Shown in pieces: positions 1 through 59,694 of a DNA stretch of 59,694 nt. Origin of the DNA: Phenylobacterium sp. (GTDB lineage: Bacteria; Pseudomonadota; Alphaproteobacteria; Caulobacterales; Caulobacteraceae). The notes under the pieces are model-generated. The model saw only the letters and a program-made list of their open reading frames with translations. It did not search any database and was not told the DNA's origin. The DNA lies in NCBI RefSeq assembly GCF_013911965.1, contig NZ_JACESE010000022.1, positions 1-59,694 on the forward strand, read 5' to 3'. How positions within the stretch are numbered: position 1 is the stretch's first letter; each line of letters starts with the position of its first letter. The position numbers and the translations under genes were made by a program.

Positions 1-1
1 C

Positions 2-1597
2 TTCCCGCCCGCCCCCGACGCCGTCAAACCCGTCCGCGCCCTGCTGTCGGTCTCCGACAAGACGGGGCTGGTCGAAGCCGCAAAGGCCCTGGCCGAGATG
101 GGCGTGGAGCTGGTCTCCACCGGCGGCACCAAGGCGGCCATCGCCGCGGCCGGCCTGGCGGTGAAGGACGTCGCCGACCTGACCGGCTTTCCGGAGATGA
201 TGGACGGGCGGGTGAAGACTCTGCACCCGGTGGTGCATGGCGGCCTGCTGGGGGTGCGCGACGCCGCAGATCACGCCAAGGCCATGGCCGAGCACGGCAT
301 CGGCCCCATCGATATCGTCTACGTCACTCTCTACCCCTTCGAGCAGACGGTGGCCGCCGGCGGCGACTTCGCCTCTTGCGTCGAGAACATCGACATCGGC
401 GGACCGGCCATGATCCGCTCGGCCGCCAAGAACCACGGCTATGTCGCCGTCTGCACCGAGCGCGCCGACCTGGAAGAGGTGATCGCCGCTCTGAAGGCCG
501 ACGGCGCCACCTCGCTCCCCCTGCGCAGGACGCTCGCCGCCCGCGCCTATGCCCGCACGGCGGCCTATGACGCGGCCATCTCGCAGTGGTTCGCCAAGGA
601 ACTGGCCGAAGAGGCGCCGCGCCGCCGCGCCTTCGCCGGCGAACTCGTCCAGACCATGCGCTATGGCGAGAATCCGCATCAGGCCGCGGCCTTCTACCGC
701 GACGGCTCGAACCGCCCCGGCGTGGCGACGGCGACCCAGCTGCAGGGCAAGGCGCTCTCCTACAACAACATCGCCGACACCGACGCGGCCATCGAACTGG
801 TCGCCGAGTTCGACCCCGCCGCCAGCGCGGCCGTGACCATCATCAAACACGCCAACCCCTGCGGCGTGGCCCTGGGCGAGGATCTGGCGCAGGCTTATCA
901 ACGCGCCCTGCAGTGCGATCCGGTCTCGGCCTTCGGCGGCATCGTGGCGGTGAACCGCCGCCTCGACGCCGCGGCCGCCCGCGAGATCGTGAAGATCTTC
1001 ACCGAGGTGGTGGTCGCCCCCGAGGCGGACGACGAGGCCGTCGAGATCTTCAAGAAGAAGAAGGACCTGCGCCTGCTGGTCACCGGCGGCCTGCCGGACC
1101 CGAAGGCGGCCGGCGTCACCTGGCGCCAGGTGGCCGGCGGCTTCCTGGTTCAGGGCCGCGACACGGCCCACATCACCGCCGCCGACCTGAAGATCGTGAC
1201 GAAGCGCCAGCCCACCGAGGCCGAGCTGCGCGACATGCTGTTCGCCTTCACCGTGGCCAAGCACGTGAAGTCCAACGCCATCGTCTACGCCAAGGGCGGT
1301 CAGACCGCCGGCATCGGCGCCGGCCAGATGAACCGCAAGGATTCGGCCCGCATCGCCGCCATCCGCGCGGCCGAGGCCGCCGAAGCCGCCGGCCTGCCGG
1401 AGTCGCTCGCCAAGGGATCGGCCTGCGCCTCCGACGCCTTCTTCCCCTTCGCCGACGGCCTGATCCAGGCGGCCGAGGCCGGCGCCACGGCGGTCATCCA
1501 GCCGGGCGGCTCGATCCGCGACGAGGAGGTCATCGCCGCCGCCGACGAGGCCGGGCTGACCATGGCCTTCACCGGCGTGCGGGTCTTCCGGCACTAG
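2..1597 (+). CDS. purH: Bifunctional AICAR transformylase / IMP cyclohydrolase (5' end missing)
   Basis: PurH carries out the last two steps of de novo purine synthesis in the cytosol: formylation of AICAR with 10-formyl-THF, then ring closure to IMP. The frame is open from base 2, so the start codon lies outside the window. The visible product begins around the conserved N-terminal segment [12 protein letters not shown], so probably only a short N-terminal piece is lost. The cyclohydrolase (MGS-like) domain shows [12 protein letters not shown]. The transformylase domain shows [15 protein letters not shown] and a C-terminal GGSIRDEEV. The TAG stop at 1595 is followed after 17 bp by the convergent allophanate hydrolase. 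Identification is secure; only the N-terminus is unknown. Confidence 0.97.
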
Positions 1598-1614
1598 GGT
1601 CGGCGCAGACCGCC

Positions 1615-3393
1615 TCAGCCCAGGCTGGCGATATAGCCGCGCCAGCCGCCGAACGCGGTGACGTCGCGGGCGCCGTCGAGCGCCCGGGGCTCGGCGACGA
1701 AGCCCTTCACGGTCGTCCCGTCCTCCAGCGTCACCGTGCCGATGGCGAGCGGGGCGGGCACTTCGGCGGTGAAACTGCCGAAGGCGGCCATGCCGAGTTC
1801 GTAGACCTCCACCTCGATCGCCGCCCCCTCGCCTTCGCCCACATGGATCAGGGCCGGCTTGGGCGGCGTCGTCTCGGCCATGGCGTAGAGGCGGTAGGCC
1901 GGCGCGGTGCGGGTGCGCGAGACCAGCCGCGCCTCGCGCGAGGTAAGCTGCCAGTGCAGCGGCATTCCGGCGAGATGGGCGCCGACGACGGAGAGCTTCA
2001 CGGTCTGGGGCTTGCCGTCCGTATCCAGGTCGGGCGTGGCGGGCATGGCGCGGATCTCCTCATAGCGGCGCGCGAGGTCGAGCAGGGCGGCGTCGGCGAA
2101 GGCCGGACCGACCAGGGTGACGCCGAAGCCGGTTCCGTTGTCGCGGTAGCCGGCGGGCACGGCCACGGCGCTCATGTCCAGCAGGTTCACGAAGTTGGTG
2201 TAGAGGCCGAGATTGGCGTTCAGCGCATAGGGCTCGGCCAGGAGCTCGGCGATCCGGTAGATGGTCGGGGCGGTCGGCAGGACCAGGACGTCGGCGGCCT
2301 CCCAGATCGCCTCGGCGGCGCGGGCGTGGGCCTGCAGGGCGTAGATCCCCTTGAAGGTCTCCACGCCGGAGACGGCGAAGCCGCCCTGGACGATGGCCCG
2401 GACCACGGGATGGACGGCGCCCGGCCTCGTCCGCAGCAGGTCCTCGATGGCGGCGGCGCGCTCGGCGACCCAGGGGCCGGCGTAGAGGAGCTGGGCCGCC
2501 TCGAGCAGGGGAGCGATGTCCACCTCGACGAGCGTCGCGCCGGCGGCGGCAAGCCTTGCGATGGCGTCGTCGTAGAAGCGGGCGGCGGCCTCGTCGCCGA
2601 AGAACTGCAGCTGATCCAGCCGCGGGACGGCCAGGCGCCAGGTCTCGCCGAACCGGGCGCGTCCGGCCTGTTCGCGGCGCGAATAGGGGTCGGCGGAATC
2701 GAAGCCCGAGGCGACGGCGTCGACAAGGGCCGCATCGGCGGCGTCGGCGGTGAAGACGGTGATGCAGTCCAGCGAGCGGCAGGCGGGCACGAGGCCGCTG
2801 GTGCTCCACCGCCCCTTGGTGGGCTTCCAGCCGACCAGGCCGTTGAAGGCCGCCGGCACGCGGCCCGATCCGGCGGTGTCGGTACCGAGCGCGAAGGCGA
2901 CGAGGCCCGCCCCCACCGCCACGGCGCTGCCCGAGCTCGAGCCGCCGCTGACATAGTCGCGGTTGAAGACGCAGGCGGGACTCCCATAGGGCGTGCGCGT
3001 GCCCACGAGCCCGGTGGCGAACTGGTCGAGATTGGTCTTGCCCATCATCACCGCCCCGGCGGCGAGGAGGCGGGCGACCACCGTGGCGTCGGTCTCGGGC
3101 CGATAGGCGAAGGCCGGGCAGCCGGCCGTGGTCGGCAGGCCGGCGACATCGATATTGTCCTTCACCGCGAAGGGGACGCCGGCCAGCGGCAGGTCCTCGC
3201 CCGCCGCGATCCGGGCGTCGACGGCGCGGGCGGCGGCCAGCACGTCCTCCGCCCTCGGACGGTCAATCCAGGCCTGGGGCTGGACGGCGTCGAAGGCGGC
3301 GATCCGCGCGAGGCTGTCACGGGCCACGTCCTGCGCCGATCGGCGTCCGGCGCGGACCTCGGCGGCGATGGCGGCGACGGAGAGGCGGTCCAT
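1615..3393 (-). CDS. atzF: Allophanate hydrolase
   Basis: A 592-residue amidase that splits allophanate into ammonia and CO2, the last step of carboxylase-dependent urea or guanidine breakdown. The amidase-signature triad is visible as Lys78 (VPFAVKDN), cis-Ser152 (GGSSSGS) and Ser176 (DTAGSGR). The C-terminal ~120 residues, from about MPLHWQLTSREARL, match the separate allophanate hydrolase C-terminal domain that converts N-carboxycarbamate. The frame stays open well upstream, but MDRLSVAAIAAEV is the family-like start and lies 14 bp after the carboxylase stop. It is the last gene of the five-gene minus-strand cluster. In yeast this activity is fused to the carboxylase; here it is separate, as is usual in bacteria. 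Confidence 0.93.
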   Translation of the reverse strand: MDRLSVAAIAAEVRAGRRSAQDVARDSLARIAAFDAVQPQAWIDRPRAEDVLAAARAVDARIAAGEDLPLAGVPFAVKDNIDVAGLPTTAGCPAFAYRPETDATVVARLLAAGAVMMGKTNLDQFATGLVGTRTPYGSPACVFNRDYVSGGSSSGSAVAVGAGLVAFALGTDTAGSGRVPAAFNGLVGWKPTKGRWSTSGLVPACRSLDCITVFTADAADAALVDAVASGFDSADPYSRREQAGRARFGETWRLAVPRLDQLQFFGDEAAARFYDDAIARLAAAGATLVEVDIAPLLEAAQLLYAGPWVAERAAAIEDLLRTRPGAVHPVVRAIVQGGFAVSGVETFKGIYALQAHARAAEAIWEAADVLVLPTAPTIYRIAELLAEPYALNANLGLYTNFVNLLDMSAVAVPAGYRDNGTGFGVTLVGPAFADAALLDLARRYEEIRAMPATPDLDTDGKPQTVKLSVVGAHLAGMPLHWQLTSREARLVSRTRTAPAYRLYAMAETTPPKPALIHVGEGEGAAIEVEVYELGMAAFGSFTAEVPAPLAIGTVTLEDGTTVKGFVAEPRALDGARDVTAFGGWRGYIASLG

Positions 3394-3407
3394 GGCTGTG
3401 GTCTCCC

Positions 3408-7010
<3,603 letters not shown>

Positions 7011-7023
7011 GCGGAAACTCGTC

Positions 7024-7656
7024 TCAGGCGGCGATGATCATGCGCACGGGCGTCGGATCGAAGCCGTTGCAGGGGTTGTTGATCTGCGGGCAGTTGGAGA
7101 CCACCGCCACCAGGTCCATCTCGGCGCGGATATCGACATAGAGGCCGGGCGCGGAGATGCCGTCGACGATGCCGAGCGCCCCGTCGGCCTCCACCGGCAC
7201 GTTCATGAACCAGTTGATGTTGGAGACCATGTCGCGCTTGCCGCGGCCGTGGCGGCCGTTGGCCTGCAGGAAGTTCTCCACGCAGGCGTGCTGGCTCTTG
7301 GTGTGGTGGCCGTAACGCAGCGTGTTGCTCTCGCACGAGCAGGCCCCGCCGATGGTGTCGTGATAGGCCACCGAGGTGCCGAGCACCGTGGCCATGGGAT
7401 TGCCCTCGTTGGACAGCAGCACCGACCCCGTCTTCAGGAAGATGTTGCCCTGGGCGGCGATGGTGTCCTGGGCGCTGTAGCGCTCGGCGTCGTCGGCGGC
7501 CGAGTACATCAGGAAGTCGACGGCCTGGTTGCCCTCCAGGTCGACGATGCGCAGCACCTCGCCCCTGCGCACCAGATGGTCCCAGGGGGCGCGGGCGGGG
7601 ACGACCTCGTCGAGGACGATGCGGGGCGGCAGGCCCGCCAAGGCGGCGTCGGTCAT
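7024..7656 (-). CDS. DUF1989 protein, UAAP2 type (probable carboxyguanidine deiminase subunit)
   Basis: A 210-residue DUF1989 protein, long called urea amidolyase-associated protein 2. Its family forms, with UAAP1, the heteromeric carboxyguanidine deiminase that turns the carboxylase product into allophanate. Cys- and His-rich stretches that may bind metal are visible: GGACSCESNTLRYGHHTKSQ, HACVENF and a C-terminal SNCPQINNPCNGF. The ATG start (MTDAALAGLPPRIV) lies 11 bp after the stop of the partner gene. Which subunit corresponds to CgdA or CgdB is not assigned here. The family call is strong; the biochemical role is from family knowledge and synteny. Confidence 0.88.
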   Translation of the reverse strand: MTDAALAGLPPRIVLDEVVPARAPWDHLVRRGEVLRIVDLEGNQAVDFLMYSAADDAERYSAQDTIAAQGNIFLKTGSVLLSNEGNPMATVLGTSVAYHDTIGGACSCESNTLRYGHHTKSQHACVENFLQANGRHGRGKRDMVSNINWFMNVPVEADGALGIVDGISAPGLYVDIRAEMDLVAVVSNCPQINNPCNGFDPTPVRMIIAA

Positions 7657-7667
7657 GTCGGGCACCC

Positions 7668-8495
7668 CTATCGACGGTAGTAGTCTTCGACGTTCAGGAA
7701 GGCGCGCCGGCCCTCCGGCGTCGCATTGCGGACCGGATCGTCCTCGGCCGTCACCGGTCCGCGCCAGGCGTCCACGCGCAGCGGCGTGACGCGGTAGTCG
7801 GGACGCGGGTCGGCCACGTGCGGGCAGTTGGCCAGGACGAGGATGACCTCCATCTCGGCGCGCAGGGTGACCGTCCGGCCGGGCGCGAAGGGTCCGACGT
7901 GCGGCTCCACCGCCCCGTCGGAGGCGATTCGGACGCCCTTGAACAGGTTGATGCAGGGGTGGATGTCCTTGCGGCCGAGGCCGAACTTGGCGACGGCGAG
8001 GGCGAAGCGGTCGCGGGCGTTGGGGTGCGGCCCCCAGTTGTCGCCCTCGCCGTACTTGCGGGCGTTGGAGGCGCGGTTGGAGGCGCCGCAGAAGGCGTCG
8101 TGCGTGGCCGCGCCGTCCTCCACCAGGCTCATCAGAACCCGGCCCATGTCCGACAGCAGCAGCCGGCCTTCGCCCAGATAGGCGTTCCACTGCACCTTGA
8201 CCGTGTCGGCCACGTTCAGGCGCTCGACCGGGCATTCGGCGTTGAAGACCAGGACGGACGCGCAGGCGTCGCCCTGCAGGTCGGTCAGCCGCACGCGCGC
8301 GCCGCGCGACAGCCGCTTGGCGCCGTAGCCGCCGGGGGCGATCGTCTCGGCCCACAGCATGTCCTGCGGCGCCACGCCCGCGGGCAGGGCCTCAGCCTCC
8401 CACGGCGGCAGGGTGGGCATGGACTCCACCTTCGTGCCGGCCATGGCCCGCGCATGGGCCTGGGCGCCGTAGGGATCAGCCGTGTTCGTCGTCAT
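7668..8495 (-). CDS. DUF1989 protein, UAAP1 type (probable carboxyguanidine deiminase subunit)
   Basis: A 275-residue DUF1989 protein, the partner of the downstream UAAP2-like protein. Conserved features are the N-terminal LWAETIAPGGYGAKRL, HDAFCGASN, GPHPNARDRF, HPCINLFKG and a C-terminal LANCPHVADPRPDY that parallels the CPQINNP segment of its partner. The start MTTNTADPYG is chosen because it sits one base after the stop of the NikR-like gene, which implies translational coupling; the frame runs further upstream only inside that gene. Likely role: one half of the enzyme that deiminates carboxyguanidine to allophanate. Confidence 0.87.
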   Translation of the reverse strand: MTTNTADPYGAQAHARAMAGTKVESMPTLPPWEAEALPAGVAPQDMLWAETIAPGGYGAKRLSRGARVRLTDLQGDACASVLVFNAECPVERLNVADTVKVQWNAYLGEGRLLLSDMGRVLMSLVEDGAATHDAFCGASNRASNARKYGEGDNWGPHPNARDRFALAVAKFGLGRKDIHPCINLFKGVRIASDGAVEPHVGPFAPGRTVTLRAEMEVILVLANCPHVADPRPDYRVTPLRVDAWRGPVTAEDDPVRNATPEGRRAFLNVEDYYRR

Positions 8496-8496
8496 G

Positions 8497-8973
8497 TCAC
8501 GCGCCCCCTGCGCGGGCCTCGCCGGCCCGGCCGTGCGCATGCAGCGGCGGCAGGAGCGAACGCGTCGTCACGAGGCGGATCTGGTGGACGCCGCGGATGC
8601 GCCGCAGTTCGTCGCAGAGCTGGTGCAGCCGCGCCGCCGGCCCCTGGACCAGAAGCACTTCCAGCGACTGGTCGTCCTCCAGGAAGACATGCTGGGACGA
8701 GATCACCTCCTTGAGGAAGGCGACCTGCGCCTGGGCGAGCGCCTGGCGGACCCGCCCGCTCTCGGCGCGGTAGATCAGGGTGATGGTGCCGGCGAGAACG
8801 GCGTCGCCCTGCGCCTCGCTGTGCTCGGCCAGTTCGTGCCGGATCAGTTCGGCGATCATCTGCGAGCGGCTGGGCAGGCCGCGCTCGGCCACCATGTCGT
8901 CCAGCTGGGCCAGGAGTTCGGCCGGCAGGCTGACGCTCAGCCGCGCGAGCTGGGAAATCTGTTCCAAGGTCAT
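8497..8973 (-). CDS. NikR-like ribbon-helix-helix regulator lacking most nickel ligands
   Basis: A 158-residue NikR-family regulator: N-terminal ribbon-helix-helix (about residues 8-50; LSVSLPAELLAQLDDMV) and a NikR_C-like ACT-type domain (about 62-136; GTITLIYRA to RRIRGVHQIRLV). Against recalled E. coli NikR the C-terminal domain aligns without gaps and keeps L-E-x-x-x-x-x-G and RGV. The four Ni(II) ligand positions (His76, His87, His89, Cys95) correspond here to Val84, His95, Phe97 and Ser103, so a NikR-type square-planar nickel site cannot form. It is the first gene of the guanidine-type cluster and is coupled to it by a one-base gap, so it is probably the local regulator with another signal. 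A 20-residue tail with HAH extends beyond normal NikR length. Start context is weak. Confidence 0.85.
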   Translation of the reverse strand: MTLEQISQLARLSVSLPAELLAQLDDMVAERGLPSRSQMIAELIRHELAEHSEAQGDAVLAGTITLIYRAESGRVRQALAQAQVAFLKEVISSQHVFLEDDQSLEVLLVQGPAARLHQLCDELRRIRGVHQIRLVTTRSLLPPLHAHGRAGEARAGGA

Positions 8974-8992
8974 GGGCCCATGCTGGGAGCAG

Positions 8993-9018
8993 TATTACGT
9001 TCGTCAACTTTCGTAATA
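8993..9018. promoter_or_regulatory. 26-bp dyad (7-12-7), putative operator of the NikR-like regulator
   Basis: TATTACG at 8993-8999 and its exact complement CGTAATA at 9012-9018 are separated by 12 bp, beginning 20 bp upstream of the regulator start. The segment is AT-rich in GC-rich surroundings. Two half-sites spaced by 11-16 bp are typical of NikR family operators (E. coli 6-16-6, H. pylori about 7-11-7). The minus strand reads TAATAC in one arm, which could serve as a -10 element. The dyad lies in the divergent region shared with the symporter gene, so it could act on both. Function is inferred. Confidence 0.5.
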
Positions 9019-9091
9019 ACGGTGGCGGTGCGCCGCCACGCGCCGCCTGCGCCCTAGGCGCCCGGACGCCCCCGGCGCCCAGCCGATGGGC

Positions 9092-9125
9092 GCCCTCCGG
9101 CGGGAAGGAGATGCGCCCGGAGGGC
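9092..9125. promoter_or_regulatory. 9-bp inverted repeat in the divergent nikR-like/symporter region
   Basis: GCCCTCCGG (9092-9100) and CCGGAGGGC (9117-9125) form a perfect 9-bp stem with a 16-base loop. The flanking DNA is extremely GC-rich, so some pairing is expected by chance. It lies 131 bp before the symporter start on the plus strand and could be leader RNA of either gene. I see no match to a guanidine riboswitch class. Confidence 0.3.
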
Positions 9126-9256
9126 GGCCGCCCGGGCGCTTGTGCCCGGCCCGGCCGGCGACCACTGCGGCGAGATTGATTGGCGCGGGGGCGGAACCTC
9201 CCTAACCTGCGCCGCAAACCGCCGCCCGATGCGGCTTTAGAGTGCATGAGAGTCGC

Positions 9257-10555
9257 ATGACCGATTCGCCCCCGCCCGCCGGCGCCGAGACGCCCGCCAA
9301 ACGCAATTTCGTCCAGCGCTGGTGGTTCGACGTCGTTCTCTGGAAACGGATCTTCCTGGCCCTCGTCCTGGGGGCGATCGTGGGCCTGCTGCTGGGGGAG
9401 AACGCCACCGCCATCAAATGGCTGGGCGACCTGTTCATCCGCCTGATCCGGATGATCGTGGTGCCGCTGGTCTTCGTCTCCATCGTCTCCGGCGTCGCCG
9501 GCATGGGCGATCCGCGCCGACTGGGCTCCATCGGCGGCAAGACCATCCTGCTCTACTTCTGCACCACCGCCATCGCCGTCTGCGTCGGCATGCTGTTCTC
9601 GACCTTGTTCCAGCCTGGCGCAGGGGTCGATTTCGCCGGCGTGACCCCTCAGGCGGTGGGAAGCGCCCCGCCGGTCAGCGAGCAGTTGCTGGGCATCGTG
9701 CCGCTGAACCCCATCGAGGCCCTGGCGACGGGCGACATCCTGGGTGTCATCTTCTTCGCCATCCTGGTGGGCGCCGGCATCCTGGCCATCGGCGAGCGGG
9801 GCCAAAGGCTGGCGGATCTCTTCGCGGACGGGGTCGAGGTCATCCTCTACATCACCAAGCTGGTCATGGAGGTGGCGCCGTTCGGCGTGTTCGCCCTCAT
9901 GGCCTGGGTGATGGGCACGGCGGGGCTCGAGGTCTTCGTCCACATCTTCCTGCTGGCGGCCGCCCTGGTGGTCGGCTGCGCCGTACAGGTGCTGCTGATC
10001 CACGGCGGCATGCTGCGCCTGCTGGCCAAGCTGCCGATCTGGCCCTTCTTCCGCGACATTCCCGATGCGGTGATGGTGGCCTTCTCCACCTCCTCCTCGG
10101 CGGCCACCCTGCCGGTGGCCATGCGTGTCGCCGAGAAGAACCTGGGGGTCAGCCATACGGTGGCCTCCACCGCCCTGCCGATCGGCACCACCGTCTCCAT
10201 GGACGGCACCGCCCTCTATATCGGCCTGCTCACCATGTTCGCGGCCCAGGCCTTCGGACTGGACCTGACGCCCGCCCAGCTGCTGCTGGCGGGCGTGACC
10301 ACCGTGCTGGTGGCCGTCGGCACGGCGCCTATTCCGTCGGCCTCCCTCTTCATGCTGGCGGCGGTGCTGACCTCCATCGGGGTGACGCCCGAGCAGACGG
10401 CGCTCGTGGTCGGCTTTGTCCTGCCCTTCGACCGGCTGCTGGACATGACGCGGACGGTGGCCAACAACACCTCCGACCTCGCCGTCGCCGTGACCGTCGC
10501 CAAGTGGGAAGGCGAACTGGACGAGGCCTCCTATCGCGCAAAGCCGGTCGAATAG
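9257..10555 (+). CDS. Dicarboxylate/amino acid:cation symporter (DAACS family)
   Basis: A 432-residue inner-membrane transporter of the DctA/GltP family, which couples uptake of C4-dicarboxylates or acidic amino acids to Na+ or H+. Family signatures are visible: FSTSSSAATLPVAM (hairpin 1), SMDGTALY (TM7 NMDGT-type motif), VGTAPIPSASLFML (hairpin 2) and DMTRTVANNTSDLAV (TM8 substrate-binding D..R..N..D). The ATG at 9257 is preferred over an in-frame GTG at 9242 because a GAG-type ribosome site precedes it. It is divergent from the NikR-like gene, with 283 bp between. The substrate cannot be fixed from sequence alone. Confidence 0.92.
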   Translation: MTDSPPPAGAETPAKRNFVQRWWFDVVLWKRIFLALVLGAIVGLLLGENATAIKWLGDLFIRLIRMIVVPLVFVSIVSGVAGMGDPRRLGSIGGKTILLYFCTTAIAVCVGMLFSTLFQPGAGVDFAGVTPQAVGSAPPVSEQLLGIVPLNPIEALATGDILGVIFFAILVGAGILAIGERGQRLADLFADGVEVILYITKLVMEVAPFGVFALMAWVMGTAGLEVFVHIFLLAAALVVGCAVQVLLIHGGMLRLLAKLPIWPFFRDIPDAVMVAFSTSSSAATLPVAMRVAEKNLGVSHTVASTALPIGTTVSMDGTALYIGLLTMFAAQAFGLDLTPAQLLLAGVTTVLVAVGTAPIPSASLFMLAAVLTSIGVTPEQTALVVGFVLPFDRLLDMTRTVANNTSDLAVAVTVAKWEGELDEASYRAKPVE

Positions 10556-10604
10556 AACAGGCGTGACCTTGCGGCGGGCGTGGGGATTGGCGACTTAGAA
10601 CCCC

Positions 10605-11846
10605 ATGCTCGACGCCTCGCCCGAAGTCTTCCTGCTGGTCACCGGCCTGCTGCTCCTGGCGACCGTGCTCGCCGGGACCCTGTCCAGCCGGTTTGGCGTC
10701 CCGGCCCTGATCGGCTTCCTGGCGCTCGGCATGCTCGCCGGATCGGACGGCCCCGGCGGCATCGGCTTCGCCGACTACCAGGCCGCCCAGACGATCGGCG
10801 TCGCCTGCCTGATCTTCATCCTCTTTTCCGGCGGCCTCGACACGCCGTGGAAGGCGGTGCGGCCGGTGCTCTCCCCCGCCCTTGTCCTGGCCACGCTGGG
10901 GGTGCTGATCAGCACGGCGGTCGTCACCGTGGCCGCCGTGCTCCTGCTCGACTTCAGCATCCTCCAGGGCTTCCTGCTGGGCGGCGTCATCGCCTCCACG
11001 GACGCGGCCGCCGTCTTCGCCGTGCTGCGCACCCAGGAGACGAAGCTGCGCGAGGACGTGCTCAGCCTCATCGAGCTGGAGAGCGGCTCGAACGACCCCA
11101 TGGCCATCTTCCTCGTCGGCGCCGCGCTGGCCCTCATCGCCGCGCCGGCGACGCCCCTGCTCTCCTTCCTGCCGGAATTCGCCCTGCAGATGATTCTCGG
11201 CGCCCTCTTCGGCGCCGGCGCCGGCTACGCCTTCACCGTCATCCTGAAGCGGGCGCGGCTGCGGCAGGGGGGGCTGTTCCTGGTGGTGTCGGTGGCCGCG
11301 GCCCTGCTGGCCTTCGGCCTGGCCGGCAGCCTGGGCGGCTCCGGCTTCCTGGCCGCCTATCTGGCCGGGGTCGTGGCCGGCAACCGGGACTATCCGAACC
11401 GCCGTCAGGTCTCCCAGTTCCAGGACGGCCTGGCCTGGCTCGCCCAGGTGGTGATGTTCCTCACGCTCGGCCTGCTCGTCTTCCCCCACCAGCTGCCGGC
11501 CGTGGCGCTGGACGGGCTGGCGATCACCGCGGTGCTGATGCTGATCGCCCGGCCGCTCAGCGTCTTTGTCAGCCTGGCGCCGTTCCGCGCCTTCGACTGG
11601 CGGGCCAAGCTGTTCGTCTCGTGGGCGGGGCTGCGCGGCGCCGTGCCCATCGTGCTGGCCACCTTCGGCATCGTCGCCGGGGTGGAGAACGCCCAGACCA
11701 TGTTCAATATCGTCTTTTTCGTCGTCCTGGCATCCAGCATCATCCAGGGACCGACCATCGGGATCGCCGCACGGCGCCTCGGCATTGACGGCCGGGGACC
11801 GCCGGGTCCCGACCAGGCTGCGAAGACGGAGGACGCCGCCGCATGA
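10605..11846 (+). CDS. CPA1-type cation/proton antiporter, NhaP2-like membrane domain only
   Basis: A 413-residue antiporter of the monovalent cation:proton antiporter-1 family, with about 12 hydrophobic segments. Family motifs are GVIASTDAAAVFAVLR and LESGSNDPMAIFLV, with the ND pair of electroneutral antiporters, and GLRGAVPIVLATF. It most resembles NhaP2/CvrA K+/H+ antiporters, but the protein ends shortly after the last membrane segment, so the cytosolic TrkA_C-type regulatory domain of full NhaP2 (about 570-580 residues) is absent. Its TGA overlaps the ATG of the next gene (ATGA), suggesting co-translation with the sirtuin. Ion preference is unknown. Confidence 0.88.
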   Translation: MLDASPEVFLLVTGLLLLATVLAGTLSSRFGVPALIGFLALGMLAGSDGPGGIGFADYQAAQTIGVACLIFILFSGGLDTPWKAVRPVLSPALVLATLGVLISTAVVTVAAVLLLDFSILQGFLLGGVIASTDAAAVFAVLRTQETKLREDVLSLIELESGSNDPMAIFLVGAALALIAAPATPLLSFLPEFALQMILGALFGAGAGYAFTVILKRARLRQGGLFLVVSVAAALLAFGLAGSLGGSGFLAAYLAGVVAGNRDYPNRRQVSQFQDGLAWLAQVVMFLTLGLLVFPHQLPAVALDGLAITAVLMLIARPLSVFVSLAPFRAFDWRAKLFVSWAGLRGAVPIVLATFGIVAGVENAQTMFNIVFFVVLASSIIQGPTIGIAARRLGIDGRGPPGPDQAAKTEDAAA

Positions 11847-12592
11847 GCCCTCGCCAGGAACTCGCCCGCCTGATCGATCAGGCCGCCAACATCACCGTCT
11901 TCACCGGCGCCGGGATCTCCACCGAATCGGGCATTCCGGACTTCCGCAGCCCCGGCGGCGTGTGGAGCAGGATGAAGCCCATCTACTTCCAGGACTTCAT
12001 CGCCAGCGAGGAGAAGCGCCGCGAGGCCTGGACGCGCGCCTTTTCCGGCCGCGCCGGCTGGACGGGGCGGTCGCCCAACGCCGGCCACTACGCCGTCGCC
12101 CGCCTCGCCGCGCGGGGAAAGGTCGGGGCGGTGATCACCCAGAACGTCGACAACCTGCATCAGGATTCCGGCGTGCCCGCCGACAGGGTGATCGAGCTGC
12201 ACGGCAACGCCAGCTACGCCAAGTGCCTCTCGTGCGAGACGCGGCACGAGCTGGACGACCTGAAGCGCGCCTTCGAGGCGACCGACGAGATCCCCACCTG
12301 CCGGGAATGCGGCGACCTGGTGAAGACCGCCACCATCTCCTTCGGCCAGTCCATGCCCGAACGGGAAATGCTGCGCGCCCGGGCCGCGACGCTCGCCTGC
12401 GACCTCTTCCTGGTGCTGGGGTCCTCGCTCGTCGTCTATCCGGCGGCCGACTTTCCGATCCTCGCCAAGCGGCGGGGCGCGGCGCTCGCCATCGTCAATC
12501 GTGAGCCGACGGACCAGGACGATTTCGCCGACCTCGTCCTGCATGACGAGATCGGCCCGACGCTCAGCGAGATCGTCCCGGCCGAATCCTAG
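11843..12592 (+). CDS. cobB: NAD-dependent protein deacylase, Sir2 family
   Basis: A 249-residue sirtuin that removes acyl groups from lysines using NAD+. Visible motifs: GAGISTESGIPDFR (NAD-binding loop), TQNVDNLHQDSG and ELHGNA with the catalytic His, a four-Cys zinc site (CLSC then CREC), ISFGQSMPE, and VLGSSLVVYPAA in the Rossmann half. The start overlaps the antiporter stop by four bases. The end is unusual: its TAG shares three of four bases with the stop of the convergent GST gene, in the tetranucleotide CTAG. The symbol cobB is by family; substrates are unknown. Confidence 0.93.
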   Translation: MSPRQELARLIDQAANITVFTGAGISTESGIPDFRSPGGVWSRMKPIYFQDFIASEEKRREAWTRAFSGRAGWTGRSPNAGHYAVARLAARGKVGAVITQNVDNLHQDSGVPADRVIELHGNASYAKCLSCETRHELDDLKRAFEATDEIPTCRECGDLVKTATISFGQSMPEREMLRARAATLACDLFLVLGSSLVVYPAADFPILAKRRGAALAIVNREPTDQDDFADLVLHDEIGPTLSEIVPAES

Positions 12593-13206
12593 ACCGAGGC
12601 GCTCGGCCGTTCCTTCACCTTGGCGAACCAGACGGGCAGCCACTTGGCCTCGGCCGGCAGGGGCTGCCCCACCTGGGCGCCGAAGGCCAGGAAGCAGTAG
12701 AGCAGGATGTCGGCGAGGCTGAAGCGGTCGCCGCAGACGAAGATGCGCCCGTCCATCTGGCCGTCCAGCCACAGGATCTTGTCCTTGGCGATGGCCTTCA
12801 GGTCCTCCGCCGCCTCGGCGCGGACCAGACGGAAGCGGCTCTCGAACAGCGGCCGGCCCTCGGCGGCGCGGAAGCCGTTCGTCAGGGGCTCGACGATGTT
12901 GAGGTCGATGCGGCGCGTCCACATGCGCGTCTCGGCCCGTTCCTTGGGCGTGGCGCCGATCAGCACCGGCTCGGGCTGGATCTCCTCCAGATACTCGCAG
13001 ATGGCCGTAATCTCGCAGACGGTCGTGCCGTCGTCGAGCTCCAGGGCCGGCATCTGGCCGGCCGTGTTGATCTTCTCCGCATAGGGCGGCTGGCGGTTCT
13101 CGCCCTTCATCAGGTCGATCTGCTGGACCGGGATGTCGAGGCCCTTCTCGGCCATGAACATGCGGACGACGTGCGGGTTCGGACCCACCGAATTGTAGAA
13201 CTTCAT
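12589..13206 (-). CDS. Glutathione S-transferase family protein
   Basis: A 205-residue GST-fold protein. The N-terminal thioredoxin-like half (about 1-80; MKFYNSVGPNPHVVRMF, GQMPALELDDG, CEITAICEYL) holds the glutathione site, with cis-Pro in QMPAL and the Glu-Ile-Thr turn where many GSTs have ES. The helical C-terminal half follows, with CGDRFSLADILLYCF (N-capping/hydrophobic-staple motif). A good ribosome site (GGGAGAA) precedes the ATG. The substrate is unknown. Upstream, 62 bp separate it from the OsmC fusion on the same strand. Its stop overlaps that of the convergent sirtuin. Confidence 0.9.
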   Translation of the reverse strand: MKFYNSVGPNPHVVRMFMAEKGLDIPVQQIDLMKGENRQPPYAEKINTAGQMPALELDDGTTVCEITAICEYLEEIQPEPVLIGATPKERAETRMWTRRIDLNIVEPLTNGFRAAEGRPLFESRFRLVRAEAAEDLKAIAKDKILWLDGQMDGRIFVCGDRFSLADILLYCFLAFGAQVGQPLPAEAKWLPVWFAKVKERPSASV

Positions 13207-13268
13207 GGCGCTTTCTCCCTGGTCTGGCGGGGAGTTGACGGCCTGCCGCCGCGTCAGGTCAACCGGGG

Positions 13269-14552
13269 TCAGGCGCCGGCCGGATCCGGGCACGGCGTGG
13301 AGGGATCGTCGTCGGCGCAGGCCTCGGTCATGCGGTCGAAGTGCTCGCCGGCGTCCGTCGCCGCGACGACGGGCGCGGGCTCGGCGCGAGCCTCGGTCGC
13401 CACCTCCGCCCCCTCGGTCAGGGTGCGGTGGACGGGGCACTTCTCGGCGATCTCGATCAGGCGCTGGCGCTGCTCGGCGTCGAGGTCGCCTTCAAGGCCC
13501 ACCTCGCGTCTGAAGCGGTCCTTGGTCTGCGCCGTGCGCGCCGTATGGCTCACCTCCACCGTCACGCGATCGAGCGGCCACCCCTTGCGGTCGGCATAGA
13601 GGCGGCAGGTCATCGCCGTGCAGGCGCCCAGCGCCGCCCCCAGAAGATCATAGGGACTGGGACCGGAATCGAGGCCGCCCACCTCCACTGGCTCGTCGGC
13701 CAGGAAGCGGGCGGGCCCGGCCTGCACCTCGACCTGGAACTTTCCGCCGCCCGTCTCTTCCACGCGCACGGCGTCGGGCGCGCGCGGCGCGGCTGTGGGC
13801 GCCTCGGCCTCCACATAGCGCTCCGCCCACGCCGCGATCACCCCGGCCGCATAGTCGGAGTCCGCCCGCTCGGTGAGCAGATGATCGGCGTCGTCGAGGG
13901 AGACGAAGCTCTTCGGATGGCGCGCGGCGATGAAGATCTCGGTGGCGTTGTCGATCCCCACCACCTCGTCGCGCGGCGCATGCAGGATGAGCAGGGCGCG
14001 ATGCAGGCGGGCGATGCGGGCCTTCTGATCGTGGCCCGAGAGGTCGCGAACAAAGCCTGCGCCCAGTTCGAAGCGCCGGCCGGCCACCTCGACCGGGACG
14101 CGGCCTTCGCCGTCCAGGTCGCCCTCGATGTGCTTCAGGACGTGTTCGGCGTCCGCCGGGGCGTTGATCACCGCCACGGCGCGCACGCTGTCGCAGCGGC
14201 CCGCGGCGGCGAGCACGGCGGCGCCCCCGAAGGAATGGCCGATGAGGATCTGGACCTCGTGCCCGGCCGCGCCCATGGCCTCGACCGCGGCGACGATGTC
14301 CGCCACGTCGCTGGAGAGGCCGCCGCCGAAGTCGCCCTCGCTTTCGCCCAGGCCGGTGAAGTCGAAGCGCAGGACGCCGATCCCGCGCTCGGCCAGGGCC
14401 CGGCTGACGCGAACGGCGGCGTGGGAGCGCTTGTCGCAGGTGAAGCAGTGGGCGAAGACGGCGAAGGCCCGCGGCGGCCTCGGACCCGTCTCCAGCACGC
14501 CGGACAGGCGCCGCCCCGCGGCGTTCTCGAATTCGAACCTCACCCCCGGCAT
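13269..14552 (-). CDS. Bifunctional alpha/beta hydrolase / OsmC family protein
   Basis: A 427-residue fusion. Residues about 1-250 are an alpha/beta hydrolase: CFTCDKRSHAA near the oxyanion strand, RFDFTGLGES, nucleophile elbow GHSFGG, APRDEVVG and DADHLL for the acid and His. Residues about 265-400 are an OsmC/Ohr-like domain with two Cys, in GACTAMTCRLYA and EKCPVHRTL, the layout of thiol peroxidases that reduce organic hydroperoxides. A low-complexity acidic tail ends the protein. The fusion is a known family in proteobacteria, and the substrate link between the domains is unknown. Nearby GST, peroxiredoxin and flavin reductase genes fit a stress/detoxification neighbourhood. Confidence 0.9.
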   Translation of the reverse strand: MPGVRFEFENAAGRRLSGVLETGPRPPRAFAVFAHCFTCDKRSHAAVRVSRALAERGIGVLRFDFTGLGESEGDFGGGLSSDVADIVAAVEAMGAAGHEVQILIGHSFGGAAVLAAAGRCDSVRAVAVINAPADAEHVLKHIEGDLDGEGRVPVEVAGRRFELGAGFVRDLSGHDQKARIARLHRALLILHAPRDEVVGIDNATEIFIAARHPKSFVSLDDADHLLTERADSDYAAGVIAAWAERYVEAEAPTAAPRAPDAVRVEETGGGKFQVEVQAGPARFLADEPVEVGGLDSGPSPYDLLGAALGACTAMTCRLYADRKGWPLDRVTVEVSHTARTAQTKDRFRREVGLEGDLDAEQRQRLIEIAEKCPVHRTLTEGAEVATEARAEPAPVVAATDAGEHFDRMTEACADDDPSTPCPDPAGA

Positions 14553-14572
14553 GGCGGCTCCTCTCCTGGCCT

Positions 14573-15277
14573 TTATCGGTACTCTGGGTTGGGGTGGTCG
14601 AACCTGGCCCCGTCCTTCCAGGCCTGCGGCAGGTTGCCGTGCGCCGGCACCCCGCCCGCATCCTTCAACATGCGGGCGAAGTGCATCAGGTTCCAGGCTG
14701 CGAAGGTGGTGTTTCTCTGGGTGAAGTCGTTCTGCGGCCCGCCGGAGCCCTCGTCGCAGTAGGAGGGACTAGGCCCCGCCTCCCCCACCCAGCCGGCGTC
14801 GGCCTGGGGCGGGATGGCGAAGCCGATGTGCTGCAGCGAATAGAGGATGTTCATGCCGCAGTGCTTGGCCCCGTCCTCGTTGCCCGTGACGATGCAGCCG
14901 CCGACGCGGCCGTAATAGTCGTACTGCCCCTTGTCGTTCAGCTTGCCGGAATAGCCGTAGAGCCGCTCGACCACGCGGGTGCAGACGGAGGACTTGTCGC
15001 CCAGCCAGATCGGCGTTCCGATCACCAGGATGTCCGCCGCCATCACCTTCTTCTGCAGGTCAGGCCAGGCGTCGTTGGCGAAGCCGTGCTCGCGCATGTC
15101 GGGCTGGACGCCGGGCGGGATCTCGAGGTCGGCGGCGCGGACCGTCTCCACCTTGACCCCGTTCGCCGCCATCACCCCGATCGACACATCCATCAGGCCC
15201 TGGGTGTTCGACGGCAGGCGCGAGGGCTTGAGGCTGCAGTTGATGAACAGGGCGGAGAGATCGTCGTAACGGGCCAT
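14573..15277 (-). CDS. Flavodoxin-like NAD(P)H-dependent FMN reductase family protein
   Basis: A 234-residue flavodoxin-fold protein. The phosphate-binding loop is seen at about residues 9-22 (INCSLKPSRLPSNTQ), and ADILVIGTPIWLGD is the characteristic flavin-contacting segment. GGCIVTGNEDGAKHCG follows, as in NADPH-dependent FMN reductases. The ATG at 15277 (MARYDD) has a GGAG site seven bases upstream; a longer TTG-initiated form is possible but less likely. It is transcribed just ahead of the hydrolase-OsmC gene (20 bp gap), so the two may be one unit. The electron acceptor is unknown. Confidence 0.85.
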   Translation of the reverse strand: MARYDDLSALFINCSLKPSRLPSNTQGLMDVSIGVMAANGVKVETVRAADLEIPPGVQPDMREHGFANDAWPDLQKKVMAADILVIGTPIWLGDKSSVCTRVVERLYGYSGKLNDKGQYDYYGRVGGCIVTGNEDGAKHCGMNILYSLQHIGFAIPPQADAGWVGEAGPSPSYCDEGSGGPQNDFTQRNTTFAAWNLMHFARMLKDAGGVPAHGNLPQAWKDGARFDHPNPEYR

Positions 15278-15364
15278 GGGCGGCTCCAGCTTCAAGGGGA
15301 CGCAAGGCCGAACGGCTCGCCGCCCGGCCCTGTTCCTCTCAAGCTTCCGCGAGGCCCGCAGCGC

Positions 15365-15847
15365 CTAGAGCTGGGCCACCAGATAGTCGGCGGAGGAGAC
15401 CTTGAATTCCCCGGGTTCCTCGACGTTCAGCGACTTCACCACGCCGTCCTCGACGATCATGGAGTAGCGCTGCGAGCGCTCGCCCATGCCGAACTTGCGC
15501 GCGTCCATCTCCAGGCCCACGGCCTTGGTGAAGTCGCCGCTGCCGTCGGCCAGCATGACGATGTCCTCGCCCACCGACTGGGCCTCGCCCCAGGCCTTCA
15601 TGACGAAGGCGTCGTTCACGGACAGGCAGGCGATGACGTCGACGCCCTTGCCCTTGATCTCGTCGGCCTTGTCGACGAAGCCCGGCAGGTGCCGCGCCGA
15701 GCAGGTGGGGGTGAAGGCGCCGGGGACCGCAAAGAGCGCGACGGTCTTGCCCGCGAAGAAGTCGTCCGACGAGACCGGCTTGGGGCCGTCGGCCGTCGCC
15801 TGGGTGAGGGTGACGCTGGGCAGCTTGTCGCCGACCTTGATGCTCAT
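15365..15847 (-). CDS. Peroxiredoxin, Prx5/type II
   Basis: A 160-residue thiol peroxidase of the PrxII/Prx5 class. The peroxidatic Cys49 is in VPGAFTPTCS; Cys74 in VIACLSVND lies 25 residues on, the spacing of the resolving Cys in plant-type PrxII enzymes. The start MSIKVGDKLPSV matches the family N-terminus, whereas the frame extends upstream only as non-family sequence. It is divergent from yqgE (124 bp between) and upstream of the FMN reductase-like and OsmC genes on the same strand. It should reduce H2O2 or alkyl peroxides in the cytosol using glutathione/glutaredoxin or thioredoxin; the donor is not shown by sequence. Confidence 0.92.
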   Translation of the reverse strand: MSIKVGDKLPSVTLTQATADGPKPVSSDDFFAGKTVALFAVPGAFTPTCSARHLPGFVDKADEIKGKGVDVIACLSVNDAFVMKAWGEAQSVGEDIVMLADGSGDFTKAVGLEMDARKFGMGERSQRYSMIVEDGVVKSLNVEEPGEFKVSSADYLVAQL

Positions 15848-15971
15848 GGGCGTGCTCCTGTTCGGCCGCCGCATGCGGCCCTGTGCGAAGAGATAGCCCA
15901 CGGACGGGCCGCTTCCATCCCCCAACGCATGACGTCTTGAAAGCGCCGCGTTCCGCCTCAAACTAAGGGGC

Positions 15972-16562
15972 ATGGGCAAGTCGGATCCCAGCCACGATCC
16001 CGCCGACGGCTACCTCTCGGGTCAGCTGCTCATCGCCATGCCCGGCATCGGCGATCCCCGCTTCGAGCGCGCGGTCGTCCTGGTCTGCGCCCATGACGAG
16101 GAGCACGCCATGGGCCTGGCGGTGAACCGGCCCGTGGACGGCCTTCATCTGGGCGACCTGCTGGAGCGGCTCGACATCGAACACGGCGCGGCGCCGGTCC
16201 TGGAGGAGCCGGTCCTGATCGGCGGCCCGGTCGAACGGGAGCGCGGGTTCGTGCTCCACACCGACGACTATCGCAACGACGGCAGCCTGCCCGTGGCCGA
16301 CGGCCTGGCCCTGACCGCCACGCGCGAGGTGCTCGAGCTGCTCGCCGCCGGCGAGGGGCCCCGCCGGTGCTTCATGGCGCTCGGCTATGCCGGCTGGGGC
16401 GCCGGCCAGCTGGAGCAGGAGATCCGGGACAATGTCTGGCTCACCTGCCCGCCGGACGAGTCCCTGCTGTTCGGCGACGACCATGACCACAAGTGGTCCC
16501 AGGCGCTCGCCAAGCTCGGCATCGATCCCAGCCTCCTGACCGCCGCAGCAGGCAGCGCCTAG
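15972..16562 (+). CDS. YqgE/AlgH family protein
   Basis: A 196-residue member of the conserved UPF0301 (YqgE/AlgH) family, of unresolved biochemical function. Recognisable segments are GQLLIAMPGIGDPRFERAVV, HAMGLAVNRP, PVLIGGPVERERGFVLH and a C-terminal LGYAGWGAGQLEQEI, the family's YxGWxxGQLE-type motif. AAGGGG lies immediately before the ATG, closer than a usual Shine-Dalgarno site, so the start may use weak or leaderless initiation. Its TAG stop overlaps the stop of the convergent VOC gene in the tetranucleotide CTAG. Confidence 0.92.
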   Translation: MGKSDPSHDPADGYLSGQLLIAMPGIGDPRFERAVVLVCAHDEEHAMGLAVNRPVDGLHLGDLLERLDIEHGAAPVLEEPVLIGGPVERERGFVLHTDDYRNDGSLPVADGLALTATREVLELLAAGEGPRRCFMALGYAGWGAGQLEQEIRDNVWLTCPPDESLLFGDDHDHKWSQALAKLGIDPSLLTAAAGSA

Positions 16563-17305
16563 GGGCCGGCGGTCCGGAACTCCACCGCGCAGGACAGATC
16601 CCCGCGCCAAGGCACGATCAGCGCGTCGCCCAGGTGAGAATGTTCAACGCCTCCGGCGGCGAGGACGCTCTCCGCCTGGGCGAGGCTCCCGACGTGGAAC
16701 ACCAAGGCCGCTCCGCGCGAACTCCCGGCGCCGTAGCGCTCGGCGAAGGCGGCTTCCGGAACGCGGACGATCGTGTCCGGGTCGAGCCCTGAGCCGCCAC
16801 GCGTGGGTGGGGGGTCGCCCTGGTCGAATACGATCTGCGCGAGCGCCAGGGCGCCATTGGCGTGGATGCGCCAGTCCGGATGGATGTCGCGGTCCCCATC
16901 CAGATGGGCGATCACCGCCAGGCCGACGGGCGCCCGGCGCATGCGAAGCGTGAAGTAGACGAACCTGGCTACGGTCGCCGCCTCGTCATCCCAGCAGCGT
17001 TCGAGACGAAACTCCCCCGCCCGGGGCTCTTCGGCGGCAAGGCTGTCGCGCGCCGCCGCGAGATCGTCGGCGCGATAGAGGAGACCGTTGGGTCCGCGCG
17101 CCTGATTGGGCGGGAGCCCCTGCGCCTCGTGAAGATCGAGCCAGCCGCTGGATAGGAAGACGCATCGGCATGGCCAGCGCGCCTCGGCGTCGTCGGGCGA
17201 GGTGTAGGCGCCCCTGGGAGAGACCGTGAAGCCCAGCATCGCCCAGGTGCGAGCGAGCGCGTCCAGGTCGGCGGCGGCGAAGGCGACGTGGTCGAGCGGC
17301 AGCAT
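16559..17305 (-). CDS. VOC superfamily protein (glyoxalase-like domain)
   Basis: A 248-residue vicinal-oxygen-chelate fold protein. The N-terminus LDHVAFAAADLDALARTWAMLGF is a typical glyoxalase-like beta-alpha-beta module with a His ligand candidate. HEAQGLPPNQARGPNGLLY and FVYFTLRMRRAPVGLAVIAH continue the pattern of two-domain Glyoxalase_3-like proteins. No known enzyme could be matched, so the reaction is unknown. It lies downstream of nothing obvious: 39 bp separate its end-of-gene neighbour, the GGDEF-EAL gene, from its own strand-mate start. Its stop overlaps yqgE. Confidence 0.8.
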   Translation of the reverse strand: MLPLDHVAFAAADLDALARTWAMLGFTVSPRGAYTSPDDAEARWPCRCVFLSSGWLDLHEAQGLPPNQARGPNGLLYRADDLAAARDSLAAEEPRAGEFRLERCWDDEAATVARFVYFTLRMRRAPVGLAVIAHLDGDRDIHPDWRIHANGALALAQIVFDQGDPPPTRGGSGLDPDTIVRVPEAAFAERYGAGSSRGAALVFHVGSLAQAESVLAAGGVEHSHLGDALIVPWRGDLSCAVEFRTAGP

Positions 17306-17344
17306 GAGCAGACCCCCTGCGCGGCGACGCCGGCGCCGGTTGCG

Positions 17345-19003
17345 TCAGCCGCGGGCCTTCACCGGAGCGGCGCCGTCCACATAGCTCTCGTTGAGATAGA
17401 CCTCCGCCTCCTGGGGCGAAAGCGCCGGGGCGTAGCCGAAACCCTGGCCGTAGTCGCAGCCGAGGGACAGCAGCTGGCGGGCCATGCCGGCGTTCTCGAC
17501 GCCTTCGGCCACCACCTCCAGCGCCAGGTCCTGGCCCAGCTTGACGACCGAGGAGACGATCTTGGCCGAGCCTTCGTCGGTGGCCATGGTGCGCACGAAA
17601 TAGCGGTCGATCTTCAGCGTGTCGAAGGGCAGGCGCGTGAGATAGGAGAGCGACGAGAAGCCGGTGCCGAAGTCGTCCAGGGCGAGCGCGGCGCCGGCCT
17701 GGCGCAGGCTGCGCAGGATGACGGCCGCCCGGTCCGGATCGCGCATGACGTCGCTCTCGGTGACCTCCAGCTTCAGGGCGCCGGCCGGCAGGCCGGTGTC
17801 GGCCAGGATCTTCACCACGTCCGAGACGAGGTCGGGCCGGTCGATCTCGCCGGTCGACAGATTGACGGCGACGGTCAGTTCGCCGGCGGCGCGGTGGTTG
17901 CGGCGCCAGGTGGCGAGCTGGCGGGCCGCCTCGTGCATCATGTGGGCCCCGAGCGCGCTCATCAGACCCATTTCCTCGCACAGCGGCAGGAACTGGTCGG
18001 GCGTGAGCAGGCCCCGCCGCGGATGGCGCCAGCGCACCAGCGCCTCGAAGCCCGACAGCGCGCCGGTCGAGAGGCGCACGATGGGCTGGTAGAAGGGCAT
18101 CAGCTCGCCGCGCCCGATGGCGCCGCGCAGGTCCCCTTCCAGGGCCAAGCGCGACAGGCCGTCGCTTTCCAGGCTGCGGCCATAGGCGGCCGCGCCGCCG
18201 CGGCCGCCGTTCTTGGCCGCCTCGACGGCCAGCTCGGCCCGCCGCAGGAGTTCGGCCGCCTCGGGCGCTTCGGAGCCGCCCGTCGCCTTCACGGCGCCGA
18301 TCGAGAGGGTCGGATGGATGTCGAAGCCGGCGACGCGCAGGGGGCGTTCCAGGGCGGCGCGCAGGACCTCGGCGGCCTCCACCTCTCCCGAAGGCGCAAG
18401 CACGCCGAACTCGTCCTCTCCCACCCGCGCCAGAAGGACGCCCGGCGGGAAGGCCGCCGCCAGGCGTGAGCCGAGGGCCGCCAGGACCAGGTCGGCGCGC
18501 TCGTGGCCCAGCGCCTCGTTCAGGCGGCGCAGGCGGTCGAGGTCCGCCACGACGAGCTCGTGGCCGCCCGGAAGCTGCAGATGCTCCCGGGCCCGCTGGA
18601 TGAAGCTCTTGCGGTCCAGGAGGCCGGTCAGGTGGTCGAGATCGGAGGCGGCGAACTTGGTCTCGGCCGCGACCACGCCGGCGGCCCGGAGCCCCTCCTC
18701 CAGCCAGACGCCGCGCCAGATACAGACGCCGCCGCCGCGCATGCGCAGCCGGACGGCGATCTCCGTCCCGGGATCCTGGGTGCGGAGGATTTCCTCGGCT
18801 CGCGCCCGGTCCTGCGGCAGGGCGAGGGCGCGCATGGCCGCCGAGGAGCATTCCGGCGCGAGGGGGCCAAGCCCCAGGGCGCGCGAGGCGCCGGTGAGCC
18901 GCAGGCGGTCGCGCTCCGGCTCCCAGTGCCACAGGACGACGTCAGCCGCGCCCAAGGCCTCCAGGGTGGTTGTCGCGTCCCAGATCCAGCGATCGCTTGG
19001 CAT
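17345..19003 (-). CDS. GGDEF-EAL cyclic-di-GMP protein with N-terminal PAS-like region
   Basis: A 552-residue signalling protein. Residues about 10-115 look PAS-like (WHWEPERDRLRLTG). The GGDEF domain (about 122-275) begins with DLDHLTGLLDRKSF and has GEDEF at 195-199 instead of GGDEF. The EAL domain (about 290-540) keeps FEALVRW (Glu320), AVNLS, LEVTES, LALDDFGTGFSSLSYL, LKIDRYFV and AEGVEN, so phosphodiesterase activity is expected; the GGDEF part may be an active or GTP-sensing domain. No membrane segment is seen, so it is probably cytosolic. The ATG at 19003 has a GAGG site; the upstream in-frame sequence is low-complexity and not family-like. Confidence 0.92.
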   Translation of the reverse strand: MPSDRWIWDATTTLEALGAADVVLWHWEPERDRLRLTGASRALGLGPLAPECSSAAMRALALPQDRARAEEILRTQDPGTEIAVRLRMRGGGVCIWRGVWLEEGLRAAGVVAAETKFAASDLDHLTGLLDRKSFIQRAREHLQLPGGHELVVADLDRLRRLNEALGHERADLVLAALGSRLAAAFPPGVLLARVGEDEFGVLAPSGEVEAAEVLRAALERPLRVAGFDIHPTLSIGAVKATGGSEAPEAAELLRRAELAVEAAKNGGRGGAAAYGRSLESDGLSRLALEGDLRGAIGRGELMPFYQPIVRLSTGALSGFEALVRWRHPRRGLLTPDQFLPLCEEMGLMSALGAHMMHEAARQLATWRRNHRAAGELTVAVNLSTGEIDRPDLVSDVVKILADTGLPAGALKLEVTESDVMRDPDRAAVILRSLRQAGAALALDDFGTGFSSLSYLTRLPFDTLKIDRYFVRTMATDEGSAKIVSSVVKLGQDLALEVVAEGVENAGMARQLLSLGCDYGQGFGYAPALSPQEAEVYLNESYVDGAAPVKARG

Positions 19004-19038
19004 GGCCTCGTGCGGCGCCGGCGCCGCGGGCGGCCGGC

Positions 19039-19650
19039 CTAAACGGAAACGAGTTCGTCCGCCCGCCCCGCCTCCGGACGAGGCGAGATGAGCGCGAACA
19101 GGACATGATCTCGCCAAACGCCGTTAATTTTCAGATAAGCCTTGGCGAAGCCCTCCTCCTCGAAGCCCGCCTTGGCCAGCAGGCGGCGTGACGCGGCGTT
19201 GTGAGGCAGGCAGGCCGCCTCCAGCCGGTGCAGGCCGAGCGTCTCGAAGGCGAAGCGGCTGAGGGCCCGGGCGGCGGCCAGGGTCAGGCCGCGGCGGGCA
19301 TAGGGTTCTCCGCACCAGTAGCCCACCGTTCCCATCTGGGCGACGCCGCGGCGGATGTTGGACAGGGTGATGCCGCCGGTCAGGGCGCCGTCCTCCTCCC
19401 GCAGGACGAAGAAGGAGTAGGCGGTCCCCGCCTCCCGGTCGCGGGCGTAGGCGGCCAGGCGGCGGCGAAAGGCCGCGCGGGTGAGGTCGTCGGCCGGCCA
19501 GGTCGGCTCCCACGGCTGGAGGAAGGCGCGGGAGCGGGCCCGCAGATCGCGCCATTCGGCATAGTCGCCCGTCCGCGGCGGGCGCAGGACGACGCCGTCG
19601 CCGTCCACCTTCAGTCCGCCTTCGGACGCCATCCAGTCGAGCAAAGCCAT
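19039..19650 (-). CDS. GNAT acetyltransferase, RimJ/RimL type
   Basis: A 203-residue N-acetyltransferase. Features in order: VVLRPPRTGDYAEWRDLRARSR, GGITLSNIRRGVAQMGTVGYWCGEPYARRG (motif A with the acetyl-CoA pyrophosphate loop), LHRLEAACLPHNAASRRLLAKAGF (motif B) and GFAKAYLKINGVWRDHVLFAL. This layout matches RimJ-type enzymes that acetylate protein N-termini. The start MALLDWMAS lies 31 bp after the M16 peptidase stop. No good Shine-Dalgarno is seen, so translation may depend on the upstream gene. Confidence 0.9.
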   Translation of the reverse strand: MALLDWMASEGGLKVDGDGVVLRPPRTGDYAEWRDLRARSRAFLQPWEPTWPADDLTRAAFRRRLAAYARDREAGTAYSFFVLREEDGALTGGITLSNIRRGVAQMGTVGYWCGEPYARRGLTLAAARALSRFAFETLGLHRLEAACLPHNAASRRLLAKAGFEEEGFAKAYLKINGVWRDHVLFALISPRPEAGRADELVSV

Positions 19651-19681
19651 GGAGGAATTGCGGCTGCGAATGGCCGCGCCG

Positions 19682-20950
19682 TCAAGCGCGGCCGAACAGC
19701 GTCTGGTGGAAAGCGCCGGCCGCGGCGCCGGCCCGGCGGGGGCCCAGCACCGAGACCACGGCCCGTCCGGGCGCGAGCATGGCGTCCGAGAGGCGCCGCA
19801 GATCGGCGGGCTCGACCCCATCCACCCCTTGCGCCAGTTCGACGGGCGGGATGAGGCGGTCGAACAGCAGCAGCTGGGCGGCGGCCTGTTCGGCGCGGCC
19901 CAGGGGCGATTCCCGGCCCATGAACATGGAGCCCTTCAGCTGCGCCTTGGCGCGGGCCAGTTCGCCGTCGGTGACGCTGGACGCCAGGCCGGCGATCTCG
20001 CCCGCCGCCACCTTGGCCAGCTCCTCGGCGTCTTCCGCCGCGCAGCCGGCGAACACGCCCAGCACGCCCTGGTCGGCATAGGTCTCGCTGTAGGCGTCGA
20101 TGGCGTAGGCGAGACCGCGCCGTTCGCGCGCCTCCTGGAAAAGGCGCGAGGCCATGCCGCCGCCGAGGATCTCGGCGAAGAGGCGCAGGGCGAAATAGTC
20201 CGGATCCTTCACGCCCACCGCCGGCAGCAGGAAGACGAGGTTGGCCTGTTCCAGCTTTCGCGCGGTGACCACCTGCCCGCCGGCGAAGCGAGCCTCCGGC
20301 GCCTGCGGCGCGGCGGCGGCGGGACGGGCGGCGGCGAAGTCCCGTTCGGCCAGCCGCAGCAGAGTCGCCTCGTCCACCGCGCCCGCGGCGCTGATCACCA
20401 GGGCGTCGGGGGCGTAGAGCTGATCGCGCCAGTCCGACAGCGCCTCTGGCGTGGCCGTTCCGATGCTGGCCGTCGTGCCCAGGATGGAGCGGCCAAGGGG
20501 CTGGCCGGCGAAGGCGGCCTCCTGGGCCAGCTCGAAGACGAGGTCGTCGGGCGTGTCGGCGACTTCGGCGATCTCCTGGCCGATCACCTGCTTCTCGCGG
20601 ACGAGTTCGTCGGCCTCCAGGCGCGGGCGCAGGATCAGGTCCGCCAGCACGGCCGAGCCGAGGTCGAGGCCGTCGGCCAGGCAGCGCACCTGATAGCTCG
20701 TCCGCTCGTAGCCGGTGGCGGCGTTGATCTGGCCGCCCTCGCCCTCGATCGCCTCGACGATGGCCTTGGCCGAGCGCTCGCCCGCGCCCTTGAACACCAT
20801 GTGCTCGAGCAGGTGAGACCAGCCGGAGCGGTCGGCGGGCTCGAAACGGGCGCCGCGGCCGGCGACGACGCTGAGAGCCGACGTCTCCAGGCCCGGGATC
20901 GGGTCGCAGACGACGCGGACGCCGTTGGACAGCGTGTGGACCGAGGCCAA
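19682..20950 (-). CDS. M16 family zinc metallopeptidase
   Basis: A 422-residue insulinase-like (M16B) peptidase resembling bacterial PqqL/YmxG and mitochondrial processing peptidase beta. The inverted zinc motif HxxEH is intact as H46-LL-E49-H50, with downstream GQEIAEV supplying the third ligand region, and the C-terminal half keeps RERRGLAYAIDAY. The start is a TTG three bases after the thrC stop, with GAGG just upstream; no ATG gives a better N-terminus. thrC followed by an M16 peptidase and GNAT protein is a recurrent order in Caulobacterales. Substrate unknown, probably peptides or presequence-like sequences. Confidence 0.92.
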   Translation of the reverse strand: MASVHTLSNGVRVVCDPIPGLETSALSVVAGRGARFEPADRSGWSHLLEHMVFKGAGERSAKAIVEAIEGEGGQINAATGYERTSYQVRCLADGLDLGSAVLADLILRPRLEADELVREKQVIGQEIAEVADTPDDLVFELAQEAAFAGQPLGRSILGTTASIGTATPEALSDWRDQLYAPDALVISAAGAVDEATLLRLAERDFAAARPAAAAPQAPEARFAGGQVVTARKLEQANLVFLLPAVGVKDPDYFALRLFAEILGGGMASRLFQEARERRGLAYAIDAYSETYADQGVLGVFAGCAAEDAEELAKVAAGEIAGLASSVTDGELARAKAQLKGSMFMGRESPLGRAEQAAAQLLLFDRLIPPVELAQGVDGVEPADLRRLSDAMLAPGRAVVSVLGPRRAGAAAGAFHQTLFGRA

Positions 20951-20953
20951 GCC

Positions 20954-22345
20954 TCAGCTCTCGGCGAAGGCGCGCACGCAGGCCTTGATGGCCTCGGCGT
21001 CGGCCGGCAGCCGATCGAACCGCTCGGGCTGATCGGCGAGGCTCTGGGCCCAGCGCGGCAGGCCGGGCGTGACGCCCGTGGCCGCCGAGACCGCCTCGGG
21101 GAACTTGGCCGCATGAGCGGTGGACAGCACCACCATCGGCGCCTCCACCGGGCCGGCGCGGCGCATGGCGGCCGCGCCCACGGCGGTGTGGGGATCGATC
21201 AGTTCGCCGGTCTCGTTCAGCGTCGCCACCAGGGTGCGGGTGGTCTCGTCCTCGCTCACCGCCACGCCGGCGAAGAGCTCGCGCATGAAGGCGTGGGCCT
21301 GGGGCGGGATGTCGATGCGGCCCGCCTCATTGAAGGCGGTGAAGGCCCGCGCCGTCTCGAGGGCCTCGCGGCGGACGGCCTCGAAATAGAGGCGCTCGAA
21401 GTTGGAGGCCGACTGGATGTCCATGGCCGGGCTCTGGGTCGCGGCGACGTCGCCACGGGCGTAGCGGCCCTCCTCGAAGGCGCGGGCCAGGATGTCGTTG
21501 CTGTTGGTGGCCACGACGATGCGGGCGATCGGAAGGCCCATCTGGCGCGCCACGAAGCCGGCGAAGGCGTCGCCGAAATTGCCCGACGGCACGCTGAAGG
21601 AGACCGGGCGCTCCGGCGCCCCGAGCGCCACGGCCGTCGTGAAGTAGTAGACGCTCTGCGCCACGATGCGGGCGAAGTTGATCGAGTTGACGCCGGTCAG
21701 GTCGACCGCCTGGCGCAGGCTCTTGTCCTGGAAGGCCGCCTTCACGATGGCCTGGCAGTCGTCGAAGGTGCCCTGGACAGACACGCAGCGGACGTTCGGC
21801 TCGGCGGCCGTCGTCATGAAGCGCCGCTGGACCTCCGAAATGCGGCCCTCGGGGAACAGCACGCAGACGCGCACATGGTCACGGCCGCGGAAGGCCTCGA
21901 CCGCCGCGCCGCCCGTGTCGCCCGAGGTGGCGCAGAGAATGGTCTGGGTGCGGTTCTGCCCCGCCAGGATGTGTTCGTAGAGGCGGGCGAGCAGCTGCAT
22001 CGCCACGTCCTTGAAGGCCAGGCTCGGCCCATGGAAGAGCTCGGCCAGGAAGGCGTCGGGCGCGATCTGCACCAGCGGCACGACGGCGGCGTGGGCGAAG
22101 GTGGCGTAGGCCTCGGCGCACATCGTGTCGACGACGTCGCGGGCGATCTCCTCGCCGGCGAAGCGCGCCAGCACCTCGGCGGCGACGTGGGCGTAGGGCT
22201 TGCCGCGGAAGCCCGCGATTTCCTCGCGGCTGAAGCTCGGCCAGGTCTCCGGCACATAGAGGCCGCCATCGGGGGCCAGGCCCGAGAGGACCGCATCCAC
22301 AAAGCCGACCGCCGGGGCCTCACCCCGGGTGGAGACGTACCGCAT
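20954..22345 (-). CDS. thrC: Threonine synthase
   Basis: A 463-residue PLP enzyme that converts O-phosphohomoserine to threonine. Family features: N-terminus MRYVSTRGEAP, GPSLAFKDVAMQ with the PLP Lys, ATSGDTGGAAVEA (phosphate-binding loop), VPSGNFGDAFAG, ATNSNDILARAFEEG and a C-terminal LSTAHAAKFPEAV. The chosen ATG overlaps the SURF1 stop (TGATG) and has GGAAGAG upstream, which indicates coupling. An alternative in-frame ATG four codons upstream lies inside the SURF1 gene. A biosynthetic gene at the end of a respiratory assembly operon probably reflects shared transcription rather than function. Confidence 0.96.
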   Translation of the reverse strand: MRYVSTRGEAPAVGFVDAVLSGLAPDGGLYVPETWPSFSREEIAGFRGKPYAHVAAEVLARFAGEEIARDVVDTMCAEAYATFAHAAVVPLVQIAPDAFLAELFHGPSLAFKDVAMQLLARLYEHILAGQNRTQTILCATSGDTGGAAVEAFRGRDHVRVCVLFPEGRISEVQRRFMTTAAEPNVRCVSVQGTFDDCQAIVKAAFQDKSLRQAVDLTGVNSINFARIVAQSVYYFTTAVALGAPERPVSFSVPSGNFGDAFAGFVARQMGLPIARIVVATNSNDILARAFEEGRYARGDVAATQSPAMDIQSASNFERLYFEAVRREALETARAFTAFNEAGRIDIPPQAHAFMRELFAGVAVSEDETTRTLVATLNETGELIDPHTAVGAAAMRRAGPVEAPMVVLSTAHAAKFPEAVSAATGVTPGLPRWAQSLADQPERFDRLPADAEAIKACVRAFAES

Positions 22346-23070
22346 CAACTCTTCCATCTGCGCCAGAGCATGGCGGCATAGACGGCGATCAGGGCGCCCG
22401 CAAGGCCGAACCAGGTCAGGGCGTATTCCAGGTGGCGATTGGGAATCTCCCCCGGAAGCGGCGCCGGTTGGAGCGCGGGGAAGTCCGGATTGGTCGGCGT
22501 CTCGGCCAGCAGGAAGACCGGCGCGGGGTCGCGGGCGCCGAGCGCCTGAGCCATGGCGGCGACGTCGCGGGAGAACCACTGGTTCTCGCCGGGCCGGTTG
22601 TCGGGGGTCACGAAGTTGCCGGGCTCGGGTTCCCGCAGCAGGCCCACGACCTCCACGCGGCGCCCCGCGTCGGCGACGGGCGGGCGGGCCGAAACCGTGT
22701 CGGGGACGAAGCCGCGGTCGACGAGAATGGCGCCATAGGGGCCCGCCCCCAAAGGACAGGCCGAGATCAGGCGCGAGCCGGCCTGGCCGTCCTTGAGCGC
22801 GTAGAGCTGGAGGAAGGGCGCGGTGTCGAGCCCCGGGCAGACGACCTGCACCCGGTAGAAGCCGAGGTCTTCGCCTTCCGCCCGGGCCAGGACACGCTCG
22901 AGCGCCGCCGGCGGGGCGGTGGAGCGGGTTTCGATCTGGCGCAGGAGTTCGGTCTTCCAGGCCAGGCGCTGGACCTGCCAGACGCCGAGGGCGCAGAGGA
23001 TGGCGAAGGCGATCGCGGTGGCGATCGTCAGGCCGACGGGGAAGCGGTCGGGGGCCTTGGCCTCAGTCAT
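22345..23070 (-). CDS. SURF1 family cytochrome oxidase assembly protein
   Basis: A 241-residue inner-membrane protein with two transmembrane segments (about 13-33 and 215-235) flanking a periplasmic domain, the standard SURF1 layout. Conserved motifs are LGVWQVQRLAWK after TM1, ILVDRGFVP, and PNRHLEYALTWFGLA entering TM2. SURF1 proteins take part in heme a insertion into subunit I of cytochrome c oxidase. It overlaps DUF983 by eight bases and thrC by one base. Position after ctaE fits its role. Confidence 0.94.
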   Translation of the reverse strand: MTEAKAPDRFPVGLTIATAIAFAILCALGVWQVQRLAWKTELLRQIETRSTAPPAALERVLARAEGEDLGFYRVQVVCPGLDTAPFLQLYALKDGQAGSRLISACPLGAGPYGAILVDRGFVPDTVSARPPVADAGRRVEVVGLLREPEPGNFVTPDNRPGENQWFSRDVAAMAQALGARDPAPVFLLAETPTNPDFPALQPAPLPGEIPNRHLEYALTWFGLAGALIAVYAAMLWRRWKS

Positions 23071-23422
23071 CCGAGCGGGCTTCGGAGGCCTTGTGGCCGA
23101 ACTGGGCCCCCAGCATCGCCCCCTTCAGCGGGCGCAGCAGCGCCACCGAGACGATGACCGTGAGGGGAAGCCACAGGATCAGGTGAAGCCAGATCGGCGG
23201 CGTATAGGCCAGTTCCACGAACAGCGCCGCAAAGGCGATCAGAAAGCCGGCGATGAGGATGACGAAGACCGCCGGACCGTCGCCGGAGTCGGCCTTCGCC
23301 AGATCGAAGCCGCAGGCTTCGCAGCGGGGAGAGACCCGCAGGAAACCCTCGAACAGGTGGCCGTCCCCGCAGTTGGGGCAGCGGCCGGCGAGGCCCGACA
23401 GGATCGGGTTGGGCCCCGCCAC
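23063..23422 (-). CDS. DUF983 membrane protein
   Basis: A 119-residue DUF983 protein. An N-terminal zinc-ribbon-like part carries two CxxC pairs (CPNC and CEAC, about residues 15-37), followed by two membrane segments around residues 50-70 and 77-95. DUF983 genes are a standard companion of aa3 oxidase operons in alphaproteobacteria between ctaE and SURF1, but their role is not settled; metal or oxidase assembly is a guess from context. The start is GTG, five bases after the ctaE stop, and its end overlaps SURF1. Confidence 0.9.
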   Translation of the reverse strand: MAGPNPILSGLAGRCPNCGDGHLFEGFLRVSPRCEACGFDLAKADSGDGPAVFVILIAGFLIAFAALFVELAYTPPIWLHLILWLPLTVIVSVALLRPLKGAMLGAQFGHKASEARSDD

Positions 23423-23427
23423 CGCGA

Positions 23428-24303
23428 CTAGTGTCCGCCGGCGCCGCCGAAGACGACGTAGATGAAGGCGAACAGGAAGAGCCAGACCACGTCCACGAAG
23501 TGCCAGTACCAGGCGGCGGCCTCGAAGCCGAAGTGCTTCTGGGGCGTGAAGCCGCCGTTCATCAGGCGGATCAGGCAGACCAGCAGGAAGATGGTCCCGA
23601 TCAACACGTGGAAGCCGTGGAAGCCGGTGGCCATGAAGAAGGCCGAGCCGTAGAGGCCGGAGTTCATCGCCGCATCCGAGTAGAAGTACTGGTGCGACAG
23701 GATGTGATGGTACTCATAGGCCTGGATGGCGGTGAACAGGGCGCCGAGGCCGACCGTCAGGATCAGGCCCCACTGCGCGCCCTTGCGGTCGCCCTGCTGC
23801 AGGGCGTGGTGCGCCCAGGTGACCGTGGTGCCGGAGAGCAGCAGGATCAGGGTGTTGACCAGGGGCAGGTTCCAGGCCGGCACGGTCTCGATGCCCTGCG
23901 GCGGCCAGGTGGCCCAGGCGGTGCGGACCTCTTCCAGGGTCGAGAGGGTGCGGTGCTCGTGGAAGAGCGCCATCTCGAAGAAGATCCAGAACCAGGCGAC
24001 GAAGAACATCACCTCCGAGGCGATGAACAGGATCATGCCGTAGCGCAGGCCGATATCGACGACCGGCGTATGGTCGCCGGCGTTGGCCTCCTTGGTGACG
24101 TCGATCCACCAGGCCGCGGCGACGGCCGTGACCATCACGAAGCCGGCGGCGAACAGCCACCAGGTGCCGGCGGGAAGCCCGAAGAGCCCCTTCCACCAGG
24201 TCACCAGACCGATGGCCATGATGGTCGCGCCGATCGAGGCCAACAGCGGCCACGGGCTCGGATTGACCAGGTGGTAGTCGTGCTTGACGCCTGCTTGGGC
24301 CAT
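23428..24303 (-). CDS. ctaE: Cytochrome c oxidase subunit III
   Basis: A 291-residue seven-helix subunit III of an aa3-type oxidase. Diagnostic segments: HDYHLVNPSPWPLLAS at the N-terminus, GMILFIASEVMFFVAWFWIFFE with the conserved Glu, EYHHILSHQYFYSD, SGLYGSAFFMATGFHGFHVLIGT and a C-terminal HFVDVVWLFLF. It sits in the inner membrane and stabilises subunit I turnover. A gap of 93 bp separates it from ctaG upstream, and DUF983 follows directly. Confidence 0.97.
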   Translation of the reverse strand: MAQAGVKHDYHLVNPSPWPLLASIGATIMAIGLVTWWKGLFGLPAGTWWLFAAGFVMVTAVAAAWWIDVTKEANAGDHTPVVDIGLRYGMILFIASEVMFFVAWFWIFFEMALFHEHRTLSTLEEVRTAWATWPPQGIETVPAWNLPLVNTLILLLSGTTVTWAHHALQQGDRKGAQWGLILTVGLGALFTAIQAYEYHHILSHQYFYSDAAMNSGLYGSAFFMATGFHGFHVLIGTIFLLVCLIRLMNGGFTPQKHFGFEAAAWYWHFVDVVWLFLFAFIYVVFGGAGGH

Positions 24304-24396
24304 TTCGGTCCTAACCCCTCATATTCTCGAAAGCGCCGGCCCTGCTTGGGTCTCTCCGCCGGTCGCTCTGTCTCGCTGGTCCTATAGCGCCGCCCG

Positions 24397-25026
24397 TCAC
24401 GATCCGCCAAGCGTCGAAGCGCCCGGCGCAGCGGGCGCCTTGGCGCTCTGCTGGGGCTGGGCGTCCTCGTCCGCCGGGAAGAAGGTGTAGGACAGGGTGA
24501 TCTCGGGCTTGTTCTTCGTCTCGAAGTCCTCGGCGTATTCGGGATCGACGAAGTAGACCATCGGGAACTTGATGGTCTCGCCGGGCGCGATCGTCTGGTC
24601 CGAGAAGCAGAAGCACTCGAGCTTGCGGAAGTAGGGCCCGGCCGATTCGGGCACCACGTTGTAGACGGCCCGGCCGGTGATCGGCGCGTCGCCGTTGTTG
24701 GTGACGTCGAAGAAGGCCAGACCCGTCTCGCCGATCTTCACCTTCTGGGCCACCTGCTCGGAGCGGAAGGTCCAGGGCAGATCGCGCACATTGGTGTCGA
24801 AGCGGATGTTGAGGGTCTTGTCGAGGACCCGCGTCGGCGCGGCCTCGGCCCGGCTGACGGTGCCGTCGAAGCCGGTGACACGGCAGAAGGCGTCGTAGAG
24901 CGGCACCGAGGCGAAGGCGAGCCCCACCATGCCGACGAAGACGCCGCTGCAGATCAGGGCGAGCTTCGTGTTGCTCATCTTGCGCCGCGGCTGCGGCGCG
25001 GCGTCAGAGGGGTCGGTCGAGGACAT
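24397..25026 (-). CDS. ctaG: Cytochrome c oxidase assembly protein CtaG (Cox11 family, CuB insertion)
   Basis: A 209-residue Cox11-type copper chaperone that delivers CuB to subunit I. One transmembrane anchor (about 20-42; LALICSGVFVGMVGLAFASVPLYDAFCRVTG in pieces) is followed by a periplasmic immunoglobulin-like domain. The copper motif CFCF in KLECFCFSDQ and the conserved PMVYFVDPE are present. The start [11 protein letters not shown] overlaps the end of the small CoxF-like gene by 23 bases; the frame is open further upstream but without family similarity. The C-terminal ~20 residues are Pro/Ala/Gln-rich. Confidence 0.95.
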   Translation of the reverse strand: MSSTDPSDAAPQPRRKMSNTKLALICSGVFVGMVGLAFASVPLYDAFCRVTGFDGTVSRAEAAPTRVLDKTLNIRFDTNVRDLPWTFRSEQVAQKVKIGETGLAFFDVTNNGDAPITGRAVYNVVPESAGPYFRKLECFCFSDQTIAPGETIKFPMVYFVDPEYAEDFETKNKPEITLSYTFFPADEDAQPQQSAKAPAAPGASTLGGS

Positions 25027-25201
25027 TGGCTCCCAGCCGGACGACGGTGACGAGGAAGACGAGGACGGCGAACACGACGAGGCCGATGGCGAGGGCGACG
25101 TTGCGGCCGCGGCGGGCGCGGAACTCTTCCGGGCTCGGCCCGGTGGGGGCGCCGTCCTGCGGATGCTCGACGGCTTGAGGATCGTCGTCGCGCTCACTCA
25201 T
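25004..25201 (-). CDS. Small single-span CoxF-like protein of the oxidase operon
   Basis: A 65-residue protein with an acidic, charged N-terminal half, then RRGRN, one hydrophobic helix ([20 protein letters not shown]) and [11 protein letters not shown]. This pattern, and the place between ctaB and ctaG, match the small CoxF-like proteins of alphaproteobacterial cox operons. Its ATG overlaps the ctaB stop (ATGA), and its end overlaps ctaG by 23 bases, so translation is tightly coupled. Function in assembly is inferred from position. Confidence 0.8.
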
Positions 25202-26187
25202 GCGCCGCCTCCGTGGATCAGGACCGGCAGGCCCGGCAGGTCCAGCAGCTTCTCGGCCAGCAGGGTGGCGAAGAGCAGGGTCAGGTAGAGGATGGAGAAG
25301 GCGAACAGGTTGCGCGCGTCCTTCGCCCCGGCCTTGACGTCATAGAGGCGTCCGTCGTTGCGGGGATCGGCGCTGTCCCCGGCGGAGCTGCGGCGGACCT
25401 TCCAGGCCAGCGCCAGGAAGGCGAGACCGCCGAGGCCGGCGACGCCGAGATAGACCGCGCCGCCCAGGCCCGTGGCCGCGGGCGCGAGGCACAGCGGAAC
25501 GAACAGCAGGCTGTAGATGAAGATCTGGCGCCGGGTGGAGGCCGCGCCGGCCACCACCGGCATCATCGGCACCCCGGCCTTTTCGTAGTCCTCGCTGGTG
25601 TAGAGCGAGAGCGCCCAGAAGTGGGGCGGGGTCCACATGAAGATGATGGCGCACAGCAGCCAGGCGTTCAGCGGAACAGAGCCCGTCGCGGCCGCCCAGC
25701 CGATCACCGGCGGCAGAGCGCCGGCCAGCCCGCCGATGACGATGTTCTGCGCCGTCCAGCGCTTGAGCCACATGGTGTAGACGACGGCGTAGAAGAAGAT
25801 TGTGAAGGCGAGCAGGCCCGCCGCCAGCCAGTTCAGGGCGATCCCCATGAACATCACCGAGAGCAGGGAGAGCGTGACGCCAAGGCCCAGCGCGTCGGCG
25901 CCCTGGACGCGCCCGGCGGGCACCGGCCGGCCGCGCGTGCGGCGCATGCGGGCGTCGATGTCGGCGTCGTACCACATGTTCAGCGCGCCCGAGGCGCCCG
26001 CGCCCACGGCGATGCAAAGCACGGCCACCGCGCCCAGCAGCGGATGGATCGGCTGGCCCGCGCAGACGAGGCCGGTCAGGGCGGTGAACACCACCAGCGA
26101 CATCACCCGCGGCTTCAGCAGCTGGACATAGTCCTGCCAGCGCGCGGGGGCTCGGCTCGTGGTGATGGCGCTCGTCATGGTCGCCAA
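25198..26187 (-). CDS. ctaB: Protoheme IX farnesyltransferase (heme O synthase)
   Basis: A 329-residue UbiA-superfamily membrane enzyme that farnesylates heme b to heme O, the precursor of heme a. The first Asp-rich motif is [19 protein letters not shown] and the second region reads [18 protein letters not shown], both characteristic of heme O synthases. AGGAG stands six bases before a TTG at 26187, which supports that codon as start; an ATG three codons later is the alternative, with a 15-base spacing. It is the first gene after the hairpin that follows ctaD. Confidence 0.95.
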
Positions 26188-26221
26188 GACATACTCCTAA
26201 AACTGGCCCCGACAACGGCGA

Positions 26222-26255
26222 AGGGCGCGGTTCGGCTGTGACCGATCCGCGCCCT
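26222..26255 (-). terminator. Strong hairpin between ctaD and ctaB (attenuator or processing site)
   Basis: AGGGCGCGG (26222-26230) pairs with CCGCGCCCT (26247-26255). Inside this 9-bp stem, after one T-T mismatch, TCGG (26232-26235) pairs with CCGA (26242-26245) around a six-base loop. It lies 25 bp past the ctaD stop on the minus strand. No T-run follows on that strand, so it is not a classic intrinsic terminator. It could attenuate transcription or protect the 3' end of a ctaCD transcript, leaving the assembly genes at lower levels. Confidence 0.55.
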
Positions 26256-26279
26256 CGTCTGTTCCTCCGGGCCGACCGG

Positions 26280-27935
26280 TCAGTGGTGGCTGTCGCCCTT
26301 GATGACCGGCGGTTCGTTGAACTGGTGGAACGGCGGCGGCGAAGGCAGCGTCCATTCCAGGGTCGTAGCGCCCTCGCCCCACGGATTGGCCTCGGCCTTG
26401 CGGCGCATGATGGCCGCCTCCAGCAGGATCAGCAGGAAGACCAGGACGCCGACCGCGGTGATGGCGTAGCCGATCGACGAGATGTGGTTCCAGTAGGTGT
26501 AGGCCTCCGGATAGTCCACATAGCGGCGGGGCATGCCCTGCAGGCCGAGGAAGTGCTGCGGGAAGAAGATCAGGTTCACGCCGACGAACGTGATCCAGAA
26601 GTGCAGCGCGCCGGCCCATTCGCGGTACTTCACGCCGAACATCTTCTCGAACCAGTAGTAGAAGCCCGCGAAGATGGCGAACACGGCGCCGAGCGACAGC
26701 ACGTAGTGGAAGTGGGCCACCACGTAGTAGGTGTCGTGCAGGCTGTAGTCGATGCCGGCGTTCGCCAGGACCACGCCCGTCACGCCGCCGACGGTGAACA
26801 GGAAGATGAAGCCGATCGCCCACAGCATGGGCGTCTTGAAGCTGATCGACCCGCCCCACATGGTCGCGATCCAGGAGAAGATCTTCACGCCCGTCGGCAC
26901 GGCGATGACCATCGTCGCGGCCACGAAGTAGGCGCGCAGATTGATGTTCATGCCGACCGTGTACATGTGGTGCGCCCACACGATGAAGCCGACGAAGCCG
27001 ATGGCCACCATGGCGTAGGCCATGGCCAGGTAACCGAACACCGGCTTGCGCGAGAAGGTCGCCACGATGTGGCTGATGATGCCGAAGCCCGGCAGGATCA
27101 GGATGTAGACCTCGGGGTGGCCGAAGAACCAGAACAGGTGCTGGAACATCACCGGATCGCCGCCGCCGGCGGGATTGAAGAAGCTGGTGCCGAAGTTGCG
27201 GTCGGTCAGCAGCATGGTGATGGCGCCGGCGAGCACCGGCAGCGACAGCAGCAGCAGGAAGGCCGTGATCAGCACCGCCCAGGCGAACAGCGGCATGCGG
27301 TGCAGGGTCATGCCCGGCGCGCGCATGTTGAAGATGGTGGTGATGAAGTTGATCGCGCCGAGGATCGAGCTGGCGCCCGCCACGTGCAGCGACAGGATGG
27401 CCAGGTCCATGGCCGGGCCGGTGTGGCCCGTGGTGGACAGCGGCGGGTAGATCGTCCAGCCGCCGCCGAAACCGCGGCCGGGACCGCCGTCGACGAACAT
27501 CGAGCAGAGCAGCAGCACCCAGGCCGCCACCAGCAGCCAGAAGGAGATGTTGTTCATCCGCGGGAAGGCCATGTCCGGCGCGCCGATCATGATCGGAACG
27601 AACCAGTTGCCGAACCCGCCGATCATGGCCGGCATGACCATGAAGAAGATCATGACCAGGGCGTGGGCCGTGACCACGACGTTATAGCCGTGCTTGGTGG
27701 CCTCGATGATCTGAAGCTGGTCGAGCAGCGAACCCTCCACGAAGACCTGCAGGCCCGGCTCGGCCAGCTCCCAGCGGATCAGGCCCGAAAGCGCGCCCCC
27801 GACGATGCCCGCCATGATGGCGAACAGCAGGTAGAGCGTGCCGATGTCCTTGTGGTTCGTGGAAAGGAACCAGCGGGTGAAGAAACCCGGCTTGTGATCG
27901 TGGTCGTCGTGACCGTGTGCGGCGGCGTGAGCCAT
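26280..27935 (-). CDS. ctaD: Cytochrome c oxidase subunit I (aa3 type)
   Basis: A 551-residue, 12-helix catalytic subunit with heme a and the heme a3-CuB centre. Visible: [24 protein letters not shown] (D-channel Asn/Asp region), [18 protein letters not shown] with the channel Glu and CuB His, [12 protein letters not shown] with two CuB His, [18 protein letters not shown] with the K-channel Thr/Lys, and [15 protein letters not shown] with heme ligands. The D- and K-channel residues mark it as an A-type oxidase. The N-terminus has a His/Asp-rich stretch ([12 protein letters not shown]). ctaC is 17 bp upstream. Confidence 0.98.
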
Positions 27936-27952
27936 CTTACTCTACCCCTGGA

Positions 27953-28930
27953 TCAGTTCGCGGCCGCCGCGTCGGCCGGCGCGGCGGTCTCTTGCGGCGC
28001 CGCAGCCTCGGCGCCCTCTTCGGCGGCGGCTTCGCCCTCGGCGGCCGCATCAACCGTGGCTTCATTGGCGGCCGGGGCCGTGGCCTCAACCGCCGTGGTG
28101 GCGGCGAGACCCGCCGGATTGCCGCCCTTGCCGGCCACCCAGGCCTCGAACTCCGGCTGGCTCACCACCCGGATCTCGATCGGCATGAAGGCGTGGTCGA
28201 CGCCGCAGAGCTCCGAGCACTGGCCGTAGTAGACGCCTTCCTTCTCGGCGCGGAACCAGGTCTCGTTCACGCGGCCGGGAATGGCGTCGATCTTCAGGCC
28301 GAACGCCGGCAGGGCGAAGGCGTGGATCACGTCGGCGCCGGTGACCAGCACCCGCACCGTCTTGCCCACCGGAACCACCATCGGCTCGGTGGCGGCCAGG
28401 CGATAGGGCACGCCCGCAGCCTGCGCCTCGTCTTCCGGCAGCATGTTGGAGATGAACTCGCCGACCTCGTGGTCGGGATATTCGTAGCCCCAGTACCACT
28501 GATAGCCGACCGCCTTAACCGTCAGGTCGGGGCGCGGCATGTCGTTGTACTGGAACAGCAGCCGGAACGAGAAGATGGCGATGAAGACGAGGATCAGGAC
28601 CGGGACCAGCGTCCAGATCACCTCGACCACCGTGTTGTGGCTGAACTTCGCCGGCACGGGATTGGCGCGGCGGTTGTAGCGCACGATCACCCAGACCAGC
28701 AGGGCGGCCACGAACAGCGTGATCGCCGTGATGATCGGCATGAGGATGCCGTTGTGGAAGAAGATCGCCGATTCCTTCAGCGGCGCGGCGGCCGGCTGAA
28801 GACCGATACCCTTCGGCGTCGGTTGGCCCAGCACCTCCTGGGCCATGGCCTGGGCGCTGCAAAACGCCGTCATCGCGACCGCCGCGGCCCCCGCCGCCAA
28901 CGTCCGCATCCCCTGCAAGCTCGACTTCAT
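27953..28930 (-). CDS. ctaC: Cytochrome c oxidase subunit II with Ala/Glu-rich C-terminal tail
   Basis: A 325-residue subunit II that receives electrons from cytochrome c through CuA. A signal peptide is evident (MKSSLQGMRTLAAGAAAVAM to AMAQ), followed by two membrane helices (about 60-80 and 100-120). The CuA site is the segment GQCSELCGVDHAFMPIEI with an upstream His in DVIHAFALP. After the cupredoxin domain, the last ~50 residues are almost only Ala, Glu, Thr and Pro and have no counterpart in the minimal family. It is the first gene of the oxidase block, with a 286-bp divergent region to tldD that should hold its promoter. Confidence 0.97.
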   Translation of the reverse strand: MKSSLQGMRTLAAGAAAVAMTAFCSAQAMAQEVLGQPTPKGIGLQPAAAPLKESAIFFHNGILMPIITAITLFVAALLVWVIVRYNRRANPVPAKFSHNTVVEVIWTLVPVLILVFIAIFSFRLLFQYNDMPRPDLTVKAVGYQWYWGYEYPDHEVGEFISNMLPEDEAQAAGVPYRLAATEPMVVPVGKTVRVLVTGADVIHAFALPAFGLKIDAIPGRVNETWFRAEKEGVYYGQCSELCGVDHAFMPIEIRVVSQPEFEAWVAGKGGNPAGLAATTAVEATAPAANEATVDAAAEGEAAAEEGAEAAAPQETAAPADAAAAN

Positions 28931-29030
28931 GTCCCCTCGGTCTCTTTGGCCGGACGGGCGTCCTGACGAACGCTTGGTCGCCGTCCCCCGACTGAAACGA
29001 GGCTTACGCAGCGAGATACGTTCGCCGCCA

Positions 29031-29090
29031 AGGCCCTCAGCGGGCGTGCATACGCGCTCTCCCAGAGCTTGCCAAGGCAGTTGAGGGCCT
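29031..29090. promoter_or_regulatory. Long-range 9-bp inverted repeat in the ctaC/tldD divergent region
   Basis: AGGCCCTCA (29031-29039) and TGAGGGCCT (29082-29090) are exact complements 42 bp apart, roughly midway between the divergent starts of ctaC (28930) and tldD (29217). They could be paired binding sites or a leader stem for the ctaC transcript. The region otherwise shows no gene, and I could not fix a promoter with confidence. Confidence 0.35.
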
Positions 29091-29216
29091 CAGGGCCGCC
29101 ATAGGCCGGTGGCGGGTGCGGGACCATATGACGCATGGGCCGGCGCAGGCGCCCGGCGGGTGACGCCGGGACCCGAACTTCCTATGTGTGGAGGCCAGTC
29201 CCAAAGCGAGGTTCTC

Positions 29217-30647
29217 ATGAACGCCCACGCCTCTGCGCCCTCCATCCTCGACTCCTGCGGCGTCGCGCCCGAGCGGGCCCGCGAGATCCTGGGCGAGGCG
29301 CTGTCGGGGGCCGACGACGGCGAGATCTTCGCCGAACGTTCGGAAAGCGAGTCGTTCCTGTTCGACGACGGGCGGCTGAAGTCCGCGGCCTATGATTCCA
29401 CCGAGGGCTTCGGCCTGCGCGTGGTGGCCGGCGAGACCGCGGGCTACGCCCATTCGAGCGAGATTTCCGAGGCCGCCCTCCGCCGGGCGGCGGACTCCGC
29501 GGCGCTGGCCAAGCGCGGCTACGAGGGCGTCGCGGCCGAACCGCCGCGGGCGACCAACGCCAGGTTCTACGGCGAGGACGATCCGCTCGCCTCGCCCGAC
29601 TTCGCCGACAAGGTGGCCCTGCTGCAGGAGATCGACGCCTGGGCCCGCGCCCGCGATCCGCGCGTGGTGCAGGTGATGGCCAGCCTGACGGGCGAGCGGC
29701 GGATCGTCGAAATCCTGCGCGCGGACGGCCGCCTGATCCGCGACGTGCGGCCGCTCAGCCGCATCAACATCCAGGTGACCGTGGAGAAGGACGGCCGGCG
29801 CGAGGTGGGCTTCGCCGGCGCCGGCGGCCGCGCCGGCTTCGAAACCTGGATCTCGCCGGAGGCGTGGCGCGAACAGGGCGAGGAAGCCCTCCGCCAGGCC
29901 CTGGTCAATCTGGAGGCCGTCGCCTGCCCGGCGGGCGAGATGGACGTGGTCCTCGGCCCCGGCTGGAACGGCGTGCTGCTGCACGAGGCGGTCGGCCACG
30001 GGCTGGAGGGCGACTTCAACCGCAAGGGCACCTCGGCCTTCTCCGGCAAGATCGGCCAGCGGGTGGCCGCGCCCGGCGTCACCGTCTTCGACGACGGCGC
30101 CCTGGCCGGCCGCCGCGGCTCGCTCACCGTCGACGACGAAGGCACGCCCACCGAACGCACCGTCCTGATCGAGGACGGGATCCTCGTCGGCTACATGCAC
30201 GACCGGATGAGCGCGCGGCTGATGGGCCACGCGGCCACCGGCAACGGCCGGCGCCAGTCCTACGCCCACCTGCCCATGCCGCGGATGACGAACACGGCGA
30301 TGGAAGGCGGCTCGACCCCGCGGGCGGAGATGATCGCCTCGACCAAGCGCGGCCTCTACTGCGCCAATTTCGGCGGCGGCCAGGTGGACATCACCAACGG
30401 CAAGTTCGTCTTCCAGTGCACCGAGGCCTATCTGATCGAGGACGGCCGGCTGACCACGCCGGTCAAGGGCGCCACCCTGATCGGCGACGGCCCTTCGGCC
30501 CTGACCCGGGTGACCATGATCGGCGACGACTTCGACTTCGATCCCGGCGTCGGCGTGTGCGGGAAGTCCGGGCAGAGCGTGCCCGTGGGCGTCGGCCAGC
30601 CGTCGCTGAAGATCACCGGCCTGACCGTCGGCGGCACGAATCTCTGA
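29217..30647 (+). CDS. tldD: Metalloprotease TldD
   Basis: A 476-residue TldD of the TldD/TldE (PmbA) zinc protease pair, which degrades unfolded peptides and processes some peptide antibiotics in the cytosol. The zinc motif HEAVGH is at residues 256-261, and the family C-terminal signature GVGVCGKSGQSVPVGVGQPSL with the Cys is present, as are FDDGRLKSAAYDSTEGFGLR near the N-terminus and the central MTNTAMEGG. The ATG at 29217 has GCGAGG six bases upstream; in-frame codons before it are not family-like. No TldE gene lies next to it, which is common since the pair is often unlinked. Confidence 0.96.
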   Translation: MNAHASAPSILDSCGVAPERAREILGEALSGADDGEIFAERSESESFLFDDGRLKSAAYDSTEGFGLRVVAGETAGYAHSSEISEAALRRAADSAALAKRGYEGVAAEPPRATNARFYGEDDPLASPDFADKVALLQEIDAWARARDPRVVQVMASLTGERRIVEILRADGRLIRDVRPLSRINIQVTVEKDGRREVGFAGAGGRAGFETWISPEAWREQGEEALRQALVNLEAVACPAGEMDVVLGPGWNGVLLHEAVGHGLEGDFNRKGTSAFSGKIGQRVAAPGVTVFDDGALAGRRGSLTVDDEGTPTERTVLIEDGILVGYMHDRMSARLMGHAATGNGRRQSYAHLPMPRMTNTAMEGGSTPRAEMIASTKRGLYCANFGGGQVDITNGKFVFQCTEAYLIEDGRLTTPVKGATLIGDGPSALTRVTMIGDDFDFDPGVGVCGKSGQSVPVGVGQPSLKITGLTVGGTNL

Positions 30648-30676
30648 CCGACCGGCCTTCGCCGACCGGAAATATG

Positions 30677-30699
30677 TCAGGGATTTAACTGGTCCCTGA
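30677..30699 (+). promoter_or_regulatory. 7-bp hairpin in the leader of the TonB-dependent receptor-like gene
   Basis: TCAGGGA (30677-30683) pairs with TCCCTGA (30693-30699) across a nine-base loop, 29 bp after the tldD stop. No T-run follows, so it is not a standard terminator for tldD. The TCCCT of its right arm is also complementary to AGGGA (30728-30732) in the Shine-Dalgarno loop of the next hairpin, so an alternative fold is possible. Confidence 0.4.
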
Positions 30700-30710
30700 A
30701 GCCCAGCTTG

Positions 30711-30745
30711 GATCATGTGACGTCCGGAGGGAACGTTACATGATC
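30711..30745 (+). promoter_or_regulatory. 13-bp hairpin enclosing the start codon, Shine-Dalgarno in the loop
   Basis: GATCATGTGACGT (30711-30723) pairs with ACGTTACATGATC (30733-30745); the only deviation is one G-U pair (30719/30737). The nine-base loop CCGGAGGGA holds the ribosome site, and the ATG start (30740-30742) of the receptor gene is inside the right arm, paired to CAT. As RNA this could hold back translation until opened; as DNA it is a 35-bp dyad that could be an operator. Either reading is inference; the symmetry is seen directly. Confidence 0.6.
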
Positions 30746-32791
30746 ATTCGCGCCGTCGCCGCGCTCGCCGCGGCGAGCCCGCTCGCCTACGCCTCGACGG
30801 TCTTCGCCCAGGAGGCGACGCCGCTGGTCGCGGCGCCCGAGCCGAACGGGCGGGGCGTCATCAGCTATCCGCCCGCCTTCTTCGCCGATGCGCAGCCGAC
30901 GACGGCCCTGGAGATGGTGGAGCGGCTGCCCGGCTTCGCCCTCGACGTCGGCGACGACGTGCGCGGATTCGAGGGCGCGGCCGGCAACGTGCTGATCAAC
31001 GGCCGCCGCCCGGTCTCCAAGTCCGACGACCTGGAGGAGATCCTCCGCCGCATTCCGGCGAGCCAGGTCGAGCGCATCGACCTGATCCGCGGCGGGGCGC
31101 CCGGCATCGACATGCAGGGCAAGTCGGTCATGGCCAACCTGATCCGCACCCGCACCAATTCCGCCCAGGGCCTGATCGCCCTGGCCGACCGGCAGATCTA
31201 TGACGGCCGGAACGTTCTGGGCCTGCGCGTCGAGGGCTCCGGCCGCGTGGGCGACACCGCCTGGGAGGCCGGGTTCGTCGGGGGTCAGGGGCCGGACGAC
31301 GGCGCAGGCGAAGGTCCGCGGGTGCGGGTGAACGACGCCGGCGCCCCGCTCATCGTCACCTTCGTCGACTCCGAGGGCCTGGGGACGAACGGGGCGCTCA
31401 CCGGGGCGGTGGAGCATCCCGTCCTGGGCGGACGGCTCCGCGTCAACGGCCGGTTCTTCATGGACCACTTCGAGTACGACGAGGTGAACTTCGGCGGGCC
31501 CCTCAAGGAGGTGACCCACGACGAGAACGACCTGACCGAGACCGAGCTGGGCCTCAGCTACACGCGGCCGCTCGGGGCGCGGACGAGCCTGGAGCTGATC
31601 GGCCTGCGCCAGACGGCGGACGAGACCTACGAATCGGCCTTCGACGATCTGACCGACCTCTACGACTTCACCCTCGACAGCGACACGACCGAGACGATCG
31701 GCCGGGCCGTGCTGCGCTTCCGCCAGAACGAGGCCCTGTCCTGGGAGGTGGGCGGCGAGAGCGCGCTCAACACCCTCGACAGCGCGACCCGCTTCGCCCT
31801 GAACGGCGCGCCGGTCGCCCTGCCCGCCGCCAATGTGCGCGTCGAGGAGCTGCGCGGCGAGGTGTTCGGCAAGGCGACGTGGCGGGCGACGCGGCGGCTG
31901 ACCGTCGACGCGGGCCTGCGGGGCGAGGCGTCGGACATCTCTTCCGAAGGCGACGTGGCGCTCGAGAAGTCGCTGCAGTTCGTCAAGCCGCGTGTCGGCC
32001 TCACCTGGGCCCAGGACGACAAGACCCAGCTTCGCCTGCGGATCGAGCGCAGCGTCGGCCAATTGGACTTCGACGACTTCGTCGCCTCCTCCTCGCTGAA
32101 CACCGGCGTGCTGACCGCCGGCAACCCCGACCTGAACCCGGAGCAGGAGTGGATCGCCGAGGCGGCGATCGAGCGCCGCTTCTGGACCGGCGGCGCCTTC
32201 GTGGTGACGGTCCGTCGGGCGGAGATCACCGACGTGGCCGACCGCGCTCCTGTGCGCCTGCCGACCGGAGAGATCTACGATGCGCCGGCGAACATCGGCG
32301 ATGGCGTGCGCGAGGAACTGGCGCTCACCCTCACCCTGCCCTTCGACCGGCTGGGGATGAAGGGCGCGCAGCTGCGGGGCGAGGCCACCTGGCGCGCCTC
32401 GGAGGTCGAGGACCCGACCACTGGTGAGGATCGCGAGATCTCCGGCCTGCGGCCGCTCGAATGGGAGGCCCATTTCAGCCAGGACCTGCCGCAGTGGAAG
32501 GCCAACTGGGGCGTCGACGTGTTCGGCGGCTGGCGGGAGACCTACTACCGGTTCGACGAGATCTCCACGACCAAGCTGAAGACCTTCGTCGTCCCCTATG
32601 CGGAGTGGAAGCCGCGGCCCGACTGGGTGATCCGGTTCGAGATTCCCAACGTCACCGAGCGTGGCCTGCGCCGCACGCGCACCGTCTATGCCGGCCCCCG
32701 GGACACCTCGCCGATCGCCTATGTCGAGGATCGGGACATCCAGTTCGGCAAGATGTACCGCCTGCGCATCAGCAAGACCCTGGGCGGCTGA
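30740..32791 (+). CDS. TonB-dependent receptor-like outer membrane protein
   Basis: A 683-residue outer-membrane protein with a signal peptide (about 1-24, cleaved near VFAQ|EAT). A plug-like domain (about 55-145) includes MVERLPGFALDVGDDVRGFEGAAGNVLINGRRP, RRIPASQVERIDLIRG and GIDMQGKSVMANLI. The rest is beta-barrel with alternating patterns and a C-terminal RLRISKTLGG rather than the usual terminal aromatic residue. NPDLNPEQEWIAEAA is a barrel motif shared with TonB receptors. The ligand is unknown and no TonB box could be fixed. Expression may be controlled by the hairpin covering its start. A bidirectional terminator follows 20 bp after the stop. Confidence 0.85.
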   Translation: MIIRAVAALAAASPLAYASTVFAQEATPLVAAPEPNGRGVISYPPAFFADAQPTTALEMVERLPGFALDVGDDVRGFEGAAGNVLINGRRPVSKSDDLEEILRRIPASQVERIDLIRGGAPGIDMQGKSVMANLIRTRTNSAQGLIALADRQIYDGRNVLGLRVEGSGRVGDTAWEAGFVGGQGPDDGAGEGPRVRVNDAGAPLIVTFVDSEGLGTNGALTGAVEHPVLGGRLRVNGRFFMDHFEYDEVNFGGPLKEVTHDENDLTETELGLSYTRPLGARTSLELIGLRQTADETYESAFDDLTDLYDFTLDSDTTETIGRAVLRFRQNEALSWEVGGESALNTLDSATRFALNGAPVALPAANVRVEELRGEVFGKATWRATRRLTVDAGLRGEASDISSEGDVALEKSLQFVKPRVGLTWAQDDKTQLRLRIERSVGQLDFDDFVASSSLNTGVLTAGNPDLNPEQEWIAEAAIERRFWTGGAFVVTVRRAEITDVADRAPVRLPTGEIYDAPANIGDGVREELALTLTLPFDRLGMKGAQLRGEATWRASEVEDPTTGEDREISGLRPLEWEAHFSQDLPQWKANWGVDVFGGWRETYYRFDEISTTKLKTFVVPYAEWKPRPDWVIRFEIPNVTERGLRRTRTVYAGPRDTSPIAYVEDRDIQFGKMYRLRISKTLGG

Positions 32792-32810
32792 GCGCACGCC
32801 GGACGAAAAT

Positions 32811-32840
32811 AGGGCCCGGGAGCGATCCCGGGCCCTTCTT
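32811..32840. terminator. Bidirectional intrinsic terminator
   Basis: AGGGCCCGGGA (32811-32821) pairs perfectly with TCCCGGGCCCT (32826-32836) around the GNRA loop GCGA. TTCTT follows on the plus strand, and the complement of AAAAT (32806-32810) gives a T-run on the minus strand. It sits between the convergent stops of the receptor gene (32791) and the POT transporter (32864), and so serves both. Confidence 0.9.
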
Positions 32841-32863
32841 CATGTCCGCAAGGTCCGACCGGT

Positions 32864-34813
32864 TCAGGATTTGCGGTCGTCGCGCAGGGTCTGCGGGTTC
32901 ACCGCCTGCCGCTCGCCGTCGAGAACCGGGGCGATCGGCTCGGGCTGCGGACCGTGGCCCTCCTTCACCCCGTGCGCCCAGCCCTTGATGAAGAAGCTGA
33001 GCACGATGAAGACGACGCCGGCGCCCATCCCCCAGTAGCCGAGCATGGCGAAGACCTCGATGGAGCTGCGCAGCGCCGCGGCGGGATCGAGCACCTGGCC
33101 GCCCACGGTCTCGGTGCCGGCGAAGCCCGCAATGATGCCGCCCACAAACTGGGCGATGGAACTCGACAGGAACCAGACCGCCATCATGAAGGACACCACC
33201 GAGCTCAGCGACAGCTTGGTGATTTCCGACAGGCCGACGGGCGAGAGAAAGAGCTCGCCGGTGGTGTGGAGCAGGTAGAGCAGGCCCAGCACCATCAGCG
33301 GCACGCGGAAGCTGGCGTCGGCGAGGCCCGCGCTCCAGACCACGACCATGAAGCCGAGCCCCGCCTGCAGGAGGCCCAGGCCGAACTTCAGCGTCGGATT
33401 GGGATCGAGGTTGCGGCGGCCGAGCGCCGCCCACAGGGCCGCGAAGATCGGCGCGAAGATCAGGATGAAGCCGGCGTTGAACGACTGCACCTGGGCCGCG
33501 GCGATCCCCGAATTGATCCAGCCCCACCAGTTGTCGGTGGAGACTCCGGCCGCGGCGAGCTGCTCGGGCGTGCCCATGGGCATGCCGAGGAAGGTGGTCG
33601 CCTGGCTGGTGATCGACAGATCCACGTTCCGGGCGGCGAAGAGGTTCAGCGAGGTGCCGGCCTGCTCGAAGAGGGTCCAGAAGACGACGGCGCCGAAGAT
33701 CAGCACCGTAGCGAGCCCCATGCGCTGACGCTCGACGGTGGTCTTGCAGACCTGGATGATCACATAGGCGATGATGCCGAGCGAGATCACGATGGCGCCG
33801 ATCAGCGCCACGCCGACGATGGCGTTGTTCTGGACAAGCCACCAGACGACGCCCAGGGCCGGGATGGTCGCCAGATAGATCAGCCATTCGCGATTGACGG
33901 GACCGGCGACCGGGCGCTTCAGCAGTTCCGGATCGGGCGGCTCGCCATTGCCCTCCAGCAGAGGCTTGCCGAGCACGAAGACCACGAAGCCCAGCGCCAT
34001 GCCGATCCCGGCGAGGCCGAAGCCCCAGCCCCAGCCGAAGTGCTGGCCGAGCAGGCCGCAGAGCACCGAGGCCCAGAAGGCGCCGAGATTGATGCCGTAA
34101 TAGTAGAGGGTGAAGCCGGAATCCCGCCGCGGGTCGCCCTGGGCATAGAGCTGACCCACGATGGTCGAGATGTTCGGCTTCAGGAAGCCGACCCCCAGGA
34201 TGATGAGCGAAACGGCCAGGTAGAAGACGTTCACGCCCACCGGGTCGGCGACCTTCTCCATCTCGTAGCTGCCGGCCGGAAGGACAGCCGGCAGGCCCGC
34301 ATCGGCGGGCAGGCCCGCGATCTGAAGGCCGCCGCCTTCCGCGGGACCGAATTCGTAGGCGCTGTCGCCGACCTGGATACGCACCTCGCGACCGTCCATC
34401 CGGCCCTCGGCGACCACCTCGTAGGCCTGTCCGCCATAGGTCAGGATTTCACGCGTGGGCTCGCCTTCGAAGGCCATGGTCAGGTGGCCGGCGACCAGGA
34501 GCAGGGCGCCGAAGGCCACCGCCTTGCGGGTGCCGAGATAGCGGTCGGCGAGAATGCCGCCGATCAGCGGCAGCAGATAGACCAGCGAGGTGTAGGAGCC
34601 GTACTGGGCGTTGGCGACGTCGTCGTCGAAGAGCAGATGCTGGGTCAGGTAGAAGATGAGGATCGCCCGCATCCCGTAGTAGGAGAAGCGCTCCCACATC
34701 TCGGCGAAGAACAGGACGATCAGGCCCCTCGGGTGGTTGCGCAGCAGCTGCATCAACACCGGAGCGCCGGTCACCAGCGTGATGATCACGCCCAGGACGA
34801 CGACGATATTCAT
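32864..34813 (-). CDS. Proton-dependent oligopeptide transporter (POT/PTR2 family) with an inserted domain
   Basis: A 649-residue MFS transporter that imports di-/tripeptides with protons. The family proton-binding motif ExxERFxYYG is present (EMWERFSYYGMRA), with FLKPNISTIVGQLY, the PTR2 motif FTLYYYGINLGAF and, late, GELFLSPVGLSEITKL. Between TM3 and TM4 (after GHLTMAFEGEPT) there is an insertion of roughly 75 residues, rich in Gly, Val and Glu and predicted beta-like, longer than in the common POT core. The ATG at 34813 follows a GGAAGA site. It is divergent from DUF427; a 16-bp dyad lies 27 bp upstream of the start. Confidence 0.93.
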   Translation of the reverse strand: MNIVVVLGVIITLVTGAPVLMQLLRNHPRGLIVLFFAEMWERFSYYGMRAILIFYLTQHLLFDDDVANAQYGSYTSLVYLLPLIGGILADRYLGTRKAVAFGALLLVAGHLTMAFEGEPTREILTYGGQAYEVVAEGRMDGREVRIQVGDSAYEFGPAEGGGLQIAGLPADAGLPAVLPAGSYEMEKVADPVGVNVFYLAVSLIILGVGFLKPNISTIVGQLYAQGDPRRDSGFTLYYYGINLGAFWASVLCGLLGQHFGWGWGFGLAGIGMALGFVVFVLGKPLLEGNGEPPDPELLKRPVAGPVNREWLIYLATIPALGVVWWLVQNNAIVGVALIGAIVISLGIIAYVIIQVCKTTVERQRMGLATVLIFGAVVFWTLFEQAGTSLNLFAARNVDLSITSQATTFLGMPMGTPEQLAAAGVSTDNWWGWINSGIAAAQVQSFNAGFILIFAPIFAALWAALGRRNLDPNPTLKFGLGLLQAGLGFMVVVWSAGLADASFRVPLMVLGLLYLLHTTGELFLSPVGLSEITKLSLSSVVSFMMAVWFLSSSIAQFVGGIIAGFAGTETVGGQVLDPAAALRSSIEVFAMLGYWGMGAGVVFIVLSFFIKGWAHGVKEGHGPQPEPIAPVLDGERQAVNPQTLRDDRKS

Positions 34814-34839
34814 GTATGAAGGTCTTCCGCTTGAGTGCG

Positions 34840-34855
34840 TTGGGCCTTGGCCCAA
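34840..34855. promoter_or_regulatory. 16-bp palindrome upstream of the POT transporter
   Basis: TTGGGCC (34840-34846) and GGCCCAA (34849-34855) are exact complements with two bases between them. The dyad begins 27 bp before the transporter start on the minus strand, within the 183-bp region it shares with the divergent DUF427 gene. It has the form of a repressor operator; no regulator gene is adjacent, so this is only a candidate. Confidence 0.4.
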
Positions 34856-34996
34856 GGTCGATTTCGCCCAGCCGGGCCGCCAAGCCGGGGAGAAGATCAC
34901 GCGTTCGGCGTAGAGACAAGCAAGGCTCGTCCAACGGGCGAGGAACGGGAGCCAGGACCTCGCCTGACGCGTTTGGCCCTCGACAGGAGGTTTCCC

Positions 34997-35479
34997 ATGA
35001 AGACGCCCGGACCCGACCACCCGATCGACATCGCCCGCGCAGGCACGCGGATGCGCGCCATGTTCATGGGCCATGTGATCGCCGACACCGACGATGCGCT
35101 GATCCTGAAGGAGGCCGACCTGCCGCCGGTGGTCTACTTCCCGCGGGAGGACGTCTCGATGGAGTACTTCTCCCGCACCGAGCGGGTGACGCACTGCCCC
35201 TACAAGGGCGAGGCGGCCTACTACACCCTGATGATGAACGGCGAATTCGCCGAGAACGCCGTCTGGACCTATGAGGAGCCCTATCCCGCCATGGAGCGGA
35301 TCACCGGGCGGCTCGCCTTCTATCCCGACAAGGTCGAGATCTACGCCGTGAAGGACGACCCGGCGCGGGACGCGTCCGACCGCCGGGAGGTCGACGAGAT
35401 CGTCCAGCACACCGACGCCGGCGACGGTACGAGCCAGAAGCCGCACTGGCCGCCGAACGTGGGCAATCCCGAGCCCTGA
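34997..35479 (+). CDS. DUF427 domain-containing protein
   Basis: A 160-residue protein with a DUF427 beta-tent fold. Signature segments are VIADTDDALILKEADLPPVVYFPREDV, RTERVTHCPYKGEAAYYTL and the later WTYEEPYPAMERITGRLAFYPDKV. The family is widespread but its activity is unknown. The ATG has an ideal AGGAGG site six bases upstream, which rejects the longer upstream-open frame. It converges on the DUF3604 gene with 12 bp between stops that include the palindrome CCGGCGCCGG. Confidence 0.9.
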   Translation: MKTPGPDHPIDIARAGTRMRAMFMGHVIADTDDALILKEADLPPVVYFPREDVSMEYFSRTERVTHCPYKGEAAYYTLMMNGEFAENAVWTYEEPYPAMERITGRLAFYPDKVEIYAVKDDPARDASDRREVDEIVQHTDAGDGTSQKPHWPPNVGNPEP

Positions 35480-35491
35480 TCCGGCGCCGGC

Positions 35492-37000
35492 TCAGAGCCC
35501 CGCAGGCGCCACGTCGATGAAGATGGGGTTGGCGTAGAACCACAGGTCCGACCACGGGTCCTCGCCGGGCGGATCGGGCTGCGGCTCGTCCTCCGCGCCG
35601 CTGGTCCCGCGGACGCGGACATAGGAATCGCGGGCGAGGCCCTCGAGAACGTAGGTGGCCGTGATCTCCTCGCCGTCCCGGCGCCACTGGGCGGGACCCA
35701 GACGCGTCTCGACCCGCGTCGTGGGATTGGCGGCGCTTTCCCGATCGGCCGCGGGGCCCGTGACCTCGCCGACGATCAGGTCGATCCGGCCCACTTCGGG
35801 CGTCCGGCCCGCCGCGTTGGGCGCGGCCGGGTCCCGCAGGCGCAGCGTGAGGGTGACCGACCCGTCCTTCGCCACAGGCAGCACTCCGCCGATCTCGGCG
35901 CGGGCCGAGCCGGACTGCGCCGTCACGTCGAGTTCGGAGATCAGGTCGCCGGTGGTCACGAAGACGCGGCCGTTGCGAAGGCCGTCGAGGATGTCGGCGT
36001 GGGTGCGGACCGCCTTCACATAGGTCTTCGAATACTCGCCCGGCCAGAAGTCGCTGCCGCCCTCGGTGTAGTGGCGGTGCGAATCGGAGGTGGAGGTGAC
36101 CCACCAGCGGCGGCCCTCCCCGAGCATGGAATCCCAGAAGCCCCCGAGGCGCGCGGTCATCTGGTCGAAGCCGCCCAGGGTCGGACTGTTCCGATAGCCG
36201 CCCCGGGCGCCTTCCGGATCGATCGAACCGTCCGGCTGCAGGGCCGAGGCCTGGTGGCCGGGCGCGCCCTCCATGCCGATGGCGACCTTGGGCGCGGTGT
36301 CGTTCCAGTCGCGCAGTTCGCCGGGGCGGTCGTGTCCCCACTGGCTCGGCCCCTTCGCCGAGCGGGACGGATGGTTGGCGATCACCACCGGCGGCGCGTC
36401 GATCTCACGCATATGCCGCAGCGCCTCGAGCATCCGGGGCTCGGTGTCCCAGGCGGGGTCGGCCGGCCAGGGCTCATGCTTGGCGAAGCGGCTCTCGATA
36501 TGCTCGAGCACGTCGCGTTCCTGCGGCGTGTGCGGGATGATGAGGCTGGAGTGATCGGCGCCGGGCGTGTCGAGCTCCATGCCGTAGAACTGGATCAGCT
36601 CCGGCACCTCGGCGCGCGAACGCAGAAGCTCAGGATAGGCCAGGTCACGATTGACCTTGGAGTGGTTCGGACCGCCGTGGTCGGTGGAGACCATCCAGGA
36701 GAGGCCGAACCTGTGCGCCATCGCGGCGTTGGTCGGGATGGGATAGATGGCGTCGCCGGCGATCTCCGGCTTGGGCGGCCCTCCGAGCGGATCGGGCGTC
36801 CAGCCGACGCTGTAGCGGCTGTGGACGTGGTGGTCGCCGGCCAGCCAGGTTCTGCGCCCCGGGTCGGCGGCCGCGGCGGCGGGCGTATCGGCCGGAACCG
36901 CCACCATGCCGGCGGCGTGGTCATGGCCGCCGTGGGCGTGGGCGAGGCCGGGCGTCAGCACGGCGGCGAGGGCGGAGAACAGAAGCGGAGCGCGGATCAT
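35492..37000 (-). CDS. Exported DUF3604 protein with PHP-like metal motifs
   Basis: A 502-residue protein with a signal peptide (about 1-22, ending LAHA) followed by a His-rich start of the mature protein (HGGHDHAAG). The DUF3604 domain has PHP-phosphoesterase-like metal motifs in order: GDHHVHSRYS, STDHGG, GMELD, ANHPSRS and TSTSDSHRH. It is therefore probably a periplasmic metal-dependent hydrolase, but no substrate is known for the family. The C-terminal ~120 residues form a beta-rich segment (RGTSGAEDEPQ, WFYANPIFI). GGAGG lies 12 bases before the ATG, a long spacing. Confidence 0.85.
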   Translation of the reverse strand: MIRAPLLFSALAAVLTPGLAHAHGGHDHAAGMVAVPADTPAAAAADPGRRTWLAGDHHVHSRYSVGWTPDPLGGPPKPEIAGDAIYPIPTNAAMAHRFGLSWMVSTDHGGPNHSKVNRDLAYPELLRSRAEVPELIQFYGMELDTPGADHSSLIIPHTPQERDVLEHIESRFAKHEPWPADPAWDTEPRMLEALRHMREIDAPPVVIANHPSRSAKGPSQWGHDRPGELRDWNDTAPKVAIGMEGAPGHQASALQPDGSIDPEGARGGYRNSPTLGGFDQMTARLGGFWDSMLGEGRRWWVTSTSDSHRHYTEGGSDFWPGEYSKTYVKAVRTHADILDGLRNGRVFVTTGDLISELDVTAQSGSARAEIGGVLPVAKDGSVTLTLRLRDPAAPNAAGRTPEVGRIDLIVGEVTGPAADRESAANPTTRVETRLGPAQWRRDGEEITATYVLEGLARDSYVRVRGTSGAEDEPQPDPPGEDPWSDLWFYANPIFIDVAPAGL

Positions 37001-37072
37001 GCGCCCGCTGTACCTCCGGCTTGCGTCACTTCCCTGACAAAGGCGGCCAAAGCCGGCGGACAGCCGCCGGCC

Positions 37073-38431
37073 CTAGAAGGCCATGGCGTCGTAGACCTTG
37101 GCCATGTCCCGGTTCCAGGGGCCCTCGTAGAGCTGCAGGAGGCGTTCGGCCGGGGTCATGCCCGTCTCGACGATCTCCTCGAGGTCGGCCAGGTAGTTGG
37201 TCTCGTCGACCAGGCCGCCGCTCAGGCGGTTGCGCGCCTTCAGGCCGTCGTGGGCGATGGCCAGCATGTCGCGGGCGATCTCCTGGACCGTGCGTCCGCC
37301 GACCTGGGCCTTCAGGCCGGACCGGGCCACCTGGGCGCGCAGGCCTTCATGGCTCTCCACCGACCAGTCCTTGCAGAGATCCCAGGCCGCATCGAGCGCG
37401 GAGTCCTCGTAGAGCACCCCGGTCCAAAGCGCCGGCAGGGCGCAGAGGCGGCTCCAGGGCCCGGCGTCGGCGCCGCGCATCTCCAGGTACTTCTTCAGGC
37501 GCACTTCCGGGAAGATGGTGGTGACGTGGTCGGCCCAGTCCTTGATCGTCGGACGCTCGCCCGGCAGCTCGGGCAGGCGGCCGTCCATGAAGTCGCGGAA
37601 CGAGCGGCCGGCCACGTCGACATAGGTCTCGCCGCGCTTGACGAAATACATGGGCACGTCGAGGGCGTAGGCCGCATAGGTCTCGAACCCGAAGCCGTCC
37701 TTGAAGACGAAGTCGAGCATGCCGGTGCGGTCGGCGTCGGTGTCGGTCCAGACGTTGGCGCGGGCCGAAAGGAAGCCGTTCGGCCGGCCTTCCGTGAACG
37801 GCGAATTGGCGAACAGCGCCGTGGCGATCGGCTGCAGAGCGAGGCTGGTCCGGAACTTCTTGACCATGTCGGCCTCGGAGCCGAAGTCCAGGTTCACCTG
37901 CACCGTGCAGGTGCGGAACATCATGTCCAGGCCGAGCTTGCCGACCTTGGGCATGTAGGCGCGCATGATCCTGTAGCGGCCCTTGGGCATGACCGGGATC
38001 TGCTCGCGGGTCCAGTCGGGCGTGAAGCCCAGGCCCAGGAAGCCGAGGCCCAGTTCGTCGGCGACAGTCTTGACCTCCGACAGGTGGACGCCGGTCTCGT
38101 CGCAGATCTCGTGCAGGTCGTTCAGCGGCGCGCCGGAGAGCTCGAACTGCCCGCCCGGCTCCAGGCTGACATTGGCGCCGTTGCGCTCCAGGCCGATGAG
38201 GGTCTCGCCCTCGAACACGCCCTTCCAGCCGAAGCGCATGAGGCCCGTGAGCAGAGCGTGGATGCCCGCCTCGCCGTCGTAGGCGACCGGCGACCGGTCG
38301 GCCAGGCGGAAGGGAAACTTCTCGTGCTCGGCGCCTATGCGCCAGTCGGCCTTTGGCTTGGCGCCGTCGGCGAACCAGGCCACCAGATCATCGAACACCA
38401 AGGGACGGTCGTCGCACATGACGTCGGCCAT
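37073..38431 (-). CDS. gshA: Glutamate-cysteine ligase (plant/proteobacterial type)
   Basis: A 452-residue ligase that joins glutamate and cysteine, the first step of glutathione synthesis. It belongs to the GCS2-like group used by alphaproteobacteria and plants: RIGAEHEKFPF near the N-terminus, EPGGQFELSGAPL, GLGFTPDWT, MFRTCTVQVNLDF and MRGADAGPWSRLCALPALWTG are diagnostic. A GGGGAGAG site precedes the ATG. It lies 127 bp after rsmE on the same strand, an order common in alphaproteobacteria. It should supply the GSH used by the GST and peroxiredoxin encoded elsewhere in the window. Confidence 0.95.
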   Translation of the reverse strand: MADVMCDDRPLVFDDLVAWFADGAKPKADWRIGAEHEKFPFRLADRSPVAYDGEAGIHALLTGLMRFGWKGVFEGETLIGLERNGANVSLEPGGQFELSGAPLNDLHEICDETGVHLSEVKTVADELGLGFLGLGFTPDWTREQIPVMPKGRYRIMRAYMPKVGKLGLDMMFRTCTVQVNLDFGSEADMVKKFRTSLALQPIATALFANSPFTEGRPNGFLSARANVWTDTDADRTGMLDFVFKDGFGFETYAAYALDVPMYFVKRGETYVDVAGRSFRDFMDGRLPELPGERPTIKDWADHVTTIFPEVRLKKYLEMRGADAGPWSRLCALPALWTGVLYEDSALDAAWDLCKDWSVESHEGLRAQVARSGLKAQVGGRTVQEIARDMLAIAHDGLKARNRLSGGLVDETNYLADLEEIVETGMTPAERLLQLYEGPWNRDMAKVYDAMAF

Positions 38432-38558
38432 GATTCTCTCCCCAGCCCGTCAAACAAGCTTCGCCACGGGCGACGTCCCGAGCGGCGGCGATCTTTACGC
38501 CGTTCGCTGAAGTGGGCGCAACGATGACGATGCGCAATGGCCCGCCCGACGGACAGGT

Positions 38559-39281
38559 TCAAGCGCGCCAGTCGCCGCAGGCCGCCTGCCACAGAGTCAG
38601 GGCGCTGATCGCCGCCGTATCGGCGCGCAGGATGCGGGGCCCGAGCGTCGCCGGGACGGCGAAACCCTGGCCGCGCAAGGCTTCCCGCTCGGCGGGCGAG
38701 AAGCCGCCCTCGGGTCCGATCAGCACCGCCCAGGGGCCTGCCGGCTGGTCCTTCAGAGCGTCCAGAACGGGGGCGGCGTCGCCCGCTTCGTCGCAGAACA
38801 GCAGGCGTCGCGGCGCATCCCAGGCGGCCAGCAGGGCGCGCAGCTTCACGGCTTCGACCACCTCCGGAACGTCGATTCGCCCCGTCTGCTCGGCCGCCTC
38901 GACGGCGATCGCCTGCAGGCGCGGCAGGCGCGCATGCTCGGCGTTGGTCCGCTCGGTCACCACCAGGCGAACGCGCCGGGCGCCCAGTTCGGCGGCCTTT
39001 TCGACGATCGTCTCCAGGCGCGTGCGCTTGACGATGGCGACGATGAGATCGAGGTCGGGGCCCGCGGCCTGAGGGCGAAGCGGCTCGGCGACCGCCAGCG
39101 TCACGGCCCGCTTGCCGACCTCGGCCACGACCGCCCGCCACTCGCCGTCGCGGCCGTTGAAGACCACGACCTCGTCGCCCGCCGCCCGGCGCATGACGGC
39201 GGCCAGATAGCGGCTCGGGTCGGGGTCGAGGCCGAGCCGCGCGCCGGGGGCGAGGTCGTGGGTCACGAAGAGGCGGATCAT
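38559..39281 (-). CDS. rsmE: 16S rRNA m3U1498 methyltransferase
   Basis: A 240-residue SPOUT-class methyltransferase that methylates N3 of U1498 in 16S rRNA. The N-terminal PUA-like part (MIRLFVTHDL, RYLAAVMRRAAGDEVVVFNG) is followed by the knotted SAM domain with IVEKAAELGARRVRLVVTERTNAEH, LLIGPEGGFSPAE-type segment (AVLIGPEGGFSPAE) and LGPRILRADTAAISAL. It is divergent from the PPK2 gene (77 bp between) and upstream of gshA. Confidence 0.95.
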   Translation of the reverse strand: MIRLFVTHDLAPGARLGLDPDPSRYLAAVMRRAAGDEVVVFNGRDGEWRAVVAEVGKRAVTLAVAEPLRPQAAGPDLDLIVAIVKRTRLETIVEKAAELGARRVRLVVTERTNAEHARLPRLQAIAVEAAEQTGRIDVPEVVEAVKLRALLAAWDAPRRLLFCDEAGDAAPVLDALKDQPAGPWAVLIGPEGGFSPAEREALRGQGFAVPATLGPRILRADTAAISALTLWQAACGDWRA

Positions 39282-39358
39282 GCGAGACTTCTAGCGCCCG
39301 CCGCGGCCCTTCGCATCCGCCTCTGGCGCCGGCGCGTTGGACGGGCGAGGTTTGATCC

Positions 39359-40132
39359 ATGAGCAAGACGCACACGTCCGACCTTCCCTACGACGAAGCC
39401 CTGCCGAAGCTGCAGCTGGCCCTGGTCCGCCTGCAGCAGCACGCCATGGCCGCCGGGGAGAAGGTCCTGGTGATCTTCGAGGGCCGCGACGCCGCCGGCA
39501 AGGACGGCACGATCCACCGGATCACCGAGCACATGTCGGTGCGCGCGACTCGCGTCGTGGCGCTGTCCAAGCCGTCCGACATCGAGCGGACCCAGTGGTA
39601 TTTCCAGCGCTACACGCCCTATCTGCCGTCCGGCGGCCAGTTCGTGATCTTCAACCGCTCCTGGTACAACCGCGCCGGCGTCGAACGCGTGATGGGGTTC
39701 TCGACCCCCGAGGAGCAGGAGGACTTCCTGCGCGAGGTTCCGCTGTTCGAGGAAATGCTGGTCGGCGCCGGCGTGCGGCTGGTGAAGCTCTGGCTCGACG
39801 TCAGCAAGTCCGAGCAGGCCGAACGCCTGGCGGAACGCAAGAGCGAGCCGCTGAAGGTGCTGAAGTCCAGCCCCCTGGACGAATTCGCCCAACCCCGCTG
39901 GGACGACTACACCGCCGCCCGCGACGAGATGCTGCGGCGCACCGACACCGCCGTGGCGCCCTGGACCTGCGTGAAGGCCGATCACAAGAAGTCCGCGCGG
40001 CTGGCCGTGATGCGCCATCTGGTCCGAACCCTGGCGCCGCCGGAGATCGCCGACGACGTCGCGCCGCCCGACCCCGAGGTCCTCTTCCGCTTCGAGATCG
40101 CCGCACTCACCGACGGGCGCCTCTGCCGCTGA
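39359..40132 (+). CDS. ppk2: Polyphosphate kinase 2 family protein
   Basis: A 257-residue PPK2 that transfers phosphate between polyphosphate and nucleotides. The Walker A loop GRDAAGKDG is at about 42-50; the Walker B/lid parts are FNRSWYNRAGVERVMGF and the lid Arg segment IERTQWYFQRY. LWLDVSKSEQAERL and a C-terminal VKADHKKSARLAVMRHL complete the single-domain enzyme. Size and single domain fit class I (NDP-phosphorylating) PPK2, but the class should be tested. GAGG precedes the ATG. Confidence 0.93.
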   Translation: MSKTHTSDLPYDEALPKLQLALVRLQQHAMAAGEKVLVIFEGRDAAGKDGTIHRITEHMSVRATRVVALSKPSDIERTQWYFQRYTPYLPSGGQFVIFNRSWYNRAGVERVMGFSTPEEQEDFLREVPLFEEMLVGAGVRLVKLWLDVSKSEQAERLAERKSEPLKVLKSSPLDEFAQPRWDDYTAARDEMLRRTDTAVAPWTCVKADHKKSARLAVMRHLVRTLAPPEIADDVAPPDPEVLFRFEIAALTDGRLCR

Positions 40133-40203
40133 GCCGCGCGCCCATGGTTGCGTGCAACGTTCACGGCGTGTTCTGCTGACCCCTTCGGGAGAAGGAGCTC
40201 GCC

Positions 40204-41184
40204 ATGGATTATGTCCGCCTCGGGAAGACCGGCCTGAAGGTGTCGCGCCTGTGCCTGGGCTGCATGACCTACGGCGCCAAGAGCTGGCGGCCCTGGATCC
40301 TCGAGATGGACGAGGCCAGGCCCTTCTTCCAGACCGCCGTCGAGAAGGGGGTCAACTTCTTCGACACGGCCAATGTCTACTCGCTCGGCGAGAGCGAGCA
40401 TGTCACCGGCCGCTGGCTGAAGGAGTTCGCCCGCCGCGAGGAGGTGGTGATCGCCACGAAGGTCTGCCTGCCCATGGGCAAGGGCCCGAACGACAAGGGC
40501 CTGTCGCGCAAGCACATCATGGACCAGATCGACGCCAGCCTGCAGCGGCTGGGGACCGACTATGTCGACCTCTACCAGATCCACCGCTTCGACTACGAGA
40601 CGCCCATCGAGGAGACGCTGGAGGCGCTGAACGACGTGGTGAAGGCCGGCAAGGCCCGCTACATCGGCGCCTCGTCGATGTACGCTTGGCAGTTCGCCAA
40701 GATGCTCGCGGTCAGCGAGGCCAACGGCTGGGTGCGTTTCGCCTCCATGCAGCCGCAGTACAACCTCGTCTATCGCGAGGAGGAGCGGGAGATGCTGCCC
40801 CTCTGCAAGGCCGAGGGGATCGGCGTCATCCCCTGGTCGCCGCTGGCCCGCGGCTTCCTCGCCGGCGGCCGGGCGAAACCGGGCGAGGGGAACACCGAAC
40901 GCGCCCGCACCGACGAATTCGCCCCGCGCCTCTACTATCGCGACGCCGACTTCGCGGTCGTCGACGCGGTGGAGGCGATCGCCAGGGCCCGCGGCGTCTC
41001 CAACACCCAGGTGGCCCTGGCCTGGGTGCTGAAGAACCCGGCCATCACCGCCCCCATCGTCGGCGCGTCTAAGCTGCATCACCTGGAGGAGGCGATCGCG
41101 GCGACGGAGATCGCCCTGACCGAGGACGAGGTGAAGGCCCTGGAGGCGCCCTATCAGCCCAAGCCCGTGCTCGACCACGCGTGA
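40204..41184 (+). CDS. Aldo/keto reductase
   Basis: A 326-residue (alpha/beta)8-barrel NADPH-dependent oxidoreductase. The catalytic tetrad is recognisable: Asp and Tyr in FFDTANVYSLGESE, Lys in VVIATKV and His in LYQIHRFD. IPWSPLARGFLAGG and the C-terminal PIVGASKLHHLEEAI are the cofactor-binding parts. GGAGAAGGAG stands before the ATG. The substrate is not evident; it most resembles the YajO/GCY1-like general carbonyl reductases. Its TGA overlaps the GTG start of the glycosylase gene. Confidence 0.93.
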   Translation: MDYVRLGKTGLKVSRLCLGCMTYGAKSWRPWILEMDEARPFFQTAVEKGVNFFDTANVYSLGESEHVTGRWLKEFARREEVVIATKVCLPMGKGPNDKGLSRKHIMDQIDASLQRLGTDYVDLYQIHRFDYETPIEETLEALNDVVKAGKARYIGASSMYAWQFAKMLAVSEANGWVRFASMQPQYNLVYREEEREMLPLCKAEGIGVIPWSPLARGFLAGGRAKPGEGNTERARTDEFAPRLYYRDADFAVVDAVEAIARARGVSNTQVALAWVLKNPAITAPIVGASKLHHLEEAIAATEIALTEDEVKALEAPYQPKPVLDHA

Positions 41185-42407
41185 GCCGGCCCGCCGAACG
41201 CCTCTCCGCCGCCCAGGCCCGCCGGATCGCGCTCGCCGCGCAGGGCTTCGGCCGGCCGCGGCCGGCCGAGCCCACGCGCCGCCACCTGCTCCAGACGATC
41301 GACCGGCTGGGCGTGGTGCAGATCGACTCGGTCAACGTCGTCTCGCGGACCCATTACCTGCCCTTCTTCTCCCGCCTGGGCGCCTATCCGCGCGAGGCGC
41401 TGGAGACGCTGGCCTGGGGCCGCAAGCCGGCCCTCTTCGAGTACTGGGCGCACGAAGCCTCCCTCCTGCCCCTCGCCGTCCAGCCCCTGCTGCGCTGGCG
41501 CATGGCCGATGCGGCCGAAGGAGTCGGCATCTGGAAGGGCGTCGCGCGTTTTCTGCGGGAACATCCGGCCCTGCTCGAGAAGGCGCTGGCCGAGATCGAA
41601 GCCCGCGGTCCGCTCTCGGCCTCCGAACTGGAGGTCGGCGCCAAGGGGCCCGGCGGCTGGTGGGGGTGGAGCGAGGCCAAGCGGGCGGCCGAGTGCCTCT
41701 TCTGGTCGGGCCGGCTGACCACGGCAACCCGGCGCGGGACCTTCGAGCGGGTCTACGGCCTGCCGGAGAAGGTGCTGCCGGCGGCGGTCCACGGCGCGCC
41801 GACGCCCGATCGCGACGCGGCGCAGCGCGAGCTGATCCGCATCGCCGCCCGCGCCCTGGGCGTGGCGACCGAGCGCGACCTGCGGGACTATTTCCGCATG
41901 GGACCGGCCGAGACGAGGGCCCGGATCGCGGAGCTGGCGGAGGCCGGCGGGCTCGCGCCCGTGGAGGTGCGCGGCTGGGATCAGCCGGCCTGGATCGACC
42001 CGCAGGCGCGTCGGCCGCGGAAGGTGGCGGGCGCGGCCCTCCTCTCGCCCTTCGACAACCTGATCTGGTTCCGGGAGCGGACCGAGCGGCTGTTCGGCGT
42101 TCGCGTGCGGCTGGAGATCTACACCCCGGCCGAGAAGCGGACCCACGGCTACTACGTCCTGCCCTTCCTGGAGGACGAGGCGATCACCGCGCGCGTGGAC
42201 CTGAAGGCCGACCGCAAGGCCGGCGTCCTGCGGGTCTTGGCCGCCCACGACGAGCCGCACGCCACGGCCGAGACGCCTTCGCGGCTCGCCGGCGAACTGG
42301 CGCTGATGGCGCGCTGGCTCGGGCTTTCGGGCGTGGCCGTGGCGCCCACGGGGGCCCTGGCGCCGGCCCTGGCCGACGCCGTCAGCCGGGAAGCCTCGGC
42401 CGCATGA
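41181..42407 (+). CDS. Winged-helix DNA glycosylase, AlkX/YcaQ family
   Basis: A 408-residue HTH_42 protein of the YcaQ/AlkX family. The catalytic QxD motif is seen in VVQIDSVNVVSRTHYLPFFSR (QID), followed by FEYWAHEASLLPL and, in the middle, GGWWGWSEAKRAAECLFWSGRL. FDNLIWFRERTERLFG is a family hallmark in the C-terminal half. E. coli YcaQ unhooks DNA interstrand crosslinks, which suggests a repair role here. The start GTG overlaps the reductase stop (GTGA), so the two are co-translated. The 3' end overlaps the convergent FkbM-like gene by 26 bp. Confidence 0.9.
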   Translation: MSRPAERLSAAQARRIALAAQGFGRPRPAEPTRRHLLQTIDRLGVVQIDSVNVVSRTHYLPFFSRLGAYPREALETLAWGRKPALFEYWAHEASLLPLAVQPLLRWRMADAAEGVGIWKGVARFLREHPALLEKALAEIEARGPLSASELEVGAKGPGGWWGWSEAKRAAECLFWSGRLTTATRRGTFERVYGLPEKVLPAAVHGAPTPDRDAAQRELIRIAARALGVATERDLRDYFRMGPAETRARIAELAEAGGLAPVEVRGWDQPAWIDPQARRPRKVAGAALLSPFDNLIWFRERTERLFGVRVRLEIYTPAEKRTHGYYVLPFLEDEAITARVDLKADRKAGVLRVLAAHDEPHATAETPSRLAGELALMARWLGLSGVAVAPTGALAPALADAVSREASAA

Positions 42408-43188
42408 TCAGCCAGGGCGTCGGCCCAAGGCGCCACTCCCAGACGGCGAGCAGCTGGTCGAGGTGGTTGGACGCCTTCAGCCAGGCGGGCAGGTCCGCCG
42501 CCTTCGGGCCCAGCGTCACGCGTTCGACATGGTGGGTGGGCGCAAACCGCTCGGTCAGCCGGTCGGCCACTCCGGGGCGGTACACCTCGTGCGCCTCGAC
42601 GATCAGGTGGCTGTGGGCGAGCGCCGGGGCGAGGTCCGGACGCAGCAGCTCATCCTCGGCGCCTTCGATGTCCACGAAGACGAGACGGCGCGGACCCGCC
42701 AGCCGCTCGAGATCCTCCGGCCGCAGTTCGGAGCCCACCTCCACCCGCTCGGCGACGCCGTTCAGCGCCGCCATCCGGCCGCAGGCCTCGCGCGCCTTGG
42801 GGTCGGAATCGAACGCGTACACCCGACAGGTCGGCGCCAGGCGGGCGAGCCCCACGGCGTAATAGCCCTCGGCGCAGCCCACATCGATCACCGCCTCGAG
42901 ACCGCTGGCCACCATGTCGAGCAGGTGCGGGTGGAGCTCGCTCTCGTAGGAGCCGATCAGACGGGGCAGGAGCGCGCCTTCGGTGGCCCCCTCCACATAG
43001 GCCATGCCGGCGAAGGGGCCCTGCAGCACCTGGCGGCCATGATGGCGGACGAACGACTCGACGATCATCGCCGCGCGCCACAGGGCCAGGACACGCAGGG
43101 CGAGGTTCAACTGCCTGGGCTCGCTCAGCGGCGGGTCCCGCGCGAGGCGTTCGCGCAGCCACTGGACGACCTTCTCGGCATAGGTCAT
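42382..43188 (-). CDS. SAM-dependent methyltransferase, FkbM-like
   Basis: A 268-residue class I methyltransferase. Motif I is VIDVGCAEGYYAVGLA, with VYAFDSDPKARE as motif II, and FVDIEGAEDELL is the FkbM-type segment with acidic residues. HLIVEAHEVYRPG follows. Most FkbM proteins methylate sugar hydroxyls of natural products or glycans; the substrate here is unknown. A GGGGAGGG site precedes the ATG. Its end overlaps the AlkX-type gene, and the ABC exporter pair on the same strand ends 81 bp upstream. Confidence 0.85.
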   Translation of the reverse strand: MTYAEKVVQWLRERLARDPPLSEPRQLNLALRVLALWRAAMIVESFVRHHGRQVLQGPFAGMAYVEGATEGALLPRLIGSYESELHPHLLDMVASGLEAVIDVGCAEGYYAVGLARLAPTCRVYAFDSDPKAREACGRMAALNGVAERVEVGSELRPEDLERLAGPRRLVFVDIEGAEDELLRPDLAPALAHSHLIVEAHEVYRPGVADRLTERFAPTHHVERVTLGPKAADLPAWLKASNHLDQLLAVWEWRLGPTPWLIMRPRLPG

Positions 43189-43269
43189 TCGGCCCTCCCC
43201 CCGGACGCCACGGATCCGACTATCGCCCCGGGGAGAGGACGAGTCACCTGCGCCGGGCGCGGGAGGGCC

Positions 43270-45057
43270 TCAGATCGCCCCCTCCGTCACCGCATGCAGT
43301 CGAGCATAGGCGCCGCCCTTGGCCACCAGGTCTGCGTGGCGACCCTCCTCGACGATCCGGCCGCCCTCGAAGACGAGGATCCGGTCCGCGCCGCGGATGG
43401 TCGACAGCCGGTGGGCGATGACGATGGTCGTGCGGCCGGCCATCAGCTCCTCCATGGCCGCCTGGACCTGGCGCTCGGTCTCCACGTCGAGAGAGGAGGT
43501 GGCCTCGTCGAGCACCAGGATCGGCGCATCGGCCAGGAAGGCGCGGGCGATGGCCACCCGCTGGCGTTCGCCGCCCGACAGCTTCACCCCCCGCTCGCCG
43601 ACCAGGGTCTCGTAACCCCGGGGCAGGCGCATGATGAAGTCGTGGGCCCGCGCGCGGCGGGCGGCCAGAGCGATCTCCGCGGCCGTCGCGTCCGGCCGGG
43701 CGTAGGCGATGTTCTCGCCGATCGTCCGGTGGAAGAGCGCCGGGTCCTGGGGTACGACGGCGATGGCCCGGCGCAGCGAGCCCTGCGAGACCTTGGACAC
43801 GTCCTGGCCGTCGATGAGGATCCGGCCGGACTGCACGTCGTAGAGCCGCTGGAGCAGCTTGACGAAGGTCGACTTGCCCGCCCCCGTCGCGCCCACCAGG
43901 GCCACCCGTTCGCCCGGGGCGACGATCAGGGTGAAGTCCTGGTAGAGCGGCCGCTCGGCGCCGGCATAGCCGAAGGTGACGCGGTCGAAGGCGATCTCGC
44001 CGCGCTCGCCCCGGAACGGCGAGGCGTCCTGCGGATCGGCCACCTCGGGCGCCATTTCGGCGTAGCGCGCCACGTCCTCCACGTCGTCGAGACCCTTCTG
44101 CAGCATGCGGATGTTCTCGCCGATGTTGCGCAGGTAGCCGCTCATCAGCAGGAAGGCCGTGATGACGAAGACCACGTCGCCGGCGCTGGCGCGGCCCTGC
44201 GCCCACTCCCGCAGGAGGAGGCCCGTGAGTCCCGCCTGAAGACCGACCAGCAGCAGCTGGTGCCACAGCCAGACATTGATGAAGCGGGTCCAGGTGACCA
44301 CCGTCAGCTGACGCCAGAGGCTCGTCACGCCGCCGATGCGCGCCTCCTCGCGCGCCTCGGCGCCGAAGGCCTTCACCGTCGGGTTCGACGTGATGGAATC
44401 GGCCAGGGCGCCGCCGATGCGGGAGTCCAGCGCCACCGACTTCAGGTTGGCCGGACGGACATAGGTCTGGGTGAGCCAGATGTTGGAGACGACATAGATG
44501 ACCACCACCGCCAGGGAGAAGAGCCCGACGGCGGGCCAGCGGGCGATCATCATCACCGACAGGCCGACCAGGATGATCACCGCCGGTCCCAGCCACAGGA
44601 TCACCGCATCGGAGACCATGTCGTAGCCCCACATGCCGCGCGACAGCCGCCGCACGGTCGATCCGGCGAAGGTGTTGGCGTGCCAGTCGGCGGAGAAGCC
44701 CTGGACCCGGGCGAAGGCCTCGTCGGTCATCTCCTTCATGTTGGCCGCCGCCATGGGATTCCAGAACCGGAAGGCCAGGTTCCGGATCACCGTGAAGGCC
44801 AGGAAGACGCCGACGAAGATCGCCCAGGCGCGCCAGGCGATCCCGGCGCCGCCCGGCCCCCCCGTGACGGCGTCCATCAGCCGGCCCGCCGCCCAGGGCA
44901 GGGCCAGATCGAAGCCGATGGAGACCAGCGTCAGGGCCACGGAGGTCCAGAAGAGCCCCGGCCGCCGCAGCCAGAACCGGGCGATGAAGCCCAGGACCTT
45001 GCGGTTGGACAGGGACCGCTGGCTGGTTTCGTCGGCGTCTTCGTAGTGCTCGGTCAT
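43270..45057 (-). CDS. ABC exporter, fused permease-ATPase (second of a tandem pair)
   Basis: A 595-residue type IV ABC half-transporter. The N-terminal ~330 residues form six membrane helices; the ATPase part has Walker A GATGAGKST, Q-loop VVPQDP, signature LSGGERQ, Walker B ILVLDEATSSLD and the H-loop IAHRLS. It is a close paralogue of the upstream gene, including near-identical DNA in the ATPase half. The ATG (MTEHYEDAD) lies 19 bp after the stop of that gene. Together they probably form a heterodimeric exporter; the Walker B Glu is retained in both, so neither site is obviously dead. Confidence 0.93.
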   Translation of the reverse strand: MTEHYEDADETSQRSLSNRKVLGFIARFWLRRPGLFWTSVALTLVSIGFDLALPWAAGRLMDAVTGGPGGAGIAWRAWAIFVGVFLAFTVIRNLAFRFWNPMAAANMKEMTDEAFARVQGFSADWHANTFAGSTVRRLSRGMWGYDMVSDAVILWLGPAVIILVGLSVMMIARWPAVGLFSLAVVVIYVVSNIWLTQTYVRPANLKSVALDSRIGGALADSITSNPTVKAFGAEAREEARIGGVTSLWRQLTVVTWTRFINVWLWHQLLLVGLQAGLTGLLLREWAQGRASAGDVVFVITAFLLMSGYLRNIGENIRMLQKGLDDVEDVARYAEMAPEVADPQDASPFRGERGEIAFDRVTFGYAGAERPLYQDFTLIVAPGERVALVGATGAGKSTFVKLLQRLYDVQSGRILIDGQDVSKVSQGSLRRAIAVVPQDPALFHRTIGENIAYARPDATAAEIALAARRARAHDFIMRLPRGYETLVGERGVKLSGGERQRVAIARAFLADAPILVLDEATSSLDVETERQVQAAMEELMAGRTTIVIAHRLSTIRGADRILVFEGGRIVEEGRHADLVAKGGAYARLHAVTEGAI

Positions 45058-45076
45058 CGGTCTCGTCTCTTCACGG

Positions 45077-46873
45077 TCATTCGGCGGCTTCGGACACCGC
45101 GTGCAGGCGGGCATAGGCGCCGCCGCGGGCGATCAGCTCCCCATGGCGGCCCTCCTCGACGATCCGGCCGCGGTCGAAGACCAGGATCCGGTCGGCGCTG
45201 CGGATGGTCGACAGGCGGTGGGCGATGACGATGGTGGTGCGCCCCACCATCAGCTCCTCCGTCGCCGCCTGAACCTGACGTTCGGTCTCCACGTCCAGGG
45301 AGGAGGTGGCCTCGTCGAGCACCAGGATCGGCGCGTCGGCCAGGAAGGCGCGGGCGATGGCCACCCGCTGCCGCTCCCCGCCCGACAGCTTCACGCCCCG
45401 CTCGCCGACCAGGGTGCCGTAACCCTGGGGCAGGCGGCTGATGAAGTCGTGCGCGCGGGCCCGGCGGGCGGCGAGCGACACCTCCTCGGCCGTCGCGTCC
45501 GGCCGGGCGTAGGCGATGTTCTCGCCGATCGTCCGGTGGAAGAGCGACGGATCCTGCGGCACCACCGCGATGGCGCGGCGCAGGGAGCCCTGCGTCACGT
45601 ACGCGATATCCTGGCCGTCGATCAGGATGCGGCCGCCGTCCAGGTCGTGCAGGCGCTGCAGCAGCTTGACGAAGGTGGACTTGCCCGAGCCGGTGGGACC
45701 CACGAGCGCGATCCGCTCGCCCGGCGCGATGGCCAGGCTGAAGTCGCGATAGAGCTTCTCCTCCTGTCCGCCATAGCCGAAGGTGACGCGGTCGAAGACC
45801 ACCGCCCCCTGCTCCCCGCGGAACGGCGGGGCGCCGGGCTTGTCGGCGAGTTGCGGCTCGGTGCGCATGTAGACCGCCACGTCCAGCAGATCGTCGAGGC
45901 CCTTCTGCAGCATGCGGGTGATCTCGCCGAAGTTCCGCAGGTAGCCCGCCATCAGCATGAAGGAGGTGATGGCGAAGGCGACGTCGCCTGCGCTCGCCTC
46001 GCCGCGCGCCCACGACCAGACCAGCATGCCGGTCAGCCCGGCCTGCAGGATGACCAGCAGGAGGTTCTGGCCCATGCCGACGATGTTGAAGCGGTTCCAG
46101 GTGCGGATGACCGCCGTGCGCCAGGTCGCCGCGACGCCCGCGAAGCGCTCGGCCTCCCGCGCCTCGGCCCCGAAGGCCTTCACCGTCGGGTTGGCCCCGA
46201 TGGCGTCGGCGAGCGAGGCGCCGATGCGCGAATCGAGCGCGTTGGAGACCAGGTTCACCGGCCGCACATAGTAGGTGGCGGTGATCACGTTGTAGGCGGC
46301 GAAGATGATGACGATCGTCGCCGTGAAGAGGCCCGCCAGCGGCCAGCGCACGGCCATCGAGATGGCCAGGCCGAACAGCACGATCAGGGTCGGCATCAGC
46401 ATCAGCAGCAGGGCGTCCGAGGCGCTGTCATAGCCCCACATGGCCCGCGAGACCTTGCGCACCGTCGCCCCGGCATAGTTCGAGGCGTGCCAGTCGGACG
46501 AGAAGGCCTGAACCCGCTCGAAGCCCTGGGTGACGATGCGCTCCATGATCCGCGCATAGAAGCCGTTGAGGATGCGGAAGCCCGTGGTCCGGACGCCGTA
46601 GAAGACGAGGTACAGGGCCGAGAGCGCCGCCCAGGCGGTCCAGGCGGCGTCGCTCACCCGCTCCGGCGCGGAGACGGCGTCGATCAGGGCGCCCGACGCC
46701 CAGGGGATGGAAAGGTCGGCGGCGGTGCCGATCAGGAAGAGGACGACGGCGGCGGCGAACCGCGGCCTGTCCACCATCCAGTGACGCCACATGAAGCCGA
46801 TGACCTGCAGGTTGCCCAGAGGCCGGGAGCGGCCGGGGCCGTCGTCTTCATCGTCGAAAATCGCATCGGTCAT
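45077..46873 (-). CDS. ABC exporter, fused permease-ATPase (first of a tandem pair)
   Basis: A 598-residue ABC half-transporter, paralogous to the next gene. Membrane domain about residues 30-330; ATPase with Walker A GPTGSGKST, VVPQDPSLFHRTIGENIAYARPD, signature LSGGERQRVAIARAF, Walker B ILVLDEATSSLD and IAHRLST. The acidic N-terminus (DDEDDGPGRSRP) is unlike its partner. An in-frame GTG nine codons upstream is possible, but the ATG at 46873 is preferred. The substrate is unknown; the arrangement suits lipid or drug export. Confidence 0.93.
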   Translation of the reverse strand: MTDAIFDDEDDGPGRSRPLGNLQVIGFMWRHWMVDRPRFAAAVVLFLIGTAADLSIPWASGALIDAVSAPERVSDAAWTAWAALSALYLVFYGVRTTGFRILNGFYARIMERIVTQGFERVQAFSSDWHASNYAGATVRKVSRAMWGYDSASDALLLMLMPTLIVLFGLAISMAVRWPLAGLFTATIVIIFAAYNVITATYYVRPVNLVSNALDSRIGASLADAIGANPTVKAFGAEAREAERFAGVAATWRTAVIRTWNRFNIVGMGQNLLLVILQAGLTGMLVWSWARGEASAGDVAFAITSFMLMAGYLRNFGEITRMLQKGLDDLLDVAVYMRTEPQLADKPGAPPFRGEQGAVVFDRVTFGYGGQEEKLYRDFSLAIAPGERIALVGPTGSGKSTFVKLLQRLHDLDGGRILIDGQDIAYVTQGSLRRAIAVVPQDPSLFHRTIGENIAYARPDATAEEVSLAARRARAHDFISRLPQGYGTLVGERGVKLSGGERQRVAIARAFLADAPILVLDEATSSLDVETERQVQAATEELMVGRTTIVIAHRLSTIRSADRILVFDRGRIVEEGRHGELIARGGAYARLHAVSEAAE

Positions 46874-47385
46874 GGGATCAGCCCAGGCTGGACGCCGCAC
46901 GCCGAAGGCGGCGAGACGGCGCAGGCGCAGGCGGACGTGCGCCTGTGCGGAAAATGCGGAGTCGGAGAGGGGGGCCGGGGTCGAACGTCCCGGCGCAAGC
47001 GGACGAACACGAGAGAATCCTTCGGGCGGGAGCCTGGGGAAAGGCGCCGGTCCCTCGGAGGTCTCGGGTCTAGGTGTGACCTATGTCCGGGATACGGCGA
47101 CGCAGAGTCGATGGCGGAGGTGCGCAGCAGACGGCGTTGTCATTCGGCCCCTCCTTCTCTGGGTCGCGGCGTGAAGTGGGGGGAAGCTATGCGGCGCGCG
47201 ATTCATCGTCAACCAGGCGTTGAACACGGTTCTATGACGGCCTCTCAGTGAGGCGCCGAAGACACGATCTTCCAGAGCCCGTTCCGTCAGGCGGGAGCCG
47301 GTCGTCGGCCGAAACAGGGGTGGACGAAGACTCCGGAACGGCGATCTCATTCCATCCGGTCGCGTGACGCTCTAGGAGGAGGCCC
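46874..47385. other. 512-bp divergent intergenic region without a supported gene
   Basis: It lies between the divergent ABC exporter and ubiA. Six-frame reading gives only short, low-quality frames. It is somewhat less GC-rich toward the right, where promoters for both directions are expected. A 13-bp dyad, TAGGT-GTG-ACCTA, is at 47071-47083 and could be an operator. GTCGAACG near 46989 recalls a tRNA T-loop, but no acceptor or anticodon arms surround it. AGGAGGAGG just before 47386 is the ubiA ribosome site. Confidence 0.6.
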
Positions 47386-48318
47386 ATGACCGCCCACCTG
47401 CCCGACGCCGCCCCCGCCAACTGGGTCGATCGCCGCGCCCCGGCCGCGCTGCGCCCCTGGCTGAAGCTCGGCCGCTTCGACCGGCCCACCGGAATCTGGC
47501 TGCTGATGCTGCCCGGCTGGCAGGGGATCGCGCTCGCCGGCGCCATGGAGGGACGCCTGCCGGACTGGCGATGGCTGCTGGCCTTCTTCGTCGGCGCCGC
47601 CCTGATGCGGGCGGCGGGCTGCGCCTATAACGACATTGTCGACCGGGACTTCGACGCCAAGGTCTCGCGCACCGCCGGACGGCCGATCCCGTCGGGTCAG
47701 ATCAGCGTCAAGCAGGCCTGGGCCTTCGTCATCGGCTGCTGCCTCGTCTCGCTGGCCATCCTGCTCTTCATGCCGCCGGCGGCCATCGCGCTGGGCGCCG
47801 GCTCCCTGGCGCTGGTGGCGGCCTATCCGTTCATGAAGCGGATCACCTGGTGGCCGCAGGCCTGGCTGGGCCTGACCTTCAACTGGGGCGCCCTGCTGGG
47901 CTTCGCCGCGGTGACGGGCGGCCTGCAATGGCCGGCCCTGCTGCTCTACGCCAGCGGCATCTTCTGGACCCTGGGCTACGACACGATCTACGCGATCCAG
48001 GATCTGGAGGACGATGCGCTGGCCGGCGTGAAGTCCTCTGTCCGCCGGCTGGGCGAGAACACCGCCAAGGGCGTGCTGATCTTCTACGTCGTCTGCTTCG
48101 TGCTCGTCCTCGCCACCGCCTGGGCCGGCGGCCTGGGCCCCCTCTTCCTGCCGCCGGCCGCGCTCTTCGGCCTGCACCTGTCGAACCAGGCGGCCAAGGT
48201 TCGGCTGGAGGACCCTGCGGGCGCGCTCGCCCTCTTCAGGTCGAACCCCCTGGCCGGGCTGGCCCTCTTCCTGGCCCTGGCCGCCGGCGCCTGGACCGGG
48301 CCGCAGGGGCTATTCTAG
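47386..48318 (+). CDS. ubiA: 4-hydroxybenzoate polyprenyltransferase
   Basis: A 310-residue membrane prenyltransferase that attaches the polyprenyl chain to 4-hydroxybenzoate in ubiquinone synthesis. The two Asp-rich motifs are NDIVDRDFDAKVSRTAGRP and YAIQDLEDDALAGVKSS, and LGRFDRPTGIWLLMLPGWQG near the N-terminus is typical of UbiA. A strong AGGAGG site stands six bases before the ATG. Ubiquinone made here feeds the respiratory chain that includes the aa3 oxidase encoded in the window. Confidence 0.96.
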   Translation: MTAHLPDAAPANWVDRRAPAALRPWLKLGRFDRPTGIWLLMLPGWQGIALAGAMEGRLPDWRWLLAFFVGAALMRAAGCAYNDIVDRDFDAKVSRTAGRPIPSGQISVKQAWAFVIGCCLVSLAILLFMPPAAIALGAGSLALVAAYPFMKRITWWPQAWLGLTFNWGALLGFAAVTGGLQWPALLLYASGIFWTLGYDTIYAIQDLEDDALAGVKSSVRRLGENTAKGVLIFYVVCFVLVLATAWAGGLGPLFLPPAALFGLHLSNQAAKVRLEDPAGALALFRSNPLAGLALFLALAAGAWTGPQGLF

Positions 48319-48392
48319 GGGCGGCGACTACCTGGCAGGTCGTTGAGGGGACTGCGGCTGGAGTGGCAAGGTCGGACCGGCGGCTCGGGGGC

Positions 48393-49253
48393 ATGGGACG
48401 CCAGGAGGGTTTCGCCATTTCGCAGATCGCCGCCGCTCCGCTTCGGTCGCTGGCCGACTTCCCCGCCATGCTGGGCCGCCTGCGCCGTCAGCGCGGGCTT
48501 TCGCAGCTCGGCCTCGCCCTCGCCGCCGAGGTCTCCCAGCGCCACGTCTCCTTCCTGGAAACCGGCCGGACGCGGCCGTCGCGGGACATGGTCGGACGCC
48601 TCGCCCGCGCCCTCGATCTCACGCTGAAGGACGAGAACGCCCTCCTGCTGGCGGCCGGCTTCGCCCCGGCTCATGGGGAGCATGCCTTCGGCGACGAGGC
48701 CGCGGCCATGGTGCGGCGCGTGACGGACCTGGCGCTGGCCGCCCACGAACCCTTCCCCGCCTTCGCCGTCGATCGCGCCTGGCGACCGCTGTCGGCCAAT
48801 GCGCCGGCGGCGGCCCTCTTCGGCGCCCTGATCGGCGAGGGCAGCCTCGACCCCGCCGTCAGCCTGATCCGCGCCGCCGCCGGCAGCGCGGCCTTCCGCG
48901 GCGCGGTCGCCAACTGGCCGCAGCTCGCCGTCCACTTTCTGGCGCTGGCCCAGGCCGAGGCCTGGCGGGCGCCGCCCGGGCCGATGCGCGCCGAACTGGA
49001 TGCGACCATCGCCGCCCTGTCCGCCTTGAGCACGGAAGGCGCGCGGCTGCATGCGGCCGGCCCGATCGGCGCGGCGCTCATCCTGCAGGTTCGGACAGAC
49101 TCCCTGTCGCTCGACCTTGTCTCCACGGTCGCCCAGTTCGGCGCGCCGCACGACACGGCGGCCGAGGACCTGCGGATCGAGTTCTTCTATCCGGCCGACG
49201 CGGCCAGCGAGGCGGCGCTCCGCGCGCTCGCCGCCGATCTCCCGCAACGGTGA
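48393..49253 (+). CDS. XRE-family regulator with MmyB-like ligand-binding region
   Basis: A 286-residue regulator. The helix-turn-helix (about residues 26-85) reads LRRQRGLSQLGLALAAEVSQRHVSFLETGRTRPSRDMV, split here by its recognition helix, and continues ARALDLTLKDENALLLAAGFAPAH. The larger C-terminal part (AFAVDRAWRPLSANAPAAALFG) matches MmyB-type domains thought to bind fatty-acid-like ligands. That suits its place just upstream of a fatty acid desaturase, which it may control; this is inference. The start is uncertain: the frame is open far upstream into ubiA, and the ATG at 48393 was chosen by family-length comparison. Confidence 0.8.
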   Translation: MGRQEGFAISQIAAAPLRSLADFPAMLGRLRRQRGLSQLGLALAAEVSQRHVSFLETGRTRPSRDMVGRLARALDLTLKDENALLLAAGFAPAHGEHAFGDEAAAMVRRVTDLALAAHEPFPAFAVDRAWRPLSANAPAAALFGALIGEGSLDPAVSLIRAAAGSAAFRGAVANWPQLAVHFLALAQAEAWRAPPGPMRAELDATIAALSALSTEGARLHAAGPIGAALILQVRTDSLSLDLVSTVAQFGAPHDTAAEDLRIEFFYPADAASEAALRALAADLPQR

Positions 49254-49290
49254 CGCGGCGTCATCCTACCGAGGCGCCGCTTTTCATGGC

Positions 49291-50250
49291 ATGATCGCCG
49301 CCATGGCCGTGGCAGCGCGCATCGATCCGAAGACCTTCTTCACCCCCGACGAGTGGGCGGGCCTGTCGACGCGGTCGAGCTGGAAGGGCCTGGCCCTGAT
49401 CGCCCACGCCTGGGCGGTGATCTTCGCGGCGGCCGCCGTGGCCGTCGTCTGGCCGATCACCATTCCCTTCGCGGTGATGATCATCGGCGGCCGGCAACTC
49501 GGCCTCGCCATCCTGATGCACGACGCCGCCCACGGCGCCCTGCACAAGAACCTGAAGGTCAACGACTGGGCCGGGGAATGGCTGACCAGCGGCGGGCTCT
49601 CGCGCTACCGGCCCTATCACCTGACCCACCACAAGTTCGCGCAGCAGGCCGAGGATCCGGACCTGGTGCTCTCGGCGCCCTTCCCGATCACGCGCACCTC
49701 GCTGCGGCGGAAGATCGTCCGCGACCTGACCGGACAGACCTGGTTCAAGCAGCGCTTCGGCGATTTCCGCGCCCGGCTGAAGGCGCGCAAGGCCGGCGAG
49801 CCGGTCCTGCCCATCGTCCTGGAGGAGGTCCGCCGCAAGCGCCGCTTCCTGGCCGGAGCCGTAGCGACCATCGCCCTAACGGCGCCCTTCGGCCTGTGGT
49901 GGGCCTGGTTCGTGTTGTGGCTGCTGCCCCAGGCGACCTGGCTGCAGGTGATCACCCGCCTGCGCAACATCGCCGAGCACGCCTGCGTGGCCAAGGACGA
50001 GCCCGACCCCCTGCGCCACGCCCGAACGACTACGGCCAACCTGGTCGAGCGGGCCCTGATCGCCCCCTACTGGGTGAACTATCACTGCGAACATCACATG
50101 TTCATGCACCTGCCCTGCTACAGCCTGCCCAGGGCGCACCGGCTGCTGCGGGCCAAGGGCGTGACCGAGCGGATGGAAACGGCGCCGAGCTACTTCGCGG
50201 TGCTGAAGAAGGCCGCCTCCAAGGGTCAGCCGACCGCGGTCCCGGCCTGA
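49291..50250 (+). CDS. Membrane fatty acid desaturase
   Basis: A 319-residue desaturase with two pairs of membrane segments and the three His boxes of the di-iron site: HDAAHG, HLTHH and HCEHH. It introduces a double bond into membrane acyl chains; regiospecificity cannot be read from sequence. The start is uncertain among ATGs at 49291 and 49303; no strong ribosome site is visible near either. It follows the XRE/MmyB-like regulator by 37 bp on the same strand. Confidence 0.88.
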   Translation: MIAAMAVAARIDPKTFFTPDEWAGLSTRSSWKGLALIAHAWAVIFAAAAVAVVWPITIPFAVMIIGGRQLGLAILMHDAAHGALHKNLKVNDWAGEWLTSGGLSRYRPYHLTHHKFAQQAEDPDLVLSAPFPITRTSLRRKIVRDLTGQTWFKQRFGDFRARLKARKAGEPVLPIVLEEVRRKRRFLAGAVATIALTAPFGLWWAWFVLWLLPQATWLQVITRLRNIAEHACVAKDEPDPLRHARTTTANLVERALIAPYWVNYHCEHHMFMHLPCYSLPRAHRLLRAKGVTERMETAPSYFAVLKKAASKGQPTAVPA

Positions 50251-50307
50251 TCCATCTTGCGCTTGCGTGGGGCCCCGAACTTCGCCAGCAGCAGTCGGCG
50301 AAGACCG

Positions 50308-50979
50308 ATGGAGCGCGGCGTGATCGAACAGACCCCTGAGGGCCGGCGCGCCTTCATCCTGGCCAACACCCGCCTGCAGACGCCGCCGCACACGCCCGAA
50401 CTCACCCTGCGCCTGGCCGACGAGATCACGCCGATCTGGCGGATGACGGAGGAGGCGCTGGAGCAGATCGGCCTGCCGCCGCCCTTCTGGGCCTTCGCCT
50501 GGGCCGGCGGCCAGGCCCTGGCGCGTTACATTCTCGACCATCCGCAGATCGTCGCCGGAAGGCGCGTCGTCGACTTCGCGTCGGGCTCGGGCATCGTCGC
50601 CATCGCCGCGGCCAAGGCCGGCGCCGCGCATGTGCTGGCGGCCGACATCGACCCCTTCTGCGGCGCGGCCCTGGCGGTGAACGCCGAGGCGAACGGTGTC
50701 GTCTGCGACTTCACCGACGCCGACCTGCTGGACGCCCCGCCGCCGCCCGTCGAGGTCATTCTGGCCGGCGACATCTGCTACGAAAAGCCGCTGGCCGCCC
50801 GCGTCCTGGCCTGGCTGGGCGCGGCCCGGCAGGCGGGCGCCACCGTGCTGATCGGCGACCCCGGGCGCAGCTACTTCCCGCGCGAAGGTCTCGACAAGCT
50901 GGCCGAATACCAGGTCCCCACGACGCGCGAGCTGGAGGACATGGAGGTCAAGAAGACGGCGGTGTGGACCTTGCCGTGA
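50308..50979 (+). CDS. Class I methyltransferase resembling ETF-beta lysine methyltransferase
   Basis: A 223-residue SAM enzyme of the seven-beta-strand family. RRVVDFASGSGIVAIAAAKAG is motif I (read as two overlapping parts), AADIDPFCGAALAVNAEANG is motif II, and LAGDICYEKPLA is the post-II D-x-C-Y-E segment typical of the PrmA/METTL20-like group. The N-terminal FILANTRLQTPPHTPE and WAFAWAGGQALARY are shared with bacterial ETFB lysine methyltransferases. The target is therefore likely the beta subunit of electron-transfer flavoprotein, by family. A TTG 17 codons upstream is an alternative start. Confidence 0.8.
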   Translation: MERGVIEQTPEGRRAFILANTRLQTPPHTPELTLRLADEITPIWRMTEEALEQIGLPPPFWAFAWAGGQALARYILDHPQIVAGRRVVDFASGSGIVAIAAAKAGAAHVLAADIDPFCGAALAVNAEANGVVCDFTDADLLDAPPPPVEVILAGDICYEKPLAARVLAWLGAARQAGATVLIGDPGRSYFPREGLDKLAEYQVPTTRELEDMEVKKTAVWTLP

Positions 50980-51037
50980 GGCCGAAACCTCCGCCTATAG
51001 TGACGCCCCTGTTACGTCGCTGATCCGGAGCCCGCCC

Positions 51038-52813
51038 ATGCGTCGCCGCACCTTTCTGGCCGCCCTGCCCGCCGCCCTGCCAGGCGCGCTGATCGCCGGC
51101 GAGGCGGCCGGCCAGACGCGCGAGGCGACGCCCAATCGCGACCGGCCCGACGTGGGTCCGGGAGACCGGATCGACGGCGCCACCTTCGCCAGCCGCAGCG
51201 CGGCCTGGGGGACGCACGGCGCGGCGGCGACGGCCCATCCGCTGGCGACGCTCGCGGCCATCGACATCCTGCGCGCCGGCGGCTCGGCGGTGGACGCCGC
51301 TGTCGCGGCCAATGCGGTGCTGGGCTATGCCGAGCCCATCGCCTGCGGCATCGGCGGCGACTGCTTCGTCATGCTGTGGGACCCGAAGACCAAGCAGGTC
51401 GTGGGCCTGAACGGCTCCGGCCGCAGCCCCAAGGGCCTTTCGCTGGAGACGGTCCGCGCCCGGGCGAAAAACGGCATGATCCCGTCCTACGGCGCCGTCT
51501 CGGTCAGCGTGCCGGGTACGGTCGACGCCTGGTGGGCGCTGCACCAGCGCTACGGCAAGCTGCCGTGGAAGAGCCTGTTCGCGCCGGCCATCGCCCACGC
51601 CAGCGAAGGCGCGCCGGTCAGCCAGAACGTCGCCTACTATCTGGCCCGCAGCCACGCCAACTTCACCAAGCCCGGCCAGGGCATCGAGGAGGTGGACAAC
51701 TTCAAGTCCGTCTGGGCGCCGGACGGCGCGACGCCCAAGGAAGGGGAGATCTTCAGGAACCCGGCGCTGGCCCGCACCTACGGCCTGATCGCCGAGGGGG
51801 GCCGCGACGCCTTCTACGAGGGCGAGATCGCCGAGACCATCGAGCGGTACTTCCGCCGCATCGGCGGCTGGATGACCAAGGCCGATCTGGCGGCCCACCA
51901 CGCCGAGTGGACCAGGCCGCACCAGACGAACTATCGCGGCGTGGACGTCTATGGCCTGGCGCCGAACAGCCAGGGCCTGGCCACCCTGCAGATCCTCAAC
52001 ATCATGGAGCGGTTCGACATCCGCGGCATGGGCTTCCAGTCGGCCGCCGCCATCCACCATGGGGTCGAGGCCAAGCGCCTCGCCTTCGAGGACCGCGCCC
52101 GCTACTACGCCGATCCGGCCTTCTATGACGTGCCCGCCGACTGGCTGGTCTCCAAGGCCTACGCCGCCGAGCGTGCGAAGCTGATCCGCCCGAATTCGAT
52201 CCTGCAGACCCTCTATCCCGGCCAGGCGCCGAGCCGCGGCGACACCACCTATTTCTGCACCTCGGATGCCGACGGGATGATGGTTTCGATCATCCAGTCC
52301 AACTATCGCGGCATGGGCTCTGGCCTGGCGCCTGACGGCCTGGGCTTCATGCTGCAGGATCGCGGCGAGCTCTTCGCCCTGACCGACGGCCATCCCAATG
52401 TCTATGCGCCGGGCAAGCGGCCCTTCCAGACCATCATTCCGGGTTTCGCGACGCGGGGCGGCGAACCCTGGCTCGCCTTCGGCGTCATGGGCGGGGACAT
52501 GCAGCCGCAGGGCCAGGCCCAGATCATCTCCAACATGGTCGATTTCGACCTCGCCGTGCAGGAGGCGGGCGACAGCCCACGCTGGCATCATGTCGGCGGA
52601 TCGGAGCCCACCGGAGAGGTGATCCCCGGAACGGGAACCCTGCACCTGGAGACCGGCGTGCCCCGGGCGACGCAGGAGGCGCTCGCGGCCATGGGCTGGA
52701 AGCTCGGCCCCTCGGACGGCGGCTTCGGCGGCTATCAGGCCATCGAGCGCTGGCCCGGCCGCTATGCGGCGGCCACCGAGATGCGCAAGGACGGCGTGGC
52801 GCTGGCTTACTGA
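51038..52813 (+). CDS. ggt: Gamma-glutamyltransferase, probable Tat-exported
   Basis: A 591-residue Ntn-hydrolase made as a proenzyme and cut into two subunits. The N-terminus MRRRTFLAALPAALPGALIAG has the RRxFL pattern of a Tat signal, so it is probably periplasmic. The large subunit shows GGSAVDAAVAANAVLGYAEP and ACGIGGDCFVM. The cleavage/nucleophile Thr is most likely Thr403 in RGDTTYFCTSD, where classical enzymes have TTH; SNYRGMGSG follows for gamma-glutamyl binding. It hydrolyses or transfers the gamma-glutamyl group of glutathione and related compounds. Confidence 0.92.
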   Translation: MRRRTFLAALPAALPGALIAGEAAGQTREATPNRDRPDVGPGDRIDGATFASRSAAWGTHGAAATAHPLATLAAIDILRAGGSAVDAAVAANAVLGYAEPIACGIGGDCFVMLWDPKTKQVVGLNGSGRSPKGLSLETVRARAKNGMIPSYGAVSVSVPGTVDAWWALHQRYGKLPWKSLFAPAIAHASEGAPVSQNVAYYLARSHANFTKPGQGIEEVDNFKSVWAPDGATPKEGEIFRNPALARTYGLIAEGGRDAFYEGEIAETIERYFRRIGGWMTKADLAAHHAEWTRPHQTNYRGVDVYGLAPNSQGLATLQILNIMERFDIRGMGFQSAAAIHHGVEAKRLAFEDRARYYADPAFYDVPADWLVSKAYAAERAKLIRPNSILQTLYPGQAPSRGDTTYFCTSDADGMMVSIIQSNYRGMGSGLAPDGLGFMLQDRGELFALTDGHPNVYAPGKRPFQTIIPGFATRGGEPWLAFGVMGGDMQPQGQAQIISNMVDFDLAVQEAGDSPRWHHVGGSEPTGEVIPGTGTLHLETGVPRATQEALAAMGWKLGPSDGGFGGYQAIERWPGRYAAATEMRKDGVALAY

Positions 52814-52824
52814 CGGGACCCCGC

Positions 52825-52850
52825 GGGCCCCGGCGGAGACGCCGGAGCCC
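52825..52850. terminator. Hairpin between convergent ggt and urcA-like genes
   Basis: CCGGCG (52830-52835) pairs with CGCCGG (52840-52845) around the GNRA loop GAGA. After one mismatch, GGGC (52825-52828) pairs with GCCC (52847-52850). It occupies the 44-bp space between the two stops. There is no T-run on either side, so it may stall polymerase or act with Rho rather than be a classic terminator. Confidence 0.5.
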
Positions 52851-52857
52851 CGAAGTC

Positions 52858-53160
52858 TCAGCGCGCGGCCATGCGCGTGACGCCGACCTGGGCCCGGGCC
52901 TGCGCCAGGGTCTCGGCGTAGCAGTCCGAGCGCTTCACCACCTGCTTCATCGTCCGGACGCTGCCCTCATGGCCGCCGCAGGCGATGAAGGCGGCTTCCT
53001 TGGCCCGGCGCTCGAGCCGCTTCGCGTCGGCGGGGTTGACGGGGTCGAGTTCGCCGACGTGGATTTTGGCGACGCCGGGCGCCGTCTGGGTCACCGGCGC
53101 GGCGAGGGCCGGCGCGGCGAAGAGGGCCGCGGCGAGCGCGGCCGGCAAAAGCTTGAACAT
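52858..53160 (-). CDS. UrcA family exported protein
   Basis: A 100-residue secreted protein with a clear signal peptide (MFKLLPAALAAALFAAPALA). The mature part, VGELDPVNPADAKRLERRAKEAAFIACG and a later Cys in KRSDCYAETLAQARAQV, matches the UrcA family of small two-Cys proteins common in Caulobacterales and Sphingomonadales; function unknown. The Cys pair could form a disulfide. A GGGAGA site precedes the ATG. It lies 119 bp from the EAL gene on the same strand. Confidence 0.85.
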   Translation of the reverse strand: MFKLLPAALAAALFAAPALAAPVTQTAPGVAKIHVGELDPVNPADAKRLERRAKEAAFIACGGHEGSVRTMKQVVKRSDCYAETLAQARAQVGVTRMAAR

Positions 53161-53279
53161 GATCGTCTCCCTAGTGACCGACCCGGCCGGCGGGAGCTCT
53201 GTCGGCCCCTCGCAGATCCGGCGGGTGGAAGAGAGATGGGGAGGAAGTCGGGCGAGCGGAAGGCGCCGCGCCGGCCGCC

Positions 53280-54071
53280 TCAGGCGCTGGCCGCGCGCGC
53301 CTCGGGCGGAGGAAGCTGGAAGGCCGGCAGGCCCATGAAGTGCGGCTTCGCCAGCAGATAGCCCTGGATGTATCGCACGCCCATGACCCGCAGCGCGTCG
53401 AGTTCGCCCGCGGTCTCGATGCCTTCGGCGATCACCGTCACGCCCAGCTCGGCGCACATCTTGACCACCGCGGCGACGATGGTCCGACGCGGCAGGCTCT
53501 GGTCCAGGTCCCGGATCAGCTCCATGTCCAGCTTGATCAGGTCGGTCCGGAACTTCGCCAGCAGGTTCAGGCCCGCATGGCCGGCGCCGAAGTCGTCGAG
53601 CGCCGTGCCGAAGCCCATCCGCCTGTAGTTCTCGACGATGTTGGCCACATGCGCCGGATCGGCCATCTGCTCGTTTTCGGTGAACTCGAAGATCAGCCGC
53701 TCGGTGGGCAGGCCCGTGGCCGCCGCCGTCTTCAAGGTCAGCTGGATGCAGGCCATGGGCGAATAGACGGCGTTGGGCAGGAAGTTGATCGACAGCCTGG
53801 CCGGTCCGTCGAGAATGCCGGCCCGGACCGCGCACTCGATGGCGGCGACGCGGCAGGCCTGGTCGAAGGCGTAGCGGTTCGCCTCGGTGACCTGCGACAG
53901 GACGCTGGCGGCCGACTGCCCCTCCGGCCCGCGCACCAGCGCCTCGTAGGCGAAGGGCTGACCCGTCCGCACATCGACGATGGGCTGGAAGGCCATGGCG
54001 AGCCGGAAGTCGGTCTGATCGCCATTGCGGCAGCCCTGACAGGGGGCGGGCTTGGGAGTGGGCGAACTCAT
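53280..54071 (-). CDS. Stand-alone EAL phosphodiesterase
   Basis: A 263-residue EAL-domain protein without GGDEF. Catalytic residues are retained: YEALVRG (Glu43), SINFLPN, FEFTENE, ALDDFGAGHAGLNLL, LIKLDMELI and VIAEGIET, so c-di-GMP hydrolysis is expected. The N-terminus has a CxxC pair (CQGCRNGDQTDF), an arrangement seen in EAL proteins that might sense metal or redox state. No membrane segment. It is preceded by a 7-bp dyad (54090-54118). Confidence 0.92.
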   Translation of the reverse strand: MSSPTPKPAPCQGCRNGDQTDFRLAMAFQPIVDVRTGQPFAYEALVRGPEGQSAASVLSQVTEANRYAFDQACRVAAIECAVRAGILDGPARLSINFLPNAVYSPMACIQLTLKTAAATGLPTERLIFEFTENEQMADPAHVANIVENYRRMGFGTALDDFGAGHAGLNLLAKFRTDLIKLDMELIRDLDQSLPRRTIVAAVVKMCAELGVTVIAEGIETAGELDALRVMGVRYIQGYLLAKPHFMGLPAFQLPPPEARAASA

Positions 54072-54089
54072 GACGACCGGCCGTTCGGG

Positions 54090-54118
54090 TTGGCGTGCGT
54101 GCGCAACATGAACGCCAA
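54090..54118. promoter_or_regulatory. 7-bp inverted repeat upstream of the EAL gene
   Basis: TTGGCGT (54090-54096) and ACGCCAA (54112-54118) are exact complements with 15 bp between, starting 19 bp upstream of the EAL start on the minus strand. Half-sites roughly two helical turns apart fit a dimeric regulator. The 113-bp region holds no gene. Confidence 0.4.
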
Positions 54119-54184
54119 TCCTGAAACAATCGTGCAGAGGCCGATGCCCGCGCCCGCCGCCGGTCGCCCGCGGTCGGCGAGGCG

Positions 54185-54412
54185 CTAGAAGTCTTCCTCG
54201 ATGGCGTTGCGGAACTGTTCAAAGATCTCTGCGGCGCGCTCGTTGTTGTACGGCTCGGGCTCTTGGGCCGGCTGGACGGGGATCGGGGCGCCCCCGCGCA
54301 GGCGCGCCACCAGGGCGCCGCCCTGGACGAGGATGAGTTCCTCGTCCTCCTCCACGCTGGCGAGCAGGTGGGCGATCTTCGGCGGCAGGTCGTCGAGGTC
54401 CAGGCGCTTCAT
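54185..54412 (-). CDS. Small antitoxin-like protein (Phd/VapB-like), no toxin adjacent
   Basis: A 75-residue acidic protein. LPPKIAHLLASVEEDEELILVQGGALVARLRGG resembles, in two adjacent parts, the N-terminal domain of Phd/YefM or VapB-like antitoxins (strand-helix then an E-L-x-L-x-x-x-G-x-x-V-A-R-L element). The C-terminal half (PEPYNNERAAEIFEQFRNAIEEDF) is helical. No toxin gene is next to it, so it may be a solitary regulator or just a fold-alike. The start MKRLDLDD lacks a good ribosome site. It is divergent from ubiD. Confidence 0.6.
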   Translation of the reverse strand: MKRLDLDDLPPKIAHLLASVEEDEELILVQGGALVARLRGGAPIPVQPAQEPEPYNNERAAEIFEQFRNAIEEDF

Positions 54413-54507
54413 GGCGGCGGAGTCTAGCGCCGCGGTTCCGATGCGGAAAGCGTGACAGCCGCCTCCCTGCGCCCTAGTCCTGCGCACCAGGTTTCCAGGG
54501 AGGGGTC

Positions 54508-56025
54508 ATGGCCTATCGGTCGCTGCGGGAGTTCATCGCCAGGCTGGAGGCGGCCGGCGAGTTGGTTCGGGTCAGCGCGCCCGTCTCCACCGTGCTGGAG
54601 ATGACCGAGATCCACCGCCGCCTGCTGCAGGCGGGCGGACCGGCGGTGCTGTTCGAGAACGTGATCCGGGCCGACGGCGAGCGCTCGTCCATGCCCTGCC
54701 TCGTCAATCTGTTCGGCACCGTCAAACGCGTGGCCATGGGCGTGACCCTGGAGGGCCGCGAGCGGACGACGGCGGCCGACCTGCGCGAGGTGGGCGAACT
54801 GCTGGCCTTCCTGCGCAGCCCCGAACCGCCGCGGGGGCTGAAGGACGCCTTCGAGATGCTGCCGCTGGCCAAGACGGTGATGTCCATGCGGCCGGCGACG
54901 GTGAAGAAGGCGCCGGTGCAGGAGGTAGTGCTGACCGGCGATCAGATCGACCTCGCCAAACTGCCGATCCAGACCTGCTGGCCCGGCGAGCCCGCGCCGC
55001 TGATCACCTGGCCGCTGGTGGTGACCAAGGGCCCCTCGGCCGATCGGGAGGACGACTACAACCTCGGCATCTACCGGATGCAGGTGCTGGGCAAGGACCG
55101 CACCATCATGCGCTGGCTGGCCCATCGCGGCGGGGCGCAGCACCACCGGCGCTGGAAGGCGGCCGGCCGCCCGGAGCCCCTGCCCGCCTGCGCCGTCCTG
55201 GGCGCCGACCCGGGGACGATACTGGCGGCGGTGACGCCGGTGCCCGACACGCTTTCCGAATACCAGTTCGCCGGCCTGATGCGCGGCGCCAAGGCCGAGC
55301 TGGTCCCCGCCAAGACCGTGCCGCTGATGGTGCCGGCCGAGGCCGAGATCGTCCTGGAGGGTCACGTCCTGCTGGACGAGTACGCCGACGAGGGGCCCTA
55401 CGGCGACCACACCGGCTACTACAACTCCGTCGAGAAGTTCCCGGTCTTCCAGGTCAGCGCCATCACCATGCGGCGCGATCCCATCTATCTGACCACCTTC
55501 ACCGGCCGGCCGCCGGACGAGCCGAGCGTGCTGGGCGAGGCCCTGAACGAGGTCTTCATCCCGCTGATCCGCCAGCAGTTCCCGGAGATCGTCGACTTCT
55601 GGCTGCCGCCGGAGGGCTGCTCCTACCGCATCGCCGTCGTCTCGATGAAGAAGGCCTATCCGGGCCACGCCAAGCGCGTGATGATGGGCGTCTGGAGCTA
55701 TCTTCGGCAGTTCATGTACACCAAGTGGGTGATCGTCGTAGACGACGACATCGACGCCCGCGACTGGAAGGACGTGATGTGGGCGCTGTCCACCCGCATG
55801 GACCCGGCGCGGGACATCACGGTCGTGGAGAACACCCCGATCGACTATCTGGACTTCGCCTCGCCGGAGAGCGGCCTGGGCTCCAAGATCGGCCTCGACG
55901 CCACCAACAAGTGGCCGCCGGAGACCCATCGCGAGTGGGGCGAGAAGCTGGACATGGACGCCGAGACGGTCGCCCGCGTCACCGAACGCTGGGCGAGCCT
56001 CGGCCTGCCGGCGCTGAAGGGCTGA
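54508..56025 (+). CDS. ubiD: UbiD family decarboxylase
   Basis: A 505-residue prenylated-FMN-dependent decarboxylase. Features: N-terminal [41 protein letters not shown] with the flavin/metal site, [31 protein letters not shown] with the catalytic Glu, and a C-terminal [20 protein letters not shown]. Length fits UbiD, which decarboxylates 3-polyprenyl-4-hydroxybenzoate in ubiquinone synthesis, and UbiA is encoded 7 kb away. No ubiX gene for the cofactor is in the window. GGGAGGGG stands before the ATG. Confidence 0.93.
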
Positions 56026-56065
56026 CCTGCGAGATCCTGCGCGCCGGAGGCGCCGTAAGAAAAGC

Positions 56066-56155
56066 GGTCACAAAGGGCACAAAGAAAGCCAAGGACACAA
56101 AGGCAAAGCGGCGGGCGCCTTCGTGTCCTTTGCGCCCTTTATGTTCTTCGTGTCC
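56066..56155. repeat. Imperfect 39-bp inverted repeat between convergent genes
   Basis: Two 39-bp arms (56066-56104 and 56117-56155) flank a 12-base centre; about 29 of 39 positions pair. Both arms carry repeated AGGACAC/ACAAAG-type units (CACAAAGGGCACAAAG on the left; TCGTGTCCTTTGCGCCC on the right), so each arm also has internal direct repeats. The AT-richer, A/C-biased composition differs from the surroundings. It fills the gap between convergent ubiD and the EamA gene, which suggests an interspersed palindromic element that also works as a transcription terminator. Copy number elsewhere cannot be seen here. Confidence 0.7.
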
Positions 56156-56181
56156 TATTACTTCTGGCGCTGCGCGCGGGG

Positions 56182-57084
56182 TCACGCCGCCGGCGGGGGC
56201 AGACGGCGGGCGGCGACGATGGGCCAGAGGAGGTTGACCGCCAGGCCCGCCAGGACCAGCGCCGCGGCGATGATCTTCCACGGCGGCATGGGCTCGGCCA
56301 GCAGCAGGGCCGAGGCGCCCATGCCGAAGACCGGGACCAGCATGGCCATCGGCGTGATGGTCGCCGCCGGATGCCGCGCCAGGAGCCAGCCCCAGGCGGC
56401 GTAGCCGAAGAGGCTGTTGCCGGCCGACTGCCAGGCGACCGCCGCCCAGGTGGCCGGGCTCGCCCCCTCGATCCCGGCGCGGATCGCCGGCCAGCCCTCC
56501 AGGACGAGCGAGAGGACGAGCAGGGGCGGCACGGAGAAGAGGCTCGCCCAGGTGACATAGGCCAGCATGTTCACCCGCCCGCTCAGCCTGGCCACATGGT
56601 TGCCGCCGGCCCAGCCGAGCGCGGCCAGCAGGACGAGGAGGAGACCGAGCGGCGTCGTGGCGCTCCCGTCCGTATGGGCCAGGATCACGCCGACGCCGGC
56701 GGTGGCGAGCAGCAGGGCGAAGACCTGGAAGGGCCGGACCTTCTCCCCCGCCGCGGCCATGGCCAGGCCGATGGTGAAGAAGACCTGCACCTGCACCACG
56801 AGCGAGGCGAGGCCCGGCGAGATGAGGCCGTTCATGGCGATGTAGAGCAGGCCGAACTGGCCGGCGCCGATCAGCACGCCATAGGCCGCCAGGCGCCGCC
56901 ACAGGACCTTGGGCCGGGGCAGGAAGAAGACCGCCGGGAAGACCACGAAGGCGAAGCGCAGGGTCGCAAACGCGAGCGGCGGCAGATCGGCCAGGGCGTG
57001 CTTGATGACCACGAAATTGGTCCCCCAGACGGCGACCACGGCCAGCGCCAGCAGAACGTGCGACAGCGGCAGGGCGGCGGGCAT
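56182..57084 (-). CDS. EamA/DMT family transporter
   Basis: A 300-residue, ten-helix drug/metabolite transporter with two EamA repeats. The first repeat begins VVAVWGTNFVVIKHALADLPPLAFATLRF, split across TM1-TM2, and the second TWAAVAWQSAGNSLFGYAAWGWLL ends with ATITPMAMLVPVFGMGASALLLAEP, the usual repeat-closing motif. This resembles YdcZ/RhaT-like exporters such as the amino acid exporter EamA; the substrate is unknown. GGAGG stands six bases before the ATG. It is divergent from the MAPEG gene. Confidence 0.9.
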   Translation of the reverse strand: MPAALPLSHVLLALAVVAVWGTNFVVIKHALADLPPLAFATLRFAFVVFPAVFFLPRPKVLWRRLAAYGVLIGAGQFGLLYIAMNGLISPGLASLVVQVQVFFTIGLAMAAAGEKVRPFQVFALLLATAGVGVILAHTDGSATTPLGLLLVLLAALGWAGGNHVARLSGRVNMLAYVTWASLFSVPPLLVLSLVLEGWPAIRAGIEGASPATWAAVAWQSAGNSLFGYAAWGWLLARHPAATITPMAMLVPVFGMGASALLLAEPMPPWKIIAAALVLAGLAVNLLWPIVAARRLPPPAA

Positions 57085-57243
57085 GGGGAACCTCCAGCAT
57101 GGGCGCGGGAAGCCGCATGTGGGCCGATGCGGCGGCCAAGTCCATGGCGCGGCCGATGGGCGCAACCGCGGCCCCTTGCCCTCGCAGGCGTTTGCGCGCC
57201 AACTGCGCGCCGCGCCGGGGGGCGTATCTGAGGGGGAGTCTCC

Positions 57244-57645
57244 ATGAATCTGATCACGTCGGGCCACGCCGCGGCGCTCTGGACGGGGCTCCACCTCTTC
57301 CTCCTGCTGATCCTCTCCCTGCTGGTGGTGCGCCAGCGCCAGCGCCACAAGGTGGCCTTCGGCGACGAGGGCATTCCGGAGCTGGCCCAGGCCATCCGCG
57401 CCTTCGGCAACGCCACGGAGTATGTGCCGGCCGGCCTGATCGCCATCGTCGTCCTGGCGCTGGTCGAGGCGCCGCCCCTGGCGGTCCACCTGGCGGGCCT
57501 GCTGCTCTTCGCCGGGCGCGTCTTCCACGCCGTGGGCCTGTCGCGCAGCGGCGGGACCTCGTTCCCCCGCGCCATCGGCGTCACGCTGACCTGGGTGGCC
57601 TACGTCTTCACCGGCGTCGCCCTGCTCTTCTACGCCATCGCCTGA
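57244..57645 (+). CDS. MAPEG family membrane protein
   Basis: A 133-residue, four-helix inner-membrane protein of the MAPEG family. The signature is QAIRAFGNATEYVPAGLIAI, with the conserved Asn/Glu and Pro of eicosanoid/glutathione-metabolism relatives, and AGRVFHAVGLSRSGG follows. Bacterial members include glutathione-dependent transferases; the activity here is unknown. GAGGGGGAG stands before the ATG. The next gene, a TonB-dependent receptor, starts 146 bp downstream. Confidence 0.88.
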   Translation: MNLITSGHAAALWTGLHLFLLLILSLLVVRQRQRHKVAFGDEGIPELAQAIRAFGNATEYVPAGLIAIVVLALVEAPPLAVHLAGLLLFAGRVFHAVGLSRSGGTSFPRAIGVTLTWVAYVFTGVALLFYAIA

Positions 57646-57791
57646 GGGCGCGCGCGGGCGGGCCGCAAATTCGCCCGAAGGTCCTGCGACGGAGTCGCAC
57701 GAGAGAGCCGTTGAAGTCCTGCAGCGCGAGATGCGCGTTGCGGCGCCTGTGACGGCGCCTCCCTTTGCGTAACGGACCGCGGCTTCCCTCC

Positions 57792-59694
57792 ATGACCTTC
57801 GTGACAAGTCTCCTCACCGGTACGGCGATCGCCCTCTCGTGCGTGGCGCTCGCCAGCGCCCAGACGATCCCCGAACCGGCGGACGATCCCGCGCTCGACC
57901 CTGCGCTCGACGAGGAAGGCTACGAGGTGCGCGAGCTGGTGGTCACCGCCTCGGGGCAGCGGGTGCTGCCCGGCTCGGTGGTCGGCGAGGCTGTGCCGGA
58001 AGTCACGCTCGATCCCGCCGAAATCCGCGCCTTGGGCGTCAGTTCGGTGGAGGAGCTGCTGGCGGCGCTCGGACCGCAGGTCTCCAGCGGCCGGGGCCGC
58101 GGCGGCGGCCGGCCCGTGGTGCTGCTGAACGGGGTGCGCGTCTCCTCCTTCCGCGAGGTGCGCGACATCCCGCCGGAAGCCATCCTGCGGGTCGAGGTCC
58201 TGCCGGAGGAGGTCTCCCTGCGGTACGGCTATCCGGCCGACCAGCGGGTGGTGAACTTCGTCCTGCGCAGGCGCTTCAACGCCGTCACGGCCGAGACCGA
58301 CTGGAGCGCGCCCACCGCCGGCGGCCAGTCGACCCAGGAGCTGGAGGGCCAGATCCTGCGCCTGGCCGGCGATTCCCGCACGCAGGTGAACATCGAGCTG
58401 GAGAGCGCCTCCTCCCTGCTGGAGAGCGAGCGCGACGTGGCGCGCACCGACGGGCAGGACGGCGCCCTGCGCACCCTGTCGCCCGCCAGCCGCAGCCTGG
58501 AGGTCAACGCCGTCTACGCCCGGCCCCTGGCCGAGGGCGTCTCCGCCAGCCTGAACGCCGCCTTCGAGACCAGCGACACCGAGAGCCGGCTCGGCCCCTC
58601 GGACAACCCGTACCTCGCCGCCGGCGAGCTCGATCCCCTGCGCCGGATGAACGACGCCAGCACCGCCCACCTGGGCGGGGCGGTGAACGGGGCGGTCTCC
58701 GGCTGGCGCTGGTCGCTGACCGCCAACGCCGACCGGGAGACGAGCCGCAGCCTGACGGAGGTGGCCTATGACGCGACCGGCGCAGCCCAGGCGCCGACCC
58801 AGTCGCGCTCCACCACCACCTCGGCCGACATCGAGGCCCTGCTGAACGGCGGCCTCTTCGACCTGCCGGCGGGCGAGGTCAACGCGGCCCTGACGCTGGG
58901 CGCCTCGACCCTGAAGCTGGAGGGCGAGTCCTTCCGCGCCGGCGTCACCCGCGACACCGACCTTGGCCGCGACCTGGGCCGCGCCCAGCTCAACCTCGAC
59001 GCCCCCTTGCTGGACGGCGGCGAGGGCGTGCTCGGCCTGATCGGCAAGGTCTCCGCCAATCTGAACGGCGAGGTGCGCGAGCTGTCGGACTTCGGGACCC
59101 TGACCACGGTCGGCGGCGGCCTGACCTGGTCGCCCGTCGATGCGGTGCGCCTGATCGCCTCGGTCACCGACGAGGACGGCGCCCCCACCGTCTCCCAGCT
59201 CGGCGCGCCGGAGACGGTGACGCCCGGCGTGCGCGTCTTCGACTTCACCCGCGGCGAGACGGTGGAGGTGACGCAGATCTCCGGCGGGAACCCGAACCTC
59301 TCGGCCGACAACCGCCAGGTCCTGAAGCTCGGCCTGACGCTGAAGCCCCTGGACGACATCGACCTGATGCTCCGCGCCGACTATACGCGCCAGCGCCTGA
59401 CCGACGAGATCGCGTCATTCCCGGCCGCCACGGCCGAGATCGAGGCCGCCTTCCCCGACCGCTTCGTCCGCGACGCGACCGGCCAGCTGATCCGCATCGA
59501 CAACCGCGCGGTCAACTTCGCCCGCCACGACACCGAGGAGCTGCGCTGGGGCTTCCACTACAGCCGCAGGTTTTCCAGCCCGACGACGGCCCAGGGCGCC
59601 GGCCAGCCCGCCGCCCGCGCCGCGGCCGGCCCGCCCCCCGAAGGCCCGCCCCAGGAGGCGCGTGCGGGCGGCGGGCTGGCCGGCGCCCTGGGCC
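57792..59694 (+). CDS. TonB-dependent receptor, truncated by the window end
   Basis: The frame starts with ATG at 57792 and stays open to the last base (634 codons visible), so the C-terminus is outside. A signal peptide (MTFVTSLLTGTAIALSCVAL to ASAQ) is followed by a plug domain: VRELVVTASGQR (TonB-box-like), SSVEELLAALGPQVSSGRGRGGGRPVVLLNG in two parts with a Gly/Arg run, AILRVEVLPEEVSLRYGYPADQRVVNFVLRRRF, then beta-barrel strands. The last visible ~35 residues are an Ala/Gly/Pro-rich insertion, probably an extracellular or periplasmic loop. No clear ribosome site is seen. The ligand is unknown; it is unrelated in detail to the receptor at 30740. Confidence 0.85.
   Translation, partial: MTFVTSLLTGTAIALSCVALASAQTIPEPADDPALDPALDEEGYEVRELVVTASGQRVLPGSVVGEAVPEVTLDPAEIRALGVSSVEELLAALGPQVSSGRGRGGGRPVVLLNGVRVSSFREVRDIPPEAILRVEVLPEEVSLRYGYPADQRVVNFVLRRRFNAVTAETDWSAPTAGGQSTQELEGQILRLAGDSRTQVNIELESASSLLESERDVARTDGQDGALRTLSPASRSLEVNAVYARPLAEGVSASLNAAFETSDTESRLGPSDNPYLAAGELDPLRRMNDASTAHLGGAVNGAVSGWRWSLTANADRETSRSLTEVAYDATGAAQAPTQSRSTTTSADIEALLNGGLFDLPAGEVNAALTLGASTLKLEGESFRAGVTRDTDLGRDLGRAQLNLDAPLLDGGEGVLGLIGKVSANLNGEVRELSDFGTLTTVGGGLTWSPVDAVRLIASVTDEDGAPTVSQLGAPETVTPGVRVFDFTRGETVEVTQISGGNPNLSADNRQVLKLGLTLKPLDDIDLMLRADYTRQRLTDEIASFPAATAEIEAAFPDRFVRDATGQLIRIDNRAVNFARHDTEELRWGFHYSRRFSSPTTAQGAGQPAARAAAGPPPEGPPQEARAGGGLAGALG

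Follow-up and report, generated by a model that had tools for sequence, protein, structure and literature searches.

A NikR-like regulator lacking the nickel site and its candidate operator at guanidine utilisation genes of Caulobacterales, Sphingomonadaceae and Acinetobacter

Introduction

NikR is a nickel-responsive bacterial regulator combining a ribbon-helix-helix (RHH) domain with a NikR_C domain. The E. coli protein recognises the operator GTATGA-N16-TCATAC, which, together with the H. pylori operator, was compared with the site described below. NikR is presented as the nickel repressor in a passage of PMC2667541, a paper that names both NikR and urea carboxylase. With regard to the genes that take up and break down guanidine, switching has so far been described for RNA switches only, as far as open-access titles and abstracts show. 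Carboxylases of this type can be told apart by two residues: Asp at the position of K. lactis residue 1330 is given as the mark of guanidine carboxylase and Asn as that of urea carboxylase (passages of PMC11410670 and PMC12186494), the second residue of the same rule being Asp at K. lactis 1584 (stated in PMC11410670). Proteins of the DUF1989 family (PF09347) are taken as the carboxyguanidine deiminase CgdA/CgdB in the relevant passage of PMC11410670. Protein-based control is represented by the LysR-type MumR, which according to a passage of PMC5050338 is needed to activate the Acinetobacter mum operon, comprising a manganese transporter and urea carboxylase; this operon was considered as the same system as the one reported here and rejected, the regulator described in that passage being of the LysR type.

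An earlier note on a stretch of Phenylobacterium sp. DNA had pointed to a NikR-like gene without a nickel site in front of genes of this pathway, and its author knew of no description of such a regulator. In keeping with this, a search of open-access titles and abstracts, which covers neither subscription papers nor preprints, brought up among the matches listed no paper on a regulator of NikR or CopG type acting on the genes for guanidine or urea carboxylase. The observation has turned out larger than first noted, as it concerns a clade-wide, operator-defined regulon.

The regulator and the guanidine-type operon of the window

The window, i.e. the whole stretch of 59,694 nucleotides that was analysed, carries the regulator gene at 8497..8973 on the minus strand. 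The 158-residue product matches the Pfam families RHH_1 (residues 11-49, 34.7 bits) and NikR_C (residues 61-137, 73.1 bits against a cut-off of 22), and stays under the cut-off of all five NCBIfam NikR models that matched it (98.2/105, 89.6/111, 73.3/119, 62.7/83 and 59.2/175.45 bits, score/cut-off). The earlier note had aligned it without gaps to E. coli NikR; with P. horikoshii NikR (2bj1) as the ligand reference, the gap-free alignment holds over residues 8-138 (E 3.4e-24), and the nickel-ligand columns H/H/H/C indeed correspond to V84, H95, F97 and S103. Since NikR proteins from 14 other genomes of the class have HHHC in these four columns, an alignment slip behind the missing ligands is ruled out. 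The structure comparison that had been suggested also favours NikR: the AlphaFold model, a monomer of moderate confidence (pLDDT 78.8), finds its best structure match in NikR (2bj3, Foldseek E 3.7e-11), and NikR chains make up all 50 matches listed for it.

Downstream of the regulator, and separated from it by a single base (TGA-C-ATG), four genes follow on the same minus strand in the order UAAP1, UAAP2, carboxylase and allophanate hydrolase, which confirms the one-base coupling noted before. All four products exceed their NCBIfam cut-offs. UAAP1 (7668..8495; TIGR03425, 300.9 bits, cut-off 205.95) and UAAP2 (7024..7680; TIGR03424, 334.3 bits, cut-off 284.7) are the two DUF1989 proteins, predicted to be carboxyguanidine deiminase subunits of the CgdA/B type. 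The carboxylase (3408..7010; TIGR02712, 1817 bits, cut-off 1303.85) is annotated as urea carboxylase, and the allophanate hydrolase (1615..3393; TIGR02713, 779.3 bits, cut-off 511.05) counts 592 residues from the ATG at 3393, a start picked by comparison with the relative L037, the score being that of 1615-3420. In the carboxylase, Asp699 (codon 4914-4916, GAC) is placed opposite N1330 of K. lactis 5i8i. Judged by position 1330, one of the rule's two residues, the window enzyme is of the guanidine type, and a urea rather than a guanidine pathway is disfavoured by D699 and the deiminase-type genes. More generally, of 108 carboxylases from the loci that were compared (sharing at least 45% identity, with more than 300 residues aligned), 107 have Asp in the 1330 column; the single one with Asn is the second carboxylase of G397, in a 12-kb stretch without regulator or operator. 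This urea-type (Asn) enzyme and an allophanate hydrolase lie at L116 5555-9124, and the genome also has a guanidine-type operon.

Around the regulator genes of the window and of a second host locus, described below, the scan of adjacent genes showed guanidine-type enzymes and transporters and a dicarboxylate symporter, and no nickel transport genes or nickel enzymes. The sodium:dicarboxylate symporter gene of the window (9242-10555) diverges from the regulator across the operator, and another such gene occurs at L087 785-2038, so that each host guanidine locus has one nearby.

A clade without the nickel site

A scan of genome contigs yielded at least 168 relatives, of which the best 80 loci were kept, a selection that is biased accordingly; they come from Caulobacterales, Sphingomonadales and four metagenome-assembled genomes with broader or other labels (L019, L027, L033, L034). 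Together with whole-genome loci, and including the window, they gave 119 distinct clade proteins. Several of the 80 loci belong to the same species as whole-genome loci, and the locus and protein counts are therefore not independent. The earlier note had set the state of the ligand positions in close homologues as the test of its claim, and HHHC is found in 0 of the 119 proteins. Column 103 holds Ser in 110 and Ala in 9 and never Cys, column 97 is Phe, Val or Leu, and column 84 takes many residues, with His in 2. Only column 95 is largely maintained (His in 110, Asn in 9). Nine proteins combine N95 with A103, and the loci of this kind that were checked (L014, L015, L023, L029) retain operator and carboxylase, so that on sequence grounds even the last His of the old nickel site looks dispensable. 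E89, Q94, E99, Q110, C120, Q131 and P142 are invariant in all 119 proteins, and the acidic residues E99 and D101 do not vary across 34 aligned sequences.

A tree built from 78 dereplicated rows has a branch with 100/98 support that sets the clade apart from all other rows; the tree is unrooted, its bootstrap is not fully settled and some branches are long. As it is unrooted, the status of the clade as a descendant of NikR is what we infer. A C-terminal motif of the LPPL type, [LIMV][LIM]P[PQ][LIM], recognised post hoc, is present in 118/119 clade proteins and in all four outlying relatives (L151, L154, L155, L156), compared with 0 of 15 HHHC NikRs, most of which end in His-rich tails, and with none of L135, L136, L138, L157 and L158. 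These 15 proteins were selected for HHHC, so that 15/15 for the ligand set is a matter of definition. They belong to 21 NikR_C proteins read outside the clade within the class, six of the 15 coming from six genomes of the host's family; the other six of the 21 read RHHT, RQPY, LSPT, HHVS, HART and HARS. Departure from the full HHHC set is thus not unique to the clade. Three of these variants, at L135 7163-7633 (HART), L136 6403-7131 (HARS) and L138 6022-6495 (HHVS), possibly represent another change of effector.

The candidate operator and its regulon by position

A putative operator, TATTAC-N14-GTAATA, is located at 8993..9018, 19 bp before the ATG of the regulator. The dyad that the earlier note had placed here is real: with up to two mismatches allowed, the pattern matches the window once, and 100 shuffles give no match. 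Within its spacer, on the regulator strand, a TTGACG hexamer is found. A second dyad upstream of the window gene, with CGCCCTCCGG arms, was dropped, being absent from the top three dyads listed for relatives.

In the best 80 of the at least 168 loci (1.27 Mb), 115 perfect sites are distributed over 76 loci, as against 0 sites for perfect arms at gaps of 6-13 and 15-24 and 0 for 59 other arm permutations, it being understood that the operator was first noticed in the very loci later used for counting. The 14 HHHC-NikR loci contain no perfect operator. In the 3.86-Mb host genome, perfect sites number exactly two, one per guanidine locus. The second lies on contig 28, between the genes for a 2OG-Fe(II) dioxygenase (minus strand) and the substrate-binding protein (plus strand) of a TIGR03427 transporter, and is adjoined by a second NikR-like paralogue of the host. 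The transporter at this locus is a polyamine-type ABC transporter, its ATPase and other permease having been read in the relative L037. With up to two mismatches, the operator is matched at 4 places in the host genome and the reversed control likewise at 4; only perfect sites therefore speak, and the one- and two-mismatch host matches (C12, C1) were dropped.

Among the 96 clade regulators of the best 80 (of at least 168) loci, a perfect site is found no more than 250 bp upstream in 60 cases, and for another 15 the nearest one is 2.6-3.1 kb upstream; in the examples examined (L044, L058, L153), a site 2-3 kb upstream precedes ABC transporter genes, which are followed by the regulator. The remaining 21, mostly second paralogues but also L017 and L034, have no perfect upstream site, so that autoregulation is not general. 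The first family and class samples contributed 24 clade loci, two of which (L104 and L115) contain no perfect site at all. With regard to promoter elements, 45 distinct regulator-linked sites were compared; TTGAC is read within the site along the gene's strand in 23 of them and along the opposite strand in none, a count that omits the 29 of 117 operator sites left without a target by a crude gene caller; such a strand bias is as expected if binding covers the -35 element. By position, and on the same crude gene calls, the targets comprise the regulator itself, the ABC transporter, TonB receptors, the dioxygenase and a few others. In Novosphingobium, a gene for a YncE-like beta-propeller is preceded by two operators (L064 17518-17626, L078 17440-17548, L153 17428-17535).

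Co-occurrence with the carboxylase, and other modes of control

Less biased evidence than that of the best 80 loci comes from two samples of 149 genomes each, from families that are, judging by named relatives, Caulobacteraceae (the host's family) and Sphingomonadaceae (the family of G207). The search of carboxylase clusters for NikR-like neighbours, which the earlier note had proposed, found a clade regulator immediately before the genes for deiminase and carboxylase in 40 of the 44 carboxylase genomes of the two families. In Caulobacteraceae, TIGR02712 is detected in 21/149 genomes, every one of which (21/21) has the clade gene, its NikR_C match and the carboxylase being on one strand, with the match 1.4-1.6 kb upstream and the deiminase genes in between. 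NikR_C proteins are present in 30/149 genomes of this family, namely 23 with the clade type, 6 with HHHC and 1 other (G298). Clade genes without a full carboxylase belong to G304, with 174 aligned carboxylase residues, and G315, where the contig measures 4,782 bases. The claim of the note would also have been refuted by a protein that binds Ni(II) and regulates nickel transport genes elsewhere; as to its targets, the clade genes are found at guanidine genes, and the carboxylase is present in 0 of the 6 Caulobacteraceae genomes with an HHHC NikR. In Sphingomonadaceae, 23/149 genomes have the carboxylase and 19 of these the clade gene, at 1.5-1.6 kb; of the 22 NikR_C genomes in this sample, 15 were read for their ligands and 7 were assigned to the clade from their score and their place upstream of the carboxylase. 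Fisher tests, ignoring phylogeny, give p 1.3e-23 for Caulobacteraceae and p 1.8e-20 for Sphingomonadaceae.

The remaining 4 of the 23 Sphingomonadaceae carboxylase genomes (G457, G458, G489, G563) have a LysR substrate-domain gene near an ABC transporter. Their loci (L131, L132 and L134 for G457, G458 and G563; L133 for G489, in which the LysR gene is cut at the locus end) contain neither clade regulator nor operator.

The guanidine-I riboswitch (RF00442) was found in 0/149 Caulobacteraceae and 0/149 Sphingomonadaceae genomes, with filters stricter than in the search of the class, where it occurs in 25/289 genomes at E <= 0.001, 22 of them over the cut-off. Fourteen of these 25 genomes have the carboxylase, which in 13 is situated 1.5-4.4 kb downstream of the riboswitch on the same contig and strand, the two being on different contigs in G221. 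An HHHC NikR accompanies the riboswitch in three of the 25, always on another contig. No Rfam family reaches its gathering score in the window, and a search of 8 cluster loci returned one tRNA only; guanidine riboswitch control, classes II-IV having been sought in the window and these 8 loci, was thus not found.

Distant relatives

Relatives that had not been used to define the operator, in Acinetobacter, G836 and G845, provide an independent check. Acinetobacter sp. NCu2D-2 (plasmid, L151) and an A. baumannii record harbour a 35%-identical regulator inside guanidine clusters, which include a carboxylase with Asp, an allophanate hydrolase and an ABC transporter, and in NCu2D-2 additionally an SMR transporter, a 2OG dioxygenase and a hypothetical protein. 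Perfect operators number one in NCu2D-2 and two in the A. baumannii record, each having in addition a one-mismatch site before the regulator. The ligand columns of the L151 regulator read Q/H/Q/V. In G836, which belongs to another class, a perfect operator precedes an operon of ABC transporter, creatininase, glutamine-synthetase-like protein (Gln-synt_C) and, last, the regulator (YHHT), and the carboxylase was not found in this genome; the effector may therefore be another guanidino compound. In G845 (RHHT), a stretch of 14 kb contains no perfect operator, and the carboxylase lies on a different contig.

Of note, the G836 regulator keeps the HxH of the nickel site (L154 1872-7556, with the creatininase of PF02633). 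The same holds for G238 (L156 8467-13001, RHHT), where an ABC transporter and a creatininase (PF02633) are accompanied by a one-mismatch operator, the carboxylase following about 8 kb on. As the residues of the old site differ in the outlying relatives (QHQV, YHHT, RHHT, RHHT), no conserved effector pocket could be named.

Some relatives are annotated nikR, being 28.8-32.8% (H14-H19) and 36.2% (H20-H21) identical to the window protein. The last two are records named Acinetobacter phage MD-2021a, whose nikR-like gene is 36% identical to that of the window, and which are probably bacterial DNA under a phage name. Proteins without any Pfam match are encoded near the dioxygenase at L002 473-1261, L037 8123-8926 and L151 11655-12536, those of L037 and Acinetobacter being about 24% alike; they are possibly related to the methylguanidine lyase MgdL. 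In Acinetobacter (L151) the genes for the dioxygenase and the no-Pfam protein stand side by side, and at the second locus of the host one gene separates them.

Proposed mechanism and alternatives

The clade-wide loss of the nickel site, the tracking of carboxylase operons and an operator common to regulator, catabolic and uptake genes make it very likely, on comparative sequence grounds, that this protein is a regulator of a guanidine regulon. The proposal in the earlier note of a protein-based sensor of a different ligand stands as far as the protein-based regulator is concerned, with guanidine as the candidate effector. We propose, with a probability of roughly 0.7, a repressor of guanidine uptake and breakdown that is relieved by guanidine or a close derivative and acts in the riboswitch's stead. 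The protein would be a transcription factor of the NikR fold that has ceased to sense nickel, and would form a tetramer as in NikR, with two RHH dimers on the two half-sites of TATTAC-N14-GTAATA. Its binding at 8993-9018 would repress the regulator-deiminase-carboxylase-hydrolase operon, as expected from an operator covering the TTGACG (-35-like) hexamer before the regulator's start, and would entail autoregulation at the window locus. At the second host site, the genes repressed by binding would be those for the guanidine-type ABC transporter and, transcribed divergently, the dioxygenase. Guanidine (or methylguanidine or carboxyguanidine) would then bind the remodelled C-terminal domain and cause release of the DNA, thereby turning on the uptake and degradation genes. 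Tetramer, DNA binding, repression, effector and polarity are features that we infer for the regulator. NikR itself represses when metal-loaded, and the polarity proposed here is the opposite.

Among the alternatives, it is possible, although clearly less probable, that the protein represses the guanidine regulon in response to carboxyguanidine, allophanate, methylguanidine or another guanidino compound instead of guanidine, and that the paralogues differ in this respect. A downstream intermediate or methylguanidine as effector overlaps with the explanation we prefer, which allows close derivatives. The host's two paralogues, one at the catabolic operon and one at the polyamine-type ABC transporter and 2OG dioxygenase, as well as the link between the regulator family and a creatininase and Gln-synt_C operon in G836, are consistent with such a choice of effector; however, one operator sequence is common to both host loci, and the position of uptake genes in the regulon corresponds to the usual wiring of a substrate sensor.

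More doubtful is a constitutive repressor without a small-molecule effector, setting basal expression while induction comes from general nitrogen control. The operator often overlaps a -35-like hexamer and no ligand pocket was identified, as such a protein would allow, but the C-terminal domain is conserved strongly and distinctively, with seven residues identical in 119/119 proteins, beyond what oligomerisation would seem to need.

It is quite improbable that nickel or another metal is still sensed through a remodelled site, the regulator then governing a nickel-free breakdown of urea as an alternative to urease. NikR ancestry, H95 kept in 110/119 clade proteins and the invariance of E99 and D101 in 34 aligned sequences could be read this way, whereas column 84 is free to vary, no clade protein has Cys at 103, Asn replaces H95 in 9/119, LPPL takes the place of the His-rich tail of most HHHC NikRs, and the published residue rule assigns the carboxylase, which has genes of the deiminase type next to it, to the guanidine type. 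Finally, an ordinary NikR lying by chance beside the operon, with a locally eroded nickel site, has hardly any credibility: the nikR annotation of some relatives (H14-H19, H20-H21) would fit it, but the clade-wide loss, the 40/44 carboxylase genomes and the dedicated operator contradict it.

Returning to the repressor relieved by guanidine or a close derivative, we consider it somewhat better than an even bet that the clade is of NikR descent and has exchanged nickel for a guanidino compound, with the tetramer and the operator geometry of NikR retained, and that it stands in for the riboswitch in Caulobacterales, in Acinetobacter and in most of the sampled Sphingomonadaceae that have the pathway. 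What results is a concrete candidate family, with an operator, a regulon and testable proteins from environmental species that are kept in laboratories, among them Asticcacaulis excentricus CB48 (ASTEX_RS18115, WP_013481082.1) and Caulobacter vibrioides. If the proposal is true, it is an example of a classical sensor of metals remodelled to detect a small molecule, and of proteins taking on the task of a riboswitch, perhaps on two occasions (NikR-like and LysR). A simple guanidine biosensor could be built on the operator.

Comparison with known systems

The operons under guanidine-I control (ykkC, RF00442) have the same kinds of targets, i.e. ABC transporter, carboxyguanidine deiminase, guanidine carboxylase and allophanate hydrolase, but the system described here involves a protein and a DNA operator, and the riboswitch was not found in 298 genomes of the two families. 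The methylguanidine genes mgdH/mgdL, for which a passage of PMC12508155 describes guanidine clusters under riboswitch control, resemble the 2OG dioxygenase and no-Pfam protein reported here, a likeness by gene type only. LysR-type regulators at carboxylase operons share with the NikR-like regulator the protein-based control of carboxylase and allophanate hydrolase genes, whereas their fold is unrelated to it. NikR (2bj1/2bj3, 2hza, 6mrj) has the same RHH and NikR_C architecture, the same fold and a palindromic operator whose half-sites are about two turns apart. It differs from the window regulator, which is devoid of three of the four nickel ligands, and from its clade, devoid of HHHC, as well as in its His-rich tail, here LPPL, and the clade regulon comprises, by position, guanidine uptake and breakdown.
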